A stretch of DNA of 64,000 nucleotides from Armatimonadota bacterium. Its GTDB lineage: Bacteria; Armatimonadota; Fimbriimonadia; Fimbriimonadales; Fimbriimonadaceae. The stretch lies in contig JAEURN010000009.1 in assembly GCA_016789105.1 (NCBI GenBank), positions 1-64,000 of the forward strand, given 5' to 3'. The notes under the pieces were generated by a model. That model searched no databases. It saw only the letters and a list, made by a program, of their open reading frames with translations, and had not been told where the DNA came from. The translations under genes were made by a program, and so were the position numbers. Of the stretch, positions 1-64,000 are shown piece by piece (the stretch's first letter is position 1; each line of letters opens with the position of its first letter).

Positions 1-19
1 GTTTGGAGGTGAAGTTCTG

Positions 20-481
20 ATGAAAACTTGGCAAGTGATTGCGGCCGCTTCGGCGGTGTACCTTGGTGGCTGTGCGGGTTTTGCCGCCTATGTCCCGGAT
101 GGCAACACCAACACTGGTGGAACGCCCCTTCAGTGCGCGGCTTTGTCGCTGAGCGGCCCGTCCAACATGTCGGTTCCGCAAGGTGGGCAGAACACGGAAA
201 CCTTCACCATCGTGAACGGCCAGGTGAACGCTCTCCAGGGCCGCACGGGCGGTTCGGGGGCAAACGTGTCCTTTTCGGTCAGCGGGCTCCCGTCGGGCGT
301 GACGGCGTCATTCAACCCGGCTACGGCGAATGTGCCGGTGGACAGCCTCCGGAACGTGGATATCACGTTCGACGCCAGCACGCTTTCTGCCGGGTCGAGC
401 TACACGATTACGATCACGGCCACCGAGCAGGGTTGCACCCCGGTGAGCCTCTCGGTTCCCTTCAACATTTTTGTTGATTGA
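20..481 (+). CDS. putative exported lipoprotein with Ig-like domain
   Basis: 153 aa. A GGAGGT ribosome-binding site lies 11 nt before the ATG. The N-terminus is a short hydrophobic segment ending in LGGCAG, a lipobox-like site with Cys18 as the likely lipidated residue. The remaining 120 residues are rich in Ser, Thr, Gly and Val. They contain a segment (LPSGVTASFNP, then TFDASTLSAGSSYTITITAT) that resembles Ig-like/BACON-type beta-sandwich repeats of secreted proteins. I infer a surface-anchored protein of unknown role. It is followed closely by another exported protein. The specific family is not recognised. Confidence 0.7.
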   Translation: MKTWQVIAAASAVYLGGCAGFAAYVPDGNTNTGGTPLQCAALSLSGPSNMSVPQGGQNTETFTIVNGQVNALQGRTGGSGANVSFSVSGLPSGVTASFNPATANVPVDSLRNVDITFDASTLSAGSSYTITITATEQGCTPVSLSVPFNIFVD

Positions 482-529
482 CCTTGGACGGCGGCCCGGG
501 CCATGCACCCGGGTCGCCGGCTTATTTCG

Positions 530-1357
530 ATGAGGCTGGATCGCCGGAGTTTTTTGGCCATGGGGGCGGCTGGATTTTCGGCCCTAGTTTTGGGCAAACC
601 GCCGGATGCCTTTCATGAGATCGAACGGGCATCGCGATCCCTCCGGTGGGATCGTTTGGCATTTGGCGGACGCATCCACGCCATTGCCGGCCATTTTCTC
701 GGCACCCCGTACGTGGGAAGCACGTTGGAAGGCAATCCCGAGCGGTGCCGCGTGTTCCTTGACCGGTTCGATTGTGTCACGCTTGTCGATTGTTGCTGGG
801 GCTTGGCAAGGATTTGTCCGAACTATTCTGAGGCCCGCTTGGTGAAGGCTGTGACTCAAACCCGCTACCGGCAAGGCAAGGTAGACGGATACTGGAGCCG
901 GCTCCATTACACCACTGACACATTGTCAAACCACTCCCAAGCACGGAGGCTCGAAATTGTTTCCGAGCGGTTTCCGGGTGGCGTGGCATGGGATCCCGTG
1001 ACGTCCTACATGGGAGACCACCCGTCAGCCTACGGGGCGTCAAAAGCGGATCCCGGGTTTCAGCGCCACGCCCGGGAAATGGAGGCCAGGCTCGATCCGG
1101 TGCGGTTCAAGAGGATCCCTAAGGATCACTGGGTGGATTGCTATCCCCTGATGGAGCCAGGTGATTTGCTTGCCCTCTGCACCACAAAAGCGGGACTTGA
1201 TTTCAGTCACGTGGGGATTTATGCCGGGGATGGGGCGTTCATCCATGCCTCCAGTTCCCAGCGCCAGGTCGTCCGGCAGAGCCTTTCGGCTTGGGGTCAA
1301 AGCGTTGGGACTTGCAACGGGTTCGTCGTGTCGCGCCTTGCAGATTTCCCGCTGTGA
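530..1357 (+). CDS. DUF1460 family N-acetylmuramoyl-L-alanine amidase-like protein (Tat-exported)
   Basis: 275 aa from the chosen start. A twin-arginine signal (RLDRRSFLAMGAAGFSALVLG) begins right at ATG 530, so I prefer it to the in-frame ATG at 503, which would put nine extra residues before the signal. The body matches the DUF1460 / NlpC-P60-like fold: FDCVTLVDCCWG holds the candidate catalytic Cys, and DFSHVGIYAGDGAFIHASS supplies the His region. Members of this family are cysteine amidases or endopeptidases acting on peptidoglycan fragments. Export as a folded protein through Tat is inferred from the signal. The exact substrate cannot be read from the sequence. Confidence 0.8.
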   Translation: MRLDRRSFLAMGAAGFSALVLGKPPDAFHEIERASRSLRWDRLAFGGRIHAIAGHFLGTPYVGSTLEGNPERCRVFLDRFDCVTLVDCCWGLARICPNYSEARLVKAVTQTRYRQGKVDGYWSRLHYTTDTLSNHSQARRLEIVSERFPGGVAWDPVTSYMGDHPSAYGASKADPGFQRHAREMEARLDPVRFKRIPKDHWVDCYPLMEPGDLLALCTTKAGLDFSHVGIYAGDGAFIHASSSQRQVVRQSLSAWGQSVGTCNGFVVSRLADFPL

Positions 1358-1395
1358 CTGGAGATAATCCGCCATAATCGTTTTCAGCGAATCCA

Positions 1396-1836
1396 ATGAA
1401 ACATCTCCTTTGTGCCGCCCTGGCGTGTGTTGCCCTCTCGGCCGTTTCCGGTTGCGGCAACAACGGGAAAGAAAAACTCTCCGAGGTCAAAGATTCCCAA
1501 TCCGCTAGTGGCGCGACATCCGGTGGCGGTTCGGCAGAATCGGGGTCGACAACGGGGTCATCTCCGATCGGAGGGGCAACGTCCGGAACCCCCGGTAATT
1601 CGGGGTCGGCGATTTCTGGAACTTCGACGCCTTTGAACAATGGGTCTGCACCCACAAAGAACCCCGCCCTCGATTCCAAGGGCCAGGAAGTCAAATTCGA
1701 TGGCCAAAATCCTCCTCCGGAGGGTCGGGTCTGGTGCGACAATTGCCATGGCCATTTGCCGAAAGAAGATGCCGTGACCGTGGATGGAAAGACGGTTTGC
1801 CCGGCCTGCGCGGAAGAGTTGAAGAACAAAAAGTAG
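1396..1836 (+). CDS. lipoprotein with C-terminal zinc-ribbon-like CxxC pair
   Basis: 146 aa. A signal peptide ends in a lipobox (SAVSGC, Cys20). A long Ser/Gly/Thr-rich linker (about residues 30-95) follows. The C-terminal 35 residues carry VWCDNCHGHLP and TVCPACAEEL, two CxxC pairs expected to bind one zinc ion. This suggests a small metal-binding head held away from the membrane by a flexible tether. No enzyme motif is visible. It is 10 bp upstream of the next exported protein and probably co-transcribed with it. Function unknown. Confidence 0.75.
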   Translation: MKHLLCAALACVALSAVSGCGNNGKEKLSEVKDSQSASGATSGGGSAESGSTTGSSPIGGATSGTPGNSGSAISGTSTPLNNGSAPTKNPALDSKGQEVKFDGQNPPPEGRVWCDNCHGHLPKEDAVTVDGKTVCPACAEELKNKK

Positions 1837-1846
1837 CCATGGTCCG

Positions 1847-3664
1847 ATGACGGGTTGGGTGCTGATTCCGGTACTGGCTTTAGCGGCCTCCACGACGGTG
1901 CCCCTGGCGTCTGACGCCGACATTGTGGCGAGCGGGCGGATTCTTGTTGTCAATGGTGTCGATGCGATCACTGTCAAAACGGCGGCCGGCGGCCTCCAGC
2001 CGGAAGAACGTGTCGCGGTCATAGCCAAGGCCCTATCTCCATTCAAGCGCGGCCAGACGCTCAAGGTGGTCGCCGACCCCGGTTGGAGGGTCGTTTTGCA
2101 GGGGCAAACTGTGGCCACGGTCACCGAAGCGGAGGCAAAGGCCCAGGGTTTGTCCCCCGATAAGCTTGCCGAGCTTTGGGCCAACTCAATCAACAAGGCC
2201 CTTTATGTCCCGCCGCTGACGGTGCCTGGCCAACCCCTCTCTTTGGGGGTCGGCCAGCCGCAGCGGGTGAGGGTGATCGGCTCGGCGGCCCGGTCGGCGG
2301 CGATTAGCTCGGAACCCCCGGGTCTGGTCGAAGTCACCCGGCAAGGGTTCGACCTGGTTGTCAATCCTTTGAAAAGGGGGGAAGGGGCGATTGTCCTTTC
2401 AGCGGGCGGGGCATTAAAGTCGATCCCGTTTTCTGTGCTATCACCGGCGGCGGTGTTCCCCCAGACTTTAACGGTCGAAGTGACGGGTAGCCCGGCCCGC
2501 AAAGAATTGGTCTTGCAAGGGATACAAGGGGCGATGTCGACAGAATTCTCAGCCGAACCGGGTGCGTTGGTGCGATACACCGTGCCCGAAATTGCTCCGT
2601 TAGGCCCTGGGCAAAGCCGGGTCGTCCCGGTTGATGTGGCCGTCGAGGCCCCCGGATTTGCCACCACCAAAGGGATGGCGAACGTTCTTGTCAAGAATTC
2701 CGGCGGGGGGCGGGTTTACGATGACGTCCTTTGGTACAGCAATAATCCCGAAAACCTTGCCGGGCCGGGCCAGCTCTATTTTGCCCGGATGGTGACCGCA
2801 ATGCCGACCCGGCTTTTGTGGCACCACTTCAACAAATCTGCGCGACCCTTGGCGGTGCAATACATATTGGCGAATCGGTCCGACGTTCCCGCCCGGATTT
2901 GGTTGGCGAGTGGTGACGCCGAACCCAATTCCGACCCGACCAAGGCCGGATTTGAGGCAGGGAACCGGTATTTTGCCGACTGGCTCGGCTACCAAGGCAC
3001 GGTGCTGACACTGCCTCCGCGGTCGGCCACCCCGTTATCCCTGCGGCGTTTGGAACCGGGCCAAACCTCGAGCGGCCTCGCCAGCTTGCGCCTTTTGGCG
3101 GGAGGATCCGACGACGTCGTCCTGGTCGGTAACGCTCTGGCGCTTGCCGATGTCGCGGCCGATTGGCAGCCGCAAGGTTTTGGGGACAAACCCTGGCTGG
3201 TCCGCCGATCCATCGGGCTGGCGGGTCTGCCGTTCCCGGTTGGCGGCACCGAACGCGACATTTTTTCCGGGCCGGCAAAACAAGTGGGATTCCTTTACCA
3301 GGTTGGGGGGCGCCATCAGTTCATCCGGCTCGGCGAACAGGGGATCCCGAGTGCTTTGGGAGGGCCGCCTTTATCCGGCAACTTCGGCGTGCAATATGTG
3401 GTTGAGGGGAGGATTGAGAATCCGACCGACCGCAACCAGACAGTGGAAGTGGTGTTTGAAGCGAGTGCGGGGTACTCCGGCGCCATATTTAGTGTCAACG
3501 GCAAACTCCTGCCGGGGCGGATTTTGCAGAGTAAAGAATCAATGGTTTTGCTGGAGGCAAAACTGGCACCAGGACAGGCGCAACAGATCCGGATCGACAC
3601 CATTCCATTGAGCGGTGCGCACTATCCGGCGACGATCACCGTTCGAACCAAAGGGACTAGCTGA
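1847..3664 (+). CDS. large exported protein of unknown function
   Basis: 605 aa. Begins with a short hydrophobic export signal (GWVLIPVLALAAS). The predicted protein is beta-rich with Ig-like stretches at about residues 120-270. From about 275 there is a more conserved-looking region: LWYSNNPENLAGPGQLYFAR, then HHFNKSARPLAVQYILAN and RIWLASGDAEPNSDP. This second half resembles DUF3370-type secreted proteins of cyanobacteria in style, but I cannot confirm that assignment. No catalytic motif is recognised. No clear Shine-Dalgarno precedes ATG 1847, and coupling to the upstream lipoprotein gene is likely. Confidence 0.65.
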   Translation: MTGWVLIPVLALAASTTVPLASDADIVASGRILVVNGVDAITVKTAAGGLQPEERVAVIAKALSPFKRGQTLKVVADPGWRVVLQGQTVATVTEAEAKAQGLSPDKLAELWANSINKALYVPPLTVPGQPLSLGVGQPQRVRVIGSAARSAAISSEPPGLVEVTRQGFDLVVNPLKRGEGAIVLSAGGALKSIPFSVLSPAAVFPQTLTVEVTGSPARKELVLQGIQGAMSTEFSAEPGALVRYTVPEIAPLGPGQSRVVPVDVAVEAPGFATTKGMANVLVKNSGGGRVYDDVLWYSNNPENLAGPGQLYFARMVTAMPTRLLWHHFNKSARPLAVQYILANRSDVPARIWLASGDAEPNSDPTKAGFEAGNRYFADWLGYQGTVLTLPPRSATPLSLRRLEPGQTSSGLASLRLLAGGSDDVVLVGNALALADVAADWQPQGFGDKPWLVRRSIGLAGLPFPVGGTERDIFSGPAKQVGFLYQVGGRHQFIRLGEQGIPSALGGPPLSGNFGVQYVVEGRIENPTDRNQTVEVVFEASAGYSGAIFSVNGKLLPGRILQSKESMVLLEAKLAPGQAQQIRIDTIPLSGAHYPATITVRTKGTS

Positions 3665-3721
3665 CCGGACCCAAGGAACGAACCCCCGGCCGAAACGTCT
3701 AAGATGGCAAGCGGGAACACA

Positions 3722-4285
3722 ATGGTTCGGACTCGGGTGATGTTGGTGGCGCTAGTGGGCGCCGTGGCTTTTGCAGGGAGCGCCCTAGCGGCGCAAGAAA
3801 CTTGGAAACGGCAATACGTCGGCAAGTCCGCGCTGAGCCTTAGCCTCCCGGGCAAGTTGGAGTCGGCAGGCGAAACCAAGGTCGAAGACAAAGATGATTG
3901 GGTTTTGACCACCGACGATTTCTCCTTTGAATCCGACGATTTTTATCTTTTGGTGAGTGTGTTCAATGGCCGTCCGGGCACTGTGGCGGATGACAAGCAC
4001 TTGGCCCAAGTCGCCAAAGACCTTGTAACCGGCATGAGCGACAAGGACGAAGACGTCAAGGTCAATGGGTTCAAGGCAGGCAAGTTGGATGAGAAGCCGA
4101 CGATCCTTCAATCTCACACCATTGGCAAAGGCGAAAAGGCGACGCTATTCAAGAGTTTCCTGTTGGGTGATGGCACCAAGGTTTATGCCGTGATGGCGAT
4201 TGGCTACCCCAGCGACCCCAAGAGCGTGGCGGCAATCGACAAAGCTTTTGCTTCCATCCGGTTCAAAGCCGGGTTGAAGGAATAG
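3722..4285 (+). CDS. small secreted protein of unknown function
   Basis: 187 aa from ATG 3722. The signal peptide VRTRVMLVALVGAVAFAGSALAA ends in an AXA-type cleavage site (ALAA), with the mature protein starting about QETWKRQYVG. An in-frame ATG at 3704 is possible, but it overlaps a TAAGAT -10-like hexamer (3700-3705), so the later start is preferred. The mature domain (about 160 aa, charged, mixed alpha/beta, ending in DKAFASIRFK) resembles periplasmic proteins of the PsbP/DUF1795 type, in which a stress or lipid-binding fold is common. That resemblance is an impression only. Function unknown. Confidence 0.65.
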   Translation: MVRTRVMLVALVGAVAFAGSALAAQETWKRQYVGKSALSLSLPGKLESAGETKVEDKDDWVLTTDDFSFESDDFYLLVSVFNGRPGTVADDKHLAQVAKDLVTGMSDKDEDVKVNGFKAGKLDEKPTILQSHTIGKGEKATLFKSFLLGDGTKVYAVMAIGYPSDPKSVAAIDKAFASIRFKAGLKE

Positions 4286-4320
4286 CGGATCGCGGATTCC
4301 CAGTCGGGCCCGGCCGAACC

Positions 4321-4328
4321 GGTAACCT
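4321..4328 (+). promoter_or_regulatory. extended -10 element GGTAACCT before liuC-like gene
   Basis: TANNNT hexamer at 4323-4328 preceded by GG, with only 6 nt to the ATG at 4335 and no Shine-Dalgarno between. The predicted transcription start falls on or next to the A of the start codon, so the message would be leaderless. Confidence 0.5.
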
Positions 4329-4334
4329 AGCCGA

Positions 4335-5096
4335 ATGCTCAATGTCGAGGAGAAGGCAGGGTGGTTGAAGGTTGCTCTCAACCGGCCAGAGGTTCGCAAT
4401 GCGTTTGATGACAGCCTGATCGGTTCGCTCACCGCTTTGTTCGCCGATTTGGATCCTGCCATCCGCGCCGTGTTGGTCACCGGCGAGGGCCCCGTTTTCT
4501 GTGCAGGGGGCGACCTCAATTGGATGCGCAAGGCTGCCGGTTACACCGAAGAGCAGAACGCTCAGGATGCCTTGAAACTGGCTGGCCTGTTCGAATCGAT
4601 TGCGACTTCCCGGGCGGTTGTGGTGACGGCGGTCCACGGCGCGGCGTTCGGCGGTGGCTGCGGGCTTGTGGCGGCGGCCGACGTGGCCGTTGCCGCCGAA
4701 GGCTGCAAGTTCAGTTTCAGCGAGGTGCGGCTTGGTCTGGTGCCGGCAACCATATCCCCATTTGTGATCCCCAAAACCGGGGCCGGTCATGCGCGGGCCC
4801 TGTTCACTACGGGGGAGGTTTTCGACTCTGAGAAGGCGTTGAGAATCGGCCTCGTCCACGACGTTTGCCCGTTGGAAGAACTGGAATCGCAGGCAAAGAA
4901 GAAGATTGCCGACGTGCTGCGAAACGGGCCCGAATCGGTGGCCCTTTGCAAAAAACTCGCGGCAGAAGCGCCGCTGGGCAAGGAAGAATCGAGCCGGCTT
5001 TTGGCGCGCGCCCGCGCCGGGGCAGAAGGGAAGGAGGGCGTCGCCGCGTTTTTGGAAAAACGCCCCGCATCGTTTGTGCAGGAGGTTGTGGATTGA
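4335..5096 (+). CDS. enoyl-CoA hydratase/isomerase family protein, methylglutaconyl-CoA hydratase-like
   Basis: 253 aa crotonase-fold enzyme. It hydrates an unsaturated acyl-CoA; the LiuC/AUH type acts in leucine breakdown. Visible signatures are FCAGGDLNWM (oxyanion hole and CoA site, about residues 56-65), AAFGGGCGLVAAADV (second oxyanion Gly) and SEVRLGLVPA, which carries the acid/base Glu. The other catalytic Glu of rat crotonase is Gly here (CGL instead of CEL), a pattern also seen in bacterial LiuC-type enzymes. The gene overlaps the biotin carboxylase gene by 4 bp, so translation is coupled and a joint role in branched-chain acyl-CoA metabolism is likely. The exact substrate is inference. 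Confidence 0.85.
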   Translation: MLNVEEKAGWLKVALNRPEVRNAFDDSLIGSLTALFADLDPAIRAVLVTGEGPVFCAGGDLNWMRKAAGYTEEQNAQDALKLAGLFESIATSRAVVVTAVHGAAFGGGCGLVAAADVAVAAEGCKFSFSEVRLGLVPATISPFVIPKTGAGHARALFTTGEVFDSEKALRIGLVHDVCPLEELESQAKKKIADVLRNGPESVALCKKLAAEAPLGKEESSRLLARARAGAEGKEGVAAFLEKRPASFVQEVVD

Positions 5097-6601
5097 TCAA
5101 GAAGGTCTTGGTTGCCAACCGGGGCGAGATCGCCGTCCGGGTTTTTGCTGCATGCCGAGAAATGGGGGTTCGCACGGTTGCGGTCTACAGCGAAGCGGAT
5201 GCCCATTCGATGCACGTTGCGCAGGCCGACGAGGCCGTCCCCATCGGGGGATCCGAGCCGGCGCAAAGTTACTTAAACATCGCGGCGGTTTTGGATGCGG
5301 CCAAGACGACGGGGGCGGACGCGATCCATCCCGGGTACGGATTTTTGAGCGAGAGACCGGAGTTTGCCGAGACTTGTGCCGTAGCGGGAGTCACATTCAT
5401 CGGGCCCAGCGCGTCGGCAATGCGCAAACTCGGCGAGAAAATCGATGCCAAACGGCTGGCCGTGGAAAGCGGGGTCCCCGTCACCCCGGGCTTTTTTGAA
5501 CCCGGAGCAACCCCCGAAGTACTGAAAGAAGAAGCTACCAAAATCGGTTACCCCGTGATGCTCAAAGCAAGCGCCGGAGGCGGCGGCAGGGGGATGAGGG
5601 TGGTTCGCGATCCGGCAGAATTCGACCGCGAATGCCGCCTCGCCATGGATGAAGCCCGGAAGGGGTTCGGTTCGGACGCGATGATGGTGGAGAAGCTGGT
5701 CGAACGGCCCCGCCACATCGAGGTGCAGGTGTTGGCCGACAGCCATGGAAACGTCGCCTGCCTGTTCGAGCGCGAATGCAGTCTCCAGCGCCGCCACCAA
5801 AAGGTTTTGGAAGAGTCGCCCAGCCCGGTCATGACCCCCGATCTTTGGCAGCGGATGCAATCGGCATGCCGGAAATTGGTTGCGGCCGCGGGATACACCG
5901 GAGCGGGGACTGTCGAATTCATGTTCGATGAACCCAGCGGCGAGTTTTACTTTTTGGAAGTGAATGCCCGCTTGCAGGTGGAGCATCCGGTGACGGAGAT
6001 GGTTACGGGAGTTGACCTTGTCCGCCAGCAGATCCGGATTGCCCAGGGCGACCCCTTAGACTTGCCGGAGCCGTTGCTGGCCGGTGACCGGTCGGCAATC
6101 CATGGCCATGCCATCGAAGTCCGGCTGATTGCCGAGGATCCGGCGAAGGGCTTTTTGCCGAGCATCGGCACCCTTCTCAAAGTCGTGCCCCCAATTGGGA
6201 ACGGGATCCGGTTTGATGGCGGTTACCGTAGCGGGGATGAGGTCAGCCGGTACTACGATTCGTTGCTGGGCAAGCTGATCGTCCATGCCGCGGATCGGGA
6301 AGCGGCGGTTGCGCGTCTCCAACAGGCCCTTTGCGACACGCATATTGTCGGGGTCAAGACGAACCAATCGTATTTGCTCGATGTGGTCTCCGCTGCCCAG
6401 TTTCAGGCGGGGAGGTTTGATACCGGCTTCTTAGGGAGGGAATTCGCCGATTGGACGCCAGGCGGTGGATTTCCGGCATATCTGCCTGATTTGATGGCGG
6501 CTGCTAGTTCTCGTCCGGCGATGGGGCAAAGAGGCGAAACCCGGGAGGGCTCATCGGCGTGGGGACTCGGTGACAGATTCCGCAATGCGAGGCTGGACTG
6601 A
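5093..6601 (+). CDS. biotin carboxylase (acyl-CoA carboxylase subunit) lacking the biotin carrier domain
   Basis: 502 aa. Start chosen at TTG 5093, within the stop of the previous gene. GGAGG at 5081-5085 is correctly spaced, and the protein then opens with the canonical IKKVLVANRGEIAVRVF. The ATP-grasp biotin carboxylase is complete: KASAGGGGRGMRVV (ATP lid), RHIEVQVLAD, FERECSLQRRHQKVLEE and EVNARLQVEHPVTE (active site). It ATP-dependently carboxylates biotin. The C-terminus stops at SSAWGLGDRFRNARLD. In methylcrotonyl-CoA carboxylase alpha chains a similar Trp/Gly-Phe-Arg stretch opens the BT and biotinyl domains. These are absent, and the next gene starts immediately (TGATG overlap). A separate BCCP must be used, or the gene is truncated. 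Confidence 0.9.
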   Translation: MIKKVLVANRGEIAVRVFAACREMGVRTVAVYSEADAHSMHVAQADEAVPIGGSEPAQSYLNIAAVLDAAKTTGADAIHPGYGFLSERPEFAETCAVAGVTFIGPSASAMRKLGEKIDAKRLAVESGVPVTPGFFEPGATPEVLKEEATKIGYPVMLKASAGGGGRGMRVVRDPAEFDRECRLAMDEARKGFGSDAMMVEKLVERPRHIEVQVLADSHGNVACLFERECSLQRRHQKVLEESPSPVMTPDLWQRMQSACRKLVAAAGYTGAGTVEFMFDEPSGEFYFLEVNARLQVEHPVTEMVTGVDLVRQQIRIAQGDPLDLPEPLLAGDRSAIHGHAIEVRLIAEDPAKGFLPSIGTLLKVVPPIGNGIRFDGGYRSGDEVSRYYDSLLGKLIVHAADREAAVARLQQALCDTHIVGVKTNQSYLLDVVSAAQFQAGRFDTGFLGREFADWTPGGGFPAYLPDLMAAASSRPAMGQRGETREGSSAWGLGDRFRNARLD

Positions 6602-7398
6602 TGGACGAGAAGCGGATATTCAGTGAGAAAGAAGCGGCAGATTTGATTGTCCAGGCGGCAAAGCTGCAAGAGGCCTCTGGCGATTCCGGCAAATACACGG
6701 CCGGAGTGACATGGGAAGAGCTCAAACGGATGGCCGATGACGTTGGGGTCGACCCCTCGTTTTTGCGCCAAGCGATGTCGGCGGCCCCCGGTTCGATTGA
6801 AAAGAGCGGTGCCAAGCGGCCGCGGCAATTTTTGGGCATGCCCCTCAGCGAAGAGTTCGAGATGGTGGTCGACGCTGAAATCGCGCCCGAGAACTTCGAT
6901 GTGATCGCCGGGGAATTCTATAACCCAGGCTATGGCGGCGGAACTGCCGGGGCCGGTGCCGGCAGCTGGGGGCCGACCGTCGTCGGCCGCATGATCAAAG
7001 GCCAGTTTTACGAAGGCCTGTTGATGGGGACGATGGAAGTCAGTTCCCGGCACGGCCGGACGCGCATCAAGGCGGTGACGAGCAACGTGATCGCCACAAT
7101 GGCCATCTACTTCCCGATCATGCTGGTGTGGTTCTTGATCGCTATGGGGGTCGGCCTCAAGGGGGGTGGGGTCAATTTCATCCCGATGATGGCGTCGTTC
7201 GGTGTGGGCGCGGTCGGCTTTTGGGCGGTTTTGGGCGGATTCCTCAAGAATGCGATGAAGCGCATCCCCGGCCGTCTGGAGCGGATCGCCGATGCCATCC
7301 GTGACGAAGCGGAGCTCAATCGCGAGAGCCTCGCCGCGAGCTCGCCCGGGAGCATCGTGGAAACCGGCGAACTCCGTGAAAACCTCGGGCGCGACTGA
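6601..7398 (+). CDS. membrane protein, first of three tandem paralogues
   Basis: 265 aa. The cytosolic N-terminal helical module (about residues 1-65) reads FSEKEAADLIVQAAKLQE, then EELKRMADDVGVDPSFLRQAM. A central soluble region (80-155) follows, with FLGMPLSEEFEMVV and the SSRHGRTRIK stretch. Two hydrophobic segments near 160-185 and 195-215 come next, then a charged amphipathic tail (ERIADAIRDEAE). The same order is found in the genes at 7417 and 8168, so this is a local triplication. The start overlaps the biotin carboxylase stop by one base (TGATG). N-terminal modules of this style occur in membrane proteins of several soil phyla, but I cannot name the family. Function unknown. Confidence 0.75.
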   Translation: MDEKRIFSEKEAADLIVQAAKLQEASGDSGKYTAGVTWEELKRMADDVGVDPSFLRQAMSAAPGSIEKSGAKRPRQFLGMPLSEEFEMVVDAEIAPENFDVIAGEFYNPGYGGGTAGAGAGSWGPTVVGRMIKGQFYEGLLMGTMEVSSRHGRTRIKAVTSNVIATMAIYFPIMLVWFLIAMGVGLKGGGVNFIPMMASFGVGAVGFWAVLGGFLKNAMKRIPGRLERIADAIRDEAELNRESLAASSPGSIVETGELRENLGRD

Positions 7399-7416
7399 CG
7401 CGTAAGCAGTTATAGA

Positions 7417-8142
7417 TTGTCTGACCGCAAGTACAGCAAAGAGGAGGCGATGGAAGCGCTGATGGCGGCGGCAAGTCGCCAATTGGGCAGTTCGCCGGAG
7501 GATTCGGTCGCGGAATCGGAGTTGTATTCGATGGCGGAGGAACTCGGCATCGATTCAAACAGGCTTCGCGAGGTCTTGGGTCGGGGGACGGGGGTCGTCC
7601 AAAGCCGGGATCAAATCAGCCCCGGAATCCGTTGGCCAGGTCCGGAACAGTTTGAACGGATTTTGGACGGCGAACTTTCTGAAGCCCAGTTGGAAGAACT
7701 GGCCGACCAGGTCGGATCACGCTACGAAGACCCGGGGACGCCGGGAGCCCGTGAATCGCGAGAGTTTTGGCAAGGTTGGCGCTATGTCACGGTCGATTTG
7801 GTCAAGAGGGAAGGGAAAACGCGGATCGTGGCGCGCTCCCGCATTTCGTCCAGCCGCCTCCTTCCGTTGATGCCGTTTGCCTTTTTGCCGATCATGATTA
7901 ACCTTGCGCTGATTGCCAAAAGCCCGAACCCGGCCAACCTTGTTGGATTTGCGGCGTTGCTCGGCGTGATGGTCGCCACTTGGTTCCTCATCGGTTGGCA
8001 GATGCGCCGGAACCGGGAAACCATCCGGGGCAAGGTCGATGACTTGGCGCAGGCGGCCAAGTCGGCTATCCAGTCGCATCCCCTGACATCGGCGGTTGAC
8101 ACACGGGAGTTGAGCCATGGTTTCGACCACTTGGGCCGGTAG
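7417..8142 (+). CDS. membrane protein, second of three tandem paralogues
   Basis: 241 aa. The start is uncertain. TTG 7417 gives SDRKYSKEEAMEALMAAASRQ, which aligns with the N-termini of the two flanking paralogues, so it is used here. ATG 7450 is an alternative, but its GGAGG is only 2 nt away. The layout repeats that of its neighbours: an N-terminal helical module with ELYSMAEELGIDSNRLREVL, a central soluble domain, two hydrophobic segments (about residues 145-165 and 170-190), and a charged tail. It is the most diverged of the three and lacks the KYTxG stretch. Function unknown. Confidence 0.65.
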   Translation: MSDRKYSKEEAMEALMAAASRQLGSSPEDSVAESELYSMAEELGIDSNRLREVLGRGTGVVQSRDQISPGIRWPGPEQFERILDGELSEAQLEELADQVGSRYEDPGTPGARESREFWQGWRYVTVDLVKREGKTRIVARSRISSSRLLPLMPFAFLPIMINLALIAKSPNPANLVGFAALLGVMVATWFLIGWQMRRNRETIRGKVDDLAQAAKSAIQSHPLTSAVDTRELSHGFDHLGR

Positions 8143-8167
8143 CGTGCCGGTATGATTTGAAAACCTG

Positions 8168-8947
8168 GTGGACAAGCGGTATTTCAGCGAGCAAGAGGCG
8201 GCAGATTTGGTGGTCAAAGCTGCCAAATTGCAGGAAAAGGCGGGAGGCGACAAATACACGCCTGGGATCAGCTATTCCGAGTTGGAAAAAATGGCTGCCG
8301 AAGCGGGCATCGACCCCACGTTTTTGGAGCAGGCGTTCAAAGGCGAGCCCACGGGTGAAGAGGAAGCCAAGTCGTTTTTGGGGATTCCCTTGTGGACTGA
8401 ATTCGAACGGGTTGTGGAAGTCGAACTTCCGCCAGAAAACTTCGATGTCGTCAGCGAGTTATTGCCACCCAGGATGGGCGGCCATGGGCCGCGTGGCACG
8501 CGGATGTTGAATGTGGGCCAACAAGTGGGGCGAAGCCTTCAAATGCCGATCATGAAGGGCCCGGCCTATGGCACGATGCGCATGACCAGCCGCAACGGGA
8601 GGACCCGCATCACCACCCGGCAAACAATGTTCTTGCCATTCATGGCGGGACTCTATCCAGGCTTGATCGGCGCGTTCGTCTCGACGATGATGCTGTTGCC
8701 GGGCGAAACGCGGGGCCCCGGCAACCCGTTGGTGAACATCCCCATCGCGATCGCCCTGCTGGTCGCGGGCCTGATCGCTTACTTTGCGTTGGCCAAATCC
8801 GGCCAACGGAAGATGCGCGAACTCACGGACGAAATCGCCCACCGGGTGCAGGAGGAAGGGGAATCGTTGCGGGCCAATTTAGAACGCCCAACGGCGGCAA
8901 AGGCAGAATCGACCGAACAAACCGTCGACGGGCACCAAGGGCTCTGA
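8168..8947 (+). CDS. membrane protein, third of three tandem paralogues
   Basis: 259 aa from GTG 8168, chosen because DKRYFSEQEAADLVVKAAKLQE aligns closely with the start of the 6601 gene. The N-terminal module includes ELEKMAAEAGIDPTFLEQAF. The middle has FLGIPLWTEFERVV and SRNGRTRI, followed by two hydrophobic segments (about residues 155-180 and 190-215) and an amphipathic charged tail. A TATGAT hexamer at 8151-8156 could be its own -10 box. It is closer to the first paralogue than to the second. No catalytic motif seen; function unknown. Confidence 0.7.
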   Translation: MDKRYFSEQEAADLVVKAAKLQEKAGGDKYTPGISYSELEKMAAEAGIDPTFLEQAFKGEPTGEEEAKSFLGIPLWTEFERVVEVELPPENFDVVSELLPPRMGGHGPRGTRMLNVGQQVGRSLQMPIMKGPAYGTMRMTSRNGRTRITTRQTMFLPFMAGLYPGLIGAFVSTMMLLPGETRGPGNPLVNIPIAIALLVAGLIAYFALAKSGQRKMRELTDEIAHRVQEEGESLRANLERPTAAKAESTEQTVDGHQGL

Positions 8948-9003
8948 GGATCGCTACGACGGGACGTGTCGGTTTCCGGGTGGGGTAACGTGGCTTCTCC
9001 CCA

Positions 9004-9858
9004 ATGGACTCCGCGCCAAAAACGATAGCCCACCCCGTATTTGGGAGGTGCCTTTGCCTTTCCAACGGCGATGCCGAGGTTTTGGCGACCCTTGATTTCG
9101 GTCCCCGGATCATCTCCTACCGTCTGCAGGAGGGCGAGAACGTGCTTGGGGAATTCCCCAACCGCCATATTGAGACCGGGATTGGCACATTCCGGATTTG
9201 GGGCGGTCACCGGTTATGGGTGGCCCCTGAGAATTGGCCCGTGACTTACGCGGCCGACGACGGGCCAGTCGAGTTGGTGCTTGAAGGGCGGAACGCCTCG
9301 CTCCGCTCTCCGGTCGAACCCCTTTCGGGGTTGCAGAAAACGGTCAAGGTAAGTCTGTCGGAAAGAGGTTCGAGAGTTGATATCGACCATGGGGTGCGCA
9401 ACTGTGGTGCCGAACCGGTCCATTTAGCGCCTTGGGCACTGACCATCATGCGTCCCGGAGGCGTTGTCGTGATCCCAAACGAACCGTTTGCCCCCCATGC
9501 CCCCGACCGCTTGTTGCCGGTGCGAACCATGGCCCTTTGGTCATACACCCAGTTGAACGACCCTCGGTTTTCTTGGGGTAGCGACTCGTTGCGGATCGCC
9601 GTCGATGAAATCCATGCTTCACCGCAAAAGGTCGGGATCCTTAATCGGACGGGAGTTTGTCGGTATGAACTGCCCGACGTGGCCTTTGTGAAGAAGCACG
9701 GCTTTGAACCCGAGGCGTCCTATCCGGATTTTGGGGTCAACTCCGAAATCTATTCGGAAGGATCATTTGTGGAAATTGAAACGCTCGGCCCCCTATCGAC
9801 GGTGGTACCGGGGGAAACGGCCTGGCACCATGAGTCATGGATGTTAGAAAAGCCCTAA
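9004..9858 (+). CDS. DUF4380-like / aldose-mutarotase-fold protein
   Basis: 284 aa, cytoplasmic (no signal). The sequence is beta-rich. LDFGPRIISYRL (about residues 30-41) is followed by RIWGGHRLWVAPENWP, a pattern I associate with DUF4380 proteins, which have a galactose-mutarotase-like supersandwich fold. WALTIMRPGG and PGETAWHHESW follow near the end. These proteins are thought to bind carbohydrates, but the reaction is unknown. TAACGT preceded by GG lies 12 nt upstream of the ATG. The last 4 bp overlap the convergent zinc-ribbon gene. Family assignment is moderately sure; function is open. Confidence 0.7.
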   Translation: MDSAPKTIAHPVFGRCLCLSNGDAEVLATLDFGPRIISYRLQEGENVLGEFPNRHIETGIGTFRIWGGHRLWVAPENWPVTYAADDGPVELVLEGRNASLRSPVEPLSGLQKTVKVSLSERGSRVDIDHGVRNCGAEPVHLAPWALTIMRPGGVVVIPNEPFAPHAPDRLLPVRTMALWSYTQLNDPRFSWGSDSLRIAVDEIHASPQKVGILNRTGVCRYELPDVAFVKKHGFEPEASYPDFGVNSEIYSEGSFVEIETLGPLSTVVPGETAWHHESWMLEKP

Positions 9859-10184
9859 CCCAAGTCCAGCGTTTTTTTCTTTTTCTGGTTTGCAGCCTTG
9901 ATTTGTTCGGGAGTGCCTTGGATGACGTCAACGCCTTGGCCGGCGATTTTCTCCCAGGTGCCTTCCCCCGCCTTGCGATAGGTGGTCAGGCCGCGTTTGG
10001 CGGCGTTGTCTGCGCTGGTATCGGTTGCGGTTTTGACCTGCACCTGGCTGACGACTTTTCGGACATTGAGCCCACAGGTCGGGCAATGTTTGAGTTCTGG
10101 TTCATCCAGCGATTGGATGACGGCAAATCGGCCTGGGCAGATTTCGCAGTCGCCATCCGATTTTTCGTACTCGTAGGTGGGCAT
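9855..10184 (-). CDS. FmdB-family zinc-ribbon protein
   Basis: 109 aa. It opens with MPTYEYEK, the classic start of FmdB/CxxC_CxxC_SSSS regulators. It carries DCEICPG near residues 12-16 and HCPTCG near 33-37, giving two CxxC-type pairs for one zinc. The canonical first pair is usually CxxCG, and here it is CEIC. The C-terminal half (about residues 60-109) is an Ala/Lys-rich tail ending in QKKKKTLDLG. Family members are small, poorly characterised, putative regulators. The longer upstream reading frame is rejected because this start is diagnostic. The gene converges with the DUF4380-like gene with a 4-bp overlap. Confidence 0.8.
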   Translation of the reverse strand: MPTYEYEKSDGDCEICPGRFAVIQSLDEPELKHCPTCGLNVRKVVSQVQVKTATDTSADNAAKRGLTTYRKAGEGTWEKIAGQGVDVIQGTPEQIKAANQKKKKTLDLG

Positions 10185-10199
10185 TTTTGGAACTGGGTG

Positions 10200-10205
10200 T
10201 AGGAT
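10200..10205 (+). promoter_or_regulatory. -10 element TAGGAT before udgB
   Basis: TAGGAT preceded by GGGTG (a TG-type extended -10) ends 6 nt before ATG 10212. No Shine-Dalgarno is present, so a leaderless transcript is predicted. Confidence 0.45.
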
Positions 10206-10211
10206 CGGGCC

Positions 10212-10880
10212 ATGGATTTTGACGCAGTGAACCGGGGGATCGTTGCATGCGGGAAGTGCCCCCGCCTGCGGGATTGGTGCCGATCCGTTGCGCTGGCAAA
10301 GCGCCGAGGCTTTGCCGATTGGGAATATTGGGGCCGCCCCGTGCCCAACTTTGGGGATCCCGCCGCGCGTGGGTTGATTATCGGGCTCGCCCCTGCGGCG
10401 CACGGGGCCAACCGGACCGGGCGGATGTTCACCGGAGACCGGAGTGGCGACTGGCTCTACCGGGCGTTGCACCGGGCGGGATTGGCCAATCAGCCAACGG
10501 CGGAATCGGCGGATGATGGGTTGGCCTTGAGCCGGTGCCTCATCACCGCGACCTGCCACTGTGCCCCGCCGGACAACAAACCCACGCACGAAGAGATCGC
10601 CAACTGTCGGGTTTGGCTGGAATCAACCTGGGCGTTACAGGAATGGCACGCTGTTTTGTGCCTGGGCGGCATTGCCTGGTCCCAGGTTTTCAAGATGCTC
10701 GGCGCACGGGCGCCCAAGTTCGGGCATGGGGTTGAGGCATCGGTCGAGGTGGCACCCGGGCGATCCATCTTGATTCTCGGAAGCTACCACCCCAGCCAGC
10801 AGAACACGTTCACGGGGCGGCTCACCGAGCCGATGCTGGATGACGTTGTCAGTCGGTTTGCCAAAGTCATCCAGGCATGA
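10212..10880 (+). CDS. udgB: uracil-DNA glycosylase family 5 (UdgB)
   Basis: 222 aa DNA-repair enzyme. It removes uracil and other deaminated bases from DNA and starts base-excision repair. Family 5 hallmarks are visible: [12 protein letters not shown] (two Fe-S cysteines, about residues 13-16), [13 protein letters not shown], then [20 protein letters not shown] (active-site loop, where family 1 has a catalytic Asp and this family has Ala), the [11 protein letters not shown] segment with further cluster Cys, and [15 protein letters not shown] (DNA-binding His loop). Length matches the family. The first gene of a run of nucleic-acid housekeeping genes (rsmE, rph, rdgB), each separately spaced. 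Confidence 0.93.
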
Positions 10881-10923
10881 GTTGCCGGTTCCGTCCCGGC
10901 TTGCGGGGTAAACCTGAGGGCAG

Positions 10924-11622
10924 ATGTCCCGCCTGAGAGCCTTGCCGCGTGCCTTCGTCGAGATCCCTGGGCTAGACCCAAGCCAGCCCATCTTGATCCC
11001 TGAATTGGAGATGAAGAAGTTCCGGAGCGTTTTGCGGCTCGGTTCGGGCGACCAAGTTTTGCTGTTGCCCGGGGACGGTTCGGCCATCCGTTGCCGGCTC
11101 GACGGGAAATCGGCAATTCCGCTTGAAACCGTCCATCCGTCCACTGAGAGCCCGCTCAAGATCACATTGGCCCTTGGGCTGCCAAAGCCCGACGCGCTCG
11201 AGGATTCGGTCAGGATGGCCTCTGAGCTTGGCGTTGCCAAGTTCTGCCTGTTCCCCGCGCGTCGCAGCGTGGTCAAGTGGGAGGCATCCAAATTTGAGAA
11301 AAAGCTGGAGCGGCTTCGGGCGATCTCGCGGGAGGCGTGCGAAGTCGCCTACCGGATGCGGCTCCCCGAATTTGAAACCTGCACCGGTCTCGGCGATGTC
11401 TTGGCCCGGTATCCCGGATCGGTAGTGCTCAGCGAGTCCGAGACAGCCCAAGCGGGATTCCCAGAATTGGCAGGCGAGGCCGTCCTGGTGGTCGGCCCCG
11501 AAGGGGGGTGGGACCCGCAGGAATCAGAGATGATCAAGAACCCGGTCACTTTGGGGCCAAGGGTTTTGCGGGTCGGCACCGCGGTTGCCGCAGCCTGCAC
11601 CTTGGCCCTCTCGGGCCGGTAG
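10924..11622 (+). CDS. rsmE: 16S rRNA (uracil-1498-N3)-methyltransferase
   Basis: 232 aa SPOUT-class methyltransferase. It uses S-adenosylmethionine to methylate U1498 of 16S rRNA. Visible are an N-terminal PUA-like domain (about residues 1-75), the conserved LALGLPKPDALEDSVRMASELGV stretch (split here over the domain boundary), and the C-terminal SAM knot motif LVVGPEGGWDPQE with LGPRVLRVGTAVAAAC. Slightly shorter than Escherichia coli RsmE. Its TAG stop forms part of the -10-like TAGACT in front of rph. In many genomes this gene is next to prmA; here prmA is nearby on the other strand. Confidence 0.92.
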   Translation: MSRLRALPRAFVEIPGLDPSQPILIPELEMKKFRSVLRLGSGDQVLLLPGDGSAIRCRLDGKSAIPLETVHPSTESPLKITLALGLPKPDALEDSVRMASELGVAKFCLFPARRSVVKWEASKFEKKLERLRAISREACEVAYRMRLPEFETCTGLGDVLARYPGSVVLSESETAQAGFPELAGEAVLVVGPEGGWDPQESEMIKNPVTLGPRVLRVGTAVAAACTLALSGR

Positions 11623-11625
11623 ACT
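11618..11625 (+). promoter_or_regulatory. extended -10 element GGTAGACT before rph
   Basis: TAGACT at 11620-11625 with GG in front, 9 nt before ATG 11635. It overlaps the stop codon of rsmE. No Shine-Dalgarno lies between, so this is a candidate internal promoter giving a leaderless or very short-leader rph message. Confidence 0.4.
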
Positions 11626-11634
11626 TTAGAGCCT

Positions 11635-12351
11635 ATGCGCAGCGATGGCCGGGCCAACGACCAGTTGAGGGACGTGGTCCTTGAAGCAGGATTTTCAAAA
11701 TATGCCGAAGGCTCTTGCCTCATCAAGATGGGCGACACCCACATGCATGTGACCGCAACGGTCGAAGAGAACATCCCTCGCTGGCTCAAAGGCACGGGCA
11801 GCGGGTGGGTTACGGCCGAATATTCGATGCTCCCCCGGTCTGGCCGGGATCGCAACCAGCGCGATGCCATGAGGGGTGGCCCCAATGGCCGGACTATGGA
11901 GATTCAGCGTCTCATCGGCCGGGCGTTGCGAACCGTGGTGGACCTTGAACGCATGGGCGAGCGCACCATCACCATCGATTGCGATGCTTTGTTGGCCGAC
12001 GGGGGAACCCGGACGGCTAGCATCACGGCTGCCTATGTCGCTTGCCACCAAGCCGTCACGTGGATGTTGGAACGGAAGATGATCAAGCGGCATCTGATGA
12101 AAGAACCCATGGCTGCGGTATCGGTCGGCGTTGTCCGGGGTGTCGAGATGCTCGACCTGTGCTACGAGGAAGATTCGACCGCCCAAACCGACATGAATAT
12201 TGTGATGACGAAGTCGGGCAAATTCATCGAAATCCAGGGGACGGCCGAAGCCGAACCGTTCGGTGCTGATGCTTTGGGCCGGATGCTCGCCCTAGGCAAG
12301 AAGGGAGTCACCGAACTCATCGCTCTGCAAGAGGCCGCGCTGGGACTTTGA
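11635..12351 (+). CDS. rph: ribonuclease PH
   Basis: 238 aa phosphorolytic exoribonuclease that trims tRNA 3' ends with inorganic phosphate. Diagnostic stretches are RSDGRANDQLRDV at the N-terminus, SGWVTAEYSMLPRS, IQRLIGRALRTVVD, the phosphate-binding DGGTRTASITAAYVA and the C-terminal FIEIQGTAEAEPF. The family works as a hexameric ring. Length is normal. It is followed by the nucleotide-sanitising rdgB gene after an 83-bp spacer, an order found in many bacteria (rph-rdgB). Confidence 0.97.
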   Translation: MRSDGRANDQLRDVVLEAGFSKYAEGSCLIKMGDTHMHVTATVEENIPRWLKGTGSGWVTAEYSMLPRSGRDRNQRDAMRGGPNGRTMEIQRLIGRALRTVVDLERMGERTITIDCDALLADGGTRTASITAAYVACHQAVTWMLERKMIKRHLMKEPMAAVSVGVVRGVEMLDLCYEEDSTAQTDMNIVMTKSGKFIEIQGTAEAEPFGADALGRMLALGKKGVTELIALQEAALGL

Positions 12352-12372
12352 ATGGACTCAATTTCTAGCCGG

Positions 12373-12390
12373 GTTGCCGGTTGCGGCAAC
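12373..12390. other. small inverted repeat in the rph-rdgB spacer
   Basis: Perfect 6-bp stem GTTGCC/GGCAAC around a GGTTGC loop in the 83-bp gap between rph and rdgB. There is no T-run after it, so it is not a convincing intrinsic terminator. It may act on message processing or stability. Confidence 0.3.
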
Positions 12391-12434
12391 AGTGGCAGCG
12401 GCCTTTGGAGGCAACTGGGGAACGGCAACACTCA

Positions 12435-13040
12435 ATGAACTTGCAGACCCTTGTAATAGCCACCCACAACCCCAAAAAGGCGGGTGAGATGATGGCCATC
12501 CTTTCGGCCCGCTTTCCGGCATTGGTTTTCAAGACCCTAGCCGACTATCCCGGTTCGCCAGAACCCGAAGAAACGGGGGAGACCTATGCAGAGAATGCGG
12601 CGATCAAGGCCGAATCTGCGGTTGTGCAGACCGGGGAATGGTGCCTGGCCGACGACGCGGGACTGGAGATCGACGCGTTACCGGGCGAGCTCGGGGTGTG
12701 GAGCAAGCGGTTTGCCGGTGAAGAAACCCCTTTCCCAGACAAGATGGCGATCATTATGGAGCGGATGCAAGGCGTCCCGGAATCGCAACGGGGGGCAAGG
12801 TTCCGGTGCCATATCGCCCTTGCTCGGCTCGGGATGCCAACCCTGGATTTTTCAGCTGTTTGCGAGGGGCGGATTGCATTTGAACCCAGCGGGAACGGGG
12901 GGTTTGGCTACGACCCAATCTTCTTTCTTCCGGAACTCGGATGCACGATGGCCGAGTTGACGGCTGACCAGAAGCATTCCGTTTCCCACCGGGGGAAGGT
13001 CTTGAGGGAATTCGGCGACTGGCTTGCGGGGCAAATTTGA
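12435..13040 (+). CDS. rdgB: XTP/dITP diphosphatase (RdgB/HAM1)
   Basis: 201 aa. Hydrolyses non-canonical purine nucleoside triphosphates (dITP, XTP) to monophosphates so they are not built into DNA. Start ATG 12435 gives MNLQTLVIATHNPKKAGEM, the usual substrate-binding start (T-x-N-x-x-K). Further marks are ETGETYAENAAIKAESA, the catalytic LADDAGLEIDALPGELGVWSKRF region, GNGGFGYDPIFF and HSVSHRGKVLREF. The in-frame upstream TTG is not favoured because the family begins at this Met. It converges with prmA with a 10-bp gap. Confidence 0.95.
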   Translation: MNLQTLVIATHNPKKAGEMMAILSARFPALVFKTLADYPGSPEPEETGETYAENAAIKAESAVVQTGEWCLADDAGLEIDALPGELGVWSKRFAGEETPFPDKMAIIMERMQGVPESQRGARFRCHIALARLGMPTLDFSAVCEGRIAFEPSGNGGFGYDPIFFLPELGCTMAELTADQKHSVSHRGKVLREFGDWLAGQI

Positions 13041-13050
13041 CCCTGAGAGT

Positions 13051-13902
13051 TTAGGCGGAGGGGCGCGCAAACGTTGCCGCAATCCAACCGTCTTCCGTGA
13101 ACTGTTCCGCCAGCACGAATCCGCACCGTTCGGCCTTGTCCAAAACGTCTGGCCAATTCTTATCGATGACTCCGCTGATAACCCAATGCCCCCCGGGGCG
13201 CACACGGCGCGCCGCTTCGTGGGCGAGGCCGATGAGGGCCGCCGAGATGATGTTGCTCAGGACGATGTCGTAAGTTTCATTGGTGGGAAGGGGGGCAAAT
13301 CCTTCGCCTTGGAAGACTTGCCCTTCCACCCCGTTCCTCATAAGGTTTTCGCGCGCGCTTTCGCAGGCAACGGCTTCGGTGTCCACGGCAACGAGCGAGG
13401 CGGCGCCGAGCAGCCCGGCCCCGATGGAGAGAATGCCGCTACCGCAGCCGATGTCGGCGACATCTTTGCCCGTCGCGCCGACTTTCTCAATGAGTTGCAG
13501 GCAACCCCTTGTCGTCGGGTGGTCGCCGGTTCCAAAGGCCTGTCCCGGGTCGAGCGTGATCACGAGGTCGCCGGGCTCCGCCTTGAAATGTTCCGTCCAA
13601 CTGGGGACGACCATGAACCGTTCCCCAACCCTACGGGGGATAAAGAATTGCTTCCAGGCTTCCGCCCAATCCACTTCGTCGACCTTGCTGGTCGTAACGC
13701 TGCTAGCCCCAGCCTTGAGGAGCAGGGATTCCAACTCGGCGATGGATTCTTCAGAACCTGGTGGGACGAATCCGGAAATGGTCGGGGGCTCGTCGGTTTG
13801 TACGGTGCCGTTGACCCCGGCTTCTTCAAAAATCTCATCCCATGTGGACCAGTCGAGCGGGATGGCTTTCAAATGGGCCTTGACTTCGATCCATTCCGAC
13901 AT
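13051..13902 (-). CDS. prmA: ribosomal protein L11 methyltransferase
   Basis: 283 aa class I SAM methyltransferase. It trimethylates ribosomal protein L11 at several sites. An N-terminal L11-binding domain (about residues 1-100, WIEVKAHL onward) is followed by the catalytic domain with LDPGQAFGTGDHPTTRGCL, the SAM motif VADIGCGSGILSIGA, VAVDTEAVACESARENL, and the LSNII catalytic loop (NI/L-A type). It lies only 2 bp downstream of dnaJ on the minus strand, so rpoZ-dnaJ-prmA probably form one operon. The long plus-strand reading frame on top of it is a codon-bias shadow. Confidence 0.95.
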   Translation of the reverse strand: MSEWIEVKAHLKAIPLDWSTWDEIFEEAGVNGTVQTDEPPTISGFVPPGSEESIAELESLLLKAGASSVTTSKVDEVDWAEAWKQFFIPRRVGERFMVVPSWTEHFKAEPGDLVITLDPGQAFGTGDHPTTRGCLQLIEKVGATGKDVADIGCGSGILSIGAGLLGAASLVAVDTEAVACESARENLMRNGVEGQVFQGEGFAPLPTNETYDIVLSNIISAALIGLAHEAARRVRPGGHWVISGVIDKNWPDVLDKAERCGFVLAEQFTEDGWIAATFARPSA

Positions 13903-13904
13903 CG

Positions 13905-15032
13905 TTAGCGCCTTTTAAAGATCTTCTCGAAGATGTTGGCTGGTTTGCCTGGCCCGCCGGGGATGGGTTCGCCACGGAGTTCGGCATACTCCTTCAAAAG
14001 CTTGGATTCGGCTTCGGAAGTCCGTTTGGGAACCGTGATTTTGGCTTCGACGTAAAGGTCTCCCCGGTTTCCTCCCCCAAGGCGGGGAAGGCCCTCTTGC
14101 TTGATCCGGAACGTGTCGCCCGGTTGGGTTCCGGGTTCGATCGAGAGTTCCAACGGCCCGGTCAAGCCGTCGATTTCGATCGAGTCACCGATGGCAGCCT
14201 GGGCAAAGCTGATTTCGGCGACGGTGGCCAAGTCGCGTCCTTCCCGGATGAACCGTTTGTCTTCAAGGACATGGACGACGACGTAGAGGTCGCCGCGCTG
14301 CCCGCCCCGGGCCCCGTCTCCGCCTTTACCGGCAACCCTCAAGGTTTGGCCCCCTTCGATTCCGGCGGGGACGTTGACGAACAGTTCTTCTTGCTTGGGG
14401 GTCACGCCCTCGCCGCGGCATTCCGGGCAAGGATTTTCGATTTTGATGCCTTCACCCCGGCATGTCGGGCACGGCATTTGAGTCCGGATGCTGCCGATGA
14501 CGGTCTGACGGGTTTGGGTGACGGCCCCCATGCCGTTGCAGGTGGGGCAAGCTTTGGGCGGGGCTTTGTCCGCCGTGCCCGTTCCGTCACACGTCCCGCA
14601 AGTTGCCGAACGGCGGTAGGAAACTTTTTTCTCGATCCCGGCCAAGACTTCCACGAGGGAGACGCTGGTTTCGGTGCGGATGTCGTCACCTTCCCGTAGG
14701 CCCCCACGGGCGCGGGGGGCTCCGCCAGCCCCGCCGAAAAACGCTTCGAAAAGGTCGCCGAATCCGGCCCCTCCCGTGAAAAAGTCGGCTCCGGGGGGCA
14801 TGCCCCCGCCGTCGTCAACCCTGCCGAACCGGTCGAACTGCGCCCGCTTGTCGGGATCGCTGAGGATGGCGTATGCCGTGCTGAGTTCCTTGAATTTGGC
14901 TTCGGCCTCAGGGTTGTCCGGGTTGACGTCGGGGTGGTACTGCCGCGCGAGTTTGCGGTAGGCAGATTTGATCTGGTCCGGGCTCGCGTCTCGCGAAACC
15001 CCTAAGACGGCGTAGGGGTCTTGGTCTGGCAT
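13905..15032 (-). CDS. dnaJ: molecular chaperone DnaJ (Hsp40)
   Basis: 375 aa. Stimulates the ATPase of DnaK and delivers unfolded substrates. The J domain (residues about 5-70) has the essential HPD in [10 protein letters not shown] Gly/Phe-rich linker spans about 75-115. Four zinc-finger repeats follow ([32 protein letters not shown]), then the beta-sandwich C-terminal domains. ATG 15032 is chosen over an in-frame TTG six bases earlier. It starts 6 bp after rpoZ ends, and no separate Shine-Dalgarno is obvious, so it is probably translated by coupling. dnaK and grpE are not in this window. Confidence 0.96.
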
Positions 15033-15038
15033 GGGCAA

Positions 15039-15602
15039 TCAGTCGTTTTCGTCGTCTTCTGCGCCGGCTTCTTCTTCGCTGGCCAAATCGTCGAGCGACA
15101 TTTCCGGCCCGTCGTCTTCGGCAACGGCGACATCTTCTTCATCGTCGGCCGCGGCAACTGCCCCGGTGTCGTCGTCTTCGAGCAAAGCGGCGACCGTCTC
15201 GTCGGCATCGCCTTCAAGGGTGAGGTCTTCTTCGTCGTCGTCATCCCCAAATCCGAGGTCATCCAGGCCGAGGAGGTCGAGGTCGTCGTCATCGGCGTCG
15301 TCATCATCGACTCCGGGGAGGAGGAGGCCCACATCATCCAAGCCGAGCTCGTCGAGAGCGCTGTAGTCTTCGTCGAGTTCGGCGGCTTGGGCGTCGCTGC
15401 CGAGGATCGGCTTGATTTTGCCTTTGGCGATTTCTTCCAAGGCAATGGAAAGCGGGTGGTTGGTGTCGATCCGGACGAGCGGGGGCGCGCCTTCTTTGAT
15501 TTGTTTTGCCCGTTTCGCGGCGAGGTTAGTGAGGACAAACTTACCGTATTCGACTTCGTTGAGGATATCCGGGGCAGGGAAGATCTTCTCGTTGGCGCTC
15601 AT
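15039..15602 (-). CDS. rpoZ: RNA polymerase omega subunit with long acidic C-terminal tail
   Basis: 187 aa. The first 75 residues are a recognisable omega subunit: YGKFVLTNLAAKRAKQIKEG (the conserved A-A-K-R-A-x-Q helix) and NHPLSIALEEIAKGKI. It wraps the beta-prime C-terminus and helps assemble RNA polymerase. Start ATG 15602 matches family N-termini; the longer frame upstream adds 21 unrelated residues. The last 112 residues are low-complexity, with 52 Asp or Glu and no Lys or Arg by my count. Omega is normally about 70-110 aa, so this tail is unusual. First gene of the rpoZ-dnaJ-prmA group; a TATCAT element lies 12 nt upstream. Confidence 0.88.
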   Translation of the reverse strand: MSANEKIFPAPDILNEVEYGKFVLTNLAAKRAKQIKEGAPPLVRIDTNHPLSIALEEIAKGKIKPILGSDAQAAELDEDYSALDELGLDDVGLLLPGVDDDDADDDDLDLLGLDDLGFGDDDDEEDLTLEGDADETVAALLEDDDTGAVAAADDEEDVAVAEDDGPEMSLDDLASEEEAGAEDDEND

Positions 15603-15614
15603 GGGGAACGCACT

Positions 15615-15622
15615 ATGATACC
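15615..15622 (-). promoter_or_regulatory. extended -10 element GGTATCAT before rpoZ
   Basis: Reads GGTATCAT on the minus strand, with 12 nt between the hexamer (15620-15615) and the rpoZ ATG at 15602. Transcription would start about 5 nt before the ATG, giving a very short leader. Confidence 0.4.
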
Positions 15623-15673
15623 AGTCGTGACGGCAAAGGAATTGCCCTGGGCCTATGCCGGGCATTTCGGCGG

Positions 15674-15691
15674 TTAAGAAGTGTTAACAAG
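15674..15691 (+). promoter_or_regulatory. tandem TTAA motif upstream of phoX (candidate Pho-type box)
   Basis: TTAAGAAGTGTTAACAAG: two TTAARA-like half-sites with 10-bp period, 38 bp upstream of the phoX -10 element. It matches 15 of 18 bases with 45362-45379 upstream of the prepilin gene. Tandem TTAACA-type repeats bind PhoP/PhoB-type regulators in Bacillus and cyanobacteria. That link is inference. Confidence 0.4.
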
Positions 15692-15727
15692 GGGCCCGGA
15701 CCCGTTCGCGCTCCCGTTTCCGCCGAT

Positions 15728-15733
15728 TAGAAT
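15728..15733 (+). promoter_or_regulatory. -10 element TAGAAT before phoX
   Basis: TAGAAT ends 6 nt before ATG 15740, with no Shine-Dalgarno. A leaderless message is predicted. Confidence 0.45.
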
Positions 15734-15739
15734 TCGTGC

Positions 15740-17713
15740 ATGTCCAGCGAGAAACAAACCCACTACGACCATGATGAGGTGGTGCGGTCGGATAGGGGCC
15801 GCGGCGATGAATTCGGAGACGTGGTGTCCCGGCGCATCGACCGTCGCGGCTTCCTCAAAAGCGGATTGGTGGCGAGCATCGCCGCAACATCAGTCGGCAA
15901 GGCCTTGGGCCAGGCGGCAGGCGCACCTGGGGCGGCCGAGGGGCTGGATTTCCGGCCGATCGCCCCGAGCACGGCCAAGGGTTTGGCCCTTTCGCCCGGT
16001 TACGGCTACCAGGTTGTTTTGAGCTGGGGAGACCGGCTTGACACGGGCAAGCCAAGCGACGTGGCCAAATTGACGGGTGCAGAGCAGGCGGTCTCGTTCG
16101 GCTACAACAACGATTTTGTCGCCTATCTTCCTCTTCCATTTGGATCTGATTCAAGCGACCATGGGTTGCTGGCCGTTAACCACGAATATGTCAATCCGGA
16201 GTTGATGTTCCCGGTCGAGGATGTCACGGCAATCGATCGGTCTCAAGCCGAGGTTTCAATGGAAGCGGTGGGGTTTTCGGTCAGCGAGATCAAACGCGAA
16301 GGCGGCAAGTGGAAACTTGTTCCCGGCGGGAATTTTAACAAGCGTTATTCGGCGACGTCACCTATGCGGATTTCGGGCCCGGCCAAAGGCGATGCGCGGC
16401 TCAAAACATCGGCCCACCGCGATGGGACAACCTGCACGGGGACTTTTTCGAACTGTTCCGGCGGGACGACTCCTTGGGGCACGGTATTGAGCGGGGAGGA
16501 GAATTTCCAAGATCTGTTCGGGCACGCGGAATACACCTCTGAAAAGGACAAGCGTTCGGCGGAACGGTATGGCGTGGGATCTGGTGCAAGTCAATATGGG
16601 TGGGAAAAGCACGTGGATCGGTTTAATTCTGCGATTGAGCCGAACGAACCCTATCACTTTGGCTGGGTGGTGGAGATCGACCCGTTCGATCCGGATTGGG
16701 TTCCCGTGAAGCGGACGGCGCTCGGCCGGTTCCGGCACGAGGCCGCCACAACCCACGTGGCAAAAGGTGGCCAAGTGGTGATGTATTCGGGCGACGACTC
16801 GCGGTTCGAATATGTGTACAAATTTGTGTCGGCCAACCGGTTCAATGCTAAAGACCGCAAAGCGAACCGGGATTTGATGGACAACGGAACCCTTTATGTG
16901 GCGAGGTTCGACGAAGATGGGACGGGGCAGTGGTTGCCGCTTGTTTATGGGACCGGCCCGTTAACAGCCGATAACGGCTTCCACTCGCAGGCGGACGTGG
17001 TGGTTGATGCCCGAATCGCCGCGGACCTGTTGGGGGCGACGAAGATGGACCGGCCAGAAGACATCGAAGTCAACCCGGTCAACGAGCGGGTCTACATTGT
17101 TTGTACAAACAACACGGATCGGGGCAAGGAAGGCAAAGAAGGGAAGACCAAGAGCAATCCCCGGAATTCCAACCAGCATGGCCATATCGTCGAATTGATC
17201 GAGGAGGGCAACGACCACGCGTCGCAAAACTTTAAGTGGGATCTGTTCCTTGTTTGTGGGAACCCCGGAGACGAGTCGACCTATTACGCTGGCTTCCCCA
17301 AGGAGGGGGTGAGCCCCATCAGCTGTCCGGACAACATCTGCTTTGACCGGCATGGCAACCTTTGGATTGCGACCGATGGCCAAGAGAAGACGCTGAAGCT
17401 GCGGGACGGGTTTTTTGCCGTTCCGACCGAAGGTCCGGAGAGGGGCAAACTCCGGCAGTTCATGGCCAGCGTGATGGGGAGCGAAGTTTGCGGGCCGGCG
17501 TTCACCCCTGATGGCACGACCGCCTTCCTGGCAATTCAGCACCCGGACGAAGGGGGGAAATTTGGTGCATTTGAGAACAGTTGGCCAGAACCGGGCAAGC
17601 CGTCCCGCCCTAGCATTGTTGCCATCCAAGCCGACAATGGCGCGCCGATCGGTTCCCCCGAGGCGAATGCGGTCTCGCGCCGGAACGTGATCGCGGGAAT
17701 CTTGGGAAGGTAG
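15740..17713 (+). CDS. phoX: PhoX-family (DUF839) alkaline phosphatase, Tat-exported
   Basis: 657 aa. PhoX enzymes are Ca/Fe-dependent extracytoplasmic phosphatases that release phosphate from organic esters. A Tat signal lies unusually far in (RRIDRRGFLKSGLVASIAAT, about residues 31-50), as is common in PhoX. Further family marks are FGYNNDFVAYLPLP, LLAVNHEYVNPELMFP, GTCTGTFSNCSGGTTPWGTVLSGEEN-type segments (about residues 230-260), RFRHEAATTHVAKGG with VVMYSGDDSRFEYVYKFVS, and the MDRPEDIEVNP metal-site region. Length is normal. It is followed 10 bp later by a ferredoxin gene. Confidence 0.9.
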   Translation: MSSEKQTHYDHDEVVRSDRGRGDEFGDVVSRRIDRRGFLKSGLVASIAATSVGKALGQAAGAPGAAEGLDFRPIAPSTAKGLALSPGYGYQVVLSWGDRLDTGKPSDVAKLTGAEQAVSFGYNNDFVAYLPLPFGSDSSDHGLLAVNHEYVNPELMFPVEDVTAIDRSQAEVSMEAVGFSVSEIKREGGKWKLVPGGNFNKRYSATSPMRISGPAKGDARLKTSAHRDGTTCTGTFSNCSGGTTPWGTVLSGEENFQDLFGHAEYTSEKDKRSAERYGVGSGASQYGWEKHVDRFNSAIEPNEPYHFGWVVEIDPFDPDWVPVKRTALGRFRHEAATTHVAKGGQVVMYSGDDSRFEYVYKFVSANRFNAKDRKANRDLMDNGTLYVARFDEDGTGQWLPLVYGTGPLTADNGFHSQADVVVDARIAADLLGATKMDRPEDIEVNPVNERVYIVCTNNTDRGKEGKEGKTKSNPRNSNQHGHIVELIEEGNDHASQNFKWDLFLVCGNPGDESTYYAGFPKEGVSPISCPDNICFDRHGNLWIATDGQEKTLKLRDGFFAVPTEGPERGKLRQFMASVMGSEVCGPAFTPDGTTAFLAIQHPDEGGKFGAFENSWPEPGKPSRPSIVAIQADNGAPIGSPEANAVSRRNVIAGILGR

Positions 17714-17716
17714 ATT
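17709..17716 (+). promoter_or_regulatory. extended -10 element GGTAGATT before the ferredoxin gene
   Basis: TAGATT at 17711-17716, preceded by GG and containing the phoX stop codon, 7 nt upstream of ATG 17724. No Shine-Dalgarno. Confidence 0.45.
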
Positions 17717-17723
17717 CAAGACG

Positions 17724-18047
17724 ATGGCAAGCTACAAAGTCACGGTTCCGGGAACCGGTTCATTCGATGTCGCCGAAGGCACAAAACTCGTCAAAGCGAT
17801 CGAAGGCAACGGGATCGACATCAGCCACCGATGTGGGGGTAATGCGCGCTGCACCACATGCCGGGTTCAATTCCATTCCGAAGAACCAGCCATGGGGCAA
17901 GCCGAGCACGATTGCCTTGAAGAGGATGGGGTTTTGGGCCAGTTCCGGCTGAGCTGCCAGATCCGTGTGGATCGGGATATGGAGGTCACCCCCTTGATGC
18001 TCGCCAGCGCACAAGGGTGGGATCCCGGGGTCGAGGTCGAGGACTGA
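17724..18047 (+). CDS. 2Fe-2S ferredoxin
   Basis: 107 aa beta-grasp electron carrier. Cluster ligands are visible as RCGGNARCTTC (CX5CX2C, about residues 38-47) and the fourth Cys in RLSCQI (about 86). The spacing fits plant/vertebrate-type ferredoxins of the small bacterial kind that serve oxygenases or reductases. The protein is acidic, as expected for an electron donor. No obvious partner enzyme is adjacent; phoX upstream and apt downstream are unrelated. The redox partner is unknown. Confidence 0.9.
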   Translation: MASYKVTVPGTGSFDVAEGTKLVKAIEGNGIDISHRCGGNARCTTCRVQFHSEEPAMGQAEHDCLEEDGVLGQFRLSCQIRVDRDMEVTPLMLASAQGWDPGVEVED

Positions 18048-18081
18048 CCCTCCTCAGCACCGGAAGGTAAAACGGCAATCC

Positions 18082-18603
18082 ATGGCCAAGCTCCTTGCCG
18101 AAAGCCTGATCCGCGATGTCCCCGACTTTCCCAAACCGGGGATCATGTTCAAGGACATCCACCCTGTCTTGCAGAGCCCTCAGGCGTTCCGCGAGGTCGC
18201 AGACCGGCTTTGTGCCGATGCCAAAGCCAAGGGGGCCGAGGTCGTTGCCGGCATCGAAAGCCGCGGATTTTTGTTTGGCGTCCCGATTGCCCTCGATTTG
18301 GGGTTGCCGTTCGCGTTGACGCGCAAGATTGGAAAATTGCCGTACGAAAAAATCACCGAGGAGTACGAATTGGAATACGGCACGGCCACCATCGAAATGC
18401 ATGTCGATGCAATTTCGCCGGGGCAGCGCGTTTATGTGGTGGATGACTTGCTGGCCACAGGCGGCACGGCCCAGGCGGCAGCACGCTTGATCGAGCGGTT
18501 GAACGGCAATGTCTGCGGATTCGGGTTCATGGTCGAGCTCGGGTTCCTGAATGGCCGGGAGAGGCTGTCCGGGTACGAGATCGAGAGCCTGATAAAATAT
18601 TGA
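18082..18603 (+). CDS. apt: adenine phosphoribosyltransferase
   Basis: 173 aa. Salvages adenine to AMP using PRPP. Conserved stretches are VPDFPKPGIMFKDIHPVL at the N-terminus (substrate hood), AGIESRGFLFGVPIAL, RKIGKLPYEKI (flexible loop) and the PRPP-binding VYVVDDLLATGGTAQAAA. Length is typical for the family. It is preceded by GGTAAAAC, a near match to the -10 element seen elsewhere, 8 nt before the ATG. The stop overlaps the region just before the next small secreted gene. Confidence 0.96.
   Translation: MAKLLAESLIRDVPDFPKPGIMFKDIHPVLQSPQAFREVADRLCADAKAKGAEVVAGIESRGFLFGVPIALDLGLPFALTRKIGKLPYEKITEEYELEYGTATIEMHVDAISPGQRVYVVDDLLATGGTAQAAARLIERLNGNVCGFGFMVELGFLNGRERLSGYEIESLIKY
18593..18598 (+). 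promoter_or_regulatory. -10 element TAAAAT before the OB-fold gene
   Basis: TAAAAT inside the end of apt, 7 nt before ATG 18606, with no Shine-Dalgarno. Candidate leaderless promoter internal to the operon. Confidence 0.4.
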
Positions 18604-18605
18604 CC

Positions 18606-19004
18606 ATGAAACGGTTTCTGGTTCTTGGCGTTTTCGCCCTCGCCGCCATCTCGTTGGCGGCAACCGTCACGGTTGACACCTTGCTGAAAGACAAGGCCAA
18701 ATACGACGGCAAAGAGGTCGTGGTCTCTGGCAAAGTCGCCGAATACAAAGCCAGGACGAGTCGGGCCGGCAACCCATACATCACTTTCAAGCTAAAAGGT
18801 GCCTCCGCAACGGCCAATGTCTATCTCCGAGGCAAACTTGAAGGCGACGCCGCCCCCAAAGACGGCGACAAGGTCGAAGTTAGCGGCATCTACCGCAAGG
18901 AAAAGAAAGTGACGGACACGTTCACTTCCAAAGATGAGATCGACGCATCGCCCGTTGCCAAAAAGAAATTCGGGGTGAAGATCACCGAACGGGCAAAGGG
19001 CTAG
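18606..19004 (+). CDS. small secreted protein with OB-fold-like domain
   Basis: 132 aa. Signal peptide RFLVLGVFALAAISLAA, then a short beta-rich domain: VDTLLKDKAKYDGKEVVVSG, then ITFKLKGASATANVYLRG and DGDKVEVSGIYRKEK. The pattern (a strand, the K-E-V-x-V-x-G-K-V turn, then a second G-D-x-V-x-V-x-G) is that of nucleic-acid-binding OB-fold (tRNA_anti/YgiW-like) proteins. In exported versions a role in stress or ligand binding is common, but none can be assigned here. It ends 16 bp from the convergent phosphoesterase gene. Confidence 0.7.
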   Translation: MKRFLVLGVFALAAISLAATVTVDTLLKDKAKYDGKEVVVSGKVAEYKARTSRAGNPYITFKLKGASATANVYLRGKLEGDAAPKDGDKVEVSGIYRKEKKVTDTFTSKDEIDASPVAKKKFGVKITERAKG

Positions 19005-19020
19005 TCGCCGCCAGCCGGAT

Positions 19021-21561
19021 TTAGTCGTCCCGGTCGACACCGCCGCCCAAACCGAGTTTCAGCCCGAGTTTGGAAAGCCCCCGCCCGTGGGCTCCTGTCC
19101 ATTCTGAGGGATATGGCTTTTCACCCATTTGCGCATGCCAGACATAGCGCGAGAGGATGTCCATTTCCCGGTCGGTTTGGACTTCTCGCCGCGTCAGATC
19201 GATGGCTTGAACCTTTTTCCAATAGGCCCAAGCAGTTTGCCCCAACGATTCCGCTGAGTTGTATTCGTCAAGCTTCTGCGATGGCGTGATGGCCGCATAG
19301 GGGGCGATGTCCGGCTTGAGGTTGAAACAGGCGTCCATTAGATTTGCCGCCCCATCGTTTTGGTTCATCGGGGCAATCGCAAAAATCCGGTTGATGGTCT
19401 TCAGGACCGAGTTCTGGTTGTAGAACTCGCTGACTGTCCCCTTGCCGCGGGTGTAGGGGCTGATCACCAGGCAGATGGATCGGTGGCCATCCACATGGTC
19501 GGTTCCGGCCTGGGGATCGTCTTCGTTGACAAAGATCACCGTGTCCTTCCAGAACCGGGAGTGGCTGACGGCTTCCACGAGCCGCCCGACAGCCAGGTCA
19601 TTGTCGGCCATGTGGGCAGCAGGGGTCACGGGGCCCCCCGTGTGGTCTTCGGGAAGATAGAGGGTGATAAAGTTGGGCAATTCGCCGTCGGATTCAAACT
19701 TCCGGAATTCTTCCAAGAAGCGGTCCATCCGCAGTTGGTCGGGAATGTTCATGTTCCAACCGGGGTAAGTGGGGCAAGAATAGTTTTTGAGGTTGGCAAT
19801 GCCGATGTTTTGGGAGAACGTGAGGCGTTCGCCAGCAAAGTACTTTGTGAAGATCTCCTTGCCGGACATGTTGGGGACCGGCGTGGCGTAATCCATCTCG
19901 CCATAGTTGCGGAATGAGAGCCCGGCCGCCAAAACGCCATCCCAGATGAACCCGGATTGTGAGTATGTGATCGGGTCGTCACCAAAGGTGTAGCTCCGGT
20001 TGAATCCCCCGAACGCCCGGTTGAGATAGGGCGTCAGGTTCCCCTCGGTTGCCCAAGAGTGGCCGTCGGCACTCAGCACTCCGTTGCAATAGTAGTTGTC
20101 CAGCAAGACGAATTGGCGGGCCAAGGCGCGGTGGTTCGGGATGTGGGCGTCGGTAAAGCTGTTCAGGCTGGCTTCGCCATTTCCTTCCGGGATGTTCCCA
20201 AAGCATTGGTCGTAGGTGCGGTTTTCTTTGATCACGTAGATGACGTGTTTAATGAGTGAGGGCTCCCCGAGCTTTTTGGGGACGGGCACGGGTGCCACGC
20301 CCGAAGCTGAAGCCCTTTGAATCTCGCTCAGGATTTTGGATTGCTTGGTGAGCTCGGCAGAGAGTTTGGTGTAGGCGGGCAGGTCTTTGTCGTTTAGTGC
20401 AACCTTGATGAGCGTGCCGTTTTTTTCATGCGAATTGTAGGCCGGCTTCTTGACTCCGCCGACCGGCCGGGCTCCGATTCCCTTGTTGTTGAGGATGAAC
20501 AGGTTGCCCTGTTGCTTGATGAGCGCCGAAGGATACCAATCGGTGGGGATTTGGCCGAGGAGGCGCGGATTCTTGGTCATGTCGAACACGGCCACGGCAT
20601 TGTTGCCCGCATTGGCAACATAGAGTCTCTTTTCGGATGGGGAGTAGCACAGAGCGTTCGGCATCGAACCATAAGGCAACTTCCCATCCGGTTTGCAACT
20701 GAAACTCCCGAGGTCTCTTTTTGAGCCGAGGTCGATGCGCCGGACGGAGTCGTTGTTGGTTTCGGCCACAAACGCGATGCCTGCAGCAGAGTCGATGGCG
20801 ATTTCGCTGGGTTGGAGGCCGGTGACGAACTGGGCGGAGACTGCTCCCGTGTCCAGGTTGAGCAGGCTCACGGATCCATTAGCGGCAACCCCGCGGCTAT
20901 CGACCGCGGTCTCGGTTCCGGCACTGGGGGCGGTTTTGGTGCCGGTCGTGGGCTTGGGGCCTCCTTGTTCTGAAACGACAACTAAGCCCTTGTGGATGGC
21001 GACCCCAAACGGGGCGACCCCGACCGGGGATTTCCAGAGTTGGGCACCGGTCGCCGGGTTGAGGCACAGCACTTCGTTGTTGATGCTGAGGGCAACAACG
21101 ACTTTTGTTCCGTCTGGGGCAAAGGCGATGCCACAAGGGAAAGAGTTTTGGCCTTTTGCCGATTTTGGCAAGGCGATTTCCCGGATTTTGACGGGCTTGG
21201 CACGGTCGGCTATATCAAATACCTGGATCGCGTTGGCGGCATTGGTCACCCAGACTTCAGATGTTTTGGGGCGCTGCGCGATGCCAAAGAGCGATGCTCC
21301 CCCTGGTAACGCAGCTGAACCGAGCAGGGTGTGGGACTGGGGGTTGACGGTGCGGATCGCGTTGTCATCTTTGATCACGATCGTCTGGCCATCTTCGGTC
21401 AAGAGGGCGTCAACCGGCCGCCCCGGCATTTCCAGCCGCTGCCCTGGGGATTGAAGCCGATGGCCCGTTGGGAGGATGTTGGGTTCGACGCCAACCACGG
21501 TCGCCGATTGACAACCCGCCAGGGCGGCGACGCAGATTCCCAGGCATGCGATCCGGTTCAT
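19021..21561 (-). CDS. lipoprotein with YncE-type beta-propeller and phosphoesterase domain
   Basis: 846 aa. A lipobox follows the signal (AALAGC, about Cys17). Residues about 35-350 form a YVTN/YncE-like seven-bladed propeller (repeats such as LYVANAGNNAVAVFD and IAFVAETNNDSVRRID). From about 430 comes a phosphoesterase/phospholipase C-like domain that starts HVIYVIKENRTYDQCFG; the ENRTYD stretch is the family's active-site opening. VDGHRSICLVISPYTR lies near the metal site. Bacterial proteins of this two-domain type are annotated as bifunctional YncE/alkaline phosphatase family proteins. It presumably releases phosphate outside the cell. It is paralogous to the gene at 26718. Substrate unknown. 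Confidence 0.85.
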   Translation of the reverse strand: MNRIACLGICVAALAGCQSATVVGVEPNILPTGHRLQSPGQRLEMPGRPVDALLTEDGQTIVIKDDNAIRTVNPQSHTLLGSAALPGGASLFGIAQRPKTSEVWVTNAANAIQVFDIADRAKPVKIREIALPKSAKGQNSFPCGIAFAPDGTKVVVALSINNEVLCLNPATGAQLWKSPVGVAPFGVAIHKGLVVVSEQGGPKPTTGTKTAPSAGTETAVDSRGVAANGSVSLLNLDTGAVSAQFVTGLQPSEIAIDSAAGIAFVAETNNDSVRRIDLGSKRDLGSFSCKPDGKLPYGSMPNALCYSPSEKRLYVANAGNNAVAVFDMTKNPRLLGQIPTDWYPSALIKQQGNLFILNNKGIGARPVGGVKKPAYNSHEKNGTLIKVALNDKDLPAYTKLSAELTKQSKILSEIQRASASGVAPVPVPKKLGEPSLIKHVIYVIKENRTYDQCFGNIPEGNGEASLNSFTDAHIPNHRALARQFVLLDNYYCNGVLSADGHSWATEGNLTPYLNRAFGGFNRSYTFGDDPITYSQSGFIWDGVLAAGLSFRNYGEMDYATPVPNMSGKEIFTKYFAGERLTFSQNIGIANLKNYSCPTYPGWNMNIPDQLRMDRFLEEFRKFESDGELPNFITLYLPEDHTGGPVTPAAHMADNDLAVGRLVEAVSHSRFWKDTVIFVNEDDPQAGTDHVDGHRSICLVISPYTRGKGTVSEFYNQNSVLKTINRIFAIAPMNQNDGAANLMDACFNLKPDIAPYAAITPSQKLDEYNSAESLGQTAWAYWKKVQAIDLTRREVQTDREMDILSRYVWHAQMGEKPYPSEWTGAHGRGLSKLGLKLGLGGGVDRDD

Positions 21562-21568
21562 GTGGGCA

Positions 21569-21577
21569 AGGATAACC
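21569..21577 (-). promoter_or_regulatory. -10 element TATCCT before the first phosphoesterase gene
   Basis: Minus-strand GGTTATCCT with the TANNNT hexamer at 21574-21569, 7 nt from ATG 21561. No Shine-Dalgarno lies between. Confidence 0.4.
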
Positions 21578-21610
21578 CGCCCTGATGTAGAAATTCCCGT
21601 TTGGGTCCGT

Positions 21611-21629
21611 TGTTAACGACTCGTTGACA
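21611..21629 (-). promoter_or_regulatory. tandem TTAACA-like repeats upstream of phosphoesterase gene
   Basis: On the minus strand this reads TGTCAACGAGTCGTTAACA: TCAACG and TTAACA with an 11-bp period, 36 bp upstream of the -10 element. It resembles the motif before phoX and may be a shared phosphate-response box (inference). Confidence 0.3.
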
Positions 21630-21636
21630 ATCTTGC

Positions 21637-22815
21637 TCAGTTGAGGATCGGCTTGTTGAGCATGGGCTCGCGTTTGAGCTCATGCCGGTTGAGGACGCCA
21701 TCCCGAGAAGTGGCAACATGGATGATGCTCCCCGGTTCGCCTTCCAAAACCCGAAGGAGGGCCCGGAAACCCATGGCTTGGACTTCTTGGCCTTCAATGG
21801 AGACAAGGTAGTCGCCCCGTTTGATCCCCGCCCGTTCGGCCGGGCTTCCGGGCAGAACTCGGGTAATGACCATGCGGTTGCTCCTTGGGTCAAAGAACGC
21901 ATAGAATCCGACATCCCCGGTTTTTGGGGTGGAGACTTGCCCGGTGAAGTTTTCCAGCATCACCAACCGGCGTTCCATGTCCACAGTGATGATGAAATTC
22001 TTGAGGAACCCAAATCCGACTGTCCCGTCGCCTTCGGCGTCGCTGGCGGGCCGGTCGATGATGTTCCACACAGAATAAGGCACGTCGTGGCCAAAGATGT
22101 TCATATTTTCCAGTTCAAGATCCCAACTATCGACGGCCCCCGATGCGACGAACGATTGTTTGACGTAGTTGGGTTTGACTCCGGTTTTCCAAAGCCCGAT
22201 CCGTTCCAAGCTGTCTTTGTGGGTGGTGCTGTAAAAGGCGTTCCCGGTATCCAGCGCCAAGTTCAACTTTTTCCCATTGGGGGCTTTGGCCTGGAGCTCG
22301 ATCGAGTTGTTGCCGATTGGCAACATTTTGAGGACGATTTTGCCCGGCTGGCCTTTGAACTGCGAGATGTCGTAGCTATCTGGGTGAAAGATGAATTTGG
22401 ATTGTTGGAAGTCGATGGTCGTGATGCGGTGGGCGATGACTTCCAACCCCATGATTCCGTCGCAGTGGGTGCCGTAGTTGAGGGTGTAATCCTCGTCGGG
22501 CATTTGCACAACCTCTTTGCCTTCGGTGTCGAACTTAACTTCGCCCATTTTGAGGGAGGTGACTTTGACGGTTGGGGCTTCAAAGACCCCGACAAAGTCT
22601 TTAAGGCTCATGGTGCCGGTGGGCTTGCCGACGTTCACACTTTGGTTCAACACATATGAACCGGAAAACCCGGTGTCGAACATGCACGAGACGCGCCTTC
22701 CGTTGACCTCGCTATCAACGACAATCGCGTCTGGCAAAATTTTGAAAGGCCACTCGGATTTGCTTTGGGCTGCGTTGGAATTCAGGACGGCGGCGGCGAT
22801 GGCGGCAGTGAACAT
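21637..22815 (-). CDS. secreted retropepsin-like aspartyl protease with C-terminal PDZ domain
   Basis: 392 aa. A weak signal peptide (FTAAIAAAVLNSNAAQ) is followed by two aspartyl-protease lobes. The first has MFDTGFSGSYVL (about residues 46-57), the second LALDTGNAFYST (about 180). Each holds a D-T-G active-site triplet, so one chain could supply both catalytic Asp. A PDZ domain follows (about residues 295-375), with RVLPGSPAERAGIKRGDYLVSIEG, probably for binding substrate tails. A periplasmic or extracellular protease is inferred. Single-chain pepsin-like architecture with a PDZ is unusual in bacteria but is found among PF13650/PF13975-type proteins. It sits just upstream of the phosphoesterase gene on the same strand. 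Confidence 0.8.
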   Translation of the reverse strand: MFTAAIAAAVLNSNAAQSKSEWPFKILPDAIVVDSEVNGRRVSCMFDTGFSGSYVLNQSVNVGKPTGTMSLKDFVGVFEAPTVKVTSLKMGEVKFDTEGKEVVQMPDEDYTLNYGTHCDGIMGLEVIAHRITTIDFQQSKFIFHPDSYDISQFKGQPGKIVLKMLPIGNNSIELQAKAPNGKKLNLALDTGNAFYSTTHKDSLERIGLWKTGVKPNYVKQSFVASGAVDSWDLELENMNIFGHDVPYSVWNIIDRPASDAEGDGTVGFGFLKNFIITVDMERRLVMLENFTGQVSTPKTGDVGFYAFFDPRSNRMVITRVLPGSPAERAGIKRGDYLVSIEGQEVQAMGFRALLRVLEGEPGSIIHVATSRDGVLNRHELKREPMLNKPILN

Positions 22816-22888
22816 TCGTTGACCCCAGAGTCTACTTGAGTTGACGTCTAGGGCGGCTGATCGTTGCAGATGGACGGGAACGGGCTCC

Positions 22889-22896
22889 GGTAAAAT
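22889..22896 (+). promoter_or_regulatory. extended -10 element GGTAAAAT before the hexosaminidase gene
   Basis: TAAAAT at 22891-22896 with GG before it, 8 nt from ATG 22905. TTGCAG at 22864-22869 is a weak -35 candidate (21-bp spacer). No Shine-Dalgarno. Confidence 0.45.
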
Positions 22897-22904
22897 CGCG
22901 CGCG

Positions 22905-25157
22905 ATGGCGATGGGGCTTCCGATGGTGCTGCTAGGCTTGGCGCTTTTGGGGCAACCTGCCACCTTGCCGCCGATCATCCCGCAGCCGCAAGAGTATGTC
23001 CGCAAATCCGGCGAGTTCGAAATCTTGCCATCGACGGTTATCGTTGCCGGCGCGGGCGAATTGGCGGAGGCGGAGAAGTTCGCGGCCATGCTCCGCCGCT
23101 CGACGGGGTATCCGTTGCCGATCCAACCGGCAAAGCCGGCCAAAGACTACATCGAGTTCGAACTCAAGCCAGAAATGAAGTGGCTTGGCGGGGAAGGCTA
23201 CCGGGTCAGCATCCGCCCGGGGTTTGCCTCGATCCGCTCCTTTGCCGCCGACGGGTTGTTCCACGGCATCCAGACCTTCCGCCAATTGCTGCCGGTCGCA
23301 GTCGAATCTGGCGAGCCCGTTTATGCGCCGTGGAAAGTCCCTGCGGTCGAAATTTCGGACACCCCCCGGTTTGGTTGGCGGGGAATGCACCTTGATGAGT
23401 CGCGGCACTTTTTCGGCAAGGCCGCGGTGGAGAAGTTCATCGACGTTTTGGCCCTTTATAAGTTCAACCGGTTCCATTGGCATTTGGTGGATGACGGCGG
23501 CTGGCGGCTGGAAATCAAGAAATATCCCGACCTCACCCGGGTTGGGGCGTGGCGCATCGGCGACGGACGGGGGTTCAACCCGGCTGAGCTGTTTTTCAAC
23601 CAGAACGATGGCGTTTACGAGGTTTATGGCGGGTTCTACACCCAGGAAGAAGTGAAGGAAGTGGTTGCTTATGCGGCTGAGCGTCACATCGAAGTCATCC
23701 CAGAAATCGAGATGCCGAGCCACTGCCTGCCCGCATTGTGGGCCTACCGCCAGCTGGCCTGCGACAGTGAAAGCGTCAACAAGGTGTTGCCCAGTTTGCG
23801 CACTCAGTTTGTGAACACGTTCTGCCCGGGAAAGGAGGAAACCATGTCCTTTATCACCGGGGTGCTGGATGAAGTCTGCGCCCTGTTCCCAAGTCGCGAA
23901 ATCCACATCGGGGGTGACGAGCCAGATTTGCGGACATGGGAGAGCTGCCGTTCCTGCCAGAGCTTGCGGGAAAGGAACCAACTCAGTGGGGTGGAAGCGG
24001 AATACGGCTGGTTTATGCGCCAAGTTTCCGGCTACCTCAAGTCCAAGGGGAAAACCCCGGTGGCATGGGACGAGTCGATCGATTCCGGCCCGATCCCAGG
24101 TTTGACGGTGATGAGTTGGCGGGGGATCTCGGGCGCGGTGTCGGCGGTCAAAGCGGGGCTGCCAGCAGTTTTGGCCCCCCAAGACACCGCCTACTTCGAC
24201 CGGTCGGAATCCATCACCTCAACCGAGAATGTCTACGCCTTCGACCCGATGCCTCCCGGACTCACGGCAGGCCAACAAGCCTTGATCCGGGGTGGCCAAG
24301 GCCAGTTATGGACCGAGCGGCTCAACGACTGGCGAGCGGTTGAACAGGCGGCATTCCCGAGGGTGCTTGCCCTGTCAGAAGCCCTTTGGAGCGACACCAA
24401 GACGAAAGATTGGGGCCGCTTTGAATCCGGCCTGGGATCACATATCGCGCGCTTGGATGCGATGGGGATCCAGAGCCACATCGAACGGCCGAAGCTGGGT
24501 CCAGTGATGGTGGCTTTCCGGGAACGCATTTCGGTGGATCCGCCCGAGACCCCGCCCGGGATGACCTTGCGCCGAACACTGGACGGCAGTGCCCCAACCC
24601 CATCAAGCGAGGTGTATGACGGCCCTTTTGCCGTGGCCGCAAGCACGACGCTAAAAGCGGCATTTCAAAGGGGGGGCGGGCCGATGGGAGAGGCTACGAC
24701 CGTGGAATATGTCTTGGTCGGCCCGGCGCGGGCTGGCCTGCAACCTGGCCTTTGGGCGGATTGGCACCGTGGGCGTTTTCGAAGCGTCGACGGGTTCGCC
24801 GATCCTACGGAACGCGGGCAAGTCCCGACTTGGGCAAACCAATGGCGGTATTTGGCCGAGCCGCTTGGTGCAAAGTTTTCTGGTTATCTGCGTATCCCGG
24901 CCGATGGCGACTACACCTTTTATTTGCGTAGCGACGACGGTAGCCGGCTGACCTTGGCTGGAGTCCAGCTCATCGATTTGCCGAACGTGGGTGTCGCGCA
25001 GGCATCGCAGGCAACGGCGCGGCTGGTCAAAGGGGACTATCCTTTTGAATTGAGCTACTTTGACATGGGCGGCAACCGCGAACTACTTTGGGAAGTCGAG
25101 GCAAAGGGTTTCCGCCGCCGCAGCGTGCCAACCGAATGGCTGTTCCGCGACCGGTAA
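22905..25157 (+). CDS. glycoside hydrolase family 20 beta-N-acetylhexosaminidase with PA14 domain
   Basis: 750 aa, exported (hydrophobic N-terminus to about residue 20). It cleaves terminal GlcNAc or GalNAc residues, for example from chitin oligomers or glycans. A GH20b N-domain spans about residues 25-150. The catalytic barrel spans about 155-490, with WRGMHLDESRHFF, FHWHLVDDGGWRLEI and the substrate-assisted catalytic pair Asp-Glu in HIGGDEPD (about 336-337). A chitobiase-type C-domain (about 510-600, TLRRTLDGSAPTPSSE) follows. Residues about 610-735 form a PA14-like domain (DYTFYLRSDDGSRL), often a sugar-binding module. Extracellular glycan scavenging is inferred. Confidence 0.93.
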   Translation: MAMGLPMVLLGLALLGQPATLPPIIPQPQEYVRKSGEFEILPSTVIVAGAGELAEAEKFAAMLRRSTGYPLPIQPAKPAKDYIEFELKPEMKWLGGEGYRVSIRPGFASIRSFAADGLFHGIQTFRQLLPVAVESGEPVYAPWKVPAVEISDTPRFGWRGMHLDESRHFFGKAAVEKFIDVLALYKFNRFHWHLVDDGGWRLEIKKYPDLTRVGAWRIGDGRGFNPAELFFNQNDGVYEVYGGFYTQEEVKEVVAYAAERHIEVIPEIEMPSHCLPALWAYRQLACDSESVNKVLPSLRTQFVNTFCPGKEETMSFITGVLDEVCALFPSREIHIGGDEPDLRTWESCRSCQSLRERNQLSGVEAEYGWFMRQVSGYLKSKGKTPVAWDESIDSGPIPGLTVMSWRGISGAVSAVKAGLPAVLAPQDTAYFDRSESITSTENVYAFDPMPPGLTAGQQALIRGGQGQLWTERLNDWRAVEQAAFPRVLALSEALWSDTKTKDWGRFESGLGSHIARLDAMGIQSHIERPKLGPVMVAFRERISVDPPETPPGMTLRRTLDGSAPTPSSEVYDGPFAVAASTTLKAAFQRGGGPMGEATTVEYVLVGPARAGLQPGLWADWHRGRFRSVDGFADPTERGQVPTWANQWRYLAEPLGAKFSGYLRIPADGDYTFYLRSDDGSRLTLAGVQLIDLPNVGVAQASQATARLVKGDYPFELSYFDMGGNRELLWEVEAKGFRRRSVPTEWLFRDR

Positions 25158-25160
25158 CGC

Positions 25161-25168
25161 GGTAGAGT
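25161..25168 (+). promoter_or_regulatory. extended -10 element GGTAGAGT before the DUF2779 gene
   Basis: TAGAGT at 25163-25168, 5 nt before GTG 25174, supports that start codon and a leaderless message. Confidence 0.4.
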
Positions 25169-25173
25169 ACGGT

Positions 25174-26643
25174 GTGGATAGCGGTCCGCGGCGGATTTCG
25201 AAGTCTGCTTTCAAGGATGGCAAACGGTGCCCCAAGCGGCTTTGGTTCAGGTGGAACGCTCCTGACCTGGCCACCTCAGACGAGGCGATGCTGGCAAGGG
25301 CCGCGCTCGGCCACGAAATCGGACAGTTGGCCCGGGGGCTCAACCCGGGGGGCGTTGAATCGGCGGGGGATACAACTGCATTGCGCCTTGAATCGACCCG
25401 TGGCCTTTTGGCCGGTGGCGCCGAGACCATCTATGAGGCCGCATTTGAAGCCGATGGGCTCTACGCCCAAGTGGACATCCTTTACCGTGGACGATCCGGC
25501 TGGGTGATCCGCGAGGTGAAGTCGGCGAAGTCAGTCAACGACCAACATGTGACGGATTCCGCCTTCCAACTGATGGTGTTGGAGCGGTCCGGCCTATCGG
25601 TCGAACGGGTGGAGATCGTAACGGTGGCCCTGGATGCCCCGGCAATCGCAAGCAGCCGGATCCAAGATTTGTTTGCCGTCCAAGATGTGACCGGTCCCGC
25701 AAGGGGCGAGTCGATCGAACTCTTCGATCAGGTCAGAGAACTCCGGGCAATCATCGAGGATGGCCGGGCCGAGGCGGTGGAGCCGGGGCGGCACTGTGAT
25801 TCGGCCTGCCCCTTTTACTCCCACTGCTTTGCAGCCCTGCCCGACGACGACCTGTTGTTTGCCCCCAACCTCAGCAAAGGGAAGTATGAGGAACTCCGCG
25901 CCGCCGGTTACCGCCGGATGTCGGAGTTACCGGACTCTGTGGTCTTGAGCCCCAACGCCGAACATGTTCGCCAAGTCCTGGCATCGGGCCAGGTGCCGTG
26001 GGTGGATGCCAGCCTCGCCAAAGCAGTCAGCGGGATGAAGTTCCCTCTCGTGTTTTTGGATTTTGAGACTGCCTCTCCGTTGTTTCCCGTCAACCCGGGG
26101 ATGCGCGGCGGGGAACTGGTGGTGTTCCAGTTCAGCGCCCATGTCCTTTCCGGGCCAGGCGGCCCGTTGGCCCACTATGAACACATCGACCTCGAATCGC
26201 CGGATCCTCACCCTGGAGTTGTGGCCGCTTTGGCCCCGGTCTTTTCAGGTGCTGGTTCAATCTTGCACTACTCGCCGTTTGAAAAGCGGTGCCTCAACCG
26301 GTTGGTCGCGGCCGGGGTCGAAGGGGCGAATGGTTTGCTCGGCCAGTTCTTACGGTCGGCGGTGGATATGGAAGGGTTTTTCAAAGGCCCGGTCTATCAC
26401 CCGGCGATGCGGGGCAAAACATCGATCAAAGTGGTTTTGCCCGCTTTGGTCCCCGACTTGGACTATTCCGATTTGGAGATCAAAAGCGGGGGGATGGCCG
26501 AAATGAGTTACATCGAGGCACGGACGGGCAAGCTTGCCGGAGATGAGCTAAACCGCCGCCGCGAGGCTTTGTTGCGTTATTGCGAGCGAGACACCGAGGC
26601 CATGGTTCGGCTTTTCAACCGGATTTGGGAACTCTGTCGCTGA
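25174..26643 (+). CDS. DUF2779-type nuclease with Cas4/RecB-like and exonuclease-like domains
   Basis: 489 aa from GTG 25174, which fits the adjacent TAGAGT. The N-terminal half looks like a Cas4/AddB-style PD-(D/E)XK nuclease: Cys in DGKRCPKRLWF (about 19), Asp in QVDILYRG (about 102), Glu and Lys in REVKSAKS (about 113-115), and a CX3CX5C group in HCDSACPFYSHC (about 208-218). The four cysteines suggest a 4Fe-4S cluster. The C-terminal half has VFLDFETASPLFP (about 294) and LLRYCERDTEAM, resembling a DEDD exonuclease fold. No CRISPR or restriction genes are nearby. A DNA-processing role is likely but undefined. Confidence 0.8.
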   Translation: MDSGPRRISKSAFKDGKRCPKRLWFRWNAPDLATSDEAMLARAALGHEIGQLARGLNPGGVESAGDTTALRLESTRGLLAGGAETIYEAAFEADGLYAQVDILYRGRSGWVIREVKSAKSVNDQHVTDSAFQLMVLERSGLSVERVEIVTVALDAPAIASSRIQDLFAVQDVTGPARGESIELFDQVRELRAIIEDGRAEAVEPGRHCDSACPFYSHCFAALPDDDLLFAPNLSKGKYEELRAAGYRRMSELPDSVVLSPNAEHVRQVLASGQVPWVDASLAKAVSGMKFPLVFLDFETASPLFPVNPGMRGGELVVFQFSAHVLSGPGGPLAHYEHIDLESPDPHPGVVAALAPVFSGAGSILHYSPFEKRCLNRLVAAGVEGANGLLGQFLRSAVDMEGFFKGPVYHPAMRGKTSIKVVLPALVPDLDYSDLEIKSGGMAEMSYIEARTGKLAGDELNRRREALLRYCERDTEAMVRLFNRIWELCR

Positions 26644-26670
26644 TTGAGCCATCCGCCCAACCTTGCCAGG

Positions 26671-26698
26671 ATGGGCCCGGGTTCAAATCCGAGCCCAT
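26671..26698. terminator. hairpin between convergent genes
   Basis: ATGGGC (26671-26676) pairs with GCCCAT (26693-26698), with an inner CGG/CCG stem separated by one mismatch. It lies between the ends of the DUF2779 gene and the second phosphoesterase gene. No T-run, so a Rho-independent role is only possible. A tRNA-like GGTTCAAATCC in the loop is coincidental. Confidence 0.35.
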
Positions 26699-26717
26699 GA
26701 AGCAGATTCGAACCTGG

Positions 26718-29243
26718 TCAATCGTCGTCGCCAAAGAACCTGGGTTCCAACCAAAGGCCGAATCGGGGTTTGGGCGTTGGGGAATCTTTGCCCTTGATCG
26801 ACTTCCACAAGATGTCGTTCAAGTCTTCGTCGATCCGGCTGTCTTCGGTGTAGAGCGGGATCTTTTCACTATCCGACGACCGGTAGGCCGTCTTCTCATT
26901 GAGTTGGCAGACGATCTCGCGGGATGGTTGGATGGCTTTGTAGGGCTCCGAGTTGGAAGCCGCATTGCCGAACACGGCTATCGGCGAAGCCACCGCAACG
27001 TATTGGTTCATCGGTCGCAACCCCAAGATCAATTCCATTGTGCGGAGCATGGAATTGGTGTTGTAAAAGGTGCTGTCGTGCGTGCCCTTGCCGATGTAAG
27101 GGCTGACCACATAGGCGGTGGACCGGTGGGCGTCGACATGGTCGATTCCGGCTTGGGCATCGTCTTCCAGGATGCAAATGGCCGTTTCTTTCCAAAACTT
27201 GGAATGGCTGACGGCTTCAACGAGCTTGCCCACGGCATAGTCGTTGTCGGCGACCTGCGATGACGGGGTGGGGACTCCGGCCCGAGTGCCCAAGGTGTGG
27301 TCGTTCCCCAACCTCACGGTTTGGAACCGGGGCATCTCGCCTTGCTCGACAAATTGCTGGAACTCGCGGTTCCACTCGTCGAACCGGTTTGTCGACTTGA
27401 ATTCCCCATAAGTTTTGACCCGGGCTTGCCAAGTGAAACCGCCATATTCGTCGTAGATTGGCGAATCGCTATAGTTGTTGTCGTAGTGCCGGAAGTTGAC
27501 ATTGGTGTGCCCCTGGAGAACGGGGATAAGGGGGTAGCTGTCGCGGGCATTGGGATCCAGCGATTTGCGCTTGTCATCGTCACCGACGAACGCAGCAAAC
27601 ATTCCGTAGTTCCGGTAGGTGACTTTGTTGGCGGCCATATTCTCCCAAATGTAGCCACTCGCCGGCTTGGCCACGTTTTTTTGGCCAAAAAGCTCGACGG
27701 GCTCGCCGTTGACTCCGCCTTCGGTGTCGTAGTTCCGGCCACGGCCGCTGTAGTTGTAGGGCGTGTTCCGGGATCCGTAGGGCGAAGTGTTGCCACTAAG
27801 CGACCATTGCCAACCGTCTTGGCTGACTTCGGCGCAGACATAGAAGTTGTCCAGCAGAACGAACCGTTCGGCTAAGGCGTGCTGGTTCGGGGTGACGGCG
27901 CGGGGGAACAGGGTGAGCTTTGGGTCGCCGTTCCCTTTGGGGATGTCGCCCAGGACATTGTCATATGTCCGGTTTTCTTTGATGATGTAGATGACGTACT
28001 TGATTCCCGGGTTTTGGAATCCGGTGCGCTTGGTGGCGTCGAGCCCGGGCTTGATTCGGTTGTTGACCACAACTTGGCGCGTTAGGGACTTGAACTCTGA
28101 CGGTTTGGGTGTGGCCAAGTGGGTCACCGTCCCGGCGATGATATCTTGGATGTAGGTGCCTTTTTCTTCCACGGGTGGGTTGTTGGGGTTCATGGCCTGT
28201 GTCCCTTTGGCACAGGTGACCAGCATGTGGCCCTTGGATTCCACGACGGCGGTCGGCAGCCAACCGGTCGGGAAGTAGGCCTCCAGCGCGCCCCTTTTGA
28301 GGTCGACGGCGGCGACCGCGTCCATATCGCCGAGGGTGGCGTAAAGCGTGCGTTCGTCATCCGAGAGGGTGACACCGAGCGGCCCCGCCCCAGGGATGTT
28401 GATCATATCGGTCGGCCGCAGCATGATGGTGTCAACGACCCGGTCGCTGGCCGTGTCGATCACGCTGACGGTGTCGCTGCTGGCGTTGGCGACATAAAGG
28501 CGGGTCTGCGCTCGATTGAAGACCATCCCGACCGGCGCGGCCCCGACTTGGATCGACTTGGCAACCTTTCTCGCCCGCAGGTCGAGAACATCGACGACCC
28601 CATCCCTTTCACCGGCGACATAAGCCTTGGTGTCGGCCCCGGCCCCGCGCGTTTTATAAGCAGCGGCCAGGGGGAAGCCCGTGGTCGGGATTTCGAACAA
28701 CGGCTTGCCGGTGTCGGTTTGGTAAATGGTCACAGACCCCTGATAACCCGTTTTGCTGTTGGTCTGGTTGTTGGCAACCAACAACCGGGAACCGTTCGAG
28801 TTGAACGACATCCCGGCAAAGTTGTAGGGGAGTCCCCGGTCTTTGGGGGCTTGCGCTTTGATCGGCGTATCGATTTCGGAAAGCATTCCGTCAACCAGCG
28901 AATAGTGGGTGACCATGTCTTGGGCACCGCGGGAGACATAGACATCGCCGGTCTTGGGGTGGATGGCGATCCCGAAATACAGGCCGACCTTTTCCGGGTT
29001 GTCCTTGCTTGTCTTGTAGTCGATTTGGGAGACGATCTTCCCGGTTGCGACATCGACACAGGAGAGTTTTTGGCGGAAGCCTATTGTGGTGACAACGGCA
29101 AACCGCTTATCGGCAGTGGCCACCATGTTGACCGGGTAGGAGCCGACTTCTTGGTGGGTTCCGAGCGGCGTGATGAGTTTGCCGACCGGCAACATTTGGC
29201 CCTGTTGCGCCAGGGCGGCGGCGGCGAGCGCGGACACCATCAT
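26718..29243 (-). CDS. secreted YncE-type beta-propeller/phosphoesterase protein
   Basis: 841 aa. A signal peptide (VSALAAAALAQQ) without a lipobox makes it a soluble counterpart of the lipoprotein at 19021. Residues about 25-370 form a YncE-like propeller (RLYVANASSDTVSVID is a typical blade). The phosphoesterase domain starts near residue 415 with YVIYIIKENRTYDNVLGDIPKGNG. Further marks are QDGWQWSLSGNTSPYG, GNDHTLGTRAGVPTPSSQVADND and HVDAHRSTAYVVSPY. The two proteins differ most in the central insert. Extracellular phosphate-ester hydrolysis is inferred. A near-leaderless -10 and a TTAACA lie upstream. Confidence 0.85.
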   Translation of the reverse strand: MMVSALAAAALAQQGQMLPVGKLITPLGTHQEVGSYPVNMVATADKRFAVVTTIGFRQKLSCVDVATGKIVSQIDYKTSKDNPEKVGLYFGIAIHPKTGDVYVSRGAQDMVTHYSLVDGMLSEIDTPIKAQAPKDRGLPYNFAGMSFNSNGSRLLVANNQTNSKTGYQGSVTIYQTDTGKPLFEIPTTGFPLAAAYKTRGAGADTKAYVAGERDGVVDVLDLRARKVAKSIQVGAAPVGMVFNRAQTRLYVANASSDTVSVIDTASDRVVDTIMLRPTDMINIPGAGPLGVTLSDDERTLYATLGDMDAVAAVDLKRGALEAYFPTGWLPTAVVESKGHMLVTCAKGTQAMNPNNPPVEEKGTYIQDIIAGTVTHLATPKPSEFKSLTRQVVVNNRIKPGLDATKRTGFQNPGIKYVIYIIKENRTYDNVLGDIPKGNGDPKLTLFPRAVTPNQHALAERFVLLDNFYVCAEVSQDGWQWSLSGNTSPYGSRNTPYNYSGRGRNYDTEGGVNGEPVELFGQKNVAKPASGYIWENMAANKVTYRNYGMFAAFVGDDDKRKSLDPNARDSYPLIPVLQGHTNVNFRHYDNNYSDSPIYDEYGGFTWQARVKTYGEFKSTNRFDEWNREFQQFVEQGEMPRFQTVRLGNDHTLGTRAGVPTPSSQVADNDYAVGKLVEAVSHSKFWKETAICILEDDAQAGIDHVDAHRSTAYVVSPYIGKGTHDSTFYNTNSMLRTMELILGLRPMNQYVAVASPIAVFGNAASNSEPYKAIQPSREIVCQLNEKTAYRSSDSEKIPLYTEDSRIDEDLNDILWKSIKGKDSPTPKPRFGLWLEPRFFGDDD

Positions 29244-29250
29244 GCCCCGA

Positions 29251-29258
29251 ACTTTACC
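29251..29258 (-). promoter_or_regulatory. extended -10 element GGTAAAGT before the second phosphoesterase gene
   Basis: Minus-strand GGTAAAGT, 7 nt before ATG 29243, no Shine-Dalgarno. A TTAACA with a weaker CTGACC repeat (11-bp period) lies 21 bp further upstream, at 29267-29283. Confidence 0.45.
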
Positions 29259-29300
29259 GGGCTTTCGGTCAGATTATTGTTAAGGGACGCCCATTAGGGA

Positions 29301-29344
29301 ACGGTCGATGGTGCGTCAGTATCCCTGAGGGCACCATCGACCGT
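29301..29344. terminator. perfect 14-bp inverted repeat after the PEP-CTERM gene
   Basis: ACGGTCGATGGTGC (29301-29314) and GCACCATCGACCGT (29331-29344) flank a 16-nt loop. It begins 9 bp after the PEP-CTERM stop codon on the minus strand. A strong hairpin, but without a T-run. It may end or protect the PEP-CTERM transcript, or separate it from the phosphoesterase promoter. Confidence 0.5.
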
Positions 29345-29353
29345 GCAAGCGAG

Positions 29354-30097
29354 TTACTTCTTCCGCCTCTTCAGCAGGGGCAGCAAAACAATGCCCAAAG
29401 CGAAGGTCGCCGGCTCCGGAACCGTTTCAATCGTCCCGTTGAGTTCAAAAGCAAGGTTGGCTCCCGTGCTGTTGGTCCAGGTGCCCCAGCCCCCGCCCGC
29501 GCTGTTTTGGGACAGATAGTTGGAGATTCCGCTGCCCGTCCCGCTGAATGCCCAGGCAAAGGTGGCGTTGTTCGACCCGGAAACCCCGAAGTTGAGGTAG
29601 TAGTTGCCGCCAGTCCCCAATCCGATCGGTGCTCCGGAAAGGTCGAATGTGGTCTTGTAGAAGTTGAAGCCGGTATTGGCGCCGGTCCCAGCGGCCGCGA
29701 ATGCGGTGGAAACGGCACTGTCCCCCGCGCTGAAAGTCCGTGTAAAGAGCACGGTGTGGGTCGGGTTTCCGCCCCCGTCGGCCGCTAGGATGTTGATTTC
29801 GTAGGTTCCAATGGCCGAATTGGGGAGTTGGCTGAGCCCGAGCCCGTTCAAAGCGAATCCGGTTACCGATAGCGAGGTCAATTGGTAATCGTTGCTGGAA
29901 TCGATGGCGAGGTTAAAGTTGTCGGCCGCCGTGATGTGGCTGGGGCCGGCCCCGTTGGTCGAATAGCGATCAGAGACGGCAACGCCGTTGGCGGCCCCAA
30001 AATTGGGGGTTTGGTTGATGTTGAACGGCGACGAGGCATGCGCCAACGCGGCGATCCCGGCGGCAAAAACCGCCAAAAGGCATTTAAGGTTGTTCAA
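29354..30097 (-). CDS. PEP-CTERM sorting domain protein
   Basis: 247 aa. TTG start with a strong AAGGAG Shine-Dalgarno at 30105-30110. Signal peptide NLKCLLAVFAAGIAALAHAS is followed by a Ser/Thr/Asn/Gly-rich beta domain of about 190 residues. The C-terminus is the sorting signal VPEPATFALGIVLLPLLKRRKK: the PEP motif, a hydrophobic helix, then basic residues. Such proteins are cut by an exosortase and released or attached at the cell surface, often with extracellular polysaccharide. No exosortase gene is in this window. Function of the domain unknown. Confidence 0.85.
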   Translation of the reverse strand: MNNLKCLLAVFAAGIAALAHASSPFNINQTPNFGAANGVAVSDRYSTNGAGPSHITAADNFNLAIDSSNDYQLTSLSVTGFALNGLGLSQLPNSAIGTYEINILAADGGGNPTHTVLFTRTFSAGDSAVSTAFAAAGTGANTGFNFYKTTFDLSGAPIGLGTGGNYYLNFGVSGSNNATFAWAFSGTGSGISNYLSQNSAGGGWGTWTNSTGANLAFELNGTIETVPEPATFALGIVLLPLLKRRKK

Positions 30098-30241
30098 TTG
30101 TGTGCTCCTTTCCAGTTGCGGTGGGCAAAGCCCAAATCATGCGGTGCCAATTGGCATCTGCTCCATTATGCCGCATATTCTTTGCACGGCATTCGGCTCT
30201 TCATATTAAACCTAGTAAAATTACTGATTCTCCCAATAGGA

Positions 30242-30276
30242 TTGACACAGGGGGAGGGGGGGGGGGGGGGTACATT
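30242..30276 (+). promoter_or_regulatory. promoter with a G15 tract between -35 and -10
   Basis: TTGACA (30242-30247) and GGTACATT (TACATT 30271-30276) are separated by a 23-bp spacer that contains an uninterrupted run of 15 G (30256-30270). The hexamer ends 6 nt before ATG 30283, the same geometry as the other leaderless starts. Loss of six G would give the ideal 17-bp spacer, so the tract could act as a phase-variation switch. Confidence 0.45.
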
Positions 30277-30282
30277 GTTGGA

Positions 30283-30798
30283 ATGATAATGGGATTTATT
30301 GGAGTTTGCCTTCAATTCGATCCAACGTGGGAATTGCAAACGAGGCCGATCTTGACGATCACGACGTTTGAGACTGTTGGCCCGACCACAATAAACAGTG
30401 GAGAAACTTCAATAAATGTTCCTGTTTCAACTCACAGCTGGCAAAAAGCAAAATCATGCGTTGAAACGAGTCAAGGCGGTTCAGGAAGTCCAGCTTGGAC
30501 AACACCAGTTGCCAACCTATATGATTCGACCGTGGGTCCGATTCTCGTTACTTGTGGCGGCGTATCACTGGCCCCAAATTTCGTCTATCATAAGGCGATG
30601 AAAGTGGATTGATATTGTCAATATGATGTTGTTCTAGTCAACGGGTATCCAACAGTTCAAAACTACGTGCAGCCGGCGGTCGAAACATGGCAAGAAAACG
30701 TTCCGATTGGCCCAAGCAGAACGAGAGTCCTAAGCAGTTTTGCTGGAACTGAGGCTGTCGACGTGTTTGACGAGTATGAGGGCCCTATCAGAAATTGA
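30283..30798 (+). pseudogene. AT-rich orphan gene interrupted by an in-frame TGA
   Basis: From ATG 30283 the frame runs 109 codons to TGA at 30610-30612. It then stays open for 61 more codons (TATTGTCAATAT onward) to TGA 30796-30798. The two parts look like one protein of about 171 residues: FIGVCLQFDPTWELQTRP at the start and NVPIGPSRTRVL near the end. No start codon suits a separate second gene. Base composition is far more AT-rich than in neighbours, suggesting acquired DNA. It could be a recent nonsense mutation, a sequencing error, or two real short genes. No family recognised. Confidence 0.45.
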
Positions 30799-30827
30799 AT
30801 ACCTAAGAAGGTAATTGGGAGCGCCAT

Positions 30828-31685
30828 ATGCTAGTTGCATCAGTGATGTTTTTCGTAGGCCAGTTAACTTTTCATATTAGCGGGACAAGGGATTCTGCAG
30901 TAGTTTGTATTTCTAGGCATTCATTGCCTAGTGACTTGCCCCATATCAGAAAGGATCTGGAGGTGTATTCTAAAGAGCACTTTTGGGAAGAGAAAGAGTT
31001 TTTTGGACTTGGAGTTGCATTTATTGACAGAGACGCGATCGGATTGACTGCGTCAGAAGACAAACTAATCTTAGCAAGAGGATGTTTGGGTGATGTGGAG
31101 CAGAATGATTTTGCATCAGCACTTGCTCGGAGAGTAGCGTCAACTTTTGGAAACGAGTCACTGAAATCGTTGCCATCAAACGGGAGCTTATGGATTTCAA
31201 TCCAGCCAAATGGGAGGCTAACGTTTGCGGATCGTGCTGGAATTCCTGGTTTTGTCAGATTTTCAACAGGCTTTCCGCCGAAGTCCCTTTCGATTCCATT
31301 TCAATCCCTGCGCAATTCTCGCTTGACATCATCTTCAACATCGTTGAGTGATCAATACACTATAACAGCTTTCGGATCTGATGCTGAGACACGGGCGAAA
31401 CTTATCCAGAATAGCGTTGCATACATAACTGAGGAGAGATTGAAATATTCGCAGAATTTGGCAAATATTTGCAGTGAACTGGGGACTAGTGGTAATGGTT
31501 CATTTGAGAGATACGAGATATTGGGAAATAAAAATATGTCGGGTGCTGTAATCTCTGAATTGCTTCCCGAACTGAATGTGCCGGCTGATTTTGCAGGTCG
31601 AAGTATGAGCGGGGCCAATATGATCATTACTCTTGAATTCAGAATTGGTGAGAGATCGCAACTGGTTAACATAATAATCAAGTAA
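30828..31685 (+). CDS. AT-rich orphan protein of unknown function
   Basis: 285 aa. GGGAG (30817-30821) sits 6 nt before ATG 30828. The first residues (LVASVMFFVGQLTFHISG) are hydrophobic and may be a signal peptide. The rest is Ser/Leu-rich with several predicted beta strands and a helical stretch about RVASTFGNESLKSL. It ends in NMIITLEFRIGERSQLVNIIIK. No known motif is recognised. Roughly 40-45% G+C in spot counts and AT-ending codons set it apart from neighbours. It follows the broken gene by 29 bp and may belong with it as a small acquired unit. Confidence 0.65.
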   Translation: MLVASVMFFVGQLTFHISGTRDSAVVCISRHSLPSDLPHIRKDLEVYSKEHFWEEKEFFGLGVAFIDRDAIGLTASEDKLILARGCLGDVEQNDFASALARRVASTFGNESLKSLPSNGSLWISIQPNGRLTFADRAGIPGFVRFSTGFPPKSLSIPFQSLRNSRLTSSSTSLSDQYTITAFGSDAETRAKLIQNSVAYITEERLKYSQNLANICSELGTSGNGSFERYEILGNKNMSGAVISELLPELNVPADFAGRSMSGANMIITLEFRIGERSQLVNIIIK

Positions 31686-31688
31686 AGA

Positions 31689-33212
31689 TTATCTCCCTTT
31701 GAACAGTCCGCCCAAGATCCCCCGGAGGATGCTCCCGCTGTTCTTGCTCAGCTCGCGGCCGATTTGCGAGCCTGCCGAGCGCATGGCGGATTTCATCATG
31801 GCTTCGACCGGGGTGTCGCGGGTGGATCGGGCGCGCGAGGTGACGCGCTGCACTTTCTCCCTTTCTTTGGCCGCCTGGGCATCGGCTTTTGCCTGGGCTT
31901 CGGCCTGTTCGGCCCGTTCAGCTTCAAGGGCGGCTTGTTCAGCCCGTTTGCTCAGGACTTCGTAAGCCGATTCGCGGTCAACGACGTTTTCGTAAATGGC
32001 GCCGACGGGGGAATCGGCCATCACTTGCCTCCGCTCATCGGGAGTGGCCGGCCCAAGGCGGGATGATGGCGGCCGGATGAGTGTTTTTTGCACGACGATG
32101 GGGGTGCCTTTGCCTTCCAAGGTGCTGACGAGGGCTTCGCCGACGCCGAGTTGGGTGATGACCTCTTCCGTGCTGAAATCCGGGTTTTCGCGGAAGGTGG
32201 TGGCGGCCGCCTTGACGGCTTTTTGGTCGCGCGGGGTGAAGGCCCGCAAGGCATGCTGATACCGGTTGCCCAGTTGGCCGAGAACGGCATCGGGGATATC
32301 GAGCGGGTTTTGGGTGACGAAATAGACGCCGACGCCTTTGGACCGGATGAGCCGCACGACTTGCTCGACTTTGTCCACAAGGGGCTTGGGCGCATCCGAG
32401 AACAGCAGGTGGGCTTCGTCAAAGAAGAAAACTAACTTGGGTTGGTCGGGGTCGCCGACTTCTGGGAGTTCTTCGAACAATTCGCTCAGCAGCCAAAGCA
32501 AAAATGTCGCGTAGAGCTTGGGCGATTGCATGAGCTTGTCGGCGGCCAGGATGTTGATGTAGCCCAACCCATCCCGCGTTGTCCGCATGAGGTCTTTGAG
32601 ATCCAGGGCAGGTTCGCCGAAGAAGTTCTCTCCTCCCTGTTGCTCCAAAACAAGCAGGGCGCGTTGGATCGCGCCGACGCTGGCGCCGCTCACCTGCCCG
32701 TATTCGCTTTGAATGTCTTTGGCGTTTTGCGCGATGAAGTTGAGCATCCCCCTCAAGTCCTTGAGGTCGAGCATGAGGAGGTTCTGGTCGTCGGTGATTT
32801 TGAAGGCGATGTTGAGTACCCCTTCTTGGGTTTCGTTGAGTTCCAGCAACCGGGCAAGCAAAAGCGGCCCCATTTCGCTGATGGTCGTCCGGATGCGGTG
32901 GCCTTGTTCGGCAAAGAGATCCCAAAAAATGACAGGGCTTGCTTTGTAGCCATATGGCGAAAGCCCAATTTGTTGCGCCCGCTCTTCCAGTTTGGGGTTG
33001 CCGCCGCCAGCCTGGCACATCCCGCTCAAGTCACCCTTCACGTCGGCCATGAATACCGGTGTTCCCATCGCCGAAAACTGTTCAGCCAAGATTTGCAGGG
33101 TAACGGTTTTGCCGGTGCCCGTCGCCCCGGCAATTAGGCCGTGCCGGTTGCTGAGTTTGGGGAGCTGGTAGACGGGCTCGGTTGATTTGCCAACAAAGAT
33201 CGGTTCGGCCAT
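31689..33212 (-). CDS. HerA-like ATPase (DUF853 family)
   Basis: 507 aa. ATG 33212 ([11 protein letters not shown]) is chosen; a longer frame starts 57 bp upstream. Walker [11 protein letters not shown] (about residues 33-42) and Walker [13 protein letters not shown] (about 265-275) mark an FtsK/HerA-type P-loop ATPase of the DUF853 (Escherichia coli YjgR) group. [23 protein letters not shown] is the family's sensor region. A Glu/Ala/Gln-rich coiled coil (about 415-460) precedes a Gly-rich tail ([12 protein letters not shown]). The cellular role is unclear; DNA translocation is possible. It ends 3 bp after the orphan gene. Confidence 0.88.
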
Positions 33213-33272
33213 GACTGATAGGGATGATAACCCAACCGGGCCGGTTGACGGGGCAACCTCGGGAATCATGTT

Positions 33273-33280
33273 GGTAACAT
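33273..33280 (+). promoter_or_regulatory. extended -10 element GGTAACAT before the oxidoreductase gene
   Basis: TAACAT at 33275-33280 with GG before it, 9 nt from ATG 33290. It lies in the 77-bp gap between divergent genes. Confidence 0.4.
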
Positions 33281-33289
33281 GGCTGGCGT

Positions 33290-34366
33290 ATGGCTAAGAA
33301 GTTGAAAGTCGGGGTTATCGGAACCGGGATGATCGCCAATCACGCCCATCTTCCCGGGTACGCCTCCATTCCCGACGAGGTCGAAGTCAAGTGGCTTTGC
33401 GATATCAAGCCCGACATTCTGAAAGAAAACGCGACCAAGTGGGGCGTTTCAAAGACGACGGCCGACTACCGGGATATTTTGAAAGACCCCGAGATCGACG
33501 CTGTCAGCGTTGCCACCCCGAATTTGGAGCACATGCAAATGACAGTGGACGCCCTCAAGGCTGGCAAGCACGTGATTTGCGAAAAGCCGTTGAGCATGAA
33601 TGCCGAGCAGAGCAAGGCGATGTGCCGGGCGGCCAAAGAAAGCGGAAAGGTGTTGCAAGTCGGCTTGCAGTACCGTTTCTGCGGCCCCGGCGTCTTCATG
33701 AAGGATTACATTTCCAAAGGCCACATGGGCGACATCTATTACGGCCGGGCGCAGGCGATGCGCCGCCGGGGTGTCCCTGGTTGGGGGGTCTTTACCAACA
33801 AGGCCAAACAAGGCGGTGGCCCGCTCATCGACATCGGGGTGCACATCCTCGACTTCACCCTCCATCTGATGGGCTATCCCAAACCCGTTGCGGCAACCGG
33901 CATGACTTGGGATCTGCTGGGCAAGAACCCGGAGATCGTCAACTTCATGGGCGATTTCGACCGGGATGCCTTCACGGTGGAAGACATGGCGGCGGCCATG
34001 ATCCGGTTTGAAGGCGGCCAAATGGTGTTGTTGGAAAGCTCGTTCATGGCCAACATCGCCGAAGAGTTTTTCAAAACGACTTTGATGGGCACCAAAAGCG
34101 GTGCTGAGGTCTATCCGGCGTTTAACGATGACCCGATCGTCATCTTTAGCGAACGCGACCGCCAATGCTTTAACGAACGCCCGGTGAACATCCCGCACGT
34201 GGCCAGTTCCCACGTCAAAGAAGTTCAAGAGTTCGTGCGGACCATTCGCGAAGGCGGCGAGTCGCTCGTCCCCGGCGAGCACGGATTGATCCTGAACGCC
34301 ATTTTCGACGCGGTCTACAAGAGCGCCGAAACCGGCAAAGAAGAACGGATCGACGTCAGCTACTGA
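33290..34366 (+). CDS. Gfo/Idh/MocA family oxidoreductase
   Basis: 358 aa NAD(P)-dependent dehydrogenase, usually acting on sugars, inositols or glycosides. The Rossmann fold opens with [49 protein letters not shown] contains the conserved EKP, whose Lys is catalytic. [21 protein letters not shown] is the C-domain active-site region with the conserved D-x-G-x-H. Length is typical. Proteins like this are abundant in Armatimonadota and Planctomycetes. The substrate cannot be predicted. A perfect hairpin follows the stop. Confidence 0.92.
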
Positions 34367-34372
34367 CTTATT

Positions 34373-34398
34373 GGCCCCTCTCCTTGAGGAGAGGGGCC
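34373..34398. terminator. perfect 11-bp hairpin between convergent genes
   Basis: GGCCCCTCTCC (34373-34383), TTGA loop, GGAGAGGGGCC (34388-34398), between the ends of the oxidoreductase gene and the DUF899 gene. No T-run on either side, but the stem is very stable. Likely a bidirectional terminator or 3'-end stabiliser. Confidence 0.6.
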
Positions 34399-34402
34399 AT
34401 CT

Positions 34403-34966
34403 TCAACCCGCAGGCTCCCAGTCCGAGCCGCCGATGAGTTCCCACAACGGCCAAATCGGGCAAAAGTCATCGCCGGGGCCAAACGGCGTGTTGTTCAAAC
34501 GGGTCACTGTCCCATCAGACGATTTGCGGAATGCGCTGATGCCGGGCAGAAGGGACGCCCGGCCGTCACCGCTTTCTTGCGCCGGCTGGAAGTACCCCAT
34601 ATCTTGTGAAAAAGCCCGATCGGCATCCCGAACCATGCGGTAATCCCAATTGTGCGAGGCTTGCATGGCCCGTTGGGTTTCCAAACTGTCCATGTTGCAC
34701 AGTGCAACCTCGGCTTTGGTGCGAAGAATGGGAACGATCGGGTTCAGGGTGTCAGCCCACAGCGTGCAATATTGGCACCCTTTGCCCATGTTGTGGATGA
34801 CATAGAGGAAATCCTTGCCGCCAAAGAGTTCAGCGAGTTTCACCGGCCCATCGGCCGATTCAAATTCGTAATTGGCAACCGGCTCGGGGGGATTGGCCTT
34901 CCTGGCCTCGGCGAGTTGCTGTTTGAGTTCAATAATCTGTGATTCGAGTTCGGCTGGGCTCGGCAT
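34403..34966 (-). CDS. DUF899 family thioredoxin-like protein
   Basis: 187 aa. An N-terminal coiled coil (about residues 5-25, ELESQIIELKQQLAEAR) is followed by a thioredoxin-fold domain with FLYVIHNMGKGCQYCTLWAD; the CQYC is a CxxC redox pair. The C-terminus has FCPIWPLWELI. DUF899 proteins are widespread, and their substrate and partners are unknown. The start is supported by GGTATGCT, 6 nt upstream, and by an operator-like palindrome further upstream. Confidence 0.85.
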   Translation of the reverse strand: MPSPAELESQIIELKQQLAEARKANPPEPVANYEFESADGPVKLAELFGGKDFLYVIHNMGKGCQYCTLWADTLNPIVPILRTKAEVALCNMDSLETQRAMQASHNWDYRMVRDADRAFSQDMGYFQPAQESGDGRASLLPGISAFRKSSDGTVTRLNNTPFGPGDDFCPIWPLWELIGGSDWEPAG

Positions 34967-34972
34967 CGCGAC

Positions 34973-34980
34973 AGCATACC
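34973..34980 (-). promoter_or_regulatory. extended -10 element GGTATGCT before the DUF899 gene
   Basis: Minus-strand GGTATGCT, hexamer 34978-34973, 6 nt before ATG 34966. No Shine-Dalgarno. Confidence 0.45.
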
Positions 34981-34984
34981 ACTA

Positions 34985-35004
34985 ATGCAACAAATTAGTT
35001 GCAT
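34985..35004. promoter_or_regulatory. operator-like palindrome upstream of the DUF899 gene
   Basis: ATGCAAC-AAATTA-GTTGCAT: 7-bp perfect arms, 7 bp behind the -10 hexamer of the DUF899 promoter, so it would cover the -35 region. Size and symmetry suit a dimeric repressor of MarR or TetR type. The regulator is not identified. Confidence 0.45.
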
Positions 35005-35008
35005 GAAA

Positions 35009-35110
35009 TCAGTGGGAGCGGAAAAGCACTTCGTAGAGCAAGAGGATCACCGTCACAAACGCCGCCGAAAACCAGAGGATCGGCACATGTTTCACCTGGA
35101 TTCTGGGCAC
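35009..35110 (-). CDS. 33-aa putative single-span membrane protein
   Basis: Small frame from GTG 35110 to TGA 35009-35011. It begins MPRIQVKHVPILWFSAAF and continues VTVILLLYEVLFRSH: a basic N-terminus, then about 20 hydrophobic residues. It starts 18 bp after the S41 peptidase gene ends on the same strand, with AAGGT in the spacer as a possible ribosome-binding site. If real, it is probably co-transcribed and may partner the peptidase. Too short for family assignment. Confidence 0.4.
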   Translation of the reverse strand: MPRIQVKHVPILWFSAAFVTVILLLYEVLFRSH

Positions 35111-35128
35111 GGTTAGAGGTTACCTTTG

Positions 35129-36379
35129 CTAGTTGAGCCGGTTCTTGCGGATGAATTCGAGGGCTTTGTCCAGTTGAGGGTCGTGCCCTGGTTCGGCAAA
35201 TTTGAATCCTTCGAAGTCACGGGGGATGTCTGCTTCTATGTCTGGCTTGAGCCCTCCGCTGAGGTAGGCGCCGTCTTCATCGACCTTCCGCCCGATATCT
35301 CCGCTGGAGGGGAGGAAGTATCGTGCAATGGTCACTTTGACGCTGGCGCCATCGGGGACGCGGCGCAACTCTTGGACAGAAGCCTTGCCGTAGCTGTGGG
35401 TTCCAATGAGCTTTGCTTTGCCGTAATCACGCATAACACCGCTAAAGATTTCGGCGGCCGAGGCGGAATCCTCGTTGATGAGGATCGTGATGGGATAGCT
35501 TCCCGAAATGGCTTGCCCCCGGTTGGTTTTTAGGGTTGCGGATTTCCCATCGCGCGCTTTGATGGTAACGGCGGGTTTGTCGTCGACAAACAGGGACAAC
35601 ATCTTGACTGCCGATTCCAAGAGCCCGCCGGGGTTTCCGCGGAGGTCGAGAATCATTCCGGCGGGGTTGCGCGCATCGGCTTGGCGGACGGCCTCTTCAA
35701 ATTGCATCGGGGTCGGCTCGCTGAATCCAGAGATGGAGATATAGGCGATGTTCCCCTCGAGGTTTTTGCTTTCCACCGTGGGGATGACGACCTTTTGCCG
35801 GACGATCGGCATCTGGATGATCCCGTCCTGTCCTGTCCTGATGATGCCGAGGGTGACTGGGGTTCCGGCTTCACCCAGGATGTGGTCGACGATGTCATCA
35901 ACAGGCTTACCGGCAACGTTTTTCCCATCGACTTGCGTGATGATGTCGCCTTCTTTGATCCCGGCGTTGCCAGCCGGACCACCGGCAAAGACTACGGCGA
36001 TGCGGGCGCCTAGGGGGTCTTGTTGCAAGCGTGCCCCAACCCCGCTATAGTTGCCGCTGGTCTCGGTGTTGAACTTTTCATTGACCTTGGGCTCCAAGAA
36101 ATTGGTGTGGGGGTCGCCCAAGCTGGCTACAAGCCCGCCCATTGCGGCGTACCGGAGTTTTTCCGGCGTCGTGTTTTGCCCGTGTTTGGCAAGGATGTAG
36201 CCATAGTTGGCCTGAAACGTTTCAACCGGGTTCTGAGTTTTTTTGTCTGGTGCGGCCGCCAGCCTTCCAAATGCCCCGAAGTCGGGTCGGTTCCCGGCCA
36301 AGACATCCCGGGCAAAGAATCCGAGGCCGAACAAGATGCCGAAAAGGGCGATGGTCAGGGTGATCCGGGCTGCTTTCAT
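35129..36379 (-). CDS. S41 family C-terminal processing peptidase
   Basis: 416 aa serine protease anchored by an N-terminal helix (ARITLTIALFGILFGLGFFA). It cuts proteins near their C-termini in the cell envelope. A PDZ domain (about residues 115-200) contains PAGNAGIKEGDIITQVDGKNV. The catalytic domain has LDLRGNPGGLLESAV, the nucleophile Ser in LINEDSASAAEIF (about 305) and the general-base Lys in GTHSYGKASVQ (about 332), as in CtpA/CtpB. ATG 36379 lies 1 bp from the stop of the upstream paralogue, with GAGGAC as a possible ribosome-binding site inside that gene. The two are surely co-transcribed. Confidence 0.93.
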   Translation of the reverse strand: MKAARITLTIALFGILFGLGFFARDVLAGNRPDFGAFGRLAAAPDKKTQNPVETFQANYGYILAKHGQNTTPEKLRYAAMGGLVASLGDPHTNFLEPKVNEKFNTETSGNYSGVGARLQQDPLGARIAVVFAGGPAGNAGIKEGDIITQVDGKNVAGKPVDDIVDHILGEAGTPVTLGIIRTGQDGIIQMPIVRQKVVIPTVESKNLEGNIAYISISGFSEPTPMQFEEAVRQADARNPAGMILDLRGNPGGLLESAVKMLSLFVDDKPAVTIKARDGKSATLKTNRGQAISGSYPITILINEDSASAAEIFSGVMRDYGKAKLIGTHSYGKASVQELRRVPDGASVKVTIARYFLPSSGDIGRKVDEDGAYLSGGLKPDIEADIPRDFEGFKFAEPGHDPQLDKALEFIRKNRLN

Positions 36380-36380
36380 G

Positions 36381-37667
36381 TCATTTGTCCTCGACGGTTG
36401 GTTTGCCGCCGTTTTGGGCGACGGCGGCCGTGTTGGGGGCTTGGGCCGAGTACTTGCCGATGGCCAGGGTGTATCCGCTGCCATCTGGAAGGGTTTGAAC
36501 TTCGACCCAACTGGACTCGGCCGGCATGGCGCCTTGGATTTGGGCCACTCCGCTTGATTCCAGGATGTGGGCAAAGGTGGCGGCGGCCCCGATTGTCGAG
36601 TTGTCCACGATCAACGTTACTTTCAGTTTCTGCTCGGTGCCGGTCAAGGCGTTGATTGGCCGGACAGGTTTGCCGTCTGCGTTGTAGATGGCACCGTGGG
36701 GCCCGGCGGAGACGAATTTTGCCAGGGACCGCTCCATTTCGTCATAGTTGCCATTCCCGGAATTCCGGAGGTCGAAGACCATACCGCTTTCCACCGTGAG
36801 CTGTTGGATTTGTGCGGCCGCGCCACGAAAGAACCGGAGGGCGATCCGGCCATCCAGGTTTTTGTCGATGGCCGGAACTACGGTCTGGGCCCGGCCGACA
36901 TCAAAGGGCATCTCTTTGCCATTGCGGCGGATGGTCATTTGGATTTCGCCTTCCGTGCCCGAAGTCAGGATGGTGCGGGCCTTGACCGACGTGATGGAAT
37001 TCTTGGCGTGGTCTTGGACGGCATCACGCAGTTTGTTGAGTTGCTCGACCGTCGCCTTTTTTTCCGTCACCTTGGTTTGCATGTCCCGCAGATCCTGGAT
37101 GTCTTGGCCAGTCACAAGGTACTTGCCTTGGATGATCCGGATTTCGTCGCCGGGTAATAGGCCGGCCCTTTCGGCTGGGCTACCCGGCATCACGCAGGAA
37201 ATCACGACTTTGGGGAGCAAAAGCAGGGAATCGACATCGGATTTGCCGTCTTGTAGCTTTTTCAGCTCAGATTGGTTGAAGATGTAGTCGAGTTCCACGC
37301 CAATCCCGCTGTAGTTCCCGGATTGGCTGTCTTGGAAGGTTTTGAACTGTTCCGGTTCATAGAAGTTGCTTTCCGGGTCGAGAAGGCTGGCAACCATGCC
37401 TTTGACCGCTCCGGAGGCCATTTTCTGGTCGACTTCCACAGGTTCGACATAGTATTGGTGAAGCAGTTCGGCGATTTCATAAAAGTATTCCGCTTCGCTG
37501 GTTTCGCCTTTTTTGTCGGTGCTGGCCAAGAGTCCGACACCGAGTGGTTTGTTTGAGGCCAGCGATCCCATGTCGGCTTTGTTCCGGGCCAAGAACCCGG
37601 CGCAGAGGCTGCCCACGGCGGCGACCAGGACGATGAATGTCCAGACTGTGTTTTTGCCTTCTGCCAT
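36381..37667 (-). CDS. S41-like PDZ protein, probably without protease activity
   Basis: 428 aa, paralogue of the S41 peptidase just downstream. N-terminal membrane helix VWTFIVLVAAVGSLCAGFLA; PDZ domain with VMPGSPAERAGLLPGDEIRII. The catalytic segment is degenerate. LDLRGNPGG is replaced by FDLRNSGNG. The Ser remains in LIVDNSTIGAAATFAHIL, but the Lys of the GK pair is Ser (AMPAESSWVEVQ aligns with THSYGKASVQEL). Without the base Lys, peptide hydrolysis is unlikely. A scaffold or regulatory subunit for the active paralogue is plausible. ATG 37667 is chosen because it begins the membrane anchor. Confidence 0.85.
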   Translation of the reverse strand: MAEGKNTVWTFIVLVAAVGSLCAGFLARNKADMGSLASNKPLGVGLLASTDKKGETSEAEYFYEIAELLHQYYVEPVEVDQKMASGAVKGMVASLLDPESNFYEPEQFKTFQDSQSGNYSGIGVELDYIFNQSELKKLQDGKSDVDSLLLLPKVVISCVMPGSPAERAGLLPGDEIRIIQGKYLVTGQDIQDLRDMQTKVTEKKATVEQLNKLRDAVQDHAKNSITSVKARTILTSGTEGEIQMTIRRNGKEMPFDVGRAQTVVPAIDKNLDGRIALRFFRGAAAQIQQLTVESGMVFDLRNSGNGNYDEMERSLAKFVSAGPHGAIYNADGKPVRPINALTGTEQKLKVTLIVDNSTIGAAATFAHILESSGVAQIQGAMPAESSWVEVQTLPDGSGYTLAIGKYSAQAPNTAAVAQNGGKPTVEDK

Positions 37668-37683
37668 TGTGTTTGGTGGCTTG

Positions 37684-38127
37684 TCAGGGGGTGATTTCTT
37701 GCCCGAGGAGGGTGACCCTGTGCGCGTGCCTTTCTGAGTTATCGGGCTGGGATTCCAAAAACCTGTCGACAATCGCGGTCGCCAAGCTTAAAGATATCAT
37801 ACGTTCGCCAAGGCACAAGACGTTTGCGTGGTTGTGCTCGCGGGCCAATTGGGCCATGTCTTCGGAAGTGCAAAGGGCGGCGCGTATGGCCGGATACCGG
37901 TTCGCGCGGATGGACATGCCGATCCCGCTGCCGCAGATGAGGATCCCCATGTCGGAGACTCCCCGGCCAACCCTTTGGGCCACCAAATCGGCGGCAAGGG
38001 GGTAGTCGTACCTTTCCGCCCCTTCGCTCCCGACCATTTCCACATCGTGCCCTTTGCCGATCAGGTGTTGGGCGACCTCCCTCTTGTAATGGTCGCCGGC
38101 GTGGTCGCTCCCGACGACGATTTTCAC
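37684..38127 (-). CDS. rpiB: ribose-5-phosphate isomerase B
   Basis: 147 aa. Interconverts ribose-5-phosphate and ribulose-5-phosphate in the pentose phosphate pathway. KIVVGSDHAGDHYKREVA is the family start, and ICGSGIGMSIRANR carries the active-site Cys and the phosphate-binding loop. REHNHANVLCLGERM supplies the His. Length is typical. It starts with GTG 38127, overlapping the end of the upstream HEAT-repeat gene by 4 bp (GTGA), so translation is coupled even though the functions look unrelated. Confidence 0.95.
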   Translation of the reverse strand: MKIVVGSDHAGDHYKREVAQHLIGKGHDVEMVGSEGAERYDYPLAADLVAQRVGRGVSDMGILICGSGIGMSIRANRYPAIRAALCTSEDMAQLAREHNHANVLCLGERMISLSLATAIVDRFLESQPDNSERHAHRVTLLGQEITP

Positions 38128-40682
38128 CGTGTCCCGCCCTGAAGTTTTTTGGCCAGGTCGCTGACGGCCTTTTCCGGCGAGGCGGCAAGCCGGGCGAGTT
38201 CTTCGGCCGGCAACTTGAACTGCTTGGACTGGGCCAACTGCAACAAGGCGAGTTGGACCGGGATTGCCGGGCTGCCAACGGTGTTGGCGACTTCGCCCAG
38301 CTCGACCGGTTCCGGCAGTTGGCTGAATGCCTTGAGGACGAGGGCCTGGACTACAGGGTCTTTGTCCAAGACGGCGATGCGGTAGGTCGCTCGGTATTTT
38401 TCGTCGGGTTTGGCCATGATTTTGGCCAAGATCGCCAGGCGAACCAAACGGCTTTCGTCTTTCACGCCTTTAAGGGCCTCACCAACCAAGGCGGCATCTT
38501 TGGCGTCGAGAAGTTTGGTGTAGCAAGTGGCCCGGATGTCCTCGCTTGCATCGTTGACGGCCAAGTAGAGGAGCCGCCGTCCACTGAGGATGTTGTCCGG
38601 ATCCAGGAGTTTGGCGATTTCCCCGCGGACGTTGACTGAAGGGTCGAAGAGCGAAGCGACCAAATAGGTTTGGGCCGCGTCCGACTTGGTCATGGCAATG
38701 AGCCTGGCGCCTTGCAGGCGTGTATTCCAGCTCCGCGCCGTGAGGAGCAGGTTGCCAATGTCGAGGAAGCCCTTTTCGCCGGGTTCGGAAACGGCCATGG
38801 CGGCAAAGCGTCGGTTGAAGTCGAACGGGCCTTCGTTCAACGTCTTCAAAATCTCCGCCTTTGCTTCTGGCGATTTGAGTTGGGCTAGGGCTTTGCTACC
38901 CATGTAGGCGGCCGCCGAGCTGGCCGACCGGCTGAAACTGCCGAAGAAAGCCGCTTGACTTTCGACAGGTTGATCGGCCAAGGCTCCGAGAGCGGCAATC
39001 GCGACTTCGCTGTTTGACCCTTGAGCGAGCCGTTCGAGCTCAGCGTTGGGCGCGTTCCGGTCAAACACATCAATCGGCTGCGCTTCGTCGGTGAAGCTGT
39101 CTCCGGTTTGAGGGCTGATCACAAAGCTCCCGAACTCGATGAATTTGGTCTCTCCGGCAATTGCCGATGAAGGGATGGGATTGTCCGGCACGGCAAGCGC
39201 GATCCGGTAGACCGGCGATTTGAGGAAGTTCAAGGGGATCGTGCTGGTCTGGAAATCCTTGCCGGTGAACGACTTCCGAAGAACCATATCCATTCCGGCC
39301 TGTTTTGGCCCGGAGATTTGTACTTGCCCGACCCTTTCTCCATCCTTTCCAAAAAACTGGAGGCACAGGATCTCCCGAGTGTCGGATTTCAGCGAATAGG
39401 TCAGCGCTTTACCTTCGGGCTTGGCTATTACCGGGATTTGACGGCGTTGAACCAGGGTGACGCCCCCCCGTGGACAGTATCCGAACTGCGTGAAGGTGTT
39501 GGGAATCGGCTCAAGCGAGGTCAATGGCTTTGTCGGCCGAAAGAATCCATAGGGTTTGAAATCGAGGGGCAGCGGGCCCGATTCAGGAATTGCCGTCTCG
39601 CCTTTGGCTTCGGCAGGCGGTGTGACTCCGAAAACGGCATCCAGCGAGTCATATCCCTCAGCTTTGTACATCGTCCAAACGCGGCCTTGGTAGTCGAGTC
39701 CCCGCTCTGGGTCAGAAAGTTTTGGCGGGTTCGCAGATTGCATGGCTTGGGCTAGGAGCCAAGTTCCCATGCCCGTCACGGCGAGCTTGCCATCGGGCAA
39801 AAGGACGGCGGTGGAATCGACGGGGTGCGAGTGGAGCGGGCTCTCGGTTGGCAAGGGCACAACTGGCGGGGCCGGCATCCGGCCGAAAAGGTCGACTGGT
39901 TTGGCAAGCGTCATGTCCGGGCCAGGGACGACCGGTGACGGTTTGGTTTGCACCTGGATCGGCAAGCGGCCGGGGAGTTTAGCGGCGGTCAACTGCCACT
40001 TGGTCGCACTGAACAGGTATGCGGCCAAATCGACGTCATAAGACATCGGGCTCAGCCTTGTGAGCGGGATGACGCAGGCTGGGGTTTGGTCAAGCCAGCC
40101 GTAGTAGGACCGCGACATCGGGACGGTGGTTAGCGCGAGGATAACGTCGAACGGCCCGTGATCGACGGGATCTTCGCCGGCAAAACGCTGGTCGTTGACA
40201 TCGGGGGCCATGATGGAGGCAATGGACGCTGCTGCTTGCTCAGGATCCGAAAGAACAAGGATGTCGTTGTCTTCCGTCAGCGAGACTTGGGGGTCGAACC
40301 CGCTCGCCTTCAGCAAGTCCACATATTGCTTCACCGAGTTGTCGAAGGCATCCCGCTCTGGGCCGACGAGCAATGTGCGGTCGGCCGTGTAGTTGTTGTT
40401 GTACCGGGCGACGGTCAAGGTTTCGGGGAACAGGTAGATCTTCACCTTGAGCTTGGGCATTGCCGGCGCCGAGGCGGTGTTGGAATCGGCGGCTGACTTC
40501 ACCCCCGCCCAAACGTCGGAGGAGCCTTTTGGAATTGCGGCCCCATATTCGTGGCTGGATTTGTAATGAAAAAGGTAGGGCCCTTGTTCAAAAACCCGAT
40601 CGGGCACCGGGAATGCCGGCGGCTTCGAGACCTCCTGGAGCGGGGTTGCGAGCAACAGGGCCGCACACGCAAAGCTGATCAT
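38124..40682 (-). CDS. large exported protein with C-terminal HEAT-like repeats
   Basis: 852 aa. Signal peptide SFACAALLLATPLQEV. AAAGGA just before the ATG (40684-40691 region) is a possible ribosome-binding site. Residues about 75-260 show a mixed alpha/beta region (KIYLFPETLTVARYNNNY), and the middle is beta-rich. From about residue 545 to the end there are helical repeats resembling HEAT/PBS-lyase repeats: LERLAQGSNSEVAIAALGAL, YLVASLFDPSVNVRGEIAKLL and YRIAVLDKDPVVQALVLKAF. HEAT repeats usually mediate protein binding. Function unknown. Overlaps rpiB by 4 bp. Confidence 0.75.
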   Translation of the reverse strand: MISFACAALLLATPLQEVSKPPAFPVPDRVFEQGPYLFHYKSSHEYGAAIPKGSSDVWAGVKSAADSNTASAPAMPKLKVKIYLFPETLTVARYNNNYTADRTLLVGPERDAFDNSVKQYVDLLKASGFDPQVSLTEDNDILVLSDPEQAAASIASIMAPDVNDQRFAGEDPVDHGPFDVILALTTVPMSRSYYGWLDQTPACVIPLTRLSPMSYDVDLAAYLFSATKWQLTAAKLPGRLPIQVQTKPSPVVPGPDMTLAKPVDLFGRMPAPPVVPLPTESPLHSHPVDSTAVLLPDGKLAVTGMGTWLLAQAMQSANPPKLSDPERGLDYQGRVWTMYKAEGYDSLDAVFGVTPPAEAKGETAIPESGPLPLDFKPYGFFRPTKPLTSLEPIPNTFTQFGYCPRGGVTLVQRRQIPVIAKPEGKALTYSLKSDTREILCLQFFGKDGERVGQVQISGPKQAGMDMVLRKSFTGKDFQTSTIPLNFLKSPVYRIALAVPDNPIPSSAIAGETKFIEFGSFVISPQTGDSFTDEAQPIDVFDRNAPNAELERLAQGSNSEVAIAALGALADQPVESQAAFFGSFSRSASSAAAYMGSKALAQLKSPEAKAEILKTLNEGPFDFNRRFAAMAVSEPGEKGFLDIGNLLLTARSWNTRLQGARLIAMTKSDAAQTYLVASLFDPSVNVRGEIAKLLDPDNILSGRRLLYLAVNDASEDIRATCYTKLLDAKDAALVGEALKGVKDESRLVRLAILAKIMAKPDEKYRATYRIAVLDKDPVVQALVLKAFSQLPEPVELGEVANTVGSPAIPVQLALLQLAQSKQFKLPAEELARLAASPEKAVSDLAKKLQGGTR

Positions 40683-40723
40683 TGTCCTTTAGTTTGTCCT
40701 CATTTGCCGGTTCGATTGTTGGC

Positions 40724-41560
40724 TCAATCAAAGATCCGGATGTCGTATTGGCTAGACGCGTGGCCATCGCCCCTTGTGAATTGCAAGCCGTCCTTTTTGC
40801 CCAGGGAATCCAGGTCGTGGGGAAACTTGCGGATCATATCCAAGACGACTTTGCGAGCGTTTTCGGCGTTTTGCTGGAAGACTTCCAGGACGCTGTGGGC
40901 GGTGACGGCTTCGACGTCGGCAACCACCCCGGAGTCGTAATCGGTGACCAGGCTGATGTTGACGACGGCCATGCCGAGTTCGTGGCAGAGGTACCCCTCG
41001 GGGTATTGGGTCATGTTGATGATTTCCCAACCCATTTTTGTAAACCAAACTGACTCGGCCTTGGTGCTGAACCGGGGCCCTTGGATGACAACGACCGTCC
41101 CCCCGTCGTGGGCCTCGATCCCATGCTCACGGATGGTTTCGACCGCGATCTGCCTCAAGGTTTTGTCGTACATGTCGGCCGGGCTAACGTGGCTGGTGAT
41201 GGGGCCATCGTAAAAGGTGTCGTCCCGTCCTTTGGTGCGATCCACAAATTGGTCGGCAACCAGGAACGAGCCGGGGGCGATGTGGGATTGCAGAGACCCG
41301 ACCGCGCACGGCGAGATCACGGCCTTGACCCCGAGCTTGTGCATGGCCCAAACGTTTGCCCGATAGTTGATCTTGTGGGGCGGAATTGTGTGCTGCCTGC
41401 CGTGGCGGGGAAGGAAGGCGACTTTTCGGCCGGCGACTTCGGCGAGCATCACGGCGTCGCTGGGTGGCCCATAGGGGGTATCCACTTTGACTTCCGTCAC
41501 GTCTTCCAGCAGGCTGTAAAAGCCCGATCCGCCGAATACGCCGATTTCTGCAACTGCCAT
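40724..41560 (-). CDS. mtnP: S-methyl-5'-thioadenosine phosphorylase
   Basis: 278 aa member of the PNP/MTAP family. It splits methylthioadenosine with phosphate to adenine and methylthioribose-1-phosphate, part of methionine salvage. Marks are IGVFGGSGFY (phosphate loop), FLPRHGRQHTIPPHKINYRAN, VVIQGPRFSTKAES and INMTQYPEGYLCHELGM, whose NMT residues bind the base. The released adenine could feed apt, which is elsewhere in the window. A purine nucleoside phosphorylase role is the alternative; the family sequence fits MTAP better. TAAATT lies 9 nt upstream of the ATG. Confidence 0.9.
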   Translation of the reverse strand: MAVAEIGVFGGSGFYSLLEDVTEVKVDTPYGPPSDAVMLAEVAGRKVAFLPRHGRQHTIPPHKINYRANVWAMHKLGVKAVISPCAVGSLQSHIAPGSFLVADQFVDRTKGRDDTFYDGPITSHVSPADMYDKTLRQIAVETIREHGIEAHDGGTVVVIQGPRFSTKAESVWFTKMGWEIINMTQYPEGYLCHELGMAVVNISLVTDYDSGVVADVEAVTAHSVLEVFQQNAENARKVVLDMIRKFPHDLDSLGKKDGLQFTRGDGHASSQYDIRIFD

Positions 41561-41583
41561 ATCGGCCCTAATTTACACCGCCC

Positions 41584-42459
41584 TCACTTTTCGATGAGGG
41601 CATTGACTCGCCCGATCCCGGTGGCGACGTTGTCGAGGAGCTTTTCCACTCGGCCCCCGTTCCGCAAAAGCAGATCGGGGTCAATCCCCATGACCGCACC
41701 TTTGGCGATGGCATCCACCGGCTTCAAGGCTTGATCCTTGGCCACTTTGTCGGAATCGGCAAAGGTCGAGATGACGACTTTGGGGTTCATCGCAATCAGC
41801 TGTTCGGCGCTGACCTTTTCAAACCGGCTGGAGTCCGGCCCGACAAAATCGCCTCCGGCGCGTTTGACAAATTCGGCAAAGAGCGTTTTGTTCCCCATGG
41901 CCATGTACCCGGTTGCGGGGTCGCCAATCACGACGGAAATCTTTGTGCCGCTGGCCATATTGGCTTTGAGGACGTCGGCCGCTGCAAAGACTTTGTCGAT
42001 ATAGGCGCTGGTGCTGACTTCCGTGCCTCCGCCTTTGGAAATCAGAACGAGGAGTTGACGGTACTTTTCGGGGGTGTCGATATCGGCGACGAGAACTTCC
42101 GGGCCAAGATCTTTAAGCTTTTGAATGGTGGCCTCGGAATAGAGGTCTTTCTCGAGGATGATCCTTTGTGGCTTGAGGGCGGCGATCTTTTCAAAGTCCG
42201 GGGTTGTGCCGTTGACCACAACTGGCACTTTTGTGAGGTTGGCCGGATAGTTGCAAGCCGCGGTCCGGCCCAACAGCTTTGTGGTCGGAATCCCGCAGAC
42301 GAACAGGATCTCGGTGGTGCTCGGGCTCAGGCTGACGTATTCCAAAACCTGTTCCGAGTCGTGGTTCCTGCCGCCGATCCCGCTGCCGGTCTGTCCGCAT
42401 CCGATGAGTGAGAATGCGATAGGCAAGGCGGCCAGCAAAGGCGAAATCCGAAGCTTCAT
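41584..42459 (-). CDS. BtuF-like periplasmic binding lipoprotein
   Basis: 291 aa. The signal peptide ends in a lipobox (FSLIGC, Cys21). It is a class III solute-binding protein (PF01497 type): VSLSPSTTEILFVCG near the start, then GRTAACNYP, KVPVV and a long linker helix (IQKLKDLGPEVLVAD) joining the two lobes. Proteins of this class bind cobalamin or Fe-siderophores for an ABC importer. No permease or ATPase gene is adjacent, and no cobalamin riboswitch is visible in the short upstream gap. The ligand is therefore open; vitamin B12 is the best guess. Confidence 0.8.
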   Translation of the reverse strand: MKLRISPLLAALPIAFSLIGCGQTGSGIGGRNHDSEQVLEYVSLSPSTTEILFVCGIPTTKLLGRTAACNYPANLTKVPVVVNGTTPDFEKIAALKPQRIILEKDLYSEATIQKLKDLGPEVLVADIDTPEKYRQLLVLISKGGGTEVSTSAYIDKVFAAADVLKANMASGTKISVVIGDPATGYMAMGNKTLFAEFVKRAGGDFVGPDSSRFEKVSAEQLIAMNPKVVISTFADSDKVAKDQALKPVDAIAKGAVMGIDPDLLLRNGGRVEKLLDNVATGIGRVNALIEK

Positions 42460-42534
42460 GGTGCTATTCTGGCAGACACATCCCGGCTCCGTTTAGTGCC
42501 CGCTGGGTGCAGTCCCCCGGGAAAATCCAGTGCC

Positions 42535-43272
42535 ATGAAAATCTCCGTTCAGCTTTACACCTTGCGCACCTTGCTTGAAAAAGACCTTTGGGGGACTTTG
42601 GACAAGCTCAGCTCCGAAGGGTTTCGCAACGTGGAGTTGGCCGGGCTTTATGGCCACACGCCCGAAGAGTTCCGGATGGGCTTGTCTGAACGGGGATTGA
42701 AGGCCCATTCGATGCACGTAGGGCTCGACCAAGCCAAAGGACATTTGGATCAGACCGTCCAGGAAGCCCATACGATCGGTTTGGAGTTCGTGGTCGTCCC
42801 TTGGCTCGACCCGAAGTCGTTCGACGGAGGTTGGAAGGAGATTGCCGAAACCCTGGGTGGCCTGGCGCAGGACTATAAACAGAACGACCTGAAACTCGGC
42901 TACCACAACCACGCCTTTGAGTTCGAGCAAACCGGAGGGAAGACTGGATTTGAAGTGCTTTGGGAGAGTGCCGGGCCGGACCTCCATGCCGAAGTGGACC
43001 TTTTCTGGGTCAAAAAGGGCGGCGGAAACCCCGTGGATTGGCTGCACCGTTTGGCCAAGCAATGCGACCAAGCCCACTTTAAAGATATGGACGCCGACGG
43101 GGAATTCACCGAAGTCGGATCTGGGAGTCTGGATTGGGATGCAATCATCCGGGCGGGTAAGGAGATGGGGCTGCGGTATGCGATTATCGAAAACGACCAG
43201 CCCAAGATCGACCCGCTCGAATCTGTTGCCAAAAGCCGAAAGTTCTTGTTAGGCAAGGGCCTCACCGATTGA
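42535..43272 (+). CDS. sugar phosphate isomerase/epimerase family protein
   Basis: 245 aa xylose-isomerase-like TIM barrel. Starts MKISVQLYTLRTLLEKDLWG. Barrel landmarks are FRNVELAGLYGH, LGYHNHAFEF (metal-site His and Glu region), EVDLFWVKKGGG, HFKDMDADGEFTEVG and YAIIENDQP. Such enzymes isomerise or epimerise sugars, inositols or related compounds. The stop overlaps the ATG of the next gene (TGATG), so it is coupled to a HAD phosphatase, suggesting a two-gene sugar-phosphate unit. Specific substrate unknown. Confidence 0.88.
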   Translation: MKISVQLYTLRTLLEKDLWGTLDKLSSEGFRNVELAGLYGHTPEEFRMGLSERGLKAHSMHVGLDQAKGHLDQTVQEAHTIGLEFVVVPWLDPKSFDGGWKEIAETLGGLAQDYKQNDLKLGYHNHAFEFEQTGGKTGFEVLWESAGPDLHAEVDLFWVKKGGGNPVDWLHRLAKQCDQAHFKDMDADGEFTEVGSGSLDWDAIIRAGKEMGLRYAIIENDQPKIDPLESVAKSRKFLLGKGLTD

Positions 43273-43895
43273 TGCCGGTCAACCTCGTCGTGTTTGACCT
43301 TGGCGGGGTGATGATCCGGATCCGCCACCGGTGGTCGGAAGTTTTGGAGGAACTCTGTTTGCCGGTTCCGGAAGGATTCGACCAAGACCGCCTGGCCGAG
43401 CACCGGTTGCTGACGGCCTTCCAGGAGGGCCTGTTGGGAGAAAACGATTTTCTGGTGGCGTTGGCGGGGGAGTTCGGTCTGACCATCAGCCAGGCAGAGC
43501 AAGCTCACGGCTATATCCTCGACCGGGAATACGAAGGTGCCCTGGAATTGGTCCGCGATATCAAGTCGAGCGGGATCCAGGTGTATTGCCTTAGCAACAC
43601 GAATGCCCTGCATTACCGGGAGTTTTTCTCGGGCCGTTTCCCAGTTTGTGAAGCCTTCGACACGCTTTTGGCCAGCCACCGGCTAGGGATGGGGAAGCCG
43701 GATCCCCGGATCTACCGCCACGTCGAAGAGGTTTCGGGCTTCAAGGGCGGGGAAATCGCCTTCTTTGATGATGCCGAGAAAAACGTAACCGCCGCCCGGG
43801 CCGTGGGTTGGCATGCCGAAACGGTGGATCCCGCTGGCGACCCTCCAGGTTTTATTCGGCAATCACTGGCGGCTCTTGGCCCGCTTGAACGTTGA
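43272..43895 (+). CDS. HAD-superfamily hydrolase, YihX-like
   Basis: 207 aa. Motif I VVFDLGGVMI (nucleophile Asp; the second Asp is replaced by Gly, as in YihX-type enzymes), motif II CLSNTNALHY, motif III GMGKPDPRIYR (Lys) and motif IV IAFFDDAEKNV (metal Asp pair). YihX hydrolyses alpha-glucose-1-phosphate; a small-molecule phosphatase is expected here. Coupled to the upstream sugar isomerase. The last 44 bp overlap the end of the convergent Mpv17-like gene. Confidence 0.88.
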   Translation: MPVNLVVFDLGGVMIRIRHRWSEVLEELCLPVPEGFDQDRLAEHRLLTAFQEGLLGENDFLVALAGEFGLTISQAEQAHGYILDREYEGALELVRDIKSSGIQVYCLSNTNALHYREFFSGRFPVCEAFDTLLASHRLGMGKPDPRIYRHVEEVSGFKGGEIAFFDDAEKNVTAARAVGWHAETVDPAGDPPGFIRQSLAALGPLER

Positions 43896-44565
43896 AGACG
43901 AAGACGATCGACCAGGCTGCTTCGCACAGCATGGCAACCGGGAACTGCAAGGGGAGCGGCAGGCTGTAGACCGCGGTCAAAACCGGGGTCCAAAACGCCC
44001 AGCACAAAACGACCCCCGGCAACACCTGGCCGGCATAAAAGCCTGGGGACAGGATCCGTTTCGTTAGTCCGGGTTCTGCGCGGTGCCCCCACCAATAGAG
44101 CATCGCCGTGGCAAGCGGAATGCTCAGGAACGGGCTGAAAACCAACATGTCGATTGCGACCTTCGCCACGGTTGCCCCTGGCGAGCGGTTCCCTTGGAAT
44201 GCGGCATCGAGGATGAGGTAGAGACCGAAAACCAAGCCGCCGACGACGGCATAGACAAGCCCGGTGAAGCAAACTGACCCTGCCCAGCCCGGCTCCCTGA
44301 ACCGCGATTGACCGGTGAGAGCTTTTGCGATTTCGGGCACGACGCTCCCGGCGAGGAACCCCATGGCAAATACCGCAGCCAAACCGCCGGCTTCACGGAA
44401 CTCGCCAAGCGTCACCAAGGCGGATCGGACTTGAGCGGAGCAAAAGTACCCGGCCGTCACGGCGGCAGCCCCCGCCTGCACCACAACCATCGGCAGCCAT
44501 GTGGCCCTGACCGATTCCCATCCTTGGCCGATCGCGCGGCTCCAGTGGCGATCCCGGCCGATCAT
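43852..44565 (-). CDS. Mpv17-like membrane protein, second of a tandem pair
   Basis: 237 aa, several hydrophobic helices. ATG 44565 overlaps the stop of the upstream paralogue by 4 bp (ATGA). The C-terminal half matches the upstream gene and, more weakly, the eukaryotic Mpv17/PMP22 pattern: VAKVAIDMLVFSPFLSIPLA aligns with the Mpv17 LKKMLLDQxxFAP stretch, although Gln is Met here. FWTPVLTAVYSLPLPLQFPV aligns with the conserved Trp-Pro and Leu-Val-Pro region. Mpv17 proteins form membrane channels in mitochondria and peroxisomes. The role in bacteria is unknown. It overlaps the HAD gene by 44 bp at the 3' end. Confidence 0.65.
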   Translation of the reverse strand: MIGRDRHWSRAIGQGWESVRATWLPMVVVQAGAAAVTAGYFCSAQVRSALVTLGEFREAGGLAAVFAMGFLAGSVVPEIAKALTGQSRFREPGWAGSVCFTGLVYAVVGGLVFGLYLILDAAFQGNRSPGATVAKVAIDMLVFSPFLSIPLATAMLYWWGHRAEPGLTKRILSPGFYAGQVLPGVVLCWAFWTPVLTAVYSLPLPLQFPVAMLCEAAWSIVFVFNVQAGQEPPVIAE

Positions 44566-45269
44566 TCTGGCGGGGCGTGGGATTCGGGTCGGTGGACCAA
44601 GAAGACGAACAGCAGGCTCCAGGCGGCCTGGCAAAACGAGCTCACCACAAACTGGAGCCGCTCGGGCAAAAAGTACATGGCAAAGGTAATTGGCCCCCAG
44701 TACGACCAGCACATCACCAAGGCGGGCAAGACATTTTCTCGGTACCCGGACAGTGAGGCGACCGAGCGCCACGCCTTGAAGTCGAACTTGTCTTTCCTCC
44801 ACCGGAACAGCCCAACCGCCAATGGGATGCTGACGAACGGACTAAATATTAGTTGGTCAACAAGGACTTTCTTGACCACCATCCCCAATGTCCCCGAATC
44901 ACCGAAAAGCACAACCTGAAGTTTGAAAAAGGCGACCACAAGGAACGTGACAAGCATATAAACCGACCCCGTGTAAAGAGTCGAGTTGACCCAATCCCGG
45001 TCGGTTTTGCCGATTTTGCCCACGAGGGCTTTAGCGATTTCGGGCAAGATCCCGCCCGCAAAGAATCCGACGGCCAACACCAAAGGCACGCCGCCCCGGT
45101 CTTTGTATTCGGCTACGCGTTCCATCACCTGTTGAAATCCAGGATTGAGGAAATATCCGGCAACGGTCAGAACCAGGGCGGACTGGACGATCAGCATCGG
45201 CCGCCACATTGCCTGGAGGGATTCCAGGCCAGGTCGGAAATACCGGGAGATCCCGCCTGACACCGCCAT
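44562..45269 (-). CDS. Mpv17-like membrane protein, first of a tandem pair
   Basis: 235 aa from ATG 45269, which lines up with the start of the paralogue. An alternative ATG at 45362 adds 31 residues and has TAAGTT 6 nt upstream, so it cannot be excluded. About four hydrophobic segments. VKKVLVDQLIFSPFVSIPLA matches the Mpv17 signature K-x-L-x-D-Q-x-x-F-x-P. MCWSYWGPITFAMYFLPERLQ followed by AAWSLLFVF matches the C-terminal Mpv17 region (Trp-Pro, Phe, Pro, Arg-Leu, Trp). These proteins are best known from eukaryotic organelles. Transport of small molecules across the membrane is only an inference. Confidence 0.68.
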   Translation of the reverse strand: MAVSGGISRYFRPGLESLQAMWRPMLIVQSALVLTVAGYFLNPGFQQVMERVAEYKDRGGVPLVLAVGFFAGGILPEIAKALVGKIGKTDRDWVNSTLYTGSVYMLVTFLVVAFFKLQVVLFGDSGTLGMVVKKVLVDQLIFSPFVSIPLAVGLFRWRKDKFDFKAWRSVASLSGYRENVLPALVMCWSYWGPITFAMYFLPERLQFVVSSFCQAAWSLLFVFLVHRPESHAPPE

Positions 45270-45361
45270 CCCGCAGAGTTTGGCACCTGGCTTGCAACCG
45301 ACTGGGCCAGCAGAAAGCAATAATGCCAACCGGTCGACACCCGGACAAATTGCCAGGAACA

Positions 45362-45379
45362 TTAAGAAAACTTAACAAG
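45362..45379 (+). promoter_or_regulatory. tandem TTAA motif between prepilin and Mpv17-like genes
   Basis: TTAAGAAAACTTAACAAG, 15 of 18 bases shared with the motif upstream of phoX (15674-15691). It lies 17 bp before the prepilin -10 candidate TAATAT (45397-45402) and just before the Mpv17-like genes on the other strand. Candidate binding site of a common regulator. Confidence 0.4.
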
Positions 45380-45396
45380 TCTCAAGGCATATCGGC

Positions 45397-45446
45397 TAAT
45401 ATTGGGGACTGTGTCCGGGCCACGAAGCCCGGCGTTTCCCAGGAGA
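45397..45446 (+). promoter_or_regulatory. prepilin promoter, leader hairpin and ribosome-binding site
   Basis: TAATAT at 45397-45402 is the -10 candidate. A perfect CCGGGC-CACGAA-GCCCGG hairpin follows (45415-45432). AGGAGA at 45441-45446 is a Shine-Dalgarno 13 nt before ATG 45460. The hairpin near the predicted 5' end may stabilise an abundant pilin message. Confidence 0.45.
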
Positions 45447-45459
45447 CGATCAAACCCAC

Positions 45460-46323
45460 ATGAAAACCCGTGCTTTCACCCTTATCGAACTGCTGGTCGT
45501 GATCGCGATTATCGCGATCTTGGCCGCCATCCTTTTCCCGGTTTTTGCCCAGGCTAAGGATGCAGCAAAGAAAACCCAGTCCATCAGCAACCTCAAGCAG
45601 GTTGGAACGGCGGTCGCCATCTATAACTCGGATTACGACGACATCATGCCCGCCAGCGCCTACTTCGTCGGCCTGGGAACCCTTAACCAAGTGTTCTCGG
45701 TTTACGATGCGCTTGACCCCTACATGAAGAACAAGCAGATTTTGGTCAGCCCTGCCGACGGCCAAGGCCAAAGCTGGAAGGATCGTCTGAACGCCCTTGG
45801 CCTGAACACCATGCCCAACGGTGTGGAGCGCGCAAGCTATATCCCGAACCTCGGCCTGTTTGGCGAAAACCTTTGCGGATTCAAAACGGCCAAGACCCCG
45901 GTGACCAGCGCAACAGCCATGGAAACGGTTGCCGGCACGATCATGTTCTTTGACGGTTACATCCGCAAGTCGATCCCGACCCTGGACTTTTTCACGTTCA
46001 TGGGAATGCCCCGACATGCTGACGGCTTGGTGATCAACTTTGCCGACACCCATAGCAAGTATTACAAGGCGACCGCAATCAACACGATCGCAGCGGACAT
46101 CCCGACCCCGGCGGGCAGCCGCGCTCCGGTTTACTACAGCTGGCGGCGCGATGCCGTCAACTGCACCACCGGTGCTCTTTGCCGCACCGAAGGCCAGTTG
46201 CAAGCCGTTCCGATCTCGCCGGTCGGATTCACCCTGGATGGCGTGGTCGGCCCCTACAACGACCTGCACGGCATTCCGGGCAGCAACATCACCGATAGCG
46301 AAGACACCGCCGCCTGCCCGTAA
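45460..46323 (+). CDS. type IV pilin-like / type II secretion pseudopilin (N-terminal methylation domain)
   Basis: 287 aa. Prepilin leader [20 protein letters not shown] with the conserved Glu at +5 after cleavage; a prepilin peptidase cuts before Phe and methylates it. Residues about 7-30 form the hydrophobic pilin helix. The globular domain (about 40-287) is of the DUF1559-like, H-x-D-G type, with [18 protein letters not shown] near residue 185. Such genes exist in many copies in Armatimonadota and Planctomycetes. Surface filament or secretion component is the likely role. A Rho-independent terminator follows. Confidence 0.9.
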
Positions 46324-46348
46324 CCGGTCAGAAAACGGTAGGAATTCA

Positions 46349-46382
46349 GGGGCGGGCTGGTGGCAGCCCGCCCCTCATTTTT
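46349..46382 (+). terminator. Rho-independent terminator after the prepilin gene
   Basis: GGGGCGGGCTG (46349-46359), GTGG loop, CAGCCCGCCCC (46364-46374), then TCATTTTT. An 11-bp perfect GC-rich stem followed by a T5 run, 25 bp after the stop codon. Confidence 0.85.
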
Positions 46383-46390
46383 GGTAAGGT
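46383..46390 (+). promoter_or_regulatory. extended -10 element GGTAAGGT before phhB
   Basis: TAAGGT at 46385-46390 with GG before it, 6 nt from ATG 46397. It directly abuts the T-run of the terminator, so phhB would have its own leaderless transcript. Confidence 0.45.
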
Positions 46391-46396
46391 CCGTTT

Positions 46397-46696
46397 ATGG
46401 CAGAACTTACGTATGACAAACTGTCGGCCGCCGGAATCGAGGCGGAACTCCCCTCGGTCCCTAATTGGACTATTGAAGAAGGGGAATTGACCCGCCGGTT
46501 TACATTTGAAACCTACAAAGATGGCCTTGTTTTCGCCGTGGCAGTCGGCTATGCCGCCGACGAACTGAACCACCACCCGGAATTGACGATCGGCATTGGC
46601 CATGTCCGGGTCAGCCTCGTCACTCATGAAGCCGGCGGCGGACTGACTGCTTACGATTTTGAATTCGCCCGACGGGTAGACCGTCTGGGACGCTGA
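46397..46696 (+). CDS. phhB: 4a-hydroxytetrahydrobiopterin dehydratase (pterin carbinolamine dehydratase)
   Basis: 99 aa. Dehydrates 4a-hydroxytetrahydropterin so that the cofactor of aromatic amino acid hydroxylases can be recycled. Family marks are NWTIEEGELTRRFTFETY, then AADELNHHPELTI, where the HHPE motif contains the catalytic His pair, and a C-terminal LTAYDFEFARRVD. Length is typical. No hydroxylase gene is nearby, so a wider pterin or molybdopterin role is also possible. It converges with the M23-CAP gene with a single base between the stops. Confidence 0.93.
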   Translation: MAELTYDKLSAAGIEAELPSVPNWTIEEGELTRRFTFETYKDGLVFAVAVGYAADELNHHPELTIGIGHVRVSLVTHEAGGGLTAYDFEFARRVDRLGR

Positions 46697-46697
46697 G

Positions 46698-48458
46698 TCA
46701 CCGGGCGAAGAGGATTGTCCAGTAGTGCTTCCTCTGGACTTGCCCGGGATCATCATCGATGTAGGTGTGCCCGACCCCGATGGTCTTGAGGTCAGGGTTC
46801 AGGATGTCCCGGGCGTAGTTCTTGATCAGCGACGCAGCTAGGGCGCGGGAATCCAGTGAATCGAACACCAATCCGACCGTCGCTTCGGGAGTGCCGTCCC
46901 GGGCCGCCAGACTGGTGACCGACAGGCCGATCCTTTCATCTCGGGTGTCGAAGAAATCGCCGTCGACCATGCTGACCGTCCAGGCTTGGGCGGTGCGAGC
47001 GAGCCCTGCGTCAAAGACAAGGTCTTTGAGCCCTTTGAGCTGCCGCTGGGCGTTAACCTCCTCCAAAACTTCCTTGGCCAAATTTTCAAGGTACTTGTCG
47101 TCAGGCCCCAGGAGGATGGTCCCGCCTGCAGGAGGTGGCGCAGGCTCGGCGAGCTGCCCAGCATCTGTGCGTTCATTAGGCGGGATCGGGGCGGTCATTT
47201 GGGCATTGAGGTTCCTGACCGCAAAAAGTTGCGTGAGTTCTTGGCCGTGCCCGGGCGGGGTCATCCGGGCGATAGAACTGATCCGATCCCCAACTACAAC
47301 GTTATCCAGGGTGAGCCCATCGGGCATGCCAAAAACGCGGAAGAGCGACTTATCGTCCGCGATTAAAAATTCGCGCGTGGGTTTGGTCACGCTTGTTAGG
47401 CCCTTGCCATTGGTGTCGGTGGCCAAAAGGTCGACGACCAGTACCTTGCGGTCGCGGTCGATTTTGCGGATGACGCCGTCGTAGCGTGCGCTCCCCTTGG
47501 GGATTTCAAGATCCGGAGCAGGCGCAAAAACGACCGGTTGGGCAAGCCGTTTGGCCGCTTGCAGGGAAGGAAAAGCGTTGTAAACCGCCCCGGTGACTTG
47601 GTTCCACAGTTCAAAATGGACATGTGATCCGGTGCTTTCGGCGTTCCCTGAATCTCCGACCCAGCCGATGAGTTGCCCGGCGTTGACGCGGTCGCCGGAT
47701 TTGAGTCCGGGGGCGAAGCAATATTCGGCTGTGCCCCGGGCGTCGTCTGTGCCTGGGGTGTCGTTATTCATGTGGTAGTACTCGGCCGTCCAGCCGTTAT
47801 CGCCATAGATCGTGACCGTGTTTCCGGCATTGCCGAGCCCCACATTGAGTTCAACCACGCCGTCAAAGCAAGCGATGGCCGGGTTGAGCTTGGCGGACAT
47901 GAGGTCTTGCCCATGGTGCCGCCGGGAGCCGCCGCCCCGTGACGCAAGGAAAGAATCGGAGTAGCTGACCTTGCCAGCGATGGGGAAAATGAGGGGCACG
48001 GTAACCCGGTCTTTGCAGACTTTGTCAGGCTCAATGGGGTTTTGACCGTCGGGGACGACGGCGGTCTGGCGGACGGCGTTCGGGTCGCTGGCCTGGATCA
48101 AAATCCGGTCGGCAAGAACGCGGCCTCCGTCCGTCCGGCCATACACAGCGAGCGGCGTCCCTGGTTTGACCTCTCGGAGTGAAACCCACCTCGCCGGGTT
48201 GTTTGCGTAATGGATCGGTGTCGAAGCATCGACGGCAAAGGTGTTTTGAGGCGGTGTCCCGTAATTCAGCTCTGTGCCATCGGGCTGGATGACCGACTCG
48301 GTTGTGGCAACAACGGTTTTTGCTGGGAAGTCGACGGCGGTGACGGTGGCGTTGTAGCGGATTGCCACTTGGGCCTTCGCCGCGCCACATGGAAGTCCAA
48401 GGGCAATTGCGGCAAGGAGCACGCTTGGGAATCTTTGGGACAGGTTCTTGACCGGCAT
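46698..48458 (-). CDS. secreted M23 metallopeptidase with C-terminal CAP/SCP domain
   Basis: 586 aa from ATG 48458, which is preceded by AAGGTGG and starts a signal peptide (VLLAAIALGLPCGAAKA). Residues about 30-130 form a beta domain. The M23/LytM endopeptidase domain (about 150-290) has the zinc ligands in RRHHGQDLM and SHVHFELW. These enzymes cut peptide cross-links in peptidoglycan. Residues about 455-586 form a CAP domain (LEEVNAQRQLKGL, ARTAQAWTVSM, IKNYARDILNPDLKTIGVGHTY), as in SCP/PR-1 proteins. The combination suggests cell-wall hydrolysis plus ligand binding. It is divergent from the dcw cluster. Confidence 0.85.
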   Translation of the reverse strand: MPVKNLSQRFPSVLLAAIALGLPCGAAKAQVAIRYNATVTAVDFPAKTVVATTESVIQPDGTELNYGTPPQNTFAVDASTPIHYANNPARWVSLREVKPGTPLAVYGRTDGGRVLADRILIQASDPNAVRQTAVVPDGQNPIEPDKVCKDRVTVPLIFPIAGKVSYSDSFLASRGGGSRRHHGQDLMSAKLNPAIACFDGVVELNVGLGNAGNTVTIYGDNGWTAEYYHMNNDTPGTDDARGTAEYCFAPGLKSGDRVNAGQLIGWVGDSGNAESTGSHVHFELWNQVTGAVYNAFPSLQAAKRLAQPVVFAPAPDLEIPKGSARYDGVIRKIDRDRKVLVVDLLATDTNGKGLTSVTKPTREFLIADDKSLFRVFGMPDGLTLDNVVVGDRISSIARMTPPGHGQELTQLFAVRNLNAQMTAPIPPNERTDAGQLAEPAPPPAGGTILLGPDDKYLENLAKEVLEEVNAQRQLKGLKDLVFDAGLARTAQAWTVSMVDGDFFDTRDERIGLSVTSLAARDGTPEATVGLVFDSLDSRALAASLIKNYARDILNPDLKTIGVGHTYIDDDPGQVQRKHYWTILFAR

Positions 48459-48609
48459 CGCTTCCACCTTCAAAGACAGATTATGGATCCTGGGGGACCC
48501 GGCAATTTGTCTAGATTTTGCAGACGTATACACAATGTTAGAAATAGTAGACATATTAGTAGAATGTTTGATAGTGAATAACGAAAATGCGAAAAATTGT
48601 CAAAAAGTG

Positions 48610-48638
48610 TTGCTATTTCCCATAAAATCCCGTATAGT
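48610..48638 (+). promoter_or_regulatory. putative promoter of the dcw cluster
   Basis: TTGCTA (48610-48615) and TATAGT (48633-48638), 17-bp spacer, in an AT-rich stretch of the 315-bp gap before mraZ. Transcription would start near 48645, giving a leader of about 130 nt. The rest of the gap toward the M23-CAP gene is AT-rich, with no gene seen. Confidence 0.5.
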
Positions 48639-48666
48639 TCCAATCAATCCAGTTTCAACCCACGGA

Positions 48667-48692
48667 TGGGGCGCAGTTGGAGGGATTTGGAC
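48667..48692 (+). promoter_or_regulatory. candidate MraZ operator (three TGG repeats)
   Basis: TGGGG, TGGAG and TGGAC start at 48667, 48678 and 48688, spaced 11 and 10 bp. MraZ is known to bind direct TGGGN repeats about 10 bp apart upstream of its own operon. These sit about 22 bp after the predicted start site, suitable for autorepression. Confidence 0.5.
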
Positions 48693-48710
48693 AGGGGTGT
48701 CCGAAAAAGA

Positions 48711-48743
48711 TGGGGTCGGCCCTAGGAAGAACAGCCGGCCCCA
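48711..48743 (+). other. leader hairpin before mraZ
   Basis: TGGGGTCGGC (48711-48720) pairs with GCCGGCCCCA (48734-48743) with one G-T wobble and a 13-nt loop, in the mraZ leader about 30 nt before the ATG. Possible message-stability or attenuation element. Confidence 0.4.
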
Positions 48744-48773
48744 GCTTCATCAAAGAGGTTAGGCGAGGCGACT

Positions 48774-49289
48774 ATGGCAGACGGCGTGGAATCAGCAACC
48801 CACTTGGCGGCCGTTCAGTCTTTGCTCTCTGGCCGGGATAAAACCACCCTCGACAAAAAGGGCCGGATGATGTTGCCCAAAACCGTCCGCGATGCGGTCG
48901 GGGTCAATTTTGTTTTACTGATCGGTCGCAAAGGGTGCCTTGAAGTTACCTCGAACCAGTATTACAACGAGCTGTGGGCCGAGATCAACCGCTATAGCAA
49001 GCACTCCGAGTACCGTCGCGACTACGCCCTCGAAGTGATGGGCAATGCTTTCCCCGGAGTTGAGGCAGAAGAGAGCGGGCGGTTCGTCGTTCCCCAGGCT
49101 ATCGGCGACGAATGCAAGTTGACGCGGGGCGAAGCCGTGGTCGTCATCGGTGCGGGCGACGTGGCCGAGATTTGGTCGGAAAGCGAATACGCGGTTTACC
49201 AACGCGACCCCAAGGGCTACAACCGCGAACGGCGTGACCGCATCGCCGAACTTTACAAAGGCATGTTGGCCGAAGGGCCGGTGGCATGA
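48774..49289 (+). CDS. mraZ: transcriptional regulator MraZ
   Basis: 171 aa DNA-binding regulator, first gene of the dcw cluster. It has two AbrB-like MraZ half-domains: TLDKKGRMMLPKTVRDAV (about residues 25-42) and ESGRFVVPQAIGDECKL (about 98-115), followed by VVVIGAGDVAEIWSESEY. Other MraZ proteins form rings and bind TGGGN repeats upstream of the operon. The N-terminal 20 residues and slightly long tail are the only differences from the usual 145-150 aa. It overlaps rsmH by 4 bp. Confidence 0.95.
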   Translation: MADGVESATHLAAVQSLLSGRDKTTLDKKGRMMLPKTVRDAVGVNFVLLIGRKGCLEVTSNQYYNELWAEINRYSKHSEYRRDYALEVMGNAFPGVEAEESGRFVVPQAIGDECKLTRGEAVVVIGAGDVAEIWSESEYAVYQRDPKGYNRERRDRIAELYKGMLAEGPVA

Positions 49290-50215
49290 TGGAACGGATC
49301 CACGTCCCTGTCATGGCCCGCGAGGTGATGGAGGTCCTGCCGCTGGGGCCCGGCGCGACAGCGGTGGATGGCACTTTGGGGCTGGCTGGCCACGCGCTGA
49401 TGATGGCTTCGCGCATCGCTCCTGGGGGCATGCTCATCGGTCTCGATTGGGATGAAGAGATGCTCCGCGAGGCGGAGACGAGGCTGGCTGGAGTGGAGAA
49501 TGTGGAAGTCCGTTTGTTCCACACCGACTACCGTGGCTTGCGAGACTGTTTGGTCAGTGCGTGCTCGGGGGCAGGACGCGCACCGGTTGCGGATGCGGTC
49601 CTGCTCGATTTGGGTTTGAACAATGCCCAGATCGAAGACCCGGCCCGCGGAATTTCGTTCCGCAACGAGGGCGACCTGGATATGCGCATGGATCGGTCTC
49701 GTGGCGAACCGGCCAGCGCCCTGCTCAACCGGATCTCCCCCCTTGAATTGGAGAAAGCGCTTTGGGAATTCGGTGATGAGCGCTGGGCGCGCAAGATTGC
49801 CCAAGTGGTTGTGGAACGCCGCAAAAGGTCGCCGCTTCGGACGACGGCCGACTTGGTGGACTGTGTTTTGGCCGCCATCCCTTCGGCCAAGCGCGACAAG
49901 CGCATCCATCCGGCGACCCGGACCTTCCAGGCAGTCCGGATCCTGGTGAACGGCGAGTTGGACGACTTGGAAGGGGCCCTCCTTGATGCGGGGCTTTGCT
50001 TGGCTGTCGGCGGCGTCATGGCCGTCCTCAGTTACCACTCCGGCGAAGACCGGGCCGCAAAGTCTGCGATCAAGACGTTGGTCGCGGGCGGGAATTTCGA
50101 ATCGATCTACAAAAAGCCGCTCCGTCCCCAGCCGGACGAAGTGGCCAGTAACAACAAGGCCCGCAGCGCGGCCCTCCGCGCCGTCCGCCGGGTCAAGGAA
50201 GACCAAACAGCATGA
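49286..50215 (+). CDS. rsmH: 16S rRNA (cytosine-1402-N4)-methyltransferase
   Basis: 309 aa SAM-dependent enzyme that methylates N4 of C1402 in the ribosomal P site. Marks are HVPVMAREVMEVL at the N-terminus, the SAM motif VDGTLGLAGHALMM, LIGLDWDEEML, DAVLLDLGLNNAQIEDPARGISF, LDMRMDRS and VLSYHSGEDRAAK. ATG 49286 overlaps the mraZ stop; ATG 49289 is equally possible. The canonical G-x-G-G-H of the SAM loop is G-L-A-G-H here, a mild variant. Confidence 0.95.
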   Translation: MMERIHVPVMAREVMEVLPLGPGATAVDGTLGLAGHALMMASRIAPGGMLIGLDWDEEMLREAETRLAGVENVEVRLFHTDYRGLRDCLVSACSGAGRAPVADAVLLDLGLNNAQIEDPARGISFRNEGDLDMRMDRSRGEPASALLNRISPLELEKALWEFGDERWARKIAQVVVERRKRSPLRTTADLVDCVLAAIPSAKRDKRIHPATRTFQAVRILVNGELDDLEGALLDAGLCLAVGGVMAVLSYHSGEDRAAKSAIKTLVAGGNFESIYKKPLRPQPDEVASNNKARSAALRAVRRVKEDQTA

Positions 50216-50637
50216 GTGCAGCCCCCTATATCCATGTGCGCGAACGCGCGACCGACAAACGGACGACGACAACGGCCCCCTCCAAGAAGAACCCCCTCCG
50301 TATTGAGCAGGCGGTGCCGGCCCGTCGGGCCAAATCACAACAATTCGGACTTTCCACGGCAGAATTTCTGGCTGCCCAAGCGGTTCTGTTCACCGTGTTT
50401 GCCGCCGCGTCGTTCATGGCCTCCGTTTTGGTGGGCAATACTTTGGGCGAATTGGAGCGCCGCAAGGCGGTGGATGCCCATTCCCAAGTCCGTTTGGCCC
50501 AAGCCGACATGGTGCGCCTCCGGCAGCGGTACGACCGTCTGAATAGCGCAGCCGACATCGGCGATTGGGCTTCGGCCCGCGGCTTTGTGGCGGCATATGG
50601 GATTGGGGCGGACAATGGCATCCCGACGAAAGACTAA
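50212..50637 (+). CDS. ftsL: FtsL-like cell division protein
   Basis: 141 aa. The basic cytosolic N-terminus (about 45 residues) is followed by one transmembrane helix (AEFLAAQAVLFTVFAAASFMASVLV, about 49-73) and a periplasmic coiled coil (ELERRKAVDAHSQVRLAQADMVRLRQRYDRL). That topology and its place between rsmH and ftsI identify it as FtsL even though sequence conservation is low. FtsL joins FtsB and FtsQ at the septum and activates FtsWI. It overlaps rsmH by 4 bp and ftsI by 23 bp. Confidence 0.75.
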   Translation: MSAAPYIHVRERATDKRTTTTAPSKKNPLRIEQAVPARRAKSQQFGLSTAEFLAAQAVLFTVFAAASFMASVLVGNTLGELERRKAVDAHSQVRLAQADMVRLRQRYDRLNSAADIGDWASARGFVAAYGIGADNGIPTKD

Positions 50638-52333
50638 AAACCGGGCCCCGGGCGGGGCGACCAGGCCGGTGGGCTTGTTTTTGGCGGCGGGGTTCATCGT
50701 GGCCGCGGCAACCCAAGCCAACGTGCAGGCGATCCACCGGAAGGACGTCGTTAAGCTGGCCTTTGAGCGCGGCCGCTACGAGGTCGAAGATGATTTGGTG
50801 GCCCGCCGCGGGTCGGTCATTTCGGCTGATGGACGAATCCTCGCGCAAAACGACGACGTTTACGAATTCCAGCTATTTTATAACAAACTGCCTCGCTCAC
50901 CCGGTTTCTACGCCGAGCTGAGCCAGGCGACAGGGATTTCGATAGAAGAACTTCGGGAGCCGGCCCTAGTTGGCCAAGATCGCCGGACATGGGCGACTCC
51001 TTTGGGTGGCGACGAGGCCCGGGCGGTGCGCGCCATCACTCGAAAATGGAATGCCGACGGAGTTTCCCTGGCCAAAGTCATGCACCGCCGGTACCCGCTT
51101 GGCTGGACGGCGAGTGGGATTGTTGGGTTGGTGCGCCCCGATGGCGCGGTGAACGGCTTGGAAAAGAGCTTTGACAGCAAGCTGGCAGGGCAGAACGGGG
51201 AGGCTAAAGGGTTCATCGACCGAACCGGCGCGTTCATGTCGATCGACGACAAGGATCTGCGTCAGCTTGTTCAGGGCAAAGACATCACGCTCACCTTGGA
51301 CAGCGTCTTGCAGTTCGAAGCGGGGCAGGCCGTTAAGCATGCGGTCGAGCTGAACAAAGCGGAGAGCGGGGCGATCGTGGTGATCGAGCCCAGCACCGGA
51401 AACATCCTCGCAATGTCGAACTACCCGACTTTTGATCCGGAAGGGAAGATTGGCGACGGAGAAGACCTGAACGTCGCCTACCGAGGGATGTTCGAGCCTG
51501 GATCCACATTCAAAATCATGACCCTGGCCAAAGCCTTGGATCTCGGTGATGTCGGCTATGCCGACCATTTGCAGTGCAGTGGGGCATTGCGGGTCTCCAC
51601 CAAGACGATTCATTGTTCGCACGGGGCGCATGGAGACGTCGATTGGGAAAAGGCGATCGCCGAGAGCTGCAATGTGGCGGCGGCGACTTGGGCGGGCAAG
51701 ATCGGGTCGGACGGCATGCACGGCTATATCAAGCAACTGGGACTGCTCGACAAGCCCTCGCTCGGCCTCCCCTGGGAAACCGGCGGCATGTACAACGAGA
51801 ATGATCCGGCAAAGGCAATCCAATTGGCGACCAACGGCTTCGGCCAATCGATGAACGCCACCCCGGTGGCTTTGGCGAGCGCCTTCAGCTGTTTGGCAAA
51901 CGGGGGCCTCCGCATGAAGCCCCGTTTGATTGCAAAAATCGGCGATGAGGAGACCAAGGTCGAGGCTGCGGGTCAAATCGTCAAGCCCGAAGTCGCCGAT
52001 TTTGTAAAGAACCTGATGGTCTCGACAATCCAAAAGGACTTTGGCACAGGCAAGGGTCTCAGGATCCCTGGTTACACCTTGGCGGGCAAGACCGGGACGG
52101 CGCAGCGGCTCCAAGGATCCAGCCAAAAGGGTTGGGTCTCGAACTTTGTGGGGATCGTCCCGGCGCAAAATCCCAAGGCCCTGGTTCTCGTTATGATCAA
52201 CGACCCCAAAGCGGGTAGCTATTATGGGGCGTCGGTCGCCGGGCCGGTTTTTGTGGAGATGGCCAAGACATTGATCCGGCGTTATGGCATTGCGCCCGAT
52301 GGCGGCACGGCAACCCCAAGCCCGGCGCGGTAG
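50615..52333 (+). CDS. ftsI: penicillin-binding protein FtsI (septal transpeptidase)
   Basis: 572 aa class B PBP that cross-links peptidoglycan at the septum. Single N-terminal membrane helix (VGLFLAAGFIVAAATQAN). The PBP dimer domain spans about residues 45-215. The transpeptidase domain has the Ser-x-x-Lys nucleophile in PGSTFKIM (about 300), the Ser-x-Asn in ESCNVAAAT and Lys-Thr-Gly in LAGKTGTAQR. ATG 50615 begins a basic cytosolic stretch (ASRRKTKNR) right before the helix. Length and order match FtsI in other dcw clusters; no PASTA repeats. Confidence 0.95.
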   Translation: MASRRKTKNRAPGGATRPVGLFLAAGFIVAAATQANVQAIHRKDVVKLAFERGRYEVEDDLVARRGSVISADGRILAQNDDVYEFQLFYNKLPRSPGFYAELSQATGISIEELREPALVGQDRRTWATPLGGDEARAVRAITRKWNADGVSLAKVMHRRYPLGWTASGIVGLVRPDGAVNGLEKSFDSKLAGQNGEAKGFIDRTGAFMSIDDKDLRQLVQGKDITLTLDSVLQFEAGQAVKHAVELNKAESGAIVVIEPSTGNILAMSNYPTFDPEGKIGDGEDLNVAYRGMFEPGSTFKIMTLAKALDLGDVGYADHLQCSGALRVSTKTIHCSHGAHGDVDWEKAIAESCNVAAATWAGKIGSDGMHGYIKQLGLLDKPSLGLPWETGGMYNENDPAKAIQLATNGFGQSMNATPVALASAFSCLANGGLRMKPRLIAKIGDEETKVEAAGQIVKPEVADFVKNLMVSTIQKDFGTGKGLRIPGYTLAGKTGTAQRLQGSSQKGWVSNFVGIVPAQNPKALVLVMINDPKAGSYYGASVAGPVFVEMAKTLIRRYGIAPDGGTATPSPAR

Positions 52334-52336
52334 AGT
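52329..52336 (+). promoter_or_regulatory. extended -10 element GGTAGAGT before murE
   Basis: TAGAGT at 52331-52336, preceded by GG and containing the ftsI stop codon, 6 nt from ATG 52343. murE has no Shine-Dalgarno. This may be an internal leaderless promoter inside the dcw cluster. Confidence 0.4.
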
Positions 52337-52342
52337 TCCGGC

Positions 52343-53839
52343 ATGGTCGGGATCCGCTTGAGCGAATTGGCTGGCCGGCTCCAGTTGGATGCGGGGCTGT
52401 TTTCGGTGGCCTCCGGGGATCCGGTGATCACGGGTGTCTGTGCAGATAGCCGCTCAGTGAGGCCGGGCGATCTGTTCGTGTGCATGCCAAGCGCAAGCCG
52501 TGACACCCACTCCTTCCTGCCCGATGTCGCGGCAAAGGGGGCGGTTGCCGCCGTTGTTCATGGGCCGGGTTCAGTCCCCTTTTTGCGGGACGCCGAGCTG
52601 CCGGACATTTTCATTGAACCCACGGGGAGCCGCTTCAATTTCTCGACGGGCCAAATCTGCCGGGAAGTCTTGGGCGATCCTTCGGCAGAAATGGAAGTGG
52701 TCGGCATCACGGGGACCAACGGGAAGACCACGACGGCTTGGATCATGCGCCAGGCCTATGAAGCGTTGGGGGAGCGGGCAGCCTACTTGGGGACCTTGGG
52801 GTACCACGACGGGCAAAATTTGACCGCCGGAGCCAACACGACACCGTTCCCAGTGGATCTGTGGAACACGTTGGCGGACGCCCGGGAAAAGGGCGTCGGG
52901 ACATTTGTGATGGAAGTGAGCAGCCACTCGCTGCAGGAACGGCGGGTGGCGGGGATCGGTTTTGATGCTGGTGTGTTCCTGAACCTCACTCAAGACCACT
53001 TGGATTACCACGGGTCGATGGCTGACTATGCCGCCGCAAAGAAGCTGTTGTTCACAGAATGGGCCGCCTCGACTTCCAAGCGGTTCACCGCCGTCCTAAA
53101 CGGGGAGGACCCGGTGGCCCGAGCCTGGATGCGCGACCTCCCCTGCGAGGTATGGACCTTTGGTAGCGACGGTTCGGCAATCCAGGTTGAAATCTCGGAC
53201 TTGGCGGTCGACAAAATGGAACTCATATTTGCATTTGGTGAGGAGCCCGTTCCGGCGTCGATCCCGTTGGGTGGGGCGTTCAACATTCAAAACGTGACGG
53301 CTTGCGCCGCAACGATGTTTGCCCTCGGCGAATCGCCCGCGCAGATCGTGGAAGGACTTTCCACGGTGAAGCCGGCCCCGGGCCGGTTTGAGCCGGTTCC
53401 AAATGGGACAGGGATTTCGGTTCTGGTGGATTACGCCCACACCCCCGATGCCTTGTCCCAGCTTTTGGGAACCGTGCGCAGCCTGGCAAAGGGTCGGATC
53501 ATCACCGTTTTCGGGTGCGGCGGGGATCGCGACCGGAGCAAGCGGCCCTTGATGGCCGCAGAGTCGAGCCGGCATAGCGACTATTCGGTTGTGACCAGCG
53601 ACAACCCCCGCACGGAAGACCCCCAGGCGATCTTGGACGACATCGCAGTTGGGATGACTGGGGATTTCCTCATCATCCCGGATCGGCGCGAAGCGATTTT
53701 TGCCGCCATTGCCAAAGCCGAACCTGGGGATGTCGTGGTGATTGCTGGTAAAGGGCACGAGGATTACCAGATCATCGGCCGCACCAAGCATTGGTTTGAC
53801 GACCGGGTTGTGGCGGCGGAGGCGTTGTCTTGCCGGTGA
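52343..53839 (+). CDS. murE: UDP-MurNAc-L-Ala-D-Glu:meso-diaminopimelate ligase
   Basis: 498 aa Mur ligase that adds the third amino acid to the peptidoglycan precursor. N-domain to about residue 105, ATP loop GITGTNGKTTTAW (about 115-127), then MEVSSHSLQERRV (carbamylated-Lys region) and YAHTPDALSQLL. The specificity motif DNPRTEDP is the DNPR type that selects meso-diaminopimelate. FGCGGDRDRSKRPLMA is the ligase C-domain signature. Length is typical. Confidence 0.96.
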   Translation: MVGIRLSELAGRLQLDAGLFSVASGDPVITGVCADSRSVRPGDLFVCMPSASRDTHSFLPDVAAKGAVAAVVHGPGSVPFLRDAELPDIFIEPTGSRFNFSTGQICREVLGDPSAEMEVVGITGTNGKTTTAWIMRQAYEALGERAAYLGTLGYHDGQNLTAGANTTPFPVDLWNTLADAREKGVGTFVMEVSSHSLQERRVAGIGFDAGVFLNLTQDHLDYHGSMADYAAAKKLLFTEWAASTSKRFTAVLNGEDPVARAWMRDLPCEVWTFGSDGSAIQVEISDLAVDKMELIFAFGEEPVPASIPLGGAFNIQNVTACAATMFALGESPAQIVEGLSTVKPAPGRFEPVPNGTGISVLVDYAHTPDALSQLLGTVRSLAKGRIITVFGCGGDRDRSKRPLMAAESSRHSDYSVVTSDNPRTEDPQAILDDIAVGMTGDFLIIPDRREAIFAAIAKAEPGDVVVIAGKGHEDYQIIGRTKHWFDDRVVAAEALSCR

Positions 53840-53894
53840 CGCTGCCGATGGAAACCGATATCCAGGTCAGCGCGACGGCTGCGGAGGGGATTCG

Positions 53895-55247
53895 GTGAGG
53901 TGTTCCGAGTTTGCCCGCAGGTGCGGCGGCGCATGGTCCGGACCAGGTGATCCTGAAATCACCGGATTTGCGACCGATTCCCGAGACGCGGGGCTTGGAT
54001 CGCTGTTCATCGCCATCAAAGGAGACCGGGTCGACGGGCATGCTTTTGTTGCGGCAGCCGCCTCCCAGGGAGCCGTCGCTTGCCTGGTGGAGCGCGACTG
54101 CGGGATCCCCCAAATCACGGTTGATGACGTCGAATCTGCCCTGGCGGCATTCGGGCGGAGCCTAAGGGCAGAGTTCCATGGCCCGGTGGTGGGCATCACG
54201 GGAAGCAACGGCAAAACGACGGTCAAAGAGTTCACCGCCGCGGCCTTGCACCCACTCGGCACCGTGCTCAAGACTATCGGCAACAAGAACACCCAGTACA
54301 CAAGTCCGCTCTTGTGGGCGGGGTTGACCCCGGATACAAAGGCCGTAGTCGTGGAGATGGGGATGAGGGGCTTCGGTCAGATCCGGCACCTGGCGGGAAT
54401 CTCCCTGCCAACGGTCGGCGTGGTGACGGTGATTGGCACGGCGCACATTGAAAAGGTCGGCAGCCGGGAAGGCATCTTCCGGGCAAAATCCGAGTTGCTT
54501 GAAGCGCTCCCCGCCGACGGGGTTGCCATTGTGTGGCGGGAAGACGACTTTTTCCCCGATCTCGCGGCCGTGCCCAAATGCCGGACTTTGAGTTTCGGCG
54601 CCTCGCACGAGGCGGATTGTCAGGTTGTCGGGTATCGCAGCGACCAGTGGGGCAAATGCACCGTGCGCTTGGCATTCAAAGGGCACGAGGCTGAAGTTGA
54701 CCTGCCCACATTTGGCCGCCACCAGGCCTTGAACGCGGCTGCCGCCGCCTTGGCCGCAACGTGTTGCGGCGTTGATTTCACCCAGGCCGTTGAGGGTCTG
54801 GCTTCGGCGGATTTGCCGGGTATGCGGCTGGAGGTGTTGGTGCGCCAGGGGGTCACGGTTCTTGTCGACACTTATAATGCCTCCCCCGATTCCACAGTGG
54901 CGGCTTTGGAAGCCCTGGCCCAGGGCCCGGCGCAAGGCCGGCGCTTGGCGGTTTTGGGCGAGATGAAGGAGCTTGGCGATTTCACTGAACGCGGGCACCG
55001 ATTGGTCGGTCAAGCCCTCGCCCATAGCGGAGTGGATCGTGCGCTCCTAACCGGTGGGCCAACCCGTTATATCTATGATGAGGCGCGGTCAGCGGGGATG
55101 AAGGAGGCGGATATGACCTCGCTGGACGAACTGGATTTGCACCGCGTCCGGGCATTTCTGGATGGGCTTGAGCCAGGTGACACAGTTCTGATCAAGGGAT
55201 CCCGGGCCCTAGGGCTGGAATCCGTGTTGGAGGGCTGGCTTGCGTGA
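53895..55247 (+). CDS. murF: UDP-MurNAc-tripeptide:D-alanyl-D-alanine ligase
   Basis: 450 aa. Adds D-Ala-D-Ala to complete the UDP-MurNAc-pentapeptide. Start chosen at GTG 53895: GGAGG at 53883-53887 is 7 nt away, and the protein then begins with VRCSEFARRCGG, which fits the Mur ligase N-domain; earlier in-frame codons lie inside murE. Marks are ITGFATDSRDA, the ATP loop VGITGSNGKTTVKEF, GNKNTQYTSPL, VVVEMGMRGFGQI and VDTYNASPDS. Separated from murE by 55 bp, the only real gap between the mur genes. Confidence 0.95.
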   Translation: MRCSEFARRCGGAWSGPGDPEITGFATDSRDAGLGSLFIAIKGDRVDGHAFVAAAASQGAVACLVERDCGIPQITVDDVESALAAFGRSLRAEFHGPVVGITGSNGKTTVKEFTAAALHPLGTVLKTIGNKNTQYTSPLLWAGLTPDTKAVVVEMGMRGFGQIRHLAGISLPTVGVVTVIGTAHIEKVGSREGIFRAKSELLEALPADGVAIVWREDDFFPDLAAVPKCRTLSFGASHEADCQVVGYRSDQWGKCTVRLAFKGHEAEVDLPTFGRHQALNAAAAALAATCCGVDFTQAVEGLASADLPGMRLEVLVRQGVTVLVDTYNASPDSTVAALEALAQGPAQGRRLAVLGEMKELGDFTERGHRLVGQALAHSGVDRALLTGGPTRYIYDEARSAGMKEADMTSLDELDLHRVRAFLDGLEPGDTVLIKGSRALGLESVLEGWLA

Positions 55248-56193
55248 ACTCGTCCCCGCTTTGGTGGCGGGTCTTTTGGGGGCGGCCGTCCTCTCCCCGT
55301 TCATCTTCAAGTTACTTGTCCGGCTCAAAAGCGCCCAAAATGTTAGCAAGCATCTAGAAGGGCACCAGCACAAACAAGGCACCCCCACCATGGGTGGACT
55401 GATCGTGCTCTCTGGCTTGTTGTGCGCCATGGCTTTCACTTGGCGCCAGGATTATCTGGCCCCTTTAGTGCTGATCCTGTGTTACGCTGCCGTTGGGTTT
55501 GCCGACGATTTCTTGGTTCCCAAGTTGAAACCTGGCAGCCGGGGCCTGCACTGGATGCCGAAATTGGGATTGGAAATCGGTGGCGCAGTTGCGGCGGCGT
55601 GGCTGACCGGCTACACGGCCCCTTGGCAACTCGCCCTCTTTGTGTTTATGGTTCTGTTTTTGGGCAACGCCTACAACTTCAGCGACGGGCTGGACACCCT
55701 GAGCGGTGGGCTCGGGGTGGTCATCTGCCTGGGCCTCATCCTTCTTTCCATGGGGACTCCGGCAATGATGGGCGCGGCAAATATCGAACAGCAGCTATCG
55801 CAAAGCCATGTCTTGGTTTTGGGTGGGCTCGCTGTTTCATTTTTGCCGTTTTTGGCGTTCAACGCTCCCCCGGCCAGAGTGTTCATGGGCGATGTCGGGT
55901 CGTTGCCGATCGGCGGCATATTGGCGTGGGCGACCATGCGAATTCTTGCTGAAGGTTCGGGCCGAATTTGGTTTGCAACCGGAATTGTGTTGCTCGTGAT
56001 GTTTGTTGAAATCGCCCTCCCGCCGATCCAGGTGTTTTGGGTGAAGGCGTTCAAAAAGCGGGCGTTCAAGTTCAAAACGCCGATCCACCACGCATTAGAA
56101 GATCTTGGGTGGCCGCACACGCGGATCGTGTGGTTGTTCCATGTTGTCCAGGCTTCCCTGGTTGTGTTGGCCTTGGCCTGGGTGTGGCAATGA
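55240..56193 (+). CDS. mraY: phospho-N-acetylmuramoyl-pentapeptide-transferase
   Basis: 317 aa integral membrane enzyme that makes lipid I. TTG start at 55240 with GGAGGG (55229-55234), overlapping murF by 8 bp. About ten hydrophobic helices. Active-site signatures are GFADDFLVPK (Asp pair), NAYNFSDGLDTLSGG (Asn/Asp motif), FMGDVGSLPIGG and TPIHHALEDLGW (the HHH-type motif with HH). Shorter than the 360-aa norm, mainly at the N-terminus. TPTMGGLIVL is typical. Confidence 0.95.
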   Translation: MRELVPALVAGLLGAAVLSPFIFKLLVRLKSAQNVSKHLEGHQHKQGTPTMGGLIVLSGLLCAMAFTWRQDYLAPLVLILCYAAVGFADDFLVPKLKPGSRGLHWMPKLGLEIGGAVAAAWLTGYTAPWQLALFVFMVLFLGNAYNFSDGLDTLSGGLGVVICLGLILLSMGTPAMMGAANIEQQLSQSHVLVLGGLAVSFLPFLAFNAPPARVFMGDVGSLPIGGILAWATMRILAEGSGRIWFATGIVLLVMFVEIALPPIQVFWVKAFKKRAFKFKTPIHHALEDLGWPHTRIVWLFHVVQASLVVLALAWVWQ

Positions 56194-57539
56194 GCCGGGC
56201 CGAATTCGCGGGCAAGCGCCTCGCCGTGATTGGGTTGGGGGTGAGCGGGGTGGCGATGTGCGAAGCGGCGGCGGCGATCGGAGCCGTCCCGGTCGGGTTC
56301 GACGAGATCCCAAGCGACGTGCCCCGGGTGATGGAAGCGGCCGACCGCCTCCAAGCACTTGGCATTGAAGCGGTGACTGGCTGGCACGGCGAATTGGAGG
56401 CCGGCTTTGACTGGGTTTTGGTGAGCCCGGGGCTGCCGCCGGGGCATCCGGTCATAGAGGCTTGGAAGGGCAAGGTCATGGGAGAAGTAGAGTTTGCCTT
56501 CCGCATTGCCAAAGCGCCGATCTTGGCCATCACCGGCACCAATGGGAAAAGCACGACGACCGTCATGCTCTATAAGATCCTGGAGGCCCAAGGGGCCGTC
56601 CTGTGCGGAAACATCGCGGGCTCTGGATACCCGGAAAGTGTCCTTTCCACCGCTGCCCTCAAGACGTCTTCGGATGGGGTGCTGGTTGCCGAAGTTAGCT
56701 CGGCCCAATTGGAGACGGTCATCGGTTTCCGACCCAAGGTGGCCTGCATCACGAACATCACCGAAGACCACCAGGATCGATATGGCAGCATGGAAAAGTA
56801 CCGGGCGGCCAAGATGAACCTGTTCAAAAATATGGCTGAAGGGGACACGATCGTTTGGAACGCAGACGACGGCACCGTGGCCTTGACGGGTACAGAGACG
56901 GCCGAGGTTTTGAGGGTTTTGCCAAAAGGGGGTGAAGGCCGCTATTGCCGCCGCAGCGGTGCGACGATCTGGTTCGGCGACCGCGATTTCCAGCTCGTGG
57001 ATTTGCCGTTCTTGGGTGAGATGAATGTTGCCAACGCCATGGTCGCTTGGACGATGGCCTGTGCTTACACCGGGGGAGTCCGGCCGGGCATGGTGGAAGG
57101 ACTGCTCAACTTCCATCCGCTGGAGCACCGAATGGAGCCGCTGGGCGTCCGGGGTGGTGTACAGGTTGTCAACAATTCAATGTGCACAAATCCCATGGCT
57201 GTGATAAATAGTTGTGAAAGTTTGAGTTCCAAACTGCATGTTTTGATGGGGGGGAACACGAAAAATGGCGACTATTCCCCTTTGCGGGATTACTTGCAAC
57301 AAGGGGATCAAAAAGTGTATCTTTACGGGAGCGATGCAAAGCATTTGAACGGCTTATTGGGCGGAGGGTATCCAGAATATCCCGAGCTTGAATCGGCGTT
57401 CTCTGCCGCGGTCGCCTCGGCCAAGCCGGGGGAAGTGGTCATGCTCGCCCCCGGGTGTGCCAGCTCCGGCCCCTACAAGAACTTCAAGGAACGCGGAGCG
57501 GCCTTCAAAAAAATCGCCAAGGACTGGCTGAATACATGA
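56190..57539 (+). CDS. murD: UDP-MurNAc-L-alanine:D-glutamate ligase
   Basis: 449 aa. Adds D-glutamate, the second residue of the stem peptide. ATG 56190 overlaps the mraY stop (ATGA). Rossmann-like start RLAVIGLGVSGVAMCEA, ATP loop ILAITGTNGKSTTTVML (about residues 112-128), then AEVSSAQLETV, NITEDHQDRYGSMEKY and VLMGGNTKNGDYSPL. Length is typical for MurD. It is coupled to ftsW at its 3' end by another 4-bp overlap. Confidence 0.95.
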   Translation: MSRAEFAGKRLAVIGLGVSGVAMCEAAAAIGAVPVGFDEIPSDVPRVMEAADRLQALGIEAVTGWHGELEAGFDWVLVSPGLPPGHPVIEAWKGKVMGEVEFAFRIAKAPILAITGTNGKSTTTVMLYKILEAQGAVLCGNIAGSGYPESVLSTAALKTSSDGVLVAEVSSAQLETVIGFRPKVACITNITEDHQDRYGSMEKYRAAKMNLFKNMAEGDTIVWNADDGTVALTGTETAEVLRVLPKGGEGRYCRRSGATIWFGDRDFQLVDLPFLGEMNVANAMVAWTMACAYTGGVRPGMVEGLLNFHPLEHRMEPLGVRGGVQVVNNSMCTNPMAVINSCESLSSKLHVLMGGNTKNGDYSPLRDYLQQGDQKVYLYGSDAKHLNGLLGGGYPEYPELESAFSAAVASAKPGEVVMLAPGCASSGPYKNFKERGAAFKKIAKDWLNT

Positions 57540-58738
57540 AGAGATACGGAAATCCTGACTACCTCCTGTTCGCTGCCGCGGCAATCGCCACGATGTTTGG
57601 GATCATTGCCGTTTGGGATGCCGGCTATGCCGAATCGGCCGTAAAAGGGGAGGGGTTCCCCCGTGCGGTATTGATGCAGTCCCTTTTCGCCTTGGCAGGT
57701 TTCGCCGGATGTTGGCTATTGAGCCGGTTACCCGCGGAAAAACTGAGAAAATACGCCTGGCCCGCGGTCATTGTCACCGCCCTGCTGTTGGTTGGCGTTT
57801 TGGTGTTGGGGAAACCGGTGAACGGGGCAACGCGCTGGTTCCGGTTTGGGCCTGCGTCGTTTCAACCCAGCGAGGTGGCCAAGCTCACTTGCATCCTGTT
57901 TTTGGCTTCTGCATTTGCCGGCCATACGGCTTGGAAGTCGGTGCGCACCGGATCGCTCCGTCTGTGGTTGGGTCGGTGGCTCTTCCCAAAAATCGCCAGG
58001 GCGTGGCCCCTCATCCCCGTTGTCGCCGTTGTCGGACTGATTGAATTGCAACCGGATTTGAAAACGGCGATGGTTATTGTGGTGACAAGTGCCTTTATGT
58101 TGTATGCGGCTGGCGTCTCTCACAAAAGCTTCGTCACCGTGGCCGTGGTTGTCGCCTTAGTCGGAGCGGCCGCCGTGGTCGACAAGCCTTACCGTTTGAC
58201 TCGCATCCTGAGCCATGGCGACCGTTGGAGCGAGAGCAAGATCGATTCTATCGGTTTCCAAACCACCCAAAGCGAAACGGCTTTGGCAATGGGGGGTGTG
58301 CTCGGCAAAGGGTTTGGGCAGGGCCGCGCCAAATATACGCTCCCCGAGCCCACCAGTGACTTTGTGTTGGCGACAATCGGCGAGGAGGCCGGCCTGGTTG
58401 GCTCGATCGCGGTGATCGGGCTCCTCGGGTTTATTGTTTGGAGGCTCTACCGCCAAGGAATGGAGCGCGTGGACCGCTTCCAGCGGCTGACCTTGGTCGG
58501 GATCGCGTGTTGGATCGGGATCCAAACCGTGGCGAATGTCGTGGTGGCGAATGGGGCGATTCCTGTCATGGGGGTTCCGCTGCCCTTTTTCAGTGGGGGC
58601 GGTTCGAGCCTGCTGGCCTTGTGGTTGGCGATCGGGGTGGCCCAATCCGTAGTGCGATCCCCCAACATCTTGGTTGAAAGCGGTGAACCCGTCCGTCAAC
58701 CAGAACAGGAACCCGCCCGGCGGGCCTATGTGAGATGA
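57536..58738 (+). CDS. ftsW: lipid II polymerase FtsW (SEDS family)
   Basis: 400 aa, about ten membrane helices. SEDS glycosyltransferase that polymerises lipid II at the septum with FtsI. Signatures are VNGATRWFRFGPASFQPSEVAKL (with the conserved PSE), the IELQPDLKTAMVI stretch in which the catalytic Asp of the family lies, TIGEEAGLVGSIAVIGL and GVPLPFFSGGGSSLLALW. ATG 57536 lies in the murD stop. Gene order murD-ftsW-murG is the classical one. Confidence 0.95.
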   Translation: MKRYGNPDYLLFAAAAIATMFGIIAVWDAGYAESAVKGEGFPRAVLMQSLFALAGFAGCWLLSRLPAEKLRKYAWPAVIVTALLLVGVLVLGKPVNGATRWFRFGPASFQPSEVAKLTCILFLASAFAGHTAWKSVRTGSLRLWLGRWLFPKIARAWPLIPVVAVVGLIELQPDLKTAMVIVVTSAFMLYAAGVSHKSFVTVAVVVALVGAAAVVDKPYRLTRILSHGDRWSESKIDSIGFQTTQSETALAMGGVLGKGFGQGRAKYTLPEPTSDFVLATIGEEAGLVGSIAVIGLLGFIVWRLYRQGMERVDRFQRLTLVGIACWIGIQTVANVVVANGAIPVMGVPLPFFSGGGSSLLALWLAIGVAQSVVRSPNILVESGEPVRQPEQEPARRAYVR

Positions 58739-59829
58739 GGATCCTTGCCACAGGCGGCGGGACCGGGGGGCATGTCTACCCTGCATTGGAAATCGCCCTC
58801 GGGGCAAAAGCGCGGGGGCACCAGGTTGAATTTTGGGGCTCGAACAGGGGCCAAGAAGGGGCGGCTTGTGAAAAGGCGGGGATGGAGTTCCGTGGATTTG
58901 AATCGGGCCCGGTCTACCGGCTGACGTCATTACGGGGACTGAAAAGCCTGGCGGCCTTGCTCAAGGTCACAACCCAGGTGAAGGCCCAGATGGCCGGGCG
59001 CGGCTTTGACGCCGTGTTTGCGACCGGTGGTTATTCGGCTGCCCCTGTTTTGAATGCGGCTCGGAAGCTGGGCGTCCCATTGGTCTTGCACGAGCAGAAC
59101 TCTGTTCCGGGCCGGACGAACCTGATTATGGGCCGGTATGCGTTTGCGGTCTGCACGGCGTTCAAGGCAACGGCAAAGCACTTCCCGGCGGGCAAGGTCA
59201 AGCGAGTCGGCATGCCGGTTCGGCAAGTCTTGCGCGAATCTGCCGCACAGGGCCGCCTGCCGGTAGGGCAGTCGGCGCACCCGTCCATTTTGGTGATGGG
59301 CGGGAGCCAGGGCAGCCAGGCCCTCAACGACATGGCGCTGAGCACCGCCCTGCGTATGGCCGACCGGCCCCTCTCGTGGACGCACATCACCGGGCTCACC
59401 CACTTTGAAAGCACAATGGAGAGCCTGGCGCGGATGGGGATCCGGTCAGAGTATTCGGTTAAAAGCTACCTCCAGGCCCCCGAATTGGCCGACGCCTTTT
59501 GCCAAAGCGACGTCGCCGTCTGCCGGAGCGGGGCAGGAACACTTGCCGAATTGGCGGCATTCCGCCGGCCGTCCATCTTGGTGCCCTATCCGGCGGCTTT
59601 CCACGACCACCAGTATCACAACGCGTTGGAGTTTGCGGATTTGGGCGCGGCCGATGTCATCCGGCAAGGGGATCTGGACCCGGCCGTGTTGGAATCGCGG
59701 ATTTTGGGTTGGCTCAACGACCCCGAACGCGTCGACGCCGCCCGAAAGGCGCTAGCCGAATGGGACGTGCCGGATGCCGTCGACCTTGTTTTGGATATCG
59801 TTGAGTCGGCGGGGCCGGCGCGGAAATGA
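58735..59829 (+). CDS. murG: UDP-GlcNAc:lipid I N-acetylglucosaminyltransferase
   Basis: 364 aa GT-B glycosyltransferase. Converts lipid I to lipid II on the inner face of the membrane. RILATGGGTGGHVYPALEIA is the lipid-binding glycine-rich loop, VFATGGYSAAPVL a second G-loop, VMGGSQGSQALND the third, and CRSGAGTLAELAAF the UDP-GlcNAc site. LVLHEQNSVPGRTN is also conserved. Overlaps ftsW and the next gene by 4 bp each. Typical length. Confidence 0.96.
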   Translation: MRILATGGGTGGHVYPALEIALGAKARGHQVEFWGSNRGQEGAACEKAGMEFRGFESGPVYRLTSLRGLKSLAALLKVTTQVKAQMAGRGFDAVFATGGYSAAPVLNAARKLGVPLVLHEQNSVPGRTNLIMGRYAFAVCTAFKATAKHFPAGKVKRVGMPVRQVLRESAAQGRLPVGQSAHPSILVMGGSQGSQALNDMALSTALRMADRPLSWTHITGLTHFESTMESLARMGIRSEYSVKSYLQAPELADAFCQSDVAVCRSGAGTLAELAAFRRPSILVPYPAAFHDHQYHNALEFADLGAADVIRQGDLDPAVLESRILGWLNDPERVDAARKALAEWDVPDAVDLVLDIVESAGPARK

Positions 59830-62084
59830 GGACAAAACAAGAAATCGCCACGGCATTTGGGAGCCGCGAAGAATTGCGCGGTGGGGATTCGTTTTTCTTA
59901 GTTGGGATCGGCGGCGCGGGAATGGCCGGAGTGGCCAGGTTGCTCAAAAACCGTGGCTACCGGGTGCGGGGAACCGATTCCACCGATTCGCCTCTAATCC
60001 ATGCGATGCAGTCCGAGGGGATCGAGGTGCACATCGGCCACAGCGGAGTGGGGATCGAGCCGGGCGACCGGGTGGTTCTGACCGATGCGATCGATTTGGC
60101 CTCGTCGCCTGAAGTGGCGCGGGCCCGGGAGTTGGGTTTGCCCATTTTCCGCCGGTCGCAGGCCCTTGGTTGGCTGCTGGAAGGGAAGAAAACCATTGCC
60201 GTGACCGGCAGCCATGGGAAATCGACAACCACGGGGATGGTCGCTTCTGGATTAATCGCCTGCGAGATGGACCCCATGGTCGTTGTGGGGGCGGAAATCC
60301 CGGAACTGGGGACTTCTGTGGTGGATGGCGGCGGGAATTTTGCCGTCGTCGAGGCGTGCGAGGCCTATGACAGCCTCCATGATTTTGACCCCGATATTGC
60401 CGTCCTGCTGAATCTTGAACTCGACCACGTGGATTTCCACGGGACATGGGAGAATTTGCGGGATTCCGTGACGCGATTCGCCAACCGGGCCCGGATCCTT
60501 GTGTACAACCTCTCCGATCCGGGGGCTTGCGAGATCGCGAAGCGGGTTGGCGTGGAGAAAATCGGTTTCGACCCGGACGTATCCCCGGTGGACGGCGAAC
60601 TTCGGCAAAAAGGGGCGCACAACATCGCCAACGCGTCGGCCGCCTGGGCCGCCATTCAGGTGGCAGGGGGCGGGGCAGCCGCTCTGGAAGGAATCAAAAA
60701 TTTCGGCGGGGCCGAGCGCCGTCAGCAGGTGTGGTTCGATGGGGAAATGGCGGGTTTTGGCCGGTTGACCGTGATCGACGATTATGCTCACCACCCGACG
60801 GAAGTCGCGCAATCGTTGGCGGCCGTTCGCGCGGGTTGGCCCGGGCGCCTTGTCGTTGTTTTCCAACCCCACTTGTATTCGCGAACCGCCCCTTTGATCG
60901 ACGAATTCGCGGCTGCGCTTGACCATGCCGATTTGGTTGTGCTTACGGATATCTACCCGGCCCGAGAAGAGCCGATGCCAGGTGTGAGCAGCTGGCGGAT
61001 CTTGGAAAAATGCAAAAAGCCGGGCTATTACGTACCGGCGCGGCAACAACTCCCGATGAAAGTGGCCCGTTGGGTCGAGCCCGGCGACGTCGTTGTTGGG
61101 ATGGGCGCGGGGAACATCTCAGAGTTTGCCGCCGGGTTTGTTGCCGAAATGGGCCGTTGCGACCGGCCCACGCGCTCGGTTTGGGTGGCTTATGGGGGGC
61201 TGAGCCCAGAAAGGGAGGTTTCGATCCACAGTGGGAGGGCCGTCCACGCCGCTCTTTTGTCAAAGGGATACCGATCTGAGCTTGTCGATATCGCGGCAGT
61301 GGCTCTTGGGTCTGGCGATTTGAGCCGTTTGGTTGGCCCGGACCGCCCCGATGCCATCTTTTTGGCGATGCACGGCGAATGGGCCGAGGATGGCGGCGTG
61401 CAGGGCCTGCTGAAAACGTTTGGTGTGCCCTACACGGGTTGCGGGATCCAGGCTTGTGCATTAGCCATGGATAAAGAGGCATCAAAACGAGTGTTTGCCG
61501 CAGCGGGGATCCCGGTTCCGCAGGGGATAGTGGTCCGGCGTGGCCAACCAGTCCCCGACTTCCCGGTTCCGGCCGTGGTCAAGCCGAACGGGCAGGGCTC
61601 CACTGTGGGGCTGAGTTTTGTTTCACGGCCTGAAGAATTGGCGCCGGCCATTGAAAAGGCGCTGGCCCACAATGATGAGGTTTTGGTCGAAGAGTTGATC
61701 GAAGGAGTCGAGATCAGCGTGCCTGTCATGGGGGATCGCGCGCTGCCTCCCGTCGAGATCGCCCCTCAAGAAGGGGACTACGATTTTGCGAACAAATACA
61801 CGCCGGGGGCAACCGATGAGATCTGCCCGGCCCGGCTGGCACCGGAACAGATGCAGGTGGCAATGGCTCAGGCCCTGGCATGCCATCGATCACTGGGTTG
61901 CCGGGGAATCACCCGCACAGATATGATCGTCACAAAGGACAAGGTCGTGGTGCTGGAATTGAACAACTTGCCCGGAATGACCGAGACGAGCTTGGTTCGG
62001 AAATCGGCCACCGAGGCCGGGATCAGCTTCCCAGACCTGGTTGAATGGATTTTGCTCGATGCCCTCGAAAAAACCTGCCCGTAA
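59826..62084 (+). CDS. MurC-Ddl fusion: UDP-MurNAc:L-alanine ligase and D-Ala-D-Ala ligase
   Basis: 752 aa two-enzyme fusion. Residues about 1-446 are MurC: FFLVGIGGAGMAGVARLL, ATP loop IAVTGSHGKSTTTGM, VVEACEAYDSLHDF, NLELDHVDFHGTW and DDYAHHPTEV. It adds the first L-alanine. From about residue 451 (SVWVAYGGLSPEREVSIHSG) the D-Ala-D-Ala ligase begins: MHGEWAEDGGVQGLLKTFGVPYTGCG, ATP-grasp VVKPNGQGSTVGLS, EELIEGVEISVPV and LNNLPGMTETSLV. A MurC-Ddl fusion is known from Chlamydia. No murB lies in between or nearby. Overlaps ftsQ by 26 bp. Confidence 0.95.
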   Translation: MRTKQEIATAFGSREELRGGDSFFLVGIGGAGMAGVARLLKNRGYRVRGTDSTDSPLIHAMQSEGIEVHIGHSGVGIEPGDRVVLTDAIDLASSPEVARARELGLPIFRRSQALGWLLEGKKTIAVTGSHGKSTTTGMVASGLIACEMDPMVVVGAEIPELGTSVVDGGGNFAVVEACEAYDSLHDFDPDIAVLLNLELDHVDFHGTWENLRDSVTRFANRARILVYNLSDPGACEIAKRVGVEKIGFDPDVSPVDGELRQKGAHNIANASAAWAAIQVAGGGAAALEGIKNFGGAERRQQVWFDGEMAGFGRLTVIDDYAHHPTEVAQSLAAVRAGWPGRLVVVFQPHLYSRTAPLIDEFAAALDHADLVVLTDIYPAREEPMPGVSSWRILEKCKKPGYYVPARQQLPMKVARWVEPGDVVVGMGAGNISEFAAGFVAEMGRCDRPTRSVWVAYGGLSPEREVSIHSGRAVHAALLSKGYRSELVDIAAVALGSGDLSRLVGPDRPDAIFLAMHGEWAEDGGVQGLLKTFGVPYTGCGIQACALAMDKEASKRVFAAAGIPVPQGIVVRRGQPVPDFPVPAVVKPNGQGSTVGLSFVSRPEELAPAIEKALAHNDEVLVEELIEGVEISVPVMGDRALPPVEIAPQEGDYDFANKYTPGATDEICPARLAPEQMQVAMAQALACHRSLGCRGITRTDMIVTKDKVVVLELNNLPGMTETSLVRKSATEAGISFPDLVEWILLDALEKTCP

Positions 62085-62832
62085 TCGCAACCCGCAGCCG
62101 CGCAAGCCAGCCGGCTTGGGCCTTGGCGGCTTCCTTTGGATACTGGCGATTGCCAACCTTGCCGCTGGGCTGGGCATGAGCACGGCAACTGGTCTGAAAT
62201 CGGTCACGGTGAAAGGGGCAAACTCTGATGAATCCAAGTTGATTCAAAAAAGGCTGCAAATATGGGCTACAGTCCCGTGGATCCGGCAGAGCCAATCCGC
62301 AATGGAGACGTCGATTTTGGCCGACAACCGTCTTGCCGAGGCAAAAGTGACGACGAACATTTTTGGACGCGGTACGGCGGTTGTCGTCCCCCGTGTCCCG
62401 GTCGCCCGGGTTGAGGAGAATCTTGGCGCCGAGAAAGAGCCGCCCAATTTTGCTACCTATTTGGATAGCCGAGGCACGCTGTATCAGGATTATTGGGCCG
62501 AGGCATTCAAAGGCCCTGATTTGGTGCTCCCGGCATCTTCCATGGCTATGCAGTTGACGGTTGTGCCGGCCTGGCCGTTGGTTTCGGTCGCGCATGTTGC
62601 CGCCAAAAGTCAGACTTTCCTCGGCGAACTGCCCTTTAAGGTTGTGTTGGATGAGCGATCCGTTCTATCCTTACAGGTGGTCGATGGTCCCCAGATCGTT
62701 TTGGGCACAGATTCCGATTTGGACGAAAAGTTCGACGTTTTGGAGCGGGCATTTCGCGAGGAAAAAGACAAGGTTCTTCGCTACAAGTCAATCAATGTGA
62801 GCGCACCTGACCGGCCCGTTTACGGATCTTGA
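62059..62832 (+). CDS. ftsQ: FtsQ-like cell division protein
   Basis: 257 aa. ATG 62059 gives PSKKPARNRNPQPRKP, a basic cytosolic tail, then one membrane helix (LGGFLWILAIANLAAGLGMS). A short POTRA-like region follows (LKSVTVKGANSDESKLIQKRL). The C-terminus YKSINVSAPDRPVYGS matches the end of FtsQ/DivIB proteins (V-x-A-P-D-R-P-V-Y). FtsQ links early and late division proteins. Sequence is divergent; position after murC-ddl and the two motifs carry the assignment. It overlaps the fusion gene by 26 bp. Confidence 0.82.
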   Translation: MPSKKPARNRNPQPRKPAGLGLGGFLWILAIANLAAGLGMSTATGLKSVTVKGANSDESKLIQKRLQIWATVPWIRQSQSAMETSILADNRLAEAKVTTNIFGRGTAVVVPRVPVARVEENLGAEKEPPNFATYLDSRGTLYQDYWAEAFKGPDLVLPASSMAMQLTVVPAWPLVSVAHVAAKSQTFLGELPFKVVLDERSVLSLQVVDGPQIVLGTDSDLDEKFDVLERAFREEKDKVLRYKSINVSAPDRPVYGS

Positions 62833-62836
62833 ATCG

Positions 62837-63592
62837 ATGAACCCATTTGCCAGCCGCCAAAGCCCGAAAGGTTGGGTCCTCCCCACGAGCCTGCTGGCTC
62901 TGTTGATTGGGATGTTGGGCAGCCTGGCGGTTTTGAAAGAAGGGGCTCGGCAGCGGACGGTTGCCAGCCTGCCAGATGGTATCCGCCAGGAGTTTGCCGC
63001 CGGCGACTTGGATATGGCAAAGGAACTGGTCAACTTGAGAGAAGAAGTCTCCAAGTTGCGTGAAGACAAGACCAAGCTCGAGACGAAGATCGCCGAAACT
63101 GGCAACGCCACCAAAGAGATCAACGACAGTCTGCAAGAGACCAAGATGTTCGCCGGGCTCACGGATGTTGTGGGACCTGGGATCATCGTCACGCTCAACG
63201 ACAGCAAAAAGCCTCCGGAAGAGATGTTGATTGCCGACAACGGCGTTGTGCACTACCTGGATGTGTTGAAGACGGTGAACGAACTATTCAACGCCGGTGC
63301 GGAGGCGATTGCCGTCAATGGGTTGCGGGTCGGCCCGCGCACTGACTTCCGATGTGTTGGGAGCACGATTTTGGTAGGGGCTCAAAAAATTGCTCCACCG
63401 ATCGCGGTCCAGGCTGTTGGAGATTCAAAGACCTTGCTGGGGGCGATCAACATGCCGGGCGGGATTCTGACTGAACTCCGGGAAGTCGACCCCAATATGG
63501 TTTCGGTGGAGCCGGCCAAGGAACTGGTTATCCCGGCCTATGACGGATCGACGAAATTCCGTTTCGGACACGTTCCGGAGGTAAAGAATTGA
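62837..63592 (+). CDS. DUF881 family protein
   Basis: 251 aa. Membrane helix VLPTSLLALLIGMLGSLAVL, coiled coil (about residues 50-100, AKELVNLREEVSKLREDKTKLE), then the DUF881 core: DVVGPGIIVTLNDS, VHYLDVLKTVNELFNAGAEAIAVNGLRV and FRCVGSTILVG. DUF881 genes sit beside ftsQ, sbp and the ftsA/ftsZ genes in many Actinobacteria and Firmicutes (YlxW/YlxX). A role in cell division is suspected but unproven. It starts 4 bp after ftsQ and overlaps the next gene by 4 bp. Confidence 0.88.
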   Translation: MNPFASRQSPKGWVLPTSLLALLIGMLGSLAVLKEGARQRTVASLPDGIRQEFAAGDLDMAKELVNLREEVSKLREDKTKLETKIAETGNATKEINDSLQETKMFAGLTDVVGPGIIVTLNDSKKPPEEMLIADNGVVHYLDVLKTVNELFNAGAEAIAVNGLRVGPRTDFRCVGSTILVGAQKIAPPIAVQAVGDSKTLLGAINMPGGILTELREVDPNMVSVEPAKELVIPAYDGSTKFRFGHVPEVKN

Positions 63593-63996
63593 TTCTGATC
63601 CCGGTTTTGGCCCTGATCGTCGGCGTGTTGTTGGGTGCGCTCGTTTCTGAGCAAGTCCCCCAACTGCTGGCGCCTTATATGAGCGTTGCGGTCCTGGCCG
63701 GACTCGATTCGATCTGCGGAGGTTCGCGGAGTTACCTGGAAGGAAAGTTCCAGCAAGACATTTTTGTCTCCGGGTTTTTGTTCAACATTGTGCTGGCAAT
63801 GTTCTTTGTTTGGCTGGGCGTGAACATTGGTCTGAATCTGATGTTGGCGGCGGCTCTGGTGTTCGGCTGGCGGATTTTTAATAATGCAAGCCTGATCCGC
63901 CGGCTTGCAATCAGTAGAATAGCGGATCAGCGGAAACGGCGCGAGCTCCGCGAAACACTTTCAGGCGGCGAGGCAGAGCCAGCGGCGGAAGCCTAA
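63589..63996 (+). CDS. sbp: small basic protein family (DUF1290, Sbp)
   Basis: 135 aa. TTG start at 63589 with GGAGGT at 63577-63582. Three hydrophobic segments: LIPVLALIVGVLLGALVSE, VSGFLFNIVLAMFFVWLGV and LMLAAALVFGWRIFNN. The family signature PYMSVAVLAGLDSICGGSRSYLEGKF is nearly intact (split over residues about 29-54). A basic stretch (SRIADQRKRREL) and an acidic tail follow. Known as YlxX/Sbp next to divIB and ftsAZ in Firmicutes and Actinobacteria; function unknown. The window ends 4 bp later, where ftsA or ftsZ might be expected. Confidence 0.9.
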   Translation: MILIPVLALIVGVLLGALVSEQVPQLLAPYMSVAVLAGLDSICGGSRSYLEGKFQQDIFVSGFLFNIVLAMFFVWLGVNIGLNLMLAAALVFGWRIFNNASLIRRLAISRIADQRKRRELRETLSGGEAEPAAEA

Positions 63997-64000
63997 CAAT

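Follow-up and report, generated by a model that had tools for sequence, protein, structure and literature searches.

A candidate phase-variable poly-G promoter in front of a two-gene cassette of secreted-looking proteins in Fimbriimonadaceae

The DNA analyzed here is a stretch of 64,000 nucleotides (the window) from a genome of the family Fimbriimonadaceae. The locus under study consists of a promoter-like segment followed by two genes, A and B, and its features are listed in Table 1. Read 5' to 3', the segment is composed of TTGACA, CAGGGGGA, G15, TACATT, GTTGGA and ATG. That is, a homopolymer lies between recognizable -35 and -10 boxes, an arrangement expected of a phase-variable promoter of the spacer-length type. 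The original prediction had described this layout, with a 23-bp spacer and the ATG 6 nt behind the -10 box, and the description agreed exactly with the letters at 30242-30285. The spacer of this copy is outside the usual range of 15-20 bp. Its G15 is the one run of nine or more G in the window, and runs of at least 11 G or C numbered ten in the whole genome (2.75 Mb, 11 contigs).

Table 1. Features of the window locus, promoters of the same layout elsewhere in the genome, and spacer tracts of A genes found with the protein profile
Feature	Position	Strand	Spacer (bp)	Layout or remark
-35 box TTGACA	30242..30247	+		TTGACA or TTGACT likewise in 15 family promoters
Spacer, CAGGGGGA (30248-30255) + G15 (30256-30270)	30248..30270	+	23	proposed slippage tract; length varies between paralogues
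-10 box TACATT	30271..30276	+		abuts G tract, 6 nt before ATG; TANNNT 6-7 nt from ATG in family matches
Start codon ATG, gene A	30283-30285	+
Gene A, 172 codons read through	30283..30798	+		in-frame TGA at 30610-30612; A profile match; homologous to A of G006 (33%)
Gene B, 285 aa	30828..31685	+		intact; hydrophobic N-terminus
PEP-CTERM-like protein gene	29354..30097	-		outside cassette; weak PEP-CTERM match, E 0.31, below Pfam cut-off
HerA-like ATPase gene	31689..33269	-		convergent, outside cassette; PF05872, E 2e-233
Same genome	C2:213190		17	TTGACA-7-G10-TAGCTT-6-ATG
Same genome	C4:152958		16	TTGACT-7-G9-TAGCGT-7-ATG
Same genome	C4:154598		24	TTGACT-7-G17-TAGCGT-7-ATG
Same genome	C4:149990		21	TTGACT-10-G8-CGG-TAGCAT-6-ATG
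Same genome	C8:514900		17	TTGATT-8-G9-TAGCGT-6-ATG
Same genome	C8:197696			G15-TATTTT-6-ATG, without clear -35
A gene, profile match	L274		19	G9
A gene, profile match	L282		17	G9
A gene, profile match	L275		15	C8
A gene, profile match	L285		18	G6
A gene, profile match	L276		15	G8
A gene, profile match	L284		19	G11

The uninterrupted reading of the window A (30283-30612) gives 109 aa. Protein A generally has about 120-175 aa, a signal-peptide-like start and pairwise identities of 10-33%, and its invariant residues are a W soon after this start and the motif P-x-W. Protein B (285-400 aa) is encoded close behind A and begins with a hydrophobic stretch; signal peptides were called by eye and from hydropathy. 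The B proteins of C4_3 and G007 were related to each other (E 6e-24), as were those of C4_1 and C4_2 (E 3e-16). Since the window B matched the B of G006 weakly (E 0.02 in a set of 17 sequences), the common ancestry of all B proteins is drawn largely from their position. The GC content of the cassettes was 44-49% versus 59% for the window. Searches of A and B against Pfam, NCBIfam, PADLOC, PHROGs and PDB sequences gave nothing meaningful, and structure prediction reached a pLDDT of 33 for B from a single sequence and of 38 for A from three sequences. A and B are fast-diverging and, we think, probably secreted proteins; their sequences suggest that they are exported and act at the cell surface or outside it.

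Several expectations about this unit had to be revised. It had been called an orphan unit, but it is one among several two-gene cassettes. The link that had been drawn to the adjacent PEP-CTERM gene is probably incidental. The suggestion of a defence trait was also rejected, because A and B had no PADLOC match and a match to described defence families was absent. As a sign of target-site duplication, direct repeats of at least 7 bases were sought between the stretches upstream of and behind the cassette, and none was found. A DNA search with the cassette in 100 relatives returned no copy and only short HerA matches.

As shown in Table 1, the layout is repeated in this genome, where several cassettes are present; across the family their distribution is patchy. 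The tandem cassettes at C4:152958 and C4:154598 carry G9 and G17, respectively, a difference between paralogues and not between alleles of one locus, and the sequences flanking the tract, over about 60 bp on the upstream side and 45 bp on the downstream side, are at about 90% identity or more. The tract therefore changed much faster than its surroundings. The A gene of the C2 copy carries a frameshift and that of C8:197696 an early TAG; like the TGA of the window A, these defects may reflect decay, sequence errors or part of the variation itself. These defects, together with the in-frame TGA of the window A and a spacer beyond 15-20 bp, would fit the possibility that the tract class is real and the window copy is a relic, in which the cassette is decaying, the G run has drifted and the promoter is permanently silent. 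However, all 285 codons of B are intact, the two promoter boxes and their distance to the ATG are perfect, and the apparent stops could be sequence errors, so that we hold decay of this copy to be possible but somewhat doubtful.

The layout also recurs in other genera of the family. Among 101 genomes, the pattern GGGGGGGGGTANNNTN{5,8}ATG matched 16 times; the matches came from 8 genomes, each a member of this family, with six in the present genome, and the reversed control of GGGGGGGGGTANNNTN{5,8}ATG gave 0 matches in the 101 genomes. With the pattern TTGACN{6,30}GGGGGGTANNNTN{6,7}ATG, 15 matches were obtained in 9 of 85 family genomes; the controls in these 85 genomes gave 0 matches when the pattern was reversed and 2 when C6 stood in place of the G tract. 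The spacers of the 15 promoters were 17, 20, 22, 18, 18, 18, 15, 15, 18, 19, 17, 16, 24, 23 and 19 bp. That is, 12 of the 15 fell within 15-20 bp where 11-35 bp was allowed (p about 8e-6 versus a uniform spread). Identical loci were present in the named records CP075364 (Fimbriimonadaceae bacterium ACE_ARM1) and CP021424 (Armatimonadetes bacterium Uphvl-Ar2) and in two Chthonomonas sp. bins.

Within the family pattern matches, tracts as long as G15 and G17 were seen in this genome only. Poly-G or poly-C was also found in or near the C5 end, the C6 start, the C7 start and the C8 end (L039, L040, L041, L044), as G71, C67, C12 and G44. The lengths of these contig-end tracts look like sequencing artefacts, and the assembly looks as if it breaks at G tracts. 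With G71, C67 and G44 standing at contig ends or close to them, the G-run lengths of this assembly are not trustworthy to the base, and the assembled G15 may be inflated. It could be argued from the same tracts, and from the 8-12 G that mostly occur in other genomes, that the lengths 15 and 17 are artefacts of assembly or sequencing and that the true tract has about 8-11 G and may vary little. The G15 tract, however, is internal to a long contig, and tract lengths also differ in genomes assembled as a single contig (8 and 12 in G006; 6, 9, 9 and 10 in G014). The tract class is thus independent of this assembly, and we regard an artefact of this kind as rather unlikely.

A profile of protein A was run on the 85 genomes and matched in 12 of them. 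Six convincing A genes lay outside both the profile model and the DNA-pattern matches, and all six had a homopolymer in the spacer, with spacers of 15-19 bp (Table 1). The weaker profile matches L277, L278, L279 and L283 had no such tract, and their status as A genes is doubtful or they cover only part of one. The A gene of G007 has a tract-free promoter with a 17-bp spacer, resembling a locked promoter; this case, the 23-bp spacer and the stop in the window A count against a phase-variable promoter. The homopolymers at homologous positions bear on a further explanation, namely that the G run has a fixed length and works as a G-quadruplex or as a site for protein binding, without any length switch. 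On the non-template strand, G15 could in principle form a quadruplex beside the -10 box, but homologous promoters hold G6, G8 and in one case C8 at the same place, and the quantity that clusters is the total spacer length. We consider a fixed element very improbable.

From these comparisons we judge it probable that the window promoter is a phase-variable, leaderless-type sigma70 promoter driving the two-gene A/B cassette. The original proposal of such a promoter gained support from the same layout in paralogues and in other genera, from the clustering of spacers near 17 bp, from G17 versus G9 in near-identical paralogous promoters, and from the spacer homopolymers of the A genes found with the profile. 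The distance of 6-7 nt from the -10 box to the ATG would fit the leaderless type, in which a transcript begins at the ATG or next to it; TANNNT is located 6-7 nt before the start in 5 of the 51 window genes, which gives this reading weak general support.

The proposed switch would operate as follows. The poly-G run would be the adjustable part of the spacer from the -35 box (TTGACA) to the -10 box (TACATT), and slipped-strand mispairing would alter its number of G. With about 9 G the spacer would take the 17-bp optimum and the promoter would be ON, while the assembled 15 G would give 23 bp and an OFF or weak promoter; the reason for expecting this dependence is that the same logic applies to tp0126 and porA, described below, for which the mechanism is established. 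The assembled state of the window looks OFF. Since the promoter would drive A and then B, and several cassettes exist, cells could express different subsets of them. We infer both the slippage within a population and the effect of length on transcription.

The G-tract promoter also precedes other small secreted-looking proteins in the family (L067, L068, L069, L072, L073); the switch therefore seems wider than A. The same layout stands before a secreted-looking protein of 375 aa at L069 (G046) and before another short secreted-looking protein at L066 (G059). In this genome (G000), poly-C lies between TTGACA and TACAAT with a spacer of 13 at C8:95787 (L246) and upstream of TATACT-6-ATG at C6:159937 (L239) and C10:119730 (L256), in each case with a small secreted-looking gene, and G9 follows TTGACA ahead of a lipoprotein-like gene at C2:109625 (L223). 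Coding poly-C/G tracts (MAVTSRLAPALPLALVV..., MIKNSLLALVPAHLITPSTAVFAQS-GGGG) were found just past a signal-peptide-like start at C7:130878 (L058) and at the C7 start and C5 end (L057, L055). With the assembled C12, the start at C7:130878 does not share the frame of the long ORF that follows, as in translational phase variation. The tract of the C5 end and C7 start was considered as a further promoter and rejected, because it sits within a coding stretch.

A wider scan of contigs detected at least 117 G-tract promoter stretches in many phyla. Among 80 of these, the spacer was 15-20 bp in 79, where 15-24 bp was possible, indicating that poly-G in promoter spacers is widespread. What is special to this family is the link of the G tract to the A/B cassette, combined with the 6-7 nt from the -10 box to the ATG, a distance that was part of the search pattern and is by itself no evidence outside the family. 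In L097, L111, L115, L128 and L145, from Omnitrophota, Saccharibacteria, Nanosynbacter and another bacterium, such promoters are immediately followed by genes for type IV pilin-like proteins (GFTIVELLI...). In Planctomycetota (L099, L101, L103, L123, L131, L149, L164) they lie 6-7 nt before the ATG of signal-peptide-like proteins, some of which are clearly homologous (MWKLAAIV...) with tracts of G9 and G11.

We speculate, with about even chances, that Fimbriimonadaceae possess a phasome in which poly-G and poly-C promoter tracts, together with coding tracts past signal peptides, stochastically switch a new, fast-diversifying A/B secreted system and give surface variation, which might serve against phages or neighbours. 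Most work on poly-G spacer switches has concerned host-adapted bacteria. If the phasome is real, an environmental lineage would have surface variation of a sort known mainly from such bacteria, which opens the question of what selects for surface variation among free-living bacteria. The poly-G spacer design is tied here to a repeated, uncharacterized pair of genes, and the phylum concerned is environmental and little studied. The result is a set of specific candidate loci for such switches, with tract lengths that are readable from existing sequencing data. Our literature search found no paper joining Fimbriimonas and phase variation, and nothing relevant on leaderless genes or phase variation in Armatimonadetes.

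In Bordetella fim2 and fim3, which are genes of a surface structure, the promoter contains a poly-C homopolymer, and this tract sets the distance to the site of an activator (BvgA), not the bare spacer between -35 and -10. The original prediction had likened the window promoter to both Bordetella and Neisseria genes; the Neisseria likeness fits in the case of porA, whereas Bordetella fim is less close than porA and tp0126. In Helicobacter canadensis, poly-G tracts occur several times per genome, both in promoters and in coding sequence, and have length ranges at the read level, for example (G)11-17 (PMC2823697). The variation there was shown in reads, while the tracts described here are known from assembled sequence. 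In Neisseria meningitidis porA, poly-G lies between -10 and -35 with an optimal spacing of 17 (PMC7864442). The range of tract lengths and the type of gene differ from those found here. The porA gene encodes a porin and has a normal leader. In Treponema pallidum tp0126, which encodes an OmpW homologue, poly-G lies between -35 and -10 and transcription is best at 17-bp spacing (PMC7864442). The present promoters are like that of tp0126, the gene of an exported protein, in having poly-G in the -35/-10 spacer. Unlike in tp0126, the tract here runs right up to the -10 box, and only 6-7 nt separate this box from the ATG; moreover, tp0126 is a single gene of known fold in a host-restricted pathogen, whereas a repeated two-gene cassette of an environmental lineage is concerned here. 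The kind of switch is thus already known; to judge from our searches, the gene pair, the leaderless-type spacing and the occurrence in this lineage appear to be new.
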